A stretch of 41,454 bases of DNA, from assembly GCA_017983795.1 (NCBI GenBank), contig JAGOAS010000031.1, positions 1 to 41,454 of the forward strand, given 5' to 3'. Of this stretch, positions 1 through 41,454 are shown in pieces. This DNA is from Piscinibacter sp. GTDB lineage: Bacteria; Pseudomonadota; Gammaproteobacteria; Burkholderiales; Burkholderiaceae_C. The stretch's first letter is position 1. The number at the start of each line of letters is the position of its first letter. The position numbers and the translations under genes are program-made. Below the pieces are notes generated by a model. It was given only the letters and a program-made list of their open reading frames with translations. It was not told where the DNA came from and did not search any database.

Positions 1-54
1 CTCGCCCCCTTGGCCCACTTCGACCAACGGAGCTTGTTCGATAACCTCTTCCAT
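1..54 (-). CDS. N-terminal fragment of a probable IS-encoded protein
   Basis: Only 18 codons are visible, beginning MEEVIEQAPL. They are preceded four bases upstream by a near-perfect Shine-Dalgarno sequence, AAGGAGGT. The position just inside the IS-like terminus suggests this is the first gene of the element, which in IS21-type elements is the IstA transposase. Too little protein is present for any domain to be recognised, so the product name rests on context alone. The gene continues beyond the left edge. Confidence 0.35.
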   Translation of the reverse strand, partial: MEEVIEQAPLVEVGQGGE

Positions 55-75
55 CCAGACCTCCTTCGCGTTGAA

Positions 76-110
76 GGGGGTCAGTTCTCAATGGCGCCAG
101 GGGGTCAGTT
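76..110. repeat. Two direct repeats of GGGGGTCAGTT
   Basis: GGGGGTCAGTT occurs at 76-86 and again at 100-110, a period of 24 bases. In IS21-type elements such internal terminal repeats are transposase binding sites. Here they lie between the terminus at 127 and the putative transposase start at 54. Confidence 0.5.
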
Positions 111-127
111 TGTCGTGTCGCCCGACA

Positions 128-402
128 GATGTTCGCGATGTGGGCGAAGCGGTCCTCGCCTGAAGTCACGCCCAACGCACCAACAACGCTTTGCCGCAGC
201 CAGCCGCTAGCTCCGCGTAGCGACCAGGCTTCCAATGCTGGGGCATTCGCCTTGCCAACCCGACCCGTGCTTCGGCCGGATCACCGAACGGTGTGCTACA
301 GCTGCATCGTCGCATCCAGACCACAACTGCTTGTTCCACAAGATGCCCGGGCAATCGCCACGCGGTTTACCCCTCGGTTTACCCCTGGATCTCCGCAAAG
401 AG
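128..402. other. Non-coding stretch between the IS end and the tRNA-Pro terminator
   Basis: I find no convincing gene here. The short open frames on both strands give Arg/Ser/Pro-rich translations with no recognisable motif and no ribosome binding site. The one structured element is a perfect tandem pair of the 12-mer cggtttacccct (363-374 and 375-386), which occurs once more upstream of the acyl-CoA synthetase. The stretch may be remnant DNA from insertions next to the tRNA gene, but nothing proves that. Confidence 0.4.
363..386. repeat. Tandem 12-bp repeat, two copies
   Basis: cggtttacccct is repeated exactly at 363-374 and 375-386. An identical third copy sits at 31511-31522 between acs and msrB. 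The function is unknown; a protein binding site is one possibility. Confidence 0.6.
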
Positions 403-436
403 AAACGGGTTAGGCCCTTGTGAGACCTAACCCGTT
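403..436 (-). terminator. Intrinsic terminator of tRNA-Pro
   Basis: An 11-bp perfect inverted repeat (AACGGGTTAGG at 404-414, CCTAACCCGTT at 426-436) lies just downstream of the tRNA on the minus strand. It is followed in that direction by TTCTCTTT. A long perfect stem with a U-rich trail is a typical Rho-independent terminator. Confidence 0.85.
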
Positions 437-444
437 GATTTCTA

Positions 445-521
445 TGGTCGGGGTGGCGGGATTCGAACTCGCGACCCCTTGCACCCCATGCAAGTGCGCT
501 ACCAGGCTGCGCTACACCCCG
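445..521 (-). tRNA. tRNA-Pro, anticodon GGG
   Basis: The minus strand folds as a 77-nt tRNA with acceptor stem CGGGGTG/CACCCCG, discriminator A and an encoded CCA (447-445). The T arm contains GTTCGAATC. The anticodon stem CTTGC/GCAAG closes the loop ATGGGGT, so the anticodon is GGG and the tRNA reads CCC/CCU proline codons. It lies downstream of merR with its own -10 element and terminator, so it can be transcribed independently. tRNA genes are common integration sites, which fits the insertion-sequence end nearby, although the tRNA itself looks intact. Confidence 0.96.
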
Positions 522-533
522 ACGAAGCTGCGC

Positions 534-539
534 ATTATA
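534..539 (-). promoter_or_regulatory. -10 element of the tRNA-Pro promoter
   Basis: A perfect TATAAT hexamer (minus strand, 539-534) ends 12 bases before the first tRNA base, which suits a start a few bases upstream of the mature 5' end. No good -35 match lies 16-18 bases upstream; that region overlaps the end of merR. Confidence 0.6.
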
Positions 540-564
540 GCCTCATCGACAGAGGCGACTTCCT

Positions 565-1008
565 TCAGAGCACGAGCAGTGCGCGAATCGCGAGCAGCTC
601 GTTGCGCACCTCTGCAGCCGTCGGCACGCCGTTGTGCGCCTCGGCGCTCAACACCACCGGATCGGCGCCCGCCGTCTCGAGCGCCTCGCTCATGTCGATC
701 ACCTCGTCGGGCTCATCGTCGGGCAGCACGACCGCGTTGTCGCGCGCGTGCGCCGACGCTTCCGACAACCGGTTGCGCGCGCCGCTGATGGTGAAGCCCT
801 GCTCATAGAGCAGTTCGCGGATGCGCCGGATGAGCAGCACTTCGTGGTGCTGGTAGTAGCGCCGGTTGCCGCGGCGCTTCATCGGCTTGAGCTGGGTGAA
901 CTCCTGCTCCCAGTAGCGCAGCACGTACGGCTTCACCCCGCAAAGCTCGCTCACCTCACCGATCGTGAAGTATCGCTTTGCCGGGATGGCTGGGAGCGCT
1001 TTCTCCAT
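565..1008 (-). CDS. MerR-family transcriptional regulator
   Basis: A protein of about 147 residues with an N-terminal MerR winged helix-turn-helix: YFTIGEVSELCGV, then VLRYWEQEF and the arginine-rich RRGNRRYYQHHEVLLIRRI. A helical stretch follows, then an acidic tail. The length is typical of the small MerR protein encoded after ihfA in beta- and gammaproteobacteria, whose ligand is generally unknown. No metal-binding cysteine pattern is seen in the C-terminal half, so a metal-sensor role is not supported. I prefer the ATG at 1008; an in-frame TTG at 1017 is also possible. It follows ihfA by 35 bases and is probably the last gene of the thrS operon. Confidence 0.88.
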   Translation of the reverse strand: MEKALPAIPAKRYFTIGEVSELCGVKPYVLRYWEQEFTQLKPMKRRGNRRYYQHHEVLLIRRIRELLYEQGFTISGARNRLSEASAHARDNAVVLPDDEPDEVIDMSEALETAGADPVVLSAEAHNGVPTAAEVRNELLAIRALLVL

Positions 1009-1043
1009 GAAAATCAATAAGATCCCGTGGGAAAGCTAAGACT

Positions 1044-1406
1044 TTACTCGAACTCCTCCCCGGCGGGTATGTCGCCTTGCACGACTCCCTTGAGTTTGTG
1101 GCTGGCGTGGAAGGTCACCACGTTGCGCGCCTTGATGGGGATGGCCTCGCCGGTGCGCGGGTTGCGCCCGGGCCGCGGGGCCTTGCGGCGGATGTTGAAG
1201 TTGCCGAAGCCCGACAGCTTCACGTCGTCACCCTGCACCAGCGTCGCGTGGATGATGTCGAAGAAGCCTTCGACCATGTCCTTGGACTCGCGCTTGTTCA
1301 GGCCGAGGCGCTCGAACAGCAGGTCGGCCAGCTCCGCCTTGGTCAGCGTCGGCGTCTCGATGCTCGGCAGGATCACGCGCTCGCGCGGCTTGTCGTTGTC
1401 GTCCAT
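1044..1406 (-). CDS. ihfA: Integration host factor subunit alpha
   Basis: A 120-residue HU/IHF-family DNA-bending protein. Family hallmarks are [13 protein letters not shown] near the N terminus, the GFGNF turn, and the DNA-inserting arm with [15 protein letters not shown], followed by [17 protein letters not shown]-alpha pairs with IHF-beta to bend DNA at specific sites during recombination and transcription. It is about 20 residues longer than the E. coli protein, mainly through an N-terminal extension ([20 protein letters not shown]), as is common in betaproteobacteria. It starts 12 bases after the pheT stop, the classical pheST-ihfA arrangement. Confidence 0.96.
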
Positions 1407-1418
1407 GCTGCGTCGCCT

Positions 1419-3845
1419 CTAGCCTCGCAGGCGCGCGCCCAGCCGCGCGCCCAGCCGCGCGATCACCTCGGCCACGGTGGCATCGATGCGTTCGTCGGTG
1501 AGGGTGTTGTCGTTGTCGAGCAGTTCCAGCCGCACCGCCAGGCTGCGCTCGCCCGGCTTCATGTCGGCGGCCGCTGTCGTCGTGCCTGCGGGTTTGTAGA
1601 TGTCGAACAGGCGCGCCGAGCGCACCAGGCCGCCCTGCCCCGCGCCGATGGCCTCCATCAGCGCCGCATGGCTGACCTCGTCGCCCGCCACCACCGCGAT
1701 GTCGCGGAATACCGACTGCTGGCGCGGCAGCGCCGCGAAGGCCGGCACGTCGCGCGCCAGCACGGCGTCGAGATCGAGCTCGAACAGCATGGGCGCCGAC
1801 GGCAGCTCGTAGCCCTGGCGCCAGCGCGGGTGCAGTTCACCGACGAAGCCGATGGCCTGCCCGTCGAGCTCGACGCGCGCGCAGCGGCCAGGGTGCAGCG
1901 CCGAGTGCTCGGCCGGCACGAAGCTGGCTTGGCGCGGCGCGAGCAGCGCCTCGATGTCGCCCTTCACGTCGAAGAAGTCGGCCGCACGCTCCTTGCTGCC
2001 CCATTGCAGCGCATCGACGCGCCCCCAGGCGAGGCCGGCCACGCAGCGCGGCTGGGCGACGCCGGCCACGCTGCGGTTGCCGTCGGCCACCGAGGCATCG
2101 CGGCGGAATACGCGCCCCGTCTCGAAGACGCGCACGCGGCTCGCCTTGCGCGCGAGGTTGCCCTGCAGCACCGCGATCAGGCTGCCCATCAGGCTGGAGC
2201 GCATCACGGCCAGCGGGCTGGCGATCGGGTTGAGCACGCGGATCGGGTCGGCATTGCCGGCCAGTTCGTGCTCCCAGCGCTCCTCGACGAAGCTGAAGCC
2301 GATGGTCTCCTGGTAGCCCAGGCCGGCCAGCGCGTGGCGCACGGCGCTCAGGCCACGATTGGCTTCGGCGCGGATGTGCGCCGTCACCGGTGCGAGCGGC
2401 GGCGTGTCGGGCAGCGCCCGGTAGCCGACGATGCGCGCGACTTCCTCGATCAGATCCTCTTCGATCTTCAGGTCGAAGCGCCACGACGGCGGCGTCACGG
2501 TGACGACGCCCGGCTCGCTCGTGAACTGCAGGCCCAGGCGCTGCATCACGCCCTCGCACTGCACCTGCGTGAGAGGCATGCCGATCACCTTGGCGGCGCG
2601 CGCGACGCGCAGCCGCACCGGCTCGGCCTTGGGCAGATCGAGGATCTGGTCGTCCATGGGGCCGGGCTCGCCGCCGCAGATGTCGAGGATCAGCTGCGTG
2701 ATGCGCTCGATGTGCGCGACGGTCAGCGCCGGATCCACGCCGCGCTCGAAGCGATGCCCCGCGTCGGTGGCGAAATTGAAGCGGCGCGAGCGGCCCGCCA
2801 CCGCCTCGGGCCACCAGAACGCAGCCTCGACGTAGACGTTGCGCGTGTCGTCCGACACCGCGGTGGATTCACCGCCCATGATGCCGGCCAGCGATTCGAC
2901 CTGCTTGTCGTCGGCGATCACGCCGACCTGCGCGTCGACCTCGATGGTGTTGCCATTGAGCAGTTCGAGCTTCTCGCCGGCGCGCCCCCAGCGCACCGTC
3001 AGGCCGCCGTGGATCTTGTCGAGGTCGAAGATGTGCGAGGGGCGGCCGTACTCGAACATCACGTAGTTCGAGATATCGACCAGCGCCGTCACCGAACGCT
3101 GGCCGCAACGCGCCAGGCGGTCGACCATCCAGGCCGGCGTCTTCGCCCGGGTGTTCACGCCGCGCACGATGCGGCCGGAGAAGCGGCCGCACAGATCGCT
3201 CGCCTCGACGCGCACCTTCAGCGTCGCGTCGTGCACCGGCTTCACCGCCGCGATGGCCGGCGTCTTCAGCGGCGCGCCCGTCAGCGCGGACACCTCGCGC
3301 GCGATGCCGTAGACACTCAGGCAATGCGCCAGGTTGGGCGTGAGCTTGAGCGTGAAGAGCGTGTCGTCGAGCTTCAGGTGCGCGCGGATGTCGGTGCCGA
3401 TGGGCGCGTCGTCGGCCAGGATCAGCAGGCCGCCGTGGTCATCGGAGAGCTTGAGCTCGCGCGCCGAGCACAGCATGCCCTGGCTCTCCACGCCGCGCAG
3501 CTTGCCGAGCTTGATGGCGAAGGGCGCAGCACCTTCCTCGGCGGGCGGCAGCGCGGCGCCGACCAGCGCGCAGGGCACGCGCAATCCCTCTCGCACGTTG
3601 GGCGCGCCGCAGACGATCTGCAGCTTGGTTCCCGTGCCGGCATCGACCTCGCAGACGTTGAGCCGGTCGGCATTCGGGTGCCGCGTCACCGACAGCACCT
3701 GCGCCACCACCACGCCGCTGAAGGGCGGCGCGGCCGGGCGCGCCTCCTCCACCTCCATGCCGGACATGGTCAGCAGATCGGCCAGCTCGGCGGTGGCGAT
3801 CGGCGGATCGCAGAACTCGCGCAGCCAGGATTCGGGAAACTGCAT
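1419..3845 (-). CDS. pheT: Phenylalanine--tRNA ligase beta subunit
   Basis: An 808-residue beta chain of the alpha2-beta2 enzyme that charges tRNA-Phe. The N terminus [13 protein letters not shown] is typical. A tRNA-binding OB domain follows at about residues 40-150 ([34 protein letters not shown]). The B3/B4 editing region contains the [14 protein letters not shown] stretch, then the B5 domain (about 405-480) and a C-terminal anticodon-binding FDX-ACB domain ending in [14 protein letters not shown]. Length agrees with proteobacterial PheT. It starts 12 bases after pheS ends, so the two subunits are made from one message. Confidence 0.97.
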
Positions 3846-3857
3846 GGAAACTCGTGC

Positions 3858-4994
<1,137 letters not shown>

Positions 4995-5351
4995 TCAAGC
5001 GAGCTGGGCCTTCACCTTCTCGACGATGCTGCCGAAGCCGGCAGGATCGTTCACGGCCATGTCGGCAAGGACCTTGCGGTCGATGTCGATGTTGGCCTTC
5101 TTCAGGCCGGCCATGAACTTGCTGTAGGTGAGTCCCAGGCCCCGGCTCGCCGCGTTGATACGGGCAATCCAGAGCTGGCGGAACACGCGCTTCTTGTTGC
5201 GGCGGTCACGGTAGGCGTATTGCCCGGCCCGCATGACCGCTTCCTTGGCGATGCGGAAGACATTCTTCCGACGGCCGCGGAAGCCCTTGGCCAGGGCCAG
5301 CACCTTCTTGTGACGAGCGCGTGCGGTGACACCACGTTTGACGCGAGGCAT
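4995..5351 (-). CDS. rplT: 50S ribosomal protein L20
   Basis: A 118-residue protein with the full L20 pattern: [51 protein letters not shown] and [15 protein letters not shown]20 binds 23S rRNA early in large-subunit assembly and, in gammaproteobacteria, represses the rpmI-rplT message. The length equals the family standard. It lies 24 bases after rpmI in the conserved infC-rpmI-rplT order. A hairpin with a T-run follows its stop codon. Confidence 0.98.
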
Positions 5352-5375
5352 TTCTCTTCTCCTTTACCTTGGGAC

Positions 5376-5579
5376 TCAGAGACCGGCGAACGGCAACATC
5401 TGGGCCATGTGGCCCATGTTGGTCTCGTGCACGGTGACGGCGCCACGCAGGTGGCGCTTGTTCTTCGTCGTCTTCTTGGTGAGGATGTGGCGCTTGAACG
5501 CCTGGCCGCGCTTGACGGTGCCGCCGGGGCGCACGCGGAAGCGCTTCTTCGCGCTGCTCTTGGTCTTCATCTTGGGCAT
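5376..5579 (-). CDS. rpmI: 50S ribosomal protein L35
   Basis: A 67-residue basic protein starting [20 protein letters not shown] and containing [14 protein letters not shown], characteristic of bacterial L35. It ends [12 protein letters not shown]35 is a small structural protein of the 50S subunit. The gene sits between infC (123 bases upstream, a gap in which I see no clear gene) and rplT (24 bases downstream). Confidence 0.98.
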
Positions 5580-5702
5580 GAACTGCTCCTATTGCTGATT
5601 GCTGCTGACAGGCGCCGCGAAGGTCTTCCGCGTCTTGTCGGCCTGCAGCCGCTTCTGACAGCGCCCCGGTGACCAAACCGAGGCACTGGATTCTTCAAAA
5701 CT

Positions 5703-6185
5703 TCACTTCCGTTTCGGCGCCAGCACCATGATCATCTGGCGCCCTTCGAGCTTGGGCATGTGCTCCACCACCGCCACGTCGGCCAGTTCGTCGCGGATGC
5801 GCTCGAGCAGCCGCATGCCGATGTCCTGGTGCGTGATCTCGCGGCCGCGGTAGCGCAGCGTGACCTTGCCCTTGTCGCCGTCCTCCGAGATGAAGCGGCG
5901 CAGGTTGCGCATCTTGATCGCGTAGTCGCCTTCGTCGGTGCCGGGACGGAACTTGACTTCCTTGATCTCGATGATCTTCTGCTTGGACTTCGCCTCCGCC
6001 GCCTTCTTCTGCTCCTGGTACTTGAACTTGCCGTAGTCCATCAGGCGGCACACCGGGGGATCCGCCTGCGCCGCGATCTCGACCAGATCGACGTCCAGTT
6101 CGCCCGCCATGCGCAGCGCTTCCTGGATGGACACGATGCCCAGCGGTTCGTTCTCGGGGCCGTTGAGACGGACTTCGGGCGCCAT
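5703..6185 (-). CDS. infC: Translation initiation factor IF-3
   Basis: IF-3 binds the 30S subunit, blocks early 50S joining and checks the start codon. From the first in-frame ATG (6185) the product is 160 residues: [52 protein letters not shown] and the C-terminal [13 protein letters not shown]. This is about 20 residues short of normal. The same frame continues upstream with [11 protein letters not shown], which matches the IF-3 N terminus, so the true start is further upstream. A well-placed ATC with an AAAGGT ribosome binding site is present at 6252, but the frame is off by one base in a run of five T (sense strand). The real 5' end is therefore uncertain. Confidence 0.95.
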
Positions 6186-6249
6186 GATCTCGCGGTTCAG
6201 CCGGTGCTTGCGCTCGTCGTTCCGGACACGGCGGTCAACAAAAGTAGCG

Positions 6250-6265
6250 ATGGTGGGTACCTTTC
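6250..6265 (-). promoter_or_regulatory. Probable infC initiation site with non-canonical ATC start
   Basis: On the minus strand AAAGGT (6265-6260) lies seven bases before ATC (6252-6250). ATC GCT ACT reads Ile-Ala-Thr, which resembles the start I expect for burkholderial IF-3. IF-3 genes are known for rare AUU/AUC starts that allow autoregulation, because IF-3 itself rejects such codons. The frame opened here meets TGA after five codons unless one T of the following T5 run (6244-6240) is skipped. Confidence 0.5.
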
Positions 6266-6343
6266 AGCGGACTCCCAGGCAAAGAAGAAGCCCAAAAAAC
6301 ACTCAGCGCGCCGGAGGCCTCCAGAGCGTGGACACCGTCGTGT

Positions 6344-8263
6344 TCACAGCTTGCGGGTGACGTCTGCGGCGATCTTCGTGATGAAGTCTGCCAGCGGCAT
6401 CACGCCGAGATCCTGGTTGCCCCGGGCGCGCACGGCAACGGCCCCGTTTGCCTTCTCCTTGTCGCCCACGACGAGGATGTACGGAACCTTCTGCACCGAA
6501 TGCTCGCGGATTTTATAGGTAATTTTCTCGTTCCGCAAATCCGCGGCCACTCTAAGTCCTTGTTTTTGCAGCGTTTTGGCAACCTCCGAGGCGTAATCGG
6601 CGTGTGCGTCGGTGATCGTGAGCACGCTCACCTGCCGCGGCGCCAGCCAGACGGGCAGCGCGCCGGCGTGTTGCTCGATCAGGATGCCGATAAAGCGCTC
6701 CAGGCTGCCGACGATGGCACGGTGCAGCATCACCGGGTGGCGGCGCGAGCCGTCTTCGGCCACGTATTCGGCGCCCAGAAGCTCGGCCATCGAAAAATCG
6801 ACCTGCATGGTGCCGCACTGCCACTGGCGGCCGATCGCATCCTTCAGCGTGTATTCGATCTTCGGGCCGTAGAAGGCACCGTCACCGGGTGCGATGACGA
6901 ACTCCACGCCGGAGCGGCGCAGGCTTTCCATCAGCGCGTGCTCGGCCTTGTCCCAGACCGCGTCGGCGCCGATGCGCGCCGCCGGGCGCGTGGCGACCTT
7001 GTAGAGGATGTCGCTGAAGCCGAAGTCGGCGTAGACCTTCTGCAGCAGCGCCGTGTAGGCCACGCATTCCTCGAGGATCATGTCCTCCGAGCAGAAGATG
7101 TGGCCGTCGTCCTGCGTGAAGCCACGCACGCGCATGATGCCGTGCAGGCCGCCAGTGGGCTCGTTGCGGTGGCACTGGCCGAACTCGCCGTAGCGCAGCG
7201 GCAGGTCGCGGTAGCTCTTGATGCCCTGCTTGAAGATCAGGATGTGGCCGGGGCAGTTCATCGGCTTGAGCGCGTAGTCACGCTTCTCCGATTCCGTCGT
7301 GAACATGTTCTCGCGGTACTTGTCCCAGTGGCCGGTCTTCTCCCACAGCGCCTTGTCGAGCAGCTGCGGGCCCTTGACCTCCTGGTAGCCGTTGTCGCGG
7401 TAGACGCGGCGCATGTACTGCTCCACCTCCTGCCACAGCGCCCAGCCCTTGGGGTGCCAGAACACCGTGCCGGGCGAGTGCTCGTCGAGGTGGAACAGGT
7501 CGAGTTCGCGGCCGAGCCTGCGGTGGTCGCGCTTCTCGGCCTCCTCGAGCATGGTCAGGTATTTCTGCAGGTCGTCCTTCGTCGCCCAGGCCGTGCCGTA
7601 GACGCGCTGCAGCATCTCGTTGCGATGGTCGCCGCGCCAGTAGGCGCCGGCCACCTTCATCAGCTTGAAGTGCTTGAGCTTGCCCGTGGAGGGCACGTGC
7701 GGGCCGCGGCACAGATCCTCGAACTTCCCTTCGCGGTAGAGCGATACGTCCTCGCCCTGAGGGATGCTCGAGATGATCTCGGCCTTGTAGTGCTCACCCA
7801 GGCCCTTGAAATAGGCCACCGCCTCGTCGCGCGGCAGCACGCGGCGCACCACCGGCTCGTCGCGCTTGGCCAGCTCGGCCATCTTGGCTTCGATCGCCGC
7901 CAGGTCCTCCGGCGTGAAGGGGCGCTTGTAGGAGAAGTCGTAGTAGAAGCCGTTCTCGATCACCGGGCCGATGGTCACCTGCGCGTCCGGGAACAACTCC
8001 TTCACCGCATAGGCCAGCAGGTGCGCCGTCGAGTGGCGGATCACCTCCAGGCCGTCGGCGTCCTTGTCGGTCAGGATCGCCAGCGCCGTGTCGGCCTCCA
8101 TGCGGAAGCTCGTGTCGACCACGCGCGCCGCATCCCCCTGCCCCACGCGGCCGGCGAGCGCCGCCTTGGCCAGGCCCGGGCCGATGGAGGCGGCCACCTC
8201 GGCCACCGTCACCGGGCCGGGAAACTCGCGGCGCGAACCGTCGGGCAACTGAATCGAAACCAT
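6344..8263 (-). CDS. thrS: Threonine--tRNA ligase
   Basis: A 639-residue class II synthetase, close to the 642 of E. coli. Domains in order: TGS (1-60); N2 editing domain with H77-x3-H81 in [11 protein letters not shown] and CRGPH at 185-189; catalytic core (about 245-535) with Cys337 of the zinc site in [26 protein letters not shown] and [13 protein letters not shown]; and the C-terminal anticodon-binding domain ending ADVTRKL. It charges tRNA-Thr and clears mischarged serine. It is the first large gene of the operon leading to infC, 91 bases downstream. A Thr-rich leader ORF and a terminator precede it, suggesting attenuation control. Confidence 0.98.
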
Positions 8264-8281
8264 GCTGGACTCCGGAAAAGC

Positions 8282-8308
8282 AAAAAGGCGCGGACCATGC
8301 CGCGCCTT
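8282..8308 (-). terminator. Intrinsic terminator / attenuator just upstream of thrS
   Basis: On the minus strand AAGGCGCGG (8308-8300) and CCGCGCCTT (8293-8285) form a perfect 9-bp stem with a 6-base loop. It is followed by TTTTTGCTTTT. The thrS ATG (8263) comes about 20 bases later, so the terminator lies in the thrS leader. GCGCG-rich sequence between the leader ORF stop and this stem could pair with the first arm and act as an antiterminator. Confidence 0.8.
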
Positions 8309-8354
8309 CCCTTGAACAAGTGACGAGAGACGAAGATCGACGCGCGCAGCTCCG

Positions 8355-8402
8355 CTAGACCTTCTCGGCCCAGCGCGTAGTCCGCGGTGTCATAACCGTC
8401 AT
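8355..8402 (-). CDS. Putative threonine-rich leader peptide of thrS
   Basis: A 15-codon [18 protein letters not shown] then TAG, with four threonine codons (ACG, ACA, ACT, ACG) in the first nine. It begins about 30 bases after the expected start site of the -10 element at 8444-8439, and an AGAAAGG sequence precedes it. The intrinsic terminator follows 46 bases after the stop. Promoter, short ORF rich in the cognate amino acid, terminator and synthetase gene is the layout of ribosome-mediated attenuation: stalling at Thr codons when charged tRNA-Thr is scarce would favour read-through into thrS. Translation is inferred. E. coli thrS is controlled differently, by a translational operator. Confidence 0.6.
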
Positions 8403-8438
8403 GCCTTTCTCGCTCTTGTTCGGGTGATCGAAGCCGCG

Positions 8439-8444
8439 ATTGTA
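8439..8444 (-). promoter_or_regulatory. Candidate -10 element of the thrS operon promoter
   Basis: TACAAT (minus strand, 8444-8439) differs from consensus at one position and overlaps the region just past the patatin-like gene. It would start transcription near 8432, giving a short 5' leader before the ORF at 8402. No strong -35 is seen at 16-18 bases upstream, which lies inside the upstream gene. Confidence 0.5.
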
Positions 8445-8446
8445 GT

Positions 8447-9520
8447 TCAGGCCAGCGGCTGCACCTCGATGCGGCCGGGCGACTCGAGCCAGGCTGCGAA
8501 CTCGTCGGCCAGCCGCGCGCTCTCGGCCACCGCGTGCGACCACGCCGCCATGCGCGAGCCCAGGTCGTCGCCGTAGTGCTGGAAGTCGCCGCGGTCGGGC
8601 AGCTTGGCGTTGGGCAGGGTCGCGATCCACTCCGCGCGCGGCGAGAGCACGATCACGTTGTCCAGGTGCGCGGTGGCGCGATGGCGGTGGCGCAGGGCCT
8701 TGTCCAGCCAGCCCGGGATCACGGTCTTCTGGAAATGCGGATAGAGCACCAGGCCCTCGCCCATCGAGGCGTAGTCGAGGTGCAGGTGGTAGTCGGTGAT
8801 GCCGCCGTCCCAGTACGCACCGCGCGGCGCGCCCGGGATGTCGTGCACGGCCTGCAGCCAGAACGGAATCGAGCAACTCGCCAGGATGCTGGGCTGCAGG
8901 TTGGCGGCCGTGAGCGGCACGACGTGGGTGCGGAAGTCGCGCAGGTGCAGCGGCAGCGCATCGCGCGGGTCGGAGAAGATCACCCGCTCGAGCCAGCCGC
9001 CCATGGCCTTGCGGCTCAGCGCATTGGTGGCGAAGGCGCCGAGGTAGCCCAGCGGCGTGCGCAGCCGGCCCTCGCGGCGCAGCAGGTGGCGGCCGCGGCT
9101 GGCGAATACGTGCAGCCGGTAGCGCGGGTGGCCGAGCAGTTCGGCCTCACGGCCGGCGAAACGCTCGCTGAGCTTGGCGCCGAACACCTCGCTGACGTGC
9201 GCGGCCTTGGGCGCCTTGCCGGGCTCGTGCTCGTAGCTCTGCGCGATGTAGTCGGCGGCCATCTGCGCGAAGGCCGCGTCGGCGTCGCGCGCACAGGCGC
9301 TGGCCATGCGCCACGCGCCGATCGAGGCGCCGAGCAGGTGCACGGTCTGCGCGCTGCCGGCCAGCCAGCGGCCGAAGACGAAACGGTCGAGCGGGTTGAG
9401 CACCAGCCCTTTCGGGCCGCCCGCTGCAGCGGGAATCACGCGAACGTCGGGCGGCGTCAGGCCGCGCTCGCGCAGATGCCGCAGCGCGCGTGCGCCGGCG
9501 TGGATCTGCAGGGCTTGCAT
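8447..9520 (-). CDS. Patatin-like phospholipase family protein
   Basis: A 357-residue protein with the patatin Ser-Asp dyad: an oxyanion-hole glycine stretch AAAGGPKG (32-38), the nucleophile elbow GASIG with Ser66, and the DGG motif with Asp238 (YWDGGITDYH). Patatin-like enzymes are acyl hydrolases acting on phospholipids or other acyl esters; the exact substrate cannot be told. No signal peptide is seen, so it is probably cytoplasmic. It follows tex by 30 bases at the end of a long same-strand run. The thrS promoter lies just beyond its stop. Confidence 0.85.
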   Translation of the reverse strand: MQALQIHAGARALRHLRERGLTPPDVRVIPAAAGGPKGLVLNPLDRFVFGRWLAGSAQTVHLLGASIGAWRMASACARDADAAFAQMAADYIAQSYEHEPGKAPKAAHVSEVFGAKLSERFAGREAELLGHPRYRLHVFASRGRHLLRREGRLRTPLGYLGAFATNALSRKAMGGWLERVIFSDPRDALPLHLRDFRTHVVPLTAANLQPSILASCSIPFWLQAVHDIPGAPRGAYWDGGITDYHLHLDYASMGEGLVLYPHFQKTVIPGWLDKALRHRHRATAHLDNVIVLSPRAEWIATLPNAKLPDRGDFQHYGDDLGSRMAAWSHAVAESARLADEFAAWLESPGRIEVQPLA

Positions 9521-9550
9521 GGCTCCTCGGCGCAGCGAAGCCCGCTGCGC

Positions 9551-11884
9551 TCAGCCGCGCCCCTGCAGCTTGGCGAAGGCCGCCGCCATCGCCGATTGCC
9601 CCTGCGGCTGCACCCCGCCCCGCCCCGCTGCCGGCCGCTCGCCGCGCCCCGCCGGCCGGTAGCTGTTGTCGCCGCGCTCGCCCTTGGCCAGCGGCTTCGC
9701 ATCGAGCTTCATGGTCAGCGAGATGCGCTTGCGCGCCAGGTCGACCTCCAGCACCTTGACCTTGACGATGTCGCCGGTCTTCACCACCTCGCGCGCGTCG
9801 TTGACGAACTTGTTCGACAGCTGGCTCACGTGCACCAGGCCGTCCTGGTGCACGCCCAGGTCGACGAAGGCGCCGAACTGCGCGACGTTGCTGACCGTGC
9901 CTTCCAGCGTCATGCCGGGCTGCAGGTCCTTGATGTCCTCGACGCCGTCGTTGAAGCGCGCCACCTTGAAGTCGGGGCGCGGGTCGCGGCCGGGCTTCTC
10001 CAGCTCGGCGAGGATGTCGCGGACGGTGATGGCACCGAACTTCTCGTCGGTGAAGGCTTCGGGCTTGAGGCTGCGGATCACGTCGCTGCGCCCCATCACC
10101 TCGCCGATCGGCTTGGCCACCTGGGCCAGCATGCGCTCGACCACCGGATAGGTCTCGGGGTGCACACCGCTCTGGTCGAGCGGGTTGTCGCCCGCACGGA
10201 TGCGCAGGAAGCCGGCGCACTGCTCGAAGGTCTTGGCGCCCAGGCCGCTCACGTCGAGCAGCTGCTGGCGGCTGCGGAAGGCGCCGTTGGCATCGCGCCA
10301 GCGCACGATGCTCGCCGCCACCGCGCCCGACAGGCCGGAGACGCGCGACAGCAGCGGCGCGGAAGCCGTATTCAGATCCACGCCCACCGAGTTGACGCAG
10401 TCTTCGACGATGGCGTCCAGGCTCTTGGCCAGCTCGCTCTGGTTGACGTCGTGCTGGTACTGGCCCACGCCGATGCTCTTGGGCTCGATCTTCACGAGTT
10501 CCGCGAGCGGGTCCTGCAGGCGCCGCGCGATGCTCACCGCGCCGCGCAGGCTGACGTCGAGCTCGGGCAGTTCCTTGCTGGCGAACTCGCTGGCCGAATA
10601 CACCGAGGCGCCGGCTTCGCTGACGACGATCTTCTCGATCTTCGCCTCCGGCGCCATCGCGTGGATGCGCTTGATGAGATCGGCGGCGAGCTTGTCGGTC
10701 TCGCGGCTGGCGGTGCCGTTGCCGATGGCGATCAGGTTGACGCCGTGCGTGGCCACCAGGCGGCCCAGCGTGTGCAGCGAACCTTCCCAGTCGTTGCGCG
10801 GTTCGTGCGGGTAGACGGTGTTCGTGTCCAGCACCTTGCCCGTCGCATCGACCACCGCCACCTTGCAGCCGGTGCGGATGCCGGGGTCCAGGCCCAGCAC
10901 GACGCGCGGGCCGGCCGGCGCGGCCAGCAGCAGGTCACGCAGGTTCTCGGCGAAGACCTTGATGGCGACTTTCTCCGCTTCTTCGCGCAGACGCGAGAAC
11001 AGGTCGCGCTCCAGGCTGAGGCTGAGCTTCACCTTCCAGGTCCAGGCCACGGTCTTGCGGATCAGCTCGTCGCCGGCACGCTTGCTGTGACGCCACCCCA
11101 GGTGCGCGGCGATGCGGCCCTCGGCCAGCGTCGGCTGCCCGGGCACCACTTCCTCGTCGAGCACCAGCTTGGCGTCGAGAAACTCCTGCGTGCGGCCGCG
11201 GAATACCGCCAGCGCGCGGTGCGAGGGCACGGTGCGGATGGGCTCGGCATAATCGAAGTAGTCGCGGAACTTGGCGACGTCGGGGTTGTTGACGTCCTTG
11301 CCGTCCATCAGCCGGCTCTTGAACAGGCCCTCGGCCCACAGCCACTCGCGCAGCTTGCCCACCAGCACGGCGTCTTCGGCCCAGCGCTCGGAGAGCAGAT
11401 CGCGCACGCCGTCGAGCACCGCATGCGCGTCGGCGAAGCCGGCATCGGCATTGACGAAGCTAACGGCTTCCGTGAGCGGATCGAGCGACGGATCGGCGAA
11501 CAGCTTGTCGGCCAGCGGCTCCAGCCCTGCCTCGCGGGCGATCATGCCTTTGGTGCGGCGCTTGGGCTTGTAGGGCAGGTAGAGGTCTTCGAGCTCCTGC
11601 TTGGTCGGCGCGGCCTCGATGGCGGCGCGCAGCTCGGGCGTCAGCTTGCCTTGCTCATCGATGCTCTTGAGCACCGCGGCGCGGCGCTCCTCCAGCTCGC
11701 GCAGGTAGGCCAGGCGCGCCTCGAGTTCGCGCAGCTGGATGTCGTCGAGGCCGTCGGTGGCCTCCTTGCGGTAGCGTGCGATGAAGGGGACGGTCGCTCC
11801 ACCGTCGAGCAGCTCGACGGCTGCGTTCACCTGGGCGGGCCGAACCTTCAGCTCGGCGGCAATCTGCAGAAGAATCTTGTCCAA
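9551..11884 (-). CDS. tex: Tex family RNA-binding protein
   Basis: A 777-residue Tex protein (E. coli homologue about 773). The N-terminal helical region has [21 protein letters not shown] YqgF/RNase H-like domain follows around [19 protein letters not shown], then tandem helix-hairpin-helix motifs ([20 protein letters not shown]). A C-terminal S1 domain carries [21 protein letters not shown]. The tail is Gly/Arg-rich. Tex binds nucleic acid and influences transcription. No ATG precedes the conserved start; I chose TTG at 11884 ([11 protein letters not shown]), 26 bases after the upstream flavoprotein stop. Confidence 0.93.
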
Positions 11885-11910
11885 GACCGACAGCCCCGCA
11901 GGGGGCGGAT

Positions 11911-13152
11911 TCACGAAGCGGCGCAGTATGCCACCGCCCCCTCGCCGGCCCGCCGTCCGGAGGCGAAACAAGCGGTGAGCAGATAGCCACCGGTCGGCGC
12001 TTCCCAGTCGAGCATCTCGCCGGCGCAGAAGAGGCCGGGCATTCGCTTCAGCATGCAGGCCTCGTCGAGCTCGGCCAGAAGCACGCCGCCGGCGCTGCTG
12101 ATGGCCTCGTCGATGGGCCGCGCCTTCACCAGCGTGATAGTCAAGGCCTTGATCGCCGCGGCCAGCGCGGCGGCATCGGCGAAGCGCTCGCGTGGCAGCA
12201 GCTCGTGCAGCAGCGCGGCCTTGGCGCCGTCGAGCCCGAGGCGGCTCTTCAGGTGCGTGGACATCGAACGCGAGCCGCGCGGGCGCATCACTTCGTCGAA
12301 TACGAAGGCCGTGCTGCGCTCGGGCAGCAGGTCGATCTCGGCCACGGCTCGGCCTTGCGCGGCGATGGCGTCGCGCAGCAACGAAGACGCCGCGTAGACC
12401 AGGCTGCCCTCGATGCCGGTCTCGGTCAGCACGAACTCGCCGCGCTGCGCGAAGCTGCCGATGCGCAGCGCCACGTTCTTCAGCGGCGCGCCGGCGAAGC
12501 GTGTGCGCAGATGCTCGCTCCAGCGCTCGACATCGAAACCGCAGTTGGAGGGTTGCAGCGGCGCGATGGCCACGCCGCGCTCGGCCAGCCAGGGCAGCCA
12601 GGCGCCATCGGAGCCGAGCCGCGCCCAGCTCGCGCCGCCCAGGGCCAGCACCACGCTGCGTGCTTGCACGACGATCTCGCCGGACGGCGTGGCGAAGCGC
12701 AGCGCATGCACGCCCTCCTCGCCCTCGCCCCAGCCGATCCAGCGATGCCGCATGTGCAGCCGCACGCCGCGCGCGCGCAGCCGCTGCAGCCAGGCGCGCA
12801 GCAGCGGCGCGGCCTTCATGTCGGTGGGGAAGATGCGTCCCGAGCTGCCGACGAAGGTGTCTATGCCCAGCCCCTTGGCCCACTCGCGCAGCTGCTGCGG
12901 CCCGAGCACGGCCAGCCAGCGCGCCACACGCTCGCTCGCCGCGCCGTAGCGCGCGACGAACGCCGCCATGGGTTCGCTGTGCGTGAGATTCAGCCCGCCC
13001 TTGCCGGCGAGCAGGAACTTGCGCCCCACCGAGGGCATGGCGTCGTAGAGATCGACGGCCACGCCGGCCGCGGCCAGCGCCTCGGCGGCCATCAGCCCGG
13101 CCGGCCCGCCGCCGACCACCACGGCCGGCAGCACGCCCTGCGTCGCCTTCAC
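11911..13152 (-). CDS. BaiN/HI0933-type NAD(P)/FAD-dependent oxidoreductase (TIGR03862-like flavoprotein)
   Basis: A 413-residue flavoprotein. The N-terminal FAD-binding Rossmann motif is [20 protein letters not shown], followed by the family signature [19 protein letters not shown]. Further motifs are [19 protein letters not shown] and, near the end, [20 protein letters not shown]. Members of this family are mostly uncharacterised; some reduce steroid or bile-acid double bonds. The start is a GTG at 13152 overlapping the stop of the upstream short-chain dehydrogenase (GTGA), so the two are translationally coupled. The substrate is unknown. Confidence 0.88.
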
Positions 13153-14066
13153 TGCGGCGCGCGCAGCGCCTTGCGAAGCTCGGCGCCGATCTCCGGCTTG
13201 GCGGCGAACGGGTCGCTCGGGTTGCGCGCCAGCATGATGTCCTCGATGCGCGTCTGCACGATGCCGAGCGACTTCGGGTGGCTGTAGACGTAGAAGCGCT
13301 TCTCGCGCACCGCGTCCATCACGAATTGCGCCACCTGCGCGGCCGTGACCTTGCCGCTGCCGACCGCCTTGTCGGTCATCGCCTGCGCGATCAGCTGGCT
13401 GCGCGTCGGCTTGCCGCCCTGCTGCATGTCGGCCGGCCGGTTGCGGTGGCTGGCGTGGATGCCGGTGGGCACGAAATACGGGCACAGCACCGAGGCCCCG
13501 ATCTGGTCGGTGACCAGGCACAGATCCTGGTACAGCGTCTCGCTGAGCGACACCACCGCATGCTTGGTGACGTTGTAGACGCCCATGTTGGGCATGTTGA
13601 CCATGCCGGCCATCGAGGCGGTGTTGACGATGTGGCCCTCGTAGGACGGGTCGGCCTTCGCCGCCTCCAGCATCATCGGCGTGAAGACGCGCACGCCATG
13701 CGCCACGCCCATCAGGTTGACGCCGATGACCCACTCCCAGTCCTTCAGCGTGTGCTCCCAGATCAGCCCGCCCGCGCCGACGCCGGCGTTGTTGAAGACC
13801 AGGTGCGGCGCGCCGAAGCGCGCGCGCGTCGCCTCGCCCATGGCCTCCACCTCGGCGGCCTTGGCCACGTCGAGGCGGAAGCCCAGCACCTCGGCACCCG
13901 GGATGAGGCTCGCGCGGATCTCGCTCACGGCGCGGTCCAGCGCATCGGGCTGCACGTCGGCCATCACGAGGTTCATGCCCGCCGCGGCAGCCAGGCGCGA
14001 GAGTTCCAGGCCGAAACCCGAGCCCGCGCCGGTGATGACCGCGGTGCGGCCCTGGAAGTTCTTCAT
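13149..14066 (-). CDS. SDR family NAD(P)-dependent oxidoreductase
   Basis: A 305-residue classical short-chain dehydrogenase. It has the cofactor motif TGAGSGFG (12-19), NNAG (92-95), catalytic Ser151 in NTASMAG, and Tyr164/Lys168 in YNVTK. The C terminus is longer than a minimal 250-residue SDR and contains [21 protein letters not shown], a pattern seen in SDRs linked to fatty-acid or steroid gene sets. The start overlaps the stop of the GST gene by ATGA, and the stop overlaps the next gene by GTGA. The substrate cannot be assigned. Confidence 0.9.
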
Positions 14067-14995
14067 GAGCTCTTGTCCTTTCGAATCTGGAAGCCGAGGC
14101 GGGGGAAGTGCACGTGCAGCGTGCCGGCGCGTTCGTCGCGGCGGCGGATCACCACCTCGTCGGCATCCAGGCCGACCAGCGTGCCGGCCACCGGATCGCG
14201 GCCGTAGTCGGTGGGCATCACGGTGACGGCCTCGCCGGCCTCGAAGCCCAGGCCGGGCTCGATGCGGCAGGGCTCGTGCGATGTCGTCGCCGCCGCCAGT
14301 GCCACCGCGTCGCGGCTGGTCATGGTGGTGGGCGTGCCGTGGCCGAAGGCGCTCACGCGCGCGTACCAGGCGCGCAGGCGCGGATGCGCATCGAAGATCG
14401 CCGTCATCGGCGGCGCGAGCTGCACGAACCAGACGCAGTGCGCCACCGCGAAGTCGGCGATGCTCACGCGCGCGCCGCACAGGAATTCGCGGCCGTCGGC
14501 GAGCTGTTCCTCCAGCCAGCCGAGGTAGGTGGCAAGGGCCACGGTGGCATCGGCCGGCGTCGGCCGCACCATGCCGGCGGTGAAGGGTGCGCGGTCGGCG
14601 GCGAAGGCCTTCAGGCCCTCGGGCGGCACGCCAGCCATCACATGCGTCAGGCCCTGCGGCTGCAGCGTGTAGGGAATCACCGCCCAGAACAGCGTGCTGT
14701 CGGCCCATTGCGCGAGCAGCCGCGCCGCGCCGGCCTGGCCCGCCGGGTAGAGCGGCGGCTCGGGCTGGGCGCGATCGAGCACGCGGGCGATCAGCGCGGT
14801 ATCGCACCACACATCGGCGCCGCGCTGCAGGAAGGGCGTGCGGCGGTAGCCGCCGGTGAGCGCCAGCACGTCGGGCTTGGGCATCACGCTGGGCACGTGC
14901 ACCGACTGCCAGGCCATGCCCTTGGCGCCGAAGACGAGCCGCACCTTCTCCGAGAACGGCGAGTTGGCGTAGTGGTGCAGGATGAAGGCGTGCAT
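14063..14995 (-). CDS. Glutathione S-transferase family protein with an extra C-terminal domain
   Basis: A 310-residue protein. Residues 1-85 form a thioredoxin-fold GST N domain (FILHHYANSPFSEKVRLVFG, then GYRRTPFLQRGADVWCDTALI, where TPFL sits near the cis-Pro loop and the CDTALI region near the glutathione site). A helical GST C domain follows to about 215 (FLCGARVSIADFAVAHCVW). The last 85 or so residues are not GST-like: EAVTVMPTDYGRDPVAGTLVG and LHVHFPRLGFQIRK look like a small beta-rich module. Usual GSTs have 200-230 residues, so this is a two-part protein. It sits between the CurA-like reductase (23 bases upstream) and the SDR (ATGA overlap). Confidence 0.82.
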   Translation of the reverse strand: MHAFILHHYANSPFSEKVRLVFGAKGMAWQSVHVPSVMPKPDVLALTGGYRRTPFLQRGADVWCDTALIARVLDRAQPEPPLYPAGQAGAARLLAQWADSTLFWAVIPYTLQPQGLTHVMAGVPPEGLKAFAADRAPFTAGMVRPTPADATVALATYLGWLEEQLADGREFLCGARVSIADFAVAHCVWFVQLAPPMTAIFDAHPRLRAWYARVSAFGHGTPTTMTSRDAVALAAATTSHEPCRIEPGLGFEAGEAVTVMPTDYGRDPVAGTLVGLDADEVVIRRRDERAGTLHVHFPRLGFQIRKDKSS

Positions 14996-15018
14996 GGCGG
15001 GCGCTGCGTGAGTCGTCG

Positions 15019-16038
15019 TCAGAGCAGCTTCACCAGCTGCTTGCCGAAGTTTCTGCCCTTGAGCAGGCCGAGGAAGGCCTCCGGCGCGTCTTCGATGCGC
15101 GGCGCGATGGTCTCGCGGTATTTGAGCTTGCCCGTCGCCACCAGCATGCCGAGTTCCTTCAGCGCCTCGGGCCAGAGCTCCATGTGCTCGCTGACGATGA
15201 AGCCTTCCAGGCGCAGCCGCGACTTGAGGATCAGCGACGGATCCGACAGCGGAATCGGCGCGCCGTCGTAGCCGCTGATCATGCCGCACAGCGCCATGCG
15301 GCCGAAGGCGTTCATGCGGCGCAGCACGGCGTCGAGCACCATGCCGCCGACGTTCTCGAAGTTGCCGTCGATGCCGTTCGGCGCCGCCTCGGCCAGCGCG
15401 GCTTCCAAGGACTTCAGATCCTTGTGCTGCTTGTAGTCGACGCAGGCATCGAAGCCCAGCTCCTCGACCACGTAGCGGCACTTGTCGGCGCCGCCGGCGA
15501 TGCCCACCGCGCGGCAGCCGCGCACCTTGGCGAGCTGGCCCACCGCGCTGCCCACCGCGCCGCTGGCGGCGCTGACGACGATGGTCTCGCCGGCTTTCGG
15601 GCTGCACAGCTTCACGAGGCCGTACCAGGCCGTCACGCCCGGCATGCCGACCGCGCCCAGGTAGGCCGAGAGCGGCACGTGCGTGGTGTCGACCTTGCGC
15701 AGCAAACCGGGTGCGTTGCCGTCGACCACGCCGTACTGCTGCCAGCCGCCCATGCCGACCACCTTGTCGCCGGCGGCGAACTTCGGGTGCTTCGAATCGA
15801 CCACCTCGCCCACCGTGCCGCCGATCATCACCGCATTCAGCGGCTGCGGCGCGGCGTAGCTCTTGGTGTCGTTCATGCGCATGCGCATGTAGGGGTCGAG
15901 CGAGAGGTAGTGGTGGCGCACCAGCACCTGGCCCTCGGCCAGTGCCGGCACGGGCGTCTCCACCAGGCGGAAGTTGCCCGTCGTCGCTTCGGCGGCCGGG
16001 CGCGAGGCCAGCAGCCATTGCTTGTTGATCGTCGCCAT
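15019..16038 (-). CDS. NADP-dependent oxidoreductase of the medium-chain family (CurA / leukotriene B4 dehydrogenase-like)
   Basis: A 339-residue zinc-independent medium-chain reductase. N-terminal LSLDPYMRMRMND is typical of the CurA/PTGR group. The nucleotide-binding region is VVSAASGAVGSAVGQLAKVRG, followed by the IDGNFENVGG stretch and the C-terminal EAFLGLLKGRNFGKQLVKL. Such enzymes reduce the alpha-beta double bond of enones or enals with NADPH. No zinc-binding cysteines are seen. It lies 12 bases after the thioesterase gene in the same run, where it could reduce unsaturated intermediates; that role is inferred. Confidence 0.9.
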   Translation of the reverse strand: MATINKQWLLASRPAAEATTGNFRLVETPVPALAEGQVLVRHHYLSLDPYMRMRMNDTKSYAAPQPLNAVMIGGTVGEVVDSKHPKFAAGDKVVGMGGWQQYGVVDGNAPGLLRKVDTTHVPLSAYLGAVGMPGVTAWYGLVKLCSPKAGETIVVSAASGAVGSAVGQLAKVRGCRAVGIAGGADKCRYVVEELGFDACVDYKQHKDLKSLEAALAEAAPNGIDGNFENVGGMVLDAVLRRMNAFGRMALCGMISGYDGAPIPLSDPSLILKSRLRLEGFIVSEHMELWPEALKELGMLVATGKLKYRETIAPRIEDAPEAFLGLLKGRNFGKQLVKLL

Positions 16039-16050
16039 CGCGTCGTCCTT

Positions 16051-16488
16051 TCAGTCGGAAGCGTTCAGCCTCTGGATGCGCCGCCCGCCCGCGGGCAGGC
16101 CTTTCATGTACTTGAAGGTGCCGGTGGCATGCGCCACCAGTTCGCCCTTCTCGTCGAACACCGAGCCCTCGGTGAAGGCCATCGAGGCGCTGCGGTGCAG
16201 CAGCTTTCCATGCGCCGTCAGCCGGCCCAGGCCGGCGCGCAGGAAGCTGGTCTTCATCTCGATGGTCACCACGCCGGGCGATTCGGCATGGCCGCTCTGG
16301 TTGGGGCTGCGCGCGGCGTGCGCCATCACCACGTCGAGCAGCGTCATGGTCACGCCGCCGTGCGCCACGCTCCAGGAGTTGGTGAGATCCTCGCGCAGCG
16401 TCAGCGCGATCTCGGCCGCACCGGCCTCGCACGCGACCAGCTCCATGCCGATCAGGTCGACGAAGGGGATGGTGGCGAGGAACTTCAT
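16051..16488 (-). CDS. PaaI family thioesterase (hotdog fold)
   Basis: A 145-residue hotdog-fold protein with the PaaI/4HBT pattern: SWSVAHGGVTMTLLDVVMAHAA, where the Asp of LLDVV sits in the usual active-site helix, then VTIEMKTSFLRAGLG and a final strand VAHATGTFKYM. These enzymes hydrolyse acyl-CoA esters. The start at 16488 (MKFLATIPFVDL) follows the SDR stop by 7 bases. In this beta-oxidation gene set it may release CoA from dead-end acyl-CoAs. The acyl chain is not predictable from sequence. Confidence 0.88.
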   Translation of the reverse strand: MKFLATIPFVDLIGMELVACEAGAAEIALTLREDLTNSWSVAHGGVTMTLLDVVMAHAARSPNQSGHAESPGVVTIEMKTSFLRAGLGRLTAHGKLLHRSASMAFTEGSVFDEKGELVAHATGTFKYMKGLPAGGRRIQRLNASD

Positions 16489-16495
16489 GCGCGTT

Positions 16496-17287
16496 TCATC
16501 CGCCGTGGTGCACGGCGCTGACGCCGCCGTCGATGGCCAGGATCTGCCCGGTGATGTGCTTGCCCGCGGCGGAGGCGAACAGCAGCGCCGCGCCCTTGAG
16601 GTCGTCGTCGTCGCCGATGCGGCGCAGCGGCGCGGCCCTCGCCATCTTGTCGGCACCGAAGCGTTCGATCGTGCCCTTGGTCATCTTGCTCGGGAAGAAG
16701 CCCGGCGCCAGCGCGTTGACGGTGATGCCGTGCTCGCCCCACTCGCCGGCCAGCGTGCGCGTGAAGTTGACCACCGCGCCCTTGCTGGTGCCGTAGGCGA
16801 TGAACTCGACGTCGCCCGAGCCGCTCAGGCCCGCGATCGAGGCGACGTTGATGATGCGCCCGCGCTTGCGCGGGATCATGCTGCGCTTGCCGATCTGCTG
16901 GCTCATCAGGAAGATGCTGCGGATGTTCAGGTTCATCACCTTGTCCCAGGCTTCCAGCGGATAGTCCTCGGCCGGCGCGCCCCAGGTGGCGCCGGCGTTG
17001 TTGACGAGGATGTCGATGTCGCCCAGGCGCTGCAGCGCCTCGCTCGCCACGCGCTCCACCTCGGCGGGCTGGCTCACGTCGGCCGCCACCCAGCGCGCGT
17101 CGATGCCCTTGGCCTGCAGCTGCGCGGCGGCTTCTTCCAGATCGGCCGCCTTGCGCGAGGTGAAGAAGATCTTCGCGCCGGCTTCGCCCAGCGCCTCGGC
17201 GATCTGCAGGCCGAGGCCGCGCGAGCCGCCGGTGACCAGCGCGGTCTGGCCGCTGAGGTCGAAGAGTTTCTGGATAGTGGTGCTCAT
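16496..17287 (-). CDS. SDR family oxidoreductase
   Basis: A 263-residue classical SDR. It has TGGSRGLG (19-26), NNAG (96-99), Ser150 in NVASIAG, Tyr165/Lys169 in YGTSKG, and the C-terminal ITGQILAIDGGVSAVH typical of FabG or gluconate 5-dehydrogenase-like members. It probably oxidises or reduces a hydroxy/keto group with NAD(P). Position between the M3 peptidase (37 bases upstream) and the thioesterase (7 bases downstream) suggests an accessory lipid or carboxylic-acid function, but sequence alone does not identify the substrate. Confidence 0.9.
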   Translation of the reverse strand: MSTTIQKLFDLSGQTALVTGGSRGLGLQIAEALGEAGAKIFFTSRKAADLEEAAAQLQAKGIDARWVAADVSQPAEVERVASEALQRLGDIDILVNNAGATWGAPAEDYPLEAWDKVMNLNIRSIFLMSQQIGKRSMIPRKRGRIINVASIAGLSGSGDVEFIAYGTSKGAVVNFTRTLAGEWGEHGITVNALAPGFFPSKMTKGTIERFGADKMARAAPLRRIGDDDDLKGAALLFASAAGKHITGQILAIDGGVSAVHHGG

Positions 17288-17324
17288 GGTGGTCGGTCTC
17301 CTGGAATCGTCCTTGTCGTGTCGG

Positions 17325-19292
17325 TCACTCGATGGCGAGGCTGCGGAAGAAGGCCTCGCGCGAGCCCGGCCGGCCGAGGAAGCGCTGCACCAGTTCCTCG
17401 GGCGCGACCTGGCCGCCGTTGGCCAGCACGCTGTCGCGGTAGCGCCGGCCGACCGCGGCAGCTAGCCTGTCGGCGGCGAAGGCGGTGCGCAGGTCTTCGG
17501 CCACCACCAGGCTCCACAGGTAGCCGTAGTAGCCGGCGCCGTAGCCGCTGGCGAGGTGGCCGAAGCCCGCCGGCATGATCGAGCCCGGCACGTGGCCCAG
17601 CGGTGTGGCGCGCTCCATGCGCGACCACAGCGCGAGCGGCGCCTCGACGCGTTTGCCGTGCAGCGCCAGGTCGTAGCGCGCATACACCAGCTGGCGCGCG
17701 AAGAACAGGCCCTTGCCGAAGTGGCGCGCGCGCTGGGCGCGTTCGATCATCTCGCGCGGCACCGGCTTGCACTCGGCGCACAGCTGCTGGAACAGCGCCA
17801 GCACGGCCGGGTCGTAGACCCAGTCTTCCAGCATCTGCGAAGGCGCCTCGGCAAAATCGAGCTGCACGTTGGTGCCGCCTTCGATCGAATAGCGCGTGGC
17901 GGAGAGCAGCGCGTGCAGCGCATGGCCGAACTCGTGCAGCAGCGTCTCGAGCTCGGAGAGCGTGAGGCCCTGGCGGTCGAAGTTGGTGACCAGCGCCGCC
18001 GCCGGCAACCGGCCGCTCTTGGTGGCCACGTTGCGGAACGACCAGACCGCGGCGTGGTTGTACTTGTCGGGGCGCGGGAACAGATCGACGAACAGCGTGC
18101 CCAGCAGCGCGCCGTTGCCATCACGCACCGCATAGGCCTGGGCCTGCTCGTGCCACAGCGTCTGCGTCAGCGCCTCGAAGCGCACGCCGAACAGGCGCTG
18201 CGCCACGGCGAACACGAATTCCAGGCTGCGCTGCGGCGGGAAGTAGGCGCGGAAGGCTTCCTGGTCGACCGCGTAGCGCTGCTGGCGCACGCGCTCGGTG
18301 AAGTAGGCCAGGTCCCAGCGCTGCAGCGTGGTGGCCGCCAACGCCTGCCCCGTGGCCTGCGCCTTGGCTTCGCGCAGCACGGCCAGGTCGGCGCGCTCGC
18401 GCTCGCTCACGGCCGCGGCCACCGAATCGAGGAAGCTCGATGCCTCGGCCTCGTTCTTGACCATGCGGCGCCGCATCACGAAGTCGGCATAGGAACCGAA
18501 GCCGAACAGCGCCGCGTACTCGTGGCGCCGCTGCGCGATGCGCTGCAGCGTCGTCAGGTTGGCTTCGCCGCCCAGGCGCATGGTGGCCCGCCACATGCGT
18601 TCGCGCGTGCGCTCCTGCACGGCGCGCTCGATCACCGGGTCGGCGCTCGGGTAGTCCAGGCCCAGCACGACGCGGCCGTGCGCATCGCGCTTGGCGTTGC
18701 GCCAGACGTTGGCCGGCACGCCCTCCAGCTCGGCTTCGGTGAAAGCCACCGTGTCGTGGTTCTCGCGCACGCGGCGCTCGAAATCCTGCGTGAGCTTGGT
18801 CAGCTCGGCGTTGAGACGCTGCGCGCGCGCGCGCGCCGCCGGCGCGAGCGCGACGCCCGAATCCTCGAAGAGATCGAGCTCCTCGCGCTGCAGGCGGCGG
18901 TCGATGTCGTCGGCCACCGCGGCCTGCTTCAGGCGCGCGTAGACCTTGGCGTTCTGCAGGAAGGCGTTGTTGAAGCGCTGGTAGGCCAGATCGCAGGCCT
19001 CGGCCGCATCACGCACCGCCTTGGCCGGATGCACGGCGGGCACCACCGACAGCGGGCCCATCAGGTCTTCGACGCGCTGGTTGAGCGCGTCGAGCGCGGC
19101 CAGCACCTCGCCGCCACGCTCGGGCAGCGCCGCGATGGCGCGCTCGCGCTGCTTCAGGTCGGCCAGCAGGCGATCGCAGTCGGCGCGCACCTGGGCCGCA
19201 TCGTCGTAGTGCGGGAATTCGTAGACCTGCGCCGCGGCCGTTCGCGCGAACAGCAGTGCAGCGACGAGCAGCAAGGACTGCAGTGCGCGCAT
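17325..19292 (-). CDS. M3 family metallopeptidase, exported
   Basis: A 655-residue thimet-oligopeptidase-type zinc peptidase. The catalytic HExxH is HEFGH at 453-457, with a downstream Glu in FAEAPSQMLEDW as expected for the third zinc ligand. C-terminal substrate-binding features (GYGAGYYGYLWS) are present. The N terminus MRALQSLLLVAALLFARTAAA is a signal peptide, so the enzyme should act in the periplasm, unlike cytoplasmic OpdA or Dcp. It starts 3 bases after the acyl-CoA dehydrogenase stop, inside a beta-oxidation run, an unexpected location for a peptidase. Its role there is unknown. Confidence 0.9.
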   Translation of the reverse strand: MRALQSLLLVAALLFARTAAAQVYEFPHYDDAAQVRADCDRLLADLKQRERAIAALPERGGEVLAALDALNQRVEDLMGPLSVVPAVHPAKAVRDAAEACDLAYQRFNNAFLQNAKVYARLKQAAVADDIDRRLQREELDLFEDSGVALAPAARARAQRLNAELTKLTQDFERRVRENHDTVAFTEAELEGVPANVWRNAKRDAHGRVVLGLDYPSADPVIERAVQERTRERMWRATMRLGGEANLTTLQRIAQRRHEYAALFGFGSYADFVMRRRMVKNEAEASSFLDSVAAAVSERERADLAVLREAKAQATGQALAATTLQRWDLAYFTERVRQQRYAVDQEAFRAYFPPQRSLEFVFAVAQRLFGVRFEALTQTLWHEQAQAYAVRDGNGALLGTLFVDLFPRPDKYNHAAVWSFRNVATKSGRLPAAALVTNFDRQGLTLSELETLLHEFGHALHALLSATRYSIEGGTNVQLDFAEAPSQMLEDWVYDPAVLALFQQLCAECKPVPREMIERAQRARHFGKGLFFARQLVYARYDLALHGKRVEAPLALWSRMERATPLGHVPGSIMPAGFGHLASGYGAGYYGYLWSLVVAEDLRTAFAADRLAAAVGRRYRDSVLANGGQVAPEELVQRFLGRPGSREAFFRSLAIE

Positions 19293-19295
19293 GGT

Positions 19296-21139
<1,844 letters not shown>

Positions 21140-21143
<4 letters not shown>

Positions 21144-22315
21144 AGCACCTCGAACACACCCGCCGCGCCCATGCCGCCGCCGATGCACATGGTCACGACG
21201 ACACGCTTGGCGCCGCGCCGCTTGCCCTCGATGAGCGCGTGGCCGGTGAGGCGCTGGCCGCTCACGCCGTAGGGGTGGCCCACCGCGATGGCGCCGCCGT
21301 TGACGTTGAGCCGGTCCATCGGGATGCCCAGCGTGTCGGCGCAGTACAGCACCTGCACGGCGAAGGCCTCGTTGAGTTCCCACAGGTCGATGTCGGCCAC
21401 CGTCAGGCCCAGGCGCTTGAGCACCTTGGGCACGGCGAATACCGGGCCGATGCCCATCTCGTCGGGCTCGCAGCCGGCCACCGCGAAGCCGAGGAAGCGA
21501 CCGAGCGGCTTCAGGCCCTTCTGCTGCGCCACCTTCTCGTTCATCACGATGCAGGCGCCGGCGCCGTCGCTGAACTGGCTGGCGTTGCCGGCCGAGATCA
21601 CGCCGCCGGGCATAGCCGGGCGGATGTCCTTGATGCTCTCGTAGGTGGTGCCGGCGCGCAGGCCTTCGTCGGCGCTGACCGTCACTTCCTTGGTTCGCAG
21701 GCCGAGCTGCGCATCGGCCACACCGGCCGTCACCGTGATGGGCGCGATCTCGTCCTTGAACTTGCCGGCTTCCTGCGCCGCGCAGGCCTTCTGCTGGCTG
21801 GCCGCGCCGTACTGGTCCATGCGCTCGCGCGAGATGTTGTAGCGCTTGGCCACCTGCTCGGCGGTCTGCAGCATGCTCCAGTAGATCTCGGGCTTGTGCT
21901 GCACCAGCCAGGGGTCGGCCAGCATGTGCTTGTTCATCTCGTTCTGCACGCAGGAGATGCTCTCCACGCCGCCGGCAGCATAGATATCGCCCTCGCCGGC
22001 GATGATGCGCTGCGCGGCCAGCGCGATGGTCTGCAGGCCGCTGGAGCAGAAGCGGTTGATCGTCAGGCCGCTGGTGGTGATGGGCAGGCCGGCGCGCAGC
22101 GCGATCTGGCGCGCGATGTTGGCGCCGGTGGCGCCTTCGGGATTCGCGCAGCCCATGATGACGTCGTCCACCTCGGCCGGCGCGATGCCGGCGCGCTCGA
22201 CGGCCGCCTTGACGGCGTGCCCGCCCAGCGTGGCGCCGTGGGTCATGTTGAAGGCGCCCTTCCAGCTCTTGGCCAGCGGCGTGCGTGCGGTGGAGACGAT
22301 GACGGCGTTGGTCAT
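21140..22315 (-). CDS. Acetyl-CoA C-acyltransferase (3-ketoacyl-CoA thiolase)
   Basis: A 391-residue thiolase with all catalytic residues: Cys90 in NRFCSSGLQ, His347 in GHPYGVSG and Cys377 in MCIGGGMG. It carries out the last step of beta-oxidation, cleaving 3-ketoacyl-CoA with CoA to release acetyl-CoA. The start at 22315 is 20 bases after the end of the FadB-like gene, and its stop overlaps the acyl-CoA dehydrogenase start. Position beside a FadB-like partner suggests a FadA role, though a biosynthetic AtoB/PhaA role cannot be excluded from sequence alone. Confidence 0.93.
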
Positions 22316-22335
22316 GATCGGTGTCCTTCGGATAC

Positions 22336-24429
<2,094 letters not shown>

Positions 24430-24450
24430 GCGGGTTCCTCTGGGAAAGGC

Positions 24451-24474
24451 AGAATAGAACGATCGTTCGATTCT
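24451..24474. promoter_or_regulatory. TetR-type palindromic operator upstream of the beta-oxidation run
   Basis: agaatagaacga/tcgttcgattct is a 24-bp inverted repeat with one mismatched pair, centred at 24462/24463, with a GAACGATCGTTC core. It lies 22 bases upstream of the FadB-like start. Fatty-acid degradation genes in proteobacteria are often controlled by TetR-family regulators (FadP in betaproteobacteria, PsrA in pseudomonads) that bind such palindromes. Which regulator binds here is inferred; none is encoded in the window. Confidence 0.65.
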
Positions 24475-24495
24475 AGGGTGGCCGAAGTCAAGGGC

Positions 24496-24515
24496 CCTGT
24501 CGCTGCCGTGACAGG
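24496..24515 (-). terminator. Weak hairpin after livF
   Basis: CCTGTC/GACAGG (24515-24510 with 24501-24496 on the minus strand) forms a 6-bp stem with an 8-base loop, shortly after the livF stop. It lacks a T-run, so it could be a weak or Rho-assisted stop, or only an mRNA-stabilising structure. Confidence 0.3.
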
Positions 24516-24521
24516 AGGCGT

Positions 24522-25223
24522 TCAGACCTCCAGCCACTCCTTGCGAATATAGGCATTGCCGCGCAGCTCGGCGGGCGTGCCCTCGAAGACGATGCTGCCG
24601 TGGCCCATCACGTAGCAGCGCTGCGAGATCTCCAGCGCGATGGTCAGCTTCTGCTCGATCAGCAGCACGGAGATGCCGCGCTCCTTGAGCTCCTTCAGGT
24701 ATTCGGCCACCAGCTCGACGATCTTCGGCGCCAGGCCCTCGGTGGGCTCGTCGATCATGATCAGGTCGGGGTCGCCCATCAGCGTGCGGCACAGCGTCAG
24801 CATCTGCTGCTCGCCGCCCGACATCACGCCGGCCGGCGTGTGCTGGCGCTCCTTCAGGCGCGGGAACAGGCGATACATGTCCTCGAAGCTCCAGCGCGGC
24901 TTCTTCGCGCCGCGCTTCTCGCCCAGCATCAGGTTCTGGTGCACCGTGAGCTTGGGGAAGATGTCGCGGTTCTCCGGCACGTAGCCGAGGCCCACGTGGG
25001 CGATCTCGAAGGGCTTGCGGCCCAGCAGTTCCTGCTCGCGCAAACGCACCGAGCCGGTGGCGTCGACCAGGCCCATGATGGCCTTGGCCGTGGTCGAGCG
25101 CCCCGAGCCGTTGCGCCCCAGCAGCGCGACGATCTCGCCCGGCTGCACGTTCATGTGCACGCCATGCAGCACATGGCTCTTGCCGTAGTAGGCGTGCAGG
25201 TTCTCCACGGTGAGCAAGCTCAT
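24522..25223 (-). CDS. livF: LivF-type ABC transporter ATP-binding protein
   Basis: A 233-residue ATPase of the branched-chain amino acid (HAAT) family. Walker A is GRNGSGRS (36-43), with Arg42 where the nearly invariant Lys belongs. The signature is MSGGEQ (134-139) and Walker B IMIDEP (155-160). The switch-histidine position is Gln191 (LIEQ), as is usual in LivF. Together with livG it powers the importer. The start at 25223 overlaps the livG stop (ATGA). The Lys-to-Arg change should weaken ATP binding or hydrolysis in the site built around this Walker A. The substrate may be a carboxylic acid rather than an amino acid, judged by neighbours only. Confidence 0.93.
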   Translation of the reverse strand: MSLLTVENLHAYYGKSHVLHGVHMNVQPGEIVALLGRNGSGRSTTAKAIMGLVDATGSVRLREQELLGRKPFEIAHVGLGYVPENRDIFPKLTVHQNLMLGEKRGAKKPRWSFEDMYRLFPRLKERQHTPAGVMSGGEQQMLTLCRTLMGDPDLIMIDEPTEGLAPKIVELVAEYLKELKERGISVLLIEQKLTIALEISQRCYVMGHGSIVFEGTPAELRGNAYIRKEWLEV

Positions 25224-25996
25224 ACCGCCGCCCCCGCCGCCTGCGCCTCGGCCAGCACCGAGCCGAGGTAGGCCTCCTGCACGCGCGGGTTGGCGCGCAC
25301 CGCCTCGGGCGTGTCGAAGGCGATCACCTCGCCGTAGACCAGCACCGCGATGCGATCGGCCAGGCCGAACACCACGCCCATGTCGTGCTCGACGGTCAGC
25401 AGCGTCTTGCCCTCGGTGACCTCGCGGATCAGCTGCACGAAGCGCGTCGTCTCGCTGCGGCTCATGCCGGCGGTGGGCTCGTCGAGCAGGATCACGTCGG
25501 AGCCGCCGGCGATGGTGATGCCGATCTCCAGCGCGCGCTGCTCGGCGTAGGTGAGGTTCATCGCCAGCACGTCGCGCCGCTTGTCGAGCTTGATCATCTT
25601 CAGCACTTCTTCGGTGCGGTCGTTGGCATCTCTCGCCTCGGCGAGGAAGCGCCAGAACGAATAGCGGTAGCCGCGCGACCACAGCACCGCGCAGCGGATG
25701 TTCTCGAACACGCTCAGGCGCGTGAACAGGTTGCTGACCTGGAAGCTGCGCGCCAGCCCCATGCGGTTGATCTCGAAGGGCTTGCGGCCGAGGATGGACT
25801 GGCCGTTGACGAGGATGTCGCCGCTGCTGGCGTGGAAGCGCCCCGAGATCAGGTTGAACAGCGTCGACTTGCCGGCACCGTTCGGCCCGATGATGGCCAC
25901 GCGCTCGCCCTGCTTCACCGACAGGCTGGCGCCGCGGATGATCTCGGTCTTGCCGAAGCTCTTGCGGACGTCCTTGAGTTCGACGGCGAAGCTCAC
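25220..25996 (-). CDS. livG: LivG-type ABC transporter ATP-binding protein
   Basis: A 258-residue ATPase with intact Walker A GPNGAGKS (37-44), Walker B VILLDEP (to 174) and switch His204 (TVEHD). The ABC signature is LTYAEQR (148-154); the usual LSxGQ glycine is replaced by Ala. In the head-to-tail dimer this signature faces the LivF Walker A, which is itself altered. The family features ISGRFHASSGDI and GLARSFQ are present. The start is GTG at 25996 overlapping the livM stop (GTGA), and its own stop overlaps livF (ATGA), so the three proteins are translationally coupled. Confidence 0.93.
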   Translation of the reverse strand: MSFAVELKDVRKSFGKTEIIRGASLSVKQGERVAIIGPNGAGKSTLFNLISGRFHASSGDILVNGQSILGRKPFEINRMGLARSFQVSNLFTRLSVFENIRCAVLWSRGYRYSFWRFLAEARDANDRTEEVLKMIKLDKRRDVLAMNLTYAEQRALEIGITIAGGSDVILLDEPTAGMSRSETTRFVQLIREVTEGKTLLTVEHDMGVVFGLADRIAVLVYGEVIAFDTPEAVRANPRVQEAYLGSVLAEAQAAGAAV

Positions 25997-27285
25997 AGCG
26001 CCTCCCTCCGCTTGATCTCCTTCTCGATCTCGGCCTGCGTCTCGCCCCATTCGTGCACGAATACGCGCCGCGCCAGCTCGAACAGGCCGGCGCCGGTGAG
26101 CACGACGAAGATGGCGCCGACCCAGGTGTCGGCGCGGCCGGTGTCCAGCGTCGCGCCGAGGAAGCTCATCTGCGGGCCGAGCGCGGCGTTGAGCTGCACG
26201 TGGTAGACCATCTCGATCATCGCCGCCACGCCCAGCAGCAGCGCCGCACCGGTGCCGCCGAGCGCGAGGTAGGCCGTCCAGAGGCGGCGCAGCTTGCCGA
26301 AGGCCGCCACGCGCAGGTTCATCATGATCAGGCTGGCCACGCCGCCGGGCGCGTACATCACCATGAAGAGGAAGATCAGCCCGAGGTAGAACAGCCAGGC
26401 CTTGGTCCACTCCGACAGCAGCACGATGCCGATCACCATCAGCACCGCGCCGATGATGGGGCCGAAGAAGAAGGTCGCGCCGCCGAGGAAGACGAACAGC
26501 AGGTAGGCGCCCGAGCGCTGCGCGCCGACGACTTCGGCGGTGACGATCTCGAAATTCAGCGCCGAGAGACCGCCGGCGATGCCGGCGAAGAAGCCGGCGA
26601 TCATGAAGGCGCGCCAGCGCACCTGGCGGGTGTCGTAGCCGACGAATTCGACGCGCTCGGGGTTGTCGCGCACCGCGTTGAGCATGCGGCCGAGCGGCGT
26701 GCGCGTCAGCGCGAACATCACCGCGGTGCAGACGAAGCAGTACAGCGCGATCAGGTAGTAGAGCTGGATCTGCGGCCCGAAGCTCACGCCCCACACCGGC
26801 TTGCCGACCACGCGGTTGCCGGAGATGCCGCCCTCGCCGCCGAAGAACTCGGGCAGCATCAGCGACATCGACCACACCAGCTCGCCCACGCCCAGCGTGA
26901 TCATCGCGAAGGTGGTGCCCGACTTGCGCGTCGTCACATAGCCGAGCAGCGCGGCGACGACCAGGCCGGCCAGGCCGCCGACCAGCGGGATCAGGCTGAC
27001 CGGAATCGCCAGCGTGCCGGCCGAGGCGGCGTTGAGCGCATGGATGGCGAGGAAGGCGCCGAGCCCGGTGTAGACCGCGTGCCCGAAACTGAGCATGCCG
27101 CCCTGCCCGAGCAGGATGTTGTAGGACAGGCAGGCGATGATCGCGACGCCGATCTGCGACAGCATGGTCTGGCCGAGGCTCGAGGTCCAGGCCAGCGGTG
27201 CGACGGCCAGCACCAGCGCGAACAGGCTCCAGATCAGCCAGCGGCCGATATTCCAGGGCTTGAAGTGGTAGACGTTGCTCGCCAT
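25993..27285 (-). CDS. livM: LivM-type ABC transporter permease with long C terminus
   Basis: A 430-residue, multi-spanning inner-membrane permease. Family motifs are NILLGQGGMLSFGHAVYTGLGAF, given as GQGGMLSFGHAVY, and the coupling-loop region LNAVRDNPERVEFVGYD. The core ends near FMVMYAPGGVASL at about residue 315. A further 100 or so residues contain two more hydrophobic segments (around AYLALGGTGAALLLGVAAMI and GAIFVVLTGAGLFEL) and a charged tail. Many HAAT LivM proteins end near residue 320-350, so this extension is a subgroup trait. It starts 4 bases after livH. Confidence 0.92.
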   Translation of the reverse strand: MASNVYHFKPWNIGRWLIWSLFALVLAVAPLAWTSSLGQTMLSQIGVAIIACLSYNILLGQGGMLSFGHAVYTGLGAFLAIHALNAASAGTLAIPVSLIPLVGGLAGLVVAALLGYVTTRKSGTTFAMITLGVGELVWSMSLMLPEFFGGEGGISGNRVVGKPVWGVSFGPQIQLYYLIALYCFVCTAVMFALTRTPLGRMLNAVRDNPERVEFVGYDTRQVRWRAFMIAGFFAGIAGGLSALNFEIVTAEVVGAQRSGAYLLFVFLGGATFFFGPIIGAVLMVIGIVLLSEWTKAWLFYLGLIFLFMVMYAPGGVASLIMMNLRVAAFGKLRRLWTAYLALGGTGAALLLGVAAMIEMVYHVQLNAALGPQMSFLGATLDTGRADTWVGAIFVVLTGAGLFELARRVFVHEWGETQAEIEKEIKRREAL

Positions 27286-27289
27286 CGCA

Positions 27290-28318
27290 TCAATCCTCGC
27301 GCGAGCCGAGCAAGCCGCGCGGGCGGAAGATCAGGATCAGCACCAGCAGCAGGTAGGGCAGGATGGGCGCGGTCTGCGCCAGGGTGATCTTGGCGACGGG
27401 GTACAGCGGGCTGCTCGGTGCGATGGTCCAGCCGAACTGCGCGCCGAGGTTGACCAGCGACTGGTCGACCGTCAGCGGCAGCGTCTGCAGGATGCCGATC
27501 AGCAGCGAGCCGACGAAGGCGCCGGGCAGCGAGCCCATGCCGCCGATCACGATCACCGCGAAGATGATCGGGCCGATGTTGGACATGTTCGGCTCGGTGA
27601 CGAAGGTGATGCCGCCGGTGACGCCGGCCAGCCCGGCCATCGCGCAGCCGGCGCCGAATACCAGCATGAACACGCGCGGCACGTTGTGGCCCAGCGCCTC
27701 GACCATCTCCGGGTGCGACAGCGCCGCCTGGATCACCAGCCCGATGCGCGTGCGCGTGAGCATCAGCCACAGGCCGATCAGCATCAGGATCGCCACCGCG
27801 GCGAGGAAGGCGCGGTTGAGCGGGAAGCGCGTGCACTGCACGATCGCGTCGCCCGCGTTGGCGCACATCTCCGGCGGCGCAACGCCCCACACCAGGCGCA
27901 GCGATTCGGCCGACGACTGCACGAAGGTGAAGGCCGTGCCCTGCAGCACCTCGGGCGGCGTGAAGGGCACCGAGGTGCGGCCCCAGATCAGCTGCACCAG
28001 CTCGTAGAGCACGTAGGACAGGCCGAAGGTGACGAGCAGCTCGGCGACGTGGCCGTACTTGTGCACCTTGCGCAGCACGGCGCGCTCGAATACCGCGCCG
28101 GCCGCGCCCACCAGCAGCGGCGCCAGCACCAGTGCCACCCAGAAGCCCGCCACGCCGGCGAGCGAATAGGCGAAGTAGGCACCGAGCATGTAGAAGCTCG
28201 CGTGCGCGAAGTTCAGCACACCCATCATGCTGAAGATCAGCGTGAGGCCCGAGCTGAGCATGAACAGCAGCAGCCCGGAGCTGATGCCGTTGAGCAGGTT
28301 GATGAGGAACTGGTCCAA
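27290..28318 (-). CDS. livH: LivH-type ABC transporter permease
   Basis: A 342-residue permease with the LivH N terminus SSGLLLFMLSSGLTLIFSMM followed by GVLNFAHASFYMLGAY, and the coupling segment ALSHPEMVEALGHNV. It ends with the family motif LIFRPRGLLG. It is about 35 residues longer than E. coli LivH because of an insertion around residues 115-165. That insertion holds two cysteines (PPEMCANAGDAIVQCTRF) and may be an external loop. It pairs with LivM to form the channel. It follows livK after a 78-base gap that contains an inverted repeat. Confidence 0.92.
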   Translation of the reverse strand: MDQFLINLLNGISSGLLLFMLSSGLTLIFSMMGVLNFAHASFYMLGAYFAYSLAGVAGFWVALVLAPLLVGAAGAVFERAVLRKVHKYGHVAELLVTFGLSYVLYELVQLIWGRTSVPFTPPEVLQGTAFTFVQSSAESLRLVWGVAPPEMCANAGDAIVQCTRFPLNRAFLAAVAILMLIGLWLMLTRTRIGLVIQAALSHPEMVEALGHNVPRVFMLVFGAGCAMAGLAGVTGGITFVTEPNMSNIGPIIFAVIVIGGMGSLPGAFVGSLLIGILQTLPLTVDQSLVNLGAQFGWTIAPSSPLYPVAKITLAQTAPILPYLLLVLILIFRPRGLLGSRED

Positions 28319-28334
28319 GGGCGCCCCGAATGCG

Positions 28335-28386
28335 CTCGACAGGAAAGACGAGGCCCGCGGGAGACGGCTCCGGCGGGCCTGTCGAG
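28335..28386 (-). terminator. Nested inverted repeats between livK and livH
   Basis: On the minus strand an inner 8-bp stem AGGCCCGC/GCGGGCCT (28380-28373 with 28358-28351) is followed by CGTCTTTCC. An alternative outer pairing CTCGACAGG/CCTGTCGAG (28386-28378 with 28343-28335) overlaps it. Such a structure could limit read-through or protect the livK message, giving more binding protein than permease, as is common in importer operons. Confidence 0.5.
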
Positions 28387-28396
28387 GTTCAGGAGA

Positions 28397-29635
28397 TCAG
28401 GCGCCCGGCCGCTTCATCTGGCACGAGGTCGGCGTGCTCGAGACGTAGGGCTCGAACACCTTGTCCTGCACCCAGGTGAAGCCGGTGCCTTCGGCGTTCC
28501 ACTGCTTCTTCGGGTCGGAGATCTTCTTCCAGGTGGCGATGTACAGCGGCTGCTGCAGCTGGTGGTCGGCGGCGCGGATCGTCACGTCGCCCGAGAAGCT
28601 CTTGACGGTGAGGTTCTCCATCGCGAAGGCGACCTTCACCGGATCGGTGCTCTTGGCCTTGGCGATGCCGCCGGCCAGCGCCGGCAGCACGTGCATGGTG
28701 GTCAGCAGCGAGAGGTCGTCCTTGAACTTGGCGTTGTACTCGCCCTCCAGCTTGAACACCTCGGGGATGTTGCTGTGGCCGACGTAGACGAACTTCACCT
28801 TGCCTTCCATCATGGGGCCGATGGCCGACGGCGTGCCGTTGGCGCCGCCGTAGTAGGTGTAGAACATCGACTCGAGGCCGGCGTCCTTGGCAGCCTTGAT
28901 CAGCAGCGACAGATCGGTGCCCCAGTTGCCGGTCACGACGCTGTCGGCGCCCGACGCCTTGATCTTGGCGATGTAGGGCGCGAAGTCCTTCACCGAGCCG
29001 ATCGGGTGCAGATCCTCGCCGACGATCTGCACGTCGGGCCGCTTGCGCGAGAGCGCCTCCTTGAAGAACTTGGCGACCTGGTGCCCATGCGAGTAGTTCT
29101 GGTTGATCAGATAGACCTTCTTGACGCTCTTTTCGTCCTTCATGTAGGAGGTCAGCGCCTCCATCTTCATGGACGTGTCGGCGTCGAAGCGGAAGTGCCA
29201 GAAGCTGCACTTGCTGTTCGTGAAATCGGGATCAACGGCGGCATTGTTGAGGAAGACGACCTCGTTGCCCGGGTTGCGTTCGTTGTGCTTGTTGATCGCG
29301 TCGATAAGGGCTCCCGCGGAGCCCGAGCCGTTGCCCTGCGTGACGTAGCGGAGGCCCTGGTCGATCGCCGCCTTGAGCACCGTCAGGCTTTCCTGGGGGG
29401 ACTGCTTGTTGTCGAACGAGACGATCTCGAACTTCACGCCGGCCGCGTTGTTGGCGTTGAGCTTCTCGGCCATGAACTGGAAGGTCTTCAGGCTGTTCTG
29501 GCCGATGTTGGCGAACGGGCCCGACAGCGGGTCGATCCAGGCGATCTTGACGGTCTCGCCCTTCTGCGCCCAGGCGGCGCCGCTCATGAGCATGACACCG
29601 CAGACGGTGCCGAGGACATGTTTTCTGAAGTTCAT
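28397..29635 (-). CDS. livK: LivK-type periplasmic substrate-binding protein
   Basis: A 412-residue exported binding protein. The signal peptide is MNFRKHVLGTVCGVMLMSGA with a cleavage site near AWA/QKG. The mature part shows the two-lobed Leu/Ile/Val-binding fold: VKIAWIDPLSGPFANIGQNS, VTQGNGSGSAGALIDAIN, VYLINQNYSHGHQVAKFF and KASGADSVVTGNWGTDL. It is longer than E. coli LivK (about 369). Its ligand cannot be read from sequence; neighbours for acyl-CoA activation and beta-oxidation suggest a carboxylic acid as an alternative to amino acids. The start at 29635 has a CGGAGAG ribosome binding site. Confidence 0.92.
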   Translation of the reverse strand: MNFRKHVLGTVCGVMLMSGAAWAQKGETVKIAWIDPLSGPFANIGQNSLKTFQFMAEKLNANNAAGVKFEIVSFDNKQSPQESLTVLKAAIDQGLRYVTQGNGSGSAGALIDAINKHNERNPGNEVVFLNNAAVDPDFTNSKCSFWHFRFDADTSMKMEALTSYMKDEKSVKKVYLINQNYSHGHQVAKFFKEALSRKRPDVQIVGEDLHPIGSVKDFAPYIAKIKASGADSVVTGNWGTDLSLLIKAAKDAGLESMFYTYYGGANGTPSAIGPMMEGKVKFVYVGHSNIPEVFKLEGEYNAKFKDDLSLLTTMHVLPALAGGIAKAKSTDPVKVAFAMENLTVKSFSGDVTIRAADHQLQQPLYIATWKKISDPKKQWNAEGTGFTWVQDKVFEPYVSSTPTSCQMKRPGA

Positions 29636-29675
29636 GGAGCTCTCCGGAAGTGAGGTTTGTCTGCGCTGGGACAAA

Positions 29676-29732
29676 GCGTTCGGACGGTAGCGGATCACCC
29701 CCGCCTCGGGTTTTAGGGACTACCCCGAACGC
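29676..29732. promoter_or_regulatory. Interrupted inverted repeat in the livK upstream region
   Basis: gcgttcgg followed by acggtag (29676-29690) is mirrored by ctaccccgaacgc (29720-29732): the arms GCGTTCGG and CCGAACGC match exactly, and the GGTAG/CTACC parts match with a two-base offset. The intervening sequence holds cgggttttaggg. The repeat lies 41-98 bases upstream of the livK start and is a candidate activator or repressor site. The binding protein is unknown. Confidence 0.4.
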
Positions 29733-29770
29733 CCATGTCACTGGGGAGACAAGCGTGAGCCTTGCGCGAT

Positions 29771-31417
29771 TCAGGCCCCCGGCAGCTTGTGGTCCTTGTA
29801 CATGTCGCGCAGCTTGAGCTTCTGGATCTTGCCGGTGGCGGTGTGCGGAATCTCCGGCGCGAAGACGACGTCGTCGGGGATCTGCCACTTGGCGATCTTG
29901 CCGTCGAAGAAAGCCAGCATCTGGTCGCGCGTCAGCTCCGCGCCGGCCTTCTTCACCACCACCAGCAGCGGGCGCTCGTCCCACTTCGGGTGGCGGCAGG
30001 CGATCGCCGCGGCCTCCAGCACCGCGGGGTGGCCCATGGCGATGTTCTCCAGGTCGATCGAGCTGATCCACTCGCCGCCGCTCTTGATCACGTCCTTGCT
30101 GCGGTCGGTGATCTGCATGTAGGCGTCGGCGTCGATCGCGGCCACGTCGCCGGTGGGGAACCACTCGCGGCCGTTGACCTTCACCAGCGGCGACTCGTTG
30201 CGCTGGAAGTAGCTGCGGATGATCCACGGCCCGCGCACCACCAGGTTGCCCGAGGCCTTGGCGTCCCAGGGCAGCGCGGCGCCGTCGTCGTCGATGATCT
30301 CCATGTCGACGCCGAAGATCACCTTGCCCTGCTTCTCGAGGATGCGGCGCCGCGCCTCGAGCGGCAGCGCATCGTGCTTGCCCTTCAGCTTGGAGAGCGT
30401 GCCCAGCGGCGACATCTCCGTCATGCCCCAGGCGTGGATGACCTCGATGCCGAACTCGTCCTCCAGCGTGCGCATCATCGCCGGCGGGCAGGCCGAGCCG
30501 CCGATCACCGTGCTCTTCAAGGTGCTGAACTTCAGCTTGCCGGCCTGCGCGAAATTGATCAGGCCCAGCCACACCGTCGGCACGCCGGCGCTGAAGGTCA
30601 CCTTCTCGCCTTCCATCAGCTCGTAGAGCGATTTGCCGTCCAGGTGCGGGCCGGGGAATACCAGCTTGGCGCCGATCATCGGCGCCGCATAGGGCGTGCC
30701 CCAGGCGTTGACGTGGAACATCGGCACCACGGGCAGGATGACGTCCTTGCCGCTCACGCCCATGCCGTCGGGCAGCGCCAGGCCGTAGCTGTGCAGCAGC
30801 GTCGAGCGGTGGCTGTAGACGGCGCCCTTGGGGTTGCCCGTGGTGCCCGAGGTGTAGCAGATGCTCGAGGCGGTGTTCTCGTCGAACTCCGGCCAGCGGT
30901 AGACGCCGTCCTCGGCGTCGACCAGCTCCTCGTAGCTGAGCAGGTTCGGGATCGTGGTCTGCGCCGGCATGTGGCTGCGGCCCACCATCGCGACGTAGTG
31001 CTTCACGCTGGTCAGCGCCGGCACCAGCTTCTCCACCAGCGGCAGGAAGTTGAGGTCGAAACAGAGCACCTTGTCGGCCGCGTCGTTGGCGATCCAGGCG
31101 ATCTGCTCGGGAAACAGGCGCGGGTTGATGGTGTGGCACACCAGCTCCGAGCCCGAGGCGCCGTAGTAGATCTCGAAGTGGCGGTAGCCGTTCCAGGCCA
31201 GCGTGGCGACACGGTCGCCCGGCTCGCAGCCCAGCCTGGCGAAGGCCTGGGCGAGCTTGCGCGCGCGCAGTTCGGCATCCTTGTAGGTGTAGCGGTGGAT
31301 GTCGCCCTCGACGCGCTTGGAGACGATCTCGGTGTCGCCGTTGTGGCGCGCCGCGTGCACCAGCAGCGAGGAGATCATCAGCGGCATCTGCATCATCTGG
31401 CCCATCAGGCGTGCCAT
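29771..31417 (-). CDS. AlkK-like medium/long-chain acyl-CoA synthetase
   Basis: A 548-residue adenylate-forming enzyme that activates fatty acids to acyl-CoA with ATP. Motifs: ATP loop [11 protein letters not shown] (188-198), then [16 protein letters not shown], the [13 protein letters not shown] motif, the hinge region [11 protein letters not shown] and the C-terminal [10 protein letters not shown] with its expected catalytic lysine. The start [15 protein letters not shown] and the [10 protein letters not shown] segment closely resemble the AlkK medium-chain acyl-CoA ligase of alkane-degrading pseudomonads, as I remember it. It lies 135 bases upstream of livK on the same strand, linking acid import with activation. 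Confidence 0.92.
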
Positions 31418-31510
31418 GGTCTTGCTCCGTATCGATAAGTGATGGAAGGCGGCAGCGTCGAATGCTGCGACGCAGCGATGATAGGAAGTGCCGCACCACG
31501 CGACGGCCTG

Positions 31511-31522
31511 CGGTTTACCCCT
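31511..31522. repeat. Third copy of the 12-mer cggtttacccct, between acs and msrB
   Basis: The exact 12-mer of the tandem repeat at 363-386 recurs here, in the 145-base divergent intergenic region, about 95 bases upstream of the synthetase start and 41 bases before msrB. It could be a regulator site for either gene. Confidence 0.5.
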
Positions 31523-31562
31523 AGCGGTAGCGCAGTCCGCCGCGCTGGCTACACTGCCCGCC

Positions 31563-31961
31563 ATGAGCCAGTACAAGGTCCAGAAGACGGACGCGCAGTG
31601 GCGCGAGCAGCTCGATCCGACGCAGTACCAGGTGACGCGCCACGCGGCCACCGAGCGGCCCTTCACCGGCAAATACTGGGACCACTGGGAGCAGGGGCAG
31701 TACAAGTGCGTGGGCTGCGGCACGCCGCTGTTCGAATCGGGCACCAAGTTCGACGCCGGCTGCGGCTGGCCGAGCTACTGGCAGCCGATCAACAGCGAGG
31801 TGATCGAGCGCGTGGTCGACAAGAGCCACGGCATGGTGCGCGTCGAGGTGCGCTGCAACCAGTGCGGATCCCACCTGGGCCACGTCTTCGAGGACGGCCC
31901 CGAGCCCAGCGGCGAACGCTATTGCATCAATTCCGCTGCGATAGACTTCGCCGCGAAATGA
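31563..31961 (+). CDS. msrB: Peptide-methionine (R)-S-oxide reductase
   Basis: A 132-residue MsrB that repairs methionine-R-sulfoxide. Zinc ligands are two CxxC pairs, Cys49/Cys52 ([10 protein letters not shown]) and Cys98/Cys101 ([13 protein letters not shown]). The catalytic Cys121 is in RYCINS, after the family motif [10 protein letters not shown]. Length is normal for a single-domain MsrB without a signal peptide, so it is cytoplasmic. It is the first gene of a plus-strand run; its stop overlaps the yciB start (ATGA). Confidence 0.97.
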
Positions 31962-32602
31962 AACTGCTGTTCGACTTCCTGCCCATCTTCCTGTTCTTCG
32001 GCACCTTCAAGGTCGCCGAAGGGCGTCGCGAGTGGGCCGCGCAGTTCGCCTCCGAGCACCTCGGCTTCCTGGTCAACGGCGGCGTGGTCGGCGCCAGCGA
32101 GGCACCGGTGCTGCTGGCCACCGTGGTGGTGATCCTCGCCACGCTGGCGCAGGTGGCCTGGATCATCGCCCGCGGCCGCAAGGTCGACACCATGCTGTGG
32201 GTGAGCCTGGCGCTCGTCACGGTATTCGGCGGCGCGACGATCTGGTTCCACAACGAGACCTTCATCAAGTGGAAGCCCAGCGTGCTCTACTGGGTGATGG
32301 GCCTGAGCTTCTGGCTGAGCCAGCTGGTGTTCCGCAAGAACCTGCTGCGCGCGCTCATCGGCGAGCAGCTCACGCTGCCGCCCGGCGTGTGGCAGCGGCT
32401 GAACTTCATGTGGGTGGCCTTCTTCGCCTTCATGGGCCTGCTCAACCTCTACGTGGCCTACAGCTTCAGCACCGACACCTGGGTGAACTTCAAGCTGTTC
32501 GGCGGCATCGGCCTGATGTTCGCGTTCACGGTGGCGCAGGGCCTGTACATCAGCCGCCACGTGCAGGACGCGGCCGAGGCCGGGCAGACGCCGAGCGCAT
32601 GA
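31958..32602 (+). CDS. yciB: Inner membrane-spanning protein YciB (septation protein A)
   Basis: A 214-residue polytopic membrane protein. The start [20 protein letters not shown] is diagnostic for the YciB/IspA family, with further motifs [37 protein letters not shown] and [11 protein letters not shown]. YciB influences cell-envelope synthesis and septation in enterobacteria. About five to six hydrophobic segments are visible. It overlaps msrB at its start and the bolA-like gene at its stop, both by ATGA, so the three are translationally coupled. Confidence 0.95.
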
Positions 32603-32865
32603 GCGTCTCCGCCAGCGACATCGAAGCGGCGCTGCGCGCGGCGCTCGCCCCCACCGAGCTCGAGGTGCACGACGACAGCGCCGCGCATGCCGGCCACGCC
32701 GGCGCGCGCGAAGGCCGCCATTTCAGCCTGCGCGTCACGAGCGAGCGCTTCAACGGTTTGTCACGGGTGGCGCGGCATCGCGTCGTTTATGATGCCCTGC
32801 GCAACCTGATCCCCCAGGGCATCCACGCCCTGGCCATCGACGCCCGCGCGCCGGGCGACTCCTGA
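32599..32865 (+). CDS. BolA family protein
   Basis: An 88-residue BolA/IbaG-like protein. The core is HFSLRVTSERFNGLSRVARHRVVYDAL followed by the HALAIDA strand; the first half of that core is the helix-turn-helix-like class II KH fold. BolA proteins work with monothiol glutaredoxins in iron-sulfur handling and can bind DNA. The helix motif RVARHR resembles the HR pair where the invariant histidine sits. It overlaps yciB by ATGA and is followed within 15 bases by the PpiC-type isomerase. Confidence 0.9.
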   Translation: MSVSASDIEAALRAALAPTELEVHDDSAAHAGHAGAREGRHFSLRVTSERFNGLSRVARHRVVYDALRNLIPQGIHALAIDARAPGDS

Positions 32866-32880
32866 GTGCCCTTCCCCACC

Positions 32881-33693
32881 ATGAAGATTTCCGCTTCCCT
32901 CCGCCTCACTTCGTTCGCGCTCGCCGCGCTGCTCGCCGCGCCGCTGGCCGCGCAGGCGCAGAACATCGCCATCGTCAACGGCAAGGCGGTACCCAAGGCG
33001 CGCGTCGAGGCGCTGATGACGCAGGCCGTCAAGAGCGGCCAGCCCAAGACGCCCGAGCTCGAGCAGCAGGTGCGCGACGAGGTGGTGCTGCGCGAGATCT
33101 TCCTGCAGGAAGCCGAGAAGCGCGGCCTGGCCGCCACGCCCGAGTACAAGCAGCAGATCGAGTTCGCGCGCCAGACGCTGCTGATCCGCGAGCTGTTTGC
33201 CGACTTCACCCGCAAGAACCCGGTCACCGACGCCGAAGTCCAGGCCGAGTACGACAAGTACAAGGGCCAGTCCGGCGGCACCGAATACCGCGCGCGCCAC
33301 ATCCTGGTCGAGAAGGAAGACGAGGCCAAGGCGCTGATCGCCCAGATCAAGGGCGGCGCCAAGTTCGAGGATCTGGCGAAGAAGAATTCCAAGGATCCGG
33401 GATCCGGCGAGAACGGCGGCGATCTCGACTTCGCCTCGCCCGGCGCCTACGTGCCCGAGTTCTCGCAGGCCATGGTCAAGCTCAAGAAGGGCGAGATGAC
33501 CGACGCGCCGGTGAAGTCGCAGTTCGGCTGGCACATCATCAAGCTCGAGGACACGCGCGAGGCCAAGTTCCCGCCGCTCGAAGAGGTCAAGGGCCAGATC
33601 CAGCAGAAGCTCGGCCAGCAGAAGATCGGCGAGTTCCGCGACGCGATCCGCGCCAAGGCCAAGACCGACTACAAGTTCTCGACCCTGAACTGA
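32881..33693 (+). CDS. Peptidylprolyl isomerase, parvulin type (PpiC/SurA-like), exported
   Basis: A 270-residue periplasmic foldase. The signal peptide is MKISASLRLTSFALAALLAA with cleavage after AQA. A SurA-N-like helical region follows (about 30-125), then a parvulin domain (about 135-230) with RARHILVEKEDEAKALIAQI, FEDLAKKNSKDPGSGENGGD and the closing FGWHIIKLED. A charged helical tail ends the protein. I start at the ATG at 32881; a GTG at 32866 would add five residues before the signal peptide. It is the last plus-strand gene of this set, converging on ybbA. Confidence 0.93.
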   Translation: MKISASLRLTSFALAALLAAPLAAQAQNIAIVNGKAVPKARVEALMTQAVKSGQPKTPELEQQVRDEVVLREIFLQEAEKRGLAATPEYKQQIEFARQTLLIRELFADFTRKNPVTDAEVQAEYDKYKGQSGGTEYRARHILVEKEDEAKALIAQIKGGAKFEDLAKKNSKDPGSGENGGDLDFASPGAYVPEFSQAMVKLKKGEMTDAPVKSQFGWHIIKLEDTREAKFPPLEEVKGQIQQKLGQQKIGEFRDAIRAKAKTDYKFSTLN

Positions 33694-33699
33694 AGCGGT

Positions 33700-34386
33700 T
33701 CACATCGCCAGCGCGCCCTGCTCGAGCCGCCCGGCCTCGATGCGCAGCTGGCGGTCGCAGCGCGCGGCGATGCCGCGGTCGTGCGTCACCAGCACCAGCG
33801 TGGTGCCGGCCTCGCGGTTGAGCTCGAACATCAGCTCCATCACGCGCTCGCCGGTGGCGAAGTCGAGGCTGCCGGTGGGCTCGTCGGCCAGCAGCACCGC
33901 CGGCTTCACGACGAAGGCGCGCGCCAGCGCCACGCGCTGCTGCTCGCCCCCGGAGAGTACCTTCGGGTAGTGGCGCAAGCGCTCGGCCAGCCCCACGCGC
34001 TCCAGCATCTCGGTGGCCAGCGCGCGCGCATCGCTGCGGCCCTGCAGCTCCAGCGGCAGCATCACGTTCTCCAGCGCCGTCAGGTTGGCCAGCAGCTGGA
34101 AACTCTGGAACACGAAGCCGAGCTGGCTTGCGCGCAGCGCGGCGCGAGCGTCCTCGTCGAGCGCGAACAGGTCGGTGCCGGCCAGCTTCACGGTGCCCGA
34201 GCTCGGCGTGTCCAGCCCGGCGATGATGGCCAGCAGCGTGCTCTTGCCCGAGCCCGAGGCGCCGACGATGGCGGCCGACTGGCGCGGCGCCAGGGTGAAA
34301 TCGATGTCGTGGAGAATCGTCAGCGTGCCGGTGGAGTCCTGCACCTGCTTGGTGACGTGCTCCACGGCGATGATGGGTTCAGGCAT
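33700..34386 (-). CDS. ybbA: ABC transporter ATP-binding protein, YbbA/LolD type
   Basis: A 228-residue ATPase with Walker A GASGSGKS, Q-loop FQSFQLL, signature LSGGEQQR, Walker B LLADEPTGSLD and switch His in VLVTHD. The MacB/LolD subfamily marks are the start VEHVTKQV and LDTPSSGTVKLAG. In E. coli ybbA sits divergent from tesA and is followed by the permease gene ybbP. Here tesA is likewise divergent, but no permease gene follows, since the neighbouring downstream gene is the convergent isomerase. Its partner must be encoded elsewhere. Its start codon (34386-34384) overlaps the tesA start. Confidence 0.92.
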   Translation of the reverse strand: MPEPIIAVEHVTKQVQDSTGTLTILHDIDFTLAPRQSAAIVGASGSGKSTLLAIIAGLDTPSSGTVKLAGTDLFALDEDARAALRASQLGFVFQSFQLLANLTALENVMLPLELQGRSDARALATEMLERVGLAERLRHYPKVLSGGEQQRVALARAFVVKPAVLLADEPTGSLDFATGERVMELMFELNREAGTTLVLVTHDRGIAARCDRQLRIEAGRLEQGALAM

Positions 34387-35056
34387 GAATGAGCGATCGA
34401 TGGGGCGGCGCACCACGCGCCGCGAATGGCTGGCGCACTGTAGCCTGCTCGGCCTCGGCCTGTGCGGCGCAGGGGCCTTGGCCGCCGCGGCCAAGGCGCC
34501 GGCGACCGTGCTCGTGCTCGGCGACAGCCTCTCGGCCGAGTACGGCATCGCGCGCGGCAGCGGCTGGGTGGCGTTGCTGGAGCAGCGCCTCGCCAGGGAG
34601 AAGATCGCCGCCACGGTGATCAACGCCAGCGTCAGCGGCGACACCACTTCGGGCGGGCGCTCGCGCCTGGCCGCGCTGCTGGCACAGCACCGGCCCACGC
34701 ACGTGCTGGTCGAACTGGGCGGCAACGATGCGCTGCGCGGCCTGCCGCTGGCGATGACGCGCGACAACCTCGCCGCCATCGTGAAGGCCTGCCGCGACGC
34801 CGGCGCCAAGGTGGTGCTGCTGGGCATGCAGGTACCGCCCAACTACGGCCGCAAATACGGCGACGAGTTCGCGGCACTGTTCGCCAGCGTCGCCAAGGCC
34901 GGCGGCGCGGCGCTGGTGCCCTTCATCCTCGACGGCGTGGCCAATGCGCCGAACGCCGAGACGCTGTTCCAGAGCGACCGCATCCACCCGCTGGCCACGG
35001 CCCACCCGCGCATGCTGGCCAACGTCTGGCCGGTGCTCGCGCCGCTGCTGAAGTAG
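34385..35056 (+). CDS. tesA: Arylesterase / lysophospholipase TesA-like
   Basis: A 223-residue SGNH hydrolase. Block I is GDSLSAEYG with catalytic Ser48; block III is ELGGNDALRGLP; block V is SDRIHP with Asp198 and His201. These enzymes hydrolyse thioesters, aryl esters and lysophospholipids. The N terminus has TRREWL before a hydrophobic stretch ending in AAA, which could be a Tat-type or ordinary signal peptide, so a periplasmic location is likely. I start at the ATG at 34385, overlapping the ybbA start on the other strand; ATG at 34400 is an alternative. Confidence 0.93.
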   Translation: MNERSMGRRTTRREWLAHCSLLGLGLCGAGALAAAAKAPATVLVLGDSLSAEYGIARGSGWVALLEQRLAREKIAATVINASVSGDTTSGGRSRLAALLAQHRPTHVLVELGGNDALRGLPLAMTRDNLAAIVKACRDAGAKVVLLGMQVPPNYGRKYGDEFAALFASVAKAGGAALVPFILDGVANAPNAETLFQSDRIHPLATAHPRMLANVWPVLAPLLK

Positions 35057-35079
35057 CGGCGCGGGCGCAGCCCCTCGCT

Positions 35080-37044
35080 TCAGTTCTCCTGGCGCGGGTT
35101 GCCGGGGCGGCCGTTGCCCACGTCGGGCCGGTCACGCAGACCCCGCTCGGCGCCGTTGTGGCGCGGTGCGGGCTGCTGTTGCTGCTGCGGCGGCTGCTGT
35201 TGCTGTTGTTGTGGCGGCTGCTGAGGCGCCGCTGCGCGCGGCGCCGCCTGCGGTTGCGGCTGCGGTTGCACCTGCTGCTGCGGCCGGAACATCGGCGGCA
35301 CCGGCTGTTGCGGACGCTCGCCCGGCTGCATGCGCTCGGCCGGCTGCTGCGGCCGTTCGAAGCGCTCCTGGCGCGGTTGCATCGGTTGCACCGGTTGCGC
35401 CGGTTGCATCGGCTGTGCCGGTTGCAGAGGCTGCTGCACTTGCGGCGCCGGCCGCACCAGCGGCGGCGCGACCCGCTCGCGCTCGCGCTCACGCCCGACC
35501 GGCTGCTGCGGCTCGCGAGCGCCCGGCTGCTGCTGCGGCTCGCGCGGCTGGGCCTCACGGGGCTGCGCCGGCGACGCCGGGCGCAGCACGTCGGGCCGAT
35601 CGCCGCCGCGCTGGAAGATCGCTCCCGGCGGGCGCGCCACCGGTGCATCCGGGCGGCGCACGGCCGGCGGCGGCGTCGCCACCGGCGGCGCGGCCACCAC
35701 CGCGGCACGCGGCGGCTGCGTCGCGATCTCGCGCACCGCCGGCGTGTCGCGCCAGCGCGCCGCCACCGGCGCCACCGGCTCGCGCGCCGTCAGCGTGCTG
35801 GCCGGCACCACCGTCACCGCATGCGGGAACTTGCGGTTGCGGAAGTCGCGGCCCGCCACCGCCTGCTGCGGGTTGTTGACGATGGTCGTGATGTTGGTGA
35901 TGTTGGTGACGTGCGTGTAGTTCACGTTGCGCACGTAGCCCGGGCTGACGCGGTAGGTGGGCACGTAGACCTCGCGCGGCGCCAGCGGCACCCAGCCCAC
36001 CGCCGGGCCGCCGCCCAGCGTCAGGCCGACCGAAAGATGCGGCCCGCCGATCCAGGCCACCAGCGCCGGCGCGTAGACCGGCCGGCGCACATAGGTGCCC
36101 GGTACCCAGCACCAGCTCGAGCCAACGTAGACCCAGCGCCCGTAGTGGAAGGGCGCGAAGCCCCAGGGCGCCTCGTCGACCCAGGTCCAGCCCCAGGGCG
36201 CCACCCAGACCCAGCGGCCGGTGGTGTAAGGCGCCCAGCCCGACGCCACGCCGCGCGGCACCCACAGCGCGCCGTACTCGGGGTTGTCCTGCCAGTAGCC
36301 GTAGCGATCGAGATCCTCGACGCCGGTCATCTCGGGCGAGACGTAGCGGCTGGCCGCGCTGCGCTCGTCGGCGCGGTCGCGCTCGGCCACCCAGCCGGCG
36401 AAGGCGTCGCGCTCCGGCTCGACGATGCTGTACTGCGGCGCGCCGGCGCGATCCATCCAGAACTCGGCGCGCTGGCCGGCGTTGATGCTCAGCGCGTTGT
36501 TCTGCGTGTCGTAGTAGGCCTGGCCGGCGAGCACGGTCGCGAAGCTGGCATCGTCGCTGCGGTCGAAGCGGTAGCGGCCGGGGCGCTGCACGGTGAAGCG
36601 GCCCTCTTCGGTCAGCAACTCGAAGCCGCGCACCTGATCGGCGCTGCGGATGCGCACCGCCAGGCTGCCGCTGTGCAGGCGCAGCACCATGCGATCGTCG
36701 TCGAGGTTCAGCACCTCGATCTCGCTGGCGCCGTCCAGGCGCAGCACCGAGGAGCCGATGCGCACCTCGGTGCGCGCGCCGCCGTCGGTGGCGAGCCGGT
36801 CGCCGCTGGTCAGCGGGCGGTTGCGCTCGGCGGCGGCCCATTCGCCCTCTTCCGGGTGGTAGAGCCAAGCCTGGCCCGTCAGCTCGGAGATCCGGCCGAC
36901 GCGGCCGGGTGGGTCGGTCGCCTCCTCGCCGCGCTGCGAAGGCACCGGCGCGGCCACAGCCGTGCAGGCCTGCAGCCCCGGCAAGGCTGCGGCGATGGCC
37001 AGGATGATGGCTGCCAGAGGGGGATGTCGACGGGGGCTTTGCAT
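35080..37044 (-). CDS. FecR/DUF6600-type exported protein with Pro/Gln-rich tail
   Basis: A 654-residue exported protein of unknown function. A signal peptide is followed by a cysteine (PGLQAC) that might be a non-standard lipobox. Residues 45-190 resemble a FecR domain (GRVGRISELTGQAWLYHPEE, GDRLATDGGARTEVRIGSS). The next part is Trp/Tyr/Pro-rich, with WAPYTTGRWVWVAPWGWTWV and WGFAPFHYGRWVYVG, typical of DUF6600 proteins. From about residue 440 the tail is low-complexity Pro, Gln, Arg and Ala, including 9-base tandem repeats and runs of up to six glutamines. The tail could be cell-wall-spanning or disordered. It converges on tesA with a 23-base gap. Confidence 0.78.
   Translation of the reverse strand: MQSPRRHPPLAAIILAIAAALPGLQACTAVAAPVPSQRGEEATDPPGRVGRISELTGQAWLYHPEEGEWAAAERNRPLTSGDRLATDGGARTEVRIGSSVLRLDGASEIEVLNLDDDRMVLRLHSGSLAVRIRSADQVRGFELLTEEGRFTVQRPGRYRFDRSDDASFATVLAGQAYYDTQNNALSINAGQRAEFWMDRAGAPQYSIVEPERDAFAGWVAERDRADERSAASRYVSPEMTGVEDLDRYGYWQDNPEYGALWVPRGVASGWAPYTTGRWVWVAPWGWTWVDEAPWGFAPFHYGRWVYVGSSWCWVPGTYVRRPVYAPALVAWIGGPHLSVGLTLGGGPAVGWVPLAPREVYVPTYRVSPGYVRNVNYTHVTNITNITTIVNNPQQAVAGRDFRNRKFPHAVTVVPASTLTAREPVAPVAARWRDTPAVREIATQPPRAAVVAAPPVATPPPAVRRPDAPVARPPGAIFQRGGDRPDVLRPASPAQPREAQPREPQQQPGAREPQQPVGRERERERVAPPLVRPAPQVQQPLQPAQPMQPAQPVQPMQPRQERFERPQQPAERMQPGERPQQPVPPMFRPQQQVQPQPQPQAAPRAAAPQQPPQQQQQQPPQQQQQPAPRHNGAERGLRDRPDVGNGRPGNPRQEN
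35374..35427. repeat. 9-bp tandem repeat, six units, in the DUF6600 gene
   Basis: Six 9-base units of the type cggttgcat run from 35374 to 35427 with small variations. On the coding (minus) strand they encode xQP triplets (AQP, MQP, AQP, VQP, MQP). In-frame repeats of this kind may change copy number among strains without breaking the frame. Confidence 0.8.
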
Positions 37045-37085
37045 GGTGGGCCTCGTTACTGTGCTTCCGCAACGCGCGCCGCCGG

Positions 37086-37111
37086 CCCGGCGCCGACGCC
37101 GGCGCGCCGGG
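37086..37111. other. GC-rich hairpin between the DUF6600 gene and def
   Basis: cccggcgc (37086-37093) pairs with gcgccggg (37104-37111), an 8-bp stem with a 10-base loop and no T-run on either side. It lies in the 106-base gap upstream of the DUF6600 gene and downstream of def. It might help end the carboxylase-def transcript, or act in the 5' region of the next gene. Confidence 0.35.
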
Positions 37112-37150
37112 CGACACACAGCTTTACAAACGCGCAGCGTTCGGTCGTGT

Positions 37151-37686
37151 TCAGTCGTCCTCGGCGGCGTCGATGTCGGGAAACAGCACGCTGGTGTAGC
37201 CGAAGCGGCTGAAGTCGCGCACGCGCATGGGGTAGAGCTTGCCGATCAGGTGGTCGCACTCGTGCTGCACCACGCGGGCATGGAAGCCCTCGGCCTCGCG
37301 CTCGATGGAGTTTCCGAACTGATCGACGCCGCGGTAGCGGATGCGTGCGAAGCGCGGCACCACAGCGCGCAGCCCCGGCACCGAGAGGCAGCCTTCCCAG
37401 CCCTCCTCCTCGTCGTCGGAAAGCGGCTCGATGCTCGGGTTGAGCAGCACCGTCTCGGGCACCGGCTCACGATCCGGGTAGCGGCGGTTGGTGGTGAAGC
37501 CGAAGATCACCACGGCGAGATCGACGCCGATCTGCGGCGCCGCCAGGCCCGCGCCCTCGGCGGCGCGCATGGTGTCGAACATGTCGGCGATCAGCGCGTG
37601 CAGCTCGGGCGTGTCGAAGCGCTGCACGGGTTTGGCGATGCGCAGCAGCCGCGCATCGCCCATCTTGAGGATTTCTCGGACGGCCA

Positions 37687-37687
<1 letters not shown>
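37151..37687 (-). CDS. def: Peptide deformylase
   Basis: A 178-residue metalloenzyme that removes the N-formyl group from new proteins. The three family motifs are present: [19 protein letters not shown] with metal ligand Cys100, and QHECDHL with His142, Glu143 and His146. It lacks the usual fmt neighbour and is instead coupled to the VOC gene, the ATG sharing a base with that stop codon (TGATG). This may be a second deformylase of the genome. The acidic tail ends in IDAAEDD. Confidence 0.95.
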
Positions 37688-40184
<2,497 letters not shown>

Positions 40185-40204
40185 GGTGTGCGTCCCTCGT
40201 CCGC

Positions 40205-41454
40205 TCACAGAGGAATGTTGCCGTGCTTGCGCCACGGGTTGTCGAGTTTCTTGTCGCGCAGCATCACGAGGCTGCGGCAGATGCGCTTGCGTGTCTCGTG
40301 CGGCTGGATCACGTCGTCGATGTAGCCGCGCGCGCCGGCCACGAAGGGGTTGGCGAAGCGCGCCTTGTATTCGGCCTCGCGCGCCGCGAGCTTGGCCGGG
40401 TCGCCCTTGTCCTCGCGGAAGATGATCTCCACCGCGCCCTTGGCGCCCATCACCGCGATCTCGGCATTCGGCCAGGCGAAATTGACGTCGCCGCGCAGGT
40501 GCTTGGAGCTCATCACGTCATAGGCACCGCCATAGGCCTTGCGCGTGATCACCGTGACCTTGGGCACCGTGCACTCGGCGTAGGCGTAGAGCAGCTTGGC
40601 GCCATGCTTGATGATGCCGCCGTACTCCTGCGCCGTGCCGGGCATGAAGCCGGGCACGTCGACGAAGGTGATCACCGGGATGTTGAAGGCATCGCAGAAG
40701 CGCACGAAGCGCGCCGCCTTGATCGAGCTCTTGATGTCCAGGCAGCCGGCCAGCACCAGCGGCTGGTTGGCGACGATGCCCACCGTCTGCCCTTCCATGC
40801 GGCCGAAGCCGATGACGATGTTCTTGGCGTAGTCGGGCTGCAGCTCGAAGAAGTCGCCGTCGTCCACCGTCTTGACGATCAGCTCCTTCATGTCATAGGG
40901 CTTGTTCGGATTGTCCGGCACCAGGGTGTCGAGCGAAAGGTCGAGCCGCTCGGCCGGGTCGTCGCTGCGGCGCACCGGCGGCTTCTCCTTGTTGTTGAGC
41001 GGCAGGTAGTTGAAGAGGCGGCGCAGCATCAAGAGCGCGTCGACGTCGTTCTCGAAGGCGAGATCCGCCACGCCGCTGCGCGCGGTGTGGGTGGAGGCGC
41101 CGCCGAGTTCCTCGGCGCTGACCTCCTCGTGCGTCACCGTCTTCACCACCTCGGGGCCGGTGACGAACATGTAGCTGCTGTCCTTCACCATGAAGATGAA
41201 GTCGGTCATGGCCGGCGAGTACACCGCACCGCCGGCGCAGGGGCCCATGATCATGCTGATCTGCGGCACCACGCCGCTGGCCATCACGTTGCGCTGGAAC
41301 ACCTCGGCATAGCCGCCGAGCGAGGCGACGCCTTCCTGGATGCGCGCGCCGCCCGAGTCGTTCAGGCCGATCACCGGCGCGCCGACCTTCATCGCCTGGT
41401 CCATCACCTTGCAGATCTTCTCGGCATGCGCCTCGGAGAGCGCGCCGCCGAAGA
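40205..41454 (-). CDS. pccB: Propionyl-CoA carboxylase beta subunit (5' end outside window)
   Basis: The visible 416 or so residues are the carboxyltransferase subunit, truncated at the right edge; the frame is open to the last base. It begins in the [15 protein letters not shown] region, so about 90-100 N-terminal residues are missing compared with a 510-residue PccB. Motifs: [58 protein letters not shown] and [18 protein letters not shown]. The C terminus [11 protein letters not shown] is typical of the propionyl-CoA type. It precedes pccA by 20 bases, so the two subunits form one operon together with the VOC protein and def. Confidence 0.94.

Follow-up and report, generated by a model that had tools for sequence, protein, structure and literature searches.

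The thrL leader of the Escherichia coli thrABC operon is the classical case of ribosome-mediated attenuation, and in the Firmicutes the T-box leaders of thrS control transcription by the charging of tRNA-Thr. The operator of E. coli thrS contains a hairpin that resembles the anticodon arm of tRNA-Thr. According to the accessible part of the source, this hairpin lies in the ribosome binding site and is bound by threonyl-tRNA synthetase (ThrRS), which thereby represses its own translation (PMC3858243). Excerpts of two further papers describe the preference of the thrL leader for the major codon, with eight ACC (PMC1183508), and the leader peptide pheM, which attenuates E. coli pheST (PMC5371410). 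A ThrRS-bound operator hairpin is the textbook form of thrS control, and much of one bacterial order appears to use a different route.

The window, by which we mean the whole 41,454-nt stretch of Piscinibacter sp. DNA analysed here, carries ahead of thrS a leader that is very probably a ribosome-mediated transcription attenuator reading the charging of tRNA-Thr, as judged from sequence comparison and modelled folding. It resembles thrL in its short leader ORF with Thr codons, which is followed by an intrinsic terminator and alternative helices, but thrL precedes biosynthesis genes, whereas here the target is thrS, the Thr codons often number just 2-4, and the invariant ACA and ACT are codons that are rare in the window genes. 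Like pheM, it would attenuate an operon for an aminoacyl-tRNA synthetase through a leader peptide, although pheM uses Phe codons and serves another gene from the same kind of cluster. As with the T-box, transcription of thrS would follow tRNA-Thr charging, but sensing would here go through translation, and Rfam gives no T-box match. The E. coli thrS operator concerns the same gene and the same feedback on ThrRS supply; it differs in being translational and in using a hairpin that searches of Burkholderiales regions did not find.

The mechanism itself is already known, and its thrS member in these bacteria is apparently unreported: our literature search found no account of a threonine leader before their thrS, though an earlier mention is possible in Lopatovskaya et al. 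(2010), reportedly a comparative study of attenuation of aminoacyl-tRNA synthetases. The available parts of PMC2965389, PMC4833913, and PMC3110155 hold no description of such a leader.

The original prediction rested on a TACAAT box, a 15-codon ORF with four Thr codons in its first nine, and a 9-bp terminator with a T-run, all of which can be read on the minus strand. The features of the locus are as follows; the names of genes in the thrS cluster are those we take from their translations.

8444-8439, minus strand: -10 promoter element TACAAT, from reading the sequence; its first base lies 2 nt past the stop codon of the upstream gene
8411-8404, minus strand: Shine–Dalgarno-like GAGAAAGG, from reading the sequence
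8402-8400, minus strand: outer ATG, opening the 15-codon ORF that ends in the stop codon TAG at 8357-8355
8397-8380, minus strand: conserved core GGTTATGACACCGCGGAC, from comparison of thrS upstream regions
8393-8355, minus strand: predicted leader peptide from the inner ATG (8393-8391), 12 codons, with Thr codons ACA (2), ACT (5), and ACG (6)
8375-8367 with 8361-8353, minus strand: CGCTGGGCC paired with GGTCTAGCG around the loop GAGAA, belonging to the window's 1:2 hairpin in the minimum-energy fold
8350-8344, minus strand: region 2 segment GCTGCGC, complementary to GCGCGGC of region 3 at 8305-8299 (candidate antiterminator)
8330-8311, minus strand: pyrimidine-rich segment, whose partner in the window fold is the 5' leader with its Shine–Dalgarno region
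8308-8282, minus strand: intrinsic terminator, with arms AAGGCGCGG at 8308-8300 (region 3) and CCGCGCCTT at 8293-8285 (region 4)
8263-6344, minus strand: thrS, with its ATG at 8263, from the ORF list and sequence matches; the proposed regulated gene
5703-6185 infC, 4995-5351 rplT, 3858-4967 pheS, 1419-3845 pheT, and 1044-1406 ihfA: genes after thrS

The terminator hairpin is GC-rich, with 9 bp, a 6-nt loop, and a run of five T at 8286-8282, and the leader RNA (8283-8419) folds at -63.8 kcal/mol, a z score of -4.1 against shuffles. This fold, the recurrence of the core before thrS across the order, and its single copy in its own genome set the arrangement apart from chance. By eye, one finds no convincing -35 element upstream of TACAAT in the window; transcription would begin at about 8430-8432. 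At gathering scores, none of the Rfam 15 covariance models (T-box, Thr leader, and others) matched a leader in the window, and a weak snoRNA match (E 0.29) was all that they returned for 8230-8480.

In the proposed mechanism, RNA polymerase would start near 8431 and a ribosome would begin the 12-codon leader at 8393. With ample charged tRNA-Thr, the ribosome would finish and leave, and region 1 (coding) would pair with region 2 (post-stop); region 3, thus left free, would join region 4 in the terminator, and transcription would halt before thrS. With charged tRNA-Thr scarce, the ribosome would stall on ACA (codon 2), ACT (codon 5), or ACG (codon 6) and cover region 1, so that region 2 would hold region 3 and transcription would enter thrS. 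The cell thereby probably makes more ThrRS when charged tRNA-Thr runs low, and the downstream infC-rplT-pheST genes and ihfA may come under the control of the same leader.

Conservation was assessed in 110 thrS upstream regions, 30 from the window genome and its relatives and 80 from named contigs. The core GGTTATGACACCGCGAAC (at most 3 substitutions) is present upstream of thrS in 90 of them, a count that takes in the window itself and also L034 beside L007, and is absent from 20. The frame from the core ATG starts with MTPRT in 87 of the 90, the rest reading MRPPT (L025), VTPRT (L056), and MTLRT (L096); named carriers include Rubrivivax gelatinosus (L050), Delftia acidovorans (L068), and Acidovorax facilis (L078). 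When 399 genomes of the order were searched with the core as a pattern, 87 matched at up to 2 mismatches. Among the matches listed with at most 1 mismatch, all 46 precede thrS, by 113-280 nt and in eight families; for the 18 two-mismatch matches looked at, the number is 7, and one more (L172) is a spurious match. Across the class, the core occurs at up to 1 mismatch in 6 of 369 genomes (three from the family of the window, three single matches), the plasmids searched gave no match, and the genome of the window holds one copy even at up to 3 mismatches. A terminated leader might act mainly in trans as a small RNA, a role reported for another attenuator leader in the portion of PMC7298713 available, but with all 46 of those listed matches linked to thrS and one copy in its own genome, we consider this extremely improbable.

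Of the 146 regions that bear the motif, 145 were assigned a terminator-like hairpin, all but L172, which is not a true thrS region. The set of 141 leaders used below has the duplicates L034, L123, L124, and L128 removed and retains L065, whose assigned terminator is doubtful. A TANRAT box stands 30-85 nt before the leader ATG in 77 of these leaders (median distance 51 nt), and a GAAAGG-type sequence lies within 26 nt before it in 119.

The same comparison bears on the choice of start codon. The outer ORF (ATG ACG GTT ATG ACA CCG CGG ACT ACG CGC TGG GCC GAG AAG GTC TAG) has Thr codons at positions 2, 5, 8, and 9, and the original prediction had translation starting at its first codon, at 8402. 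This ATG stands only 1 nt after GAGAAAGG, as against 10 nt for the inner ATG at 8393, and few leaders (37/141, from 38 entries with L103 listed twice) have a further ATG in frame in the 15 nt before the conserved start; the outer ATG is kept in five regions of the window genus (L001-L005). The conserved block, moreover, opens before the inner ATG. The outer ATG is probably not the start, and comparison favours 8393, with a peptide of 12 codons and three Thr in the first six.

The leader frame closes before the terminator in 141/141 leaders, versus 45 and 42 for the other two frames, and past codon 5, Thr makes up 261 of 1222 codons in frame (21%) versus 25 and 37 of 1222 out of frame (2-3%). 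Because of this closure and enrichment, we regard the leader ORF as being under selection as a reading frame. Thr is found at codon 2 in 139 leaders, at codon 5 in all 141, and at codon 6 in 90. Conservation of the ORF and its Thr codons in relatives had been set beforehand as one of the tests on which the prediction could fall, and both Thr codon 5 and the closed frame recur in every leader. Some leaders retain just two Thr codons (MTPRTCFFLR, MTPRTFLLKR). Codon 2 is ACA and codon 5 mostly ACT (third base T in 89%), and each of these triplets occurs once among the 101 Thr codons of seven window genes. The sensitivity of an attenuator is expected to vary with the synonymous codon chosen, as stated in the part of PMC1183508 available.

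Conservation extends to the nucleotides. Across the 141 leaders, identity ranges from 87% to 100% over bases -3 to +13 around the leader ATG, and the untranslated bases -3 to -1 are 96-100% conserved (window 8380-8397 and relatives). The RNA GUUAUGAC is self-complementary when G-U pairs are permitted. Pairing does not fully account for the near invariance of GTTATGACACC, untranslated bases included, and one is left to ask why the first five codons are frozen at the nucleotide level while the remainder drifts.

Nucleotide identity of this kind, with its three untranslated bases, goes beyond what the peptide alone can explain, and might speak for direct repression, in which ThrRS binds the thrS leader RNA and the Thr codons are incidental; such self-repression is known for E. 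coli thrS (accessible part of PMC3858243). An anticodon-arm-like hairpin was sought under a modified rule (one closing mismatch also allowed, giving a 9-nt loop; 3 G-C pairs; no A in the first anticodon place). It occurs in 18 of 30 thrS leaders of other orders (L323-L352) and in none of 20 shuffles, has anticodon-like loops with CGT or GGT inside (CTCGTAT, TTGGTAG), and ends 14-24 nt before the aligned thrS start (55 in L333). It is similar to the hairpin that ThrRS binds in E. coli thrS, as far as the latter is described in the excerpt of PMC3858243. In the Burkholderiales, however, the modified rule found it in 0/133 census regions and in 0/170 of a first, partly overlapping set that includes the window, and an anticodon mimic in this leader was rejected as a candidate; a strict 7-nt loop search returned 4/30 in other orders and 1/136 in the Burkholderiales (L226, 5-bp stem). 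The Thr leader and the operator hairpin were never seen together in the sampled regions. Given this distribution, and frame closure and Thr enrichment that mark the ORF as selected for its reading frame, repression by bound ThrRS is unlikely here.

Differing Thr-rich leaders stand before a terminator in further genera, among those listed MFKRTTTTRISR, MFRTSTTTQS, MIMSFRTTTTGSTYLA, MQLNRTTTTS, MAVRTTTTHP, and MNTNTTRTTTTRHT. These bear on whether MTPRT could be a nascent-chain arrest peptide that answers a different signal, for example an antibiotic or generally defective translation. The peptide and its codons are indeed conserved far beyond the need of Thr richness, but divergent leaders drop MTPRT and retain Thr runs (MQLNRTTTTS, MFRTTTTTGK), and we judge arrest for another signal to be highly improbable beside the reading of tRNA-Thr charging.

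A census with a fixed rule found a Thr leader in 44 of 133 regions (9 of core type), versus 2-12 in ten shuffles that keep the terminator (mean 7.0). Thr-rich leaders of other types fill this position in additional families. Its base was 140 genomes, mostly one per genus, from which most motif-positive genera were deliberately omitted, so that 44/133 understates the order. These genomes gave 130 regions (five were already in the set and five had no usable region); six family regions were added, and three of the 136 were too short, leaving 133 scored. At least one of the 44 positives is a tRNA-gene artefact (MGVVGSSPIAPTTT, L248), and in many census families the fixed rule found no Thr leader. 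The same rule gave 0/30 in other orders of the class (shuffles 0-2).

Folding was examined for the predicted switch. Two partners are open to the post-stop segment, the ORF start (1:2) and the 5' arm of the terminator (2:3). The region-2 segments of these helices overlap in 128 of 145 leaders, a count made without a control. Computed on RNA reaching to region 3, upstream pairing of region 3 in the 141 leaders was 0.39 in the free RNA; a ribosome on codon 5 brought it to 0.66 and one at the stop codon to 0.57. The gain on stalling was 0.271 versus 0.055 (sd 0.017) in 8 shuffles. Compared with shuffles of the same leader, this gain is larger in 59 of 82 non-redundant leaders (p 2e-8) and in 27 of 31 divergent leaders (p 1e-7), the latter being the non-redundant members of 33 picked by eye on peptide and terminator, not on pairing, with doubtful leaders and the MTPLT and MRPPT types omitted. 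Separate duplex energies of the divergent leaders are not clear against shuffles (1:2 mean z -0.24, p 0.09; 2:3 -0.40, p 0.05).

Total pairing of region 3 is too coarse a measure, as it responds to loss of the 5' leader, and segment-wise pairs were therefore added. On stalling, pairs between region 3 and the post-stop segment rise from 2.13 to 5.13, versus 3.12 to 4.11 in shuffles (p 2e-6); the stalled 2:3 pairing exceeds shuffles in 57 of 82 leaders, and the free-state 1:2 pairing (region 1 to post-stop) in just 44 of 82 (p 2e-4 overall). Once the edge of the ribosome reaches 60-66 nt and so enters region 2, pairing of region 3 is down to 0.38-0.33. RNA begun at the ATG, with the 5' untranslated part removed, already gives 0.66, because the Shine–Dalgarno region pairs with the pre-terminator stretch (duplex mean z -0.66, p 7e-7, 81 leaders); the 5' leader contributes a large share of the switch. 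Region 3 loses little pairing when the ribosome stands at the stop codon (0.57, compared with 0.66 on stalling), and termination would therefore have to rely on release and refolding.

In the window itself, region-3 pairing is 0.42 free, 0.60 stalled, and 0.71 at the stop codon, and with 35 nt of 5' leader the free value is 0.11. The window clade has a weak switch, with L004 showing no gain, and GCTGCGC:GCGCGGC, plainer in several relatives, does not appear as the window's minimum-energy pairing in any of the states folded. For the group, the models support mutually exclusive 1:2, 2:3, and 3:4 helices above shuffles, less cleanly in the window clade; alternative pairing between leader tail and terminator arm, which the prediction called for, is modelled above shuffles across relatives. 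Comparison and folding together support threonine attenuation of thrS as first proposed, all evidence on the mechanism being computational.

One may also suppose that the terminator fixes a constant, reduced level of thrS transcription, which the leader ORF modulates without sensing threonine. Some relatives do keep a promoter-like box and a terminator-like hairpin close behind it without a leader ORF (L067, L073, L086, L089, L090, L104), such ORF-less thrS leaders being found in Limnohabitans, Polaromonas, Malikia, and Serpentinimonas. Many genera, however, show that Thr codons and alternative pairings are under selection, and a constant level seems very unlikely compared with attenuation by threonine.

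A wider reading, which we offer tentatively and with some doubt, is that the Burkholderiales swapped the thrS operator, kept in sister orders, for codon-reading attenuation with a near-invariant 17-nt sensor, GTTATGACACCGCGAAC. The rare ACA and ACT, the surroundings of the start codon, and the pairing of the Shine–Dalgarno sequence with the pre-terminator stretch would act jointly in it, and leader initiation and stalling would set termination for an operon that includes IF3, L20, PheRS, and IHF. With leader and operator hairpin not seen together in the sampled regions, the exchange of one feedback device for another becomes directly testable, and the leader would be a new threonine sensor.

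Two tRNA genes deserve mention. At all 19 loci chosen by a sequence signature, ARAGORN places a tRNA-Val (GAC) gene directly upstream of thrS (L194, L200, L206, L209, L218, L234, L237, L238, L241, L245, L254, L268, L272, L295, L299, L304, and others); the Thr leader often lies between this gene and the terminator, so that the leader RNA may arise from the tRNA transcript. In the window, a tRNA-Pro (GGG) gene lies at 445-521 on the minus strand, downstream of what are presumably ihfA and a MerR-like gene.
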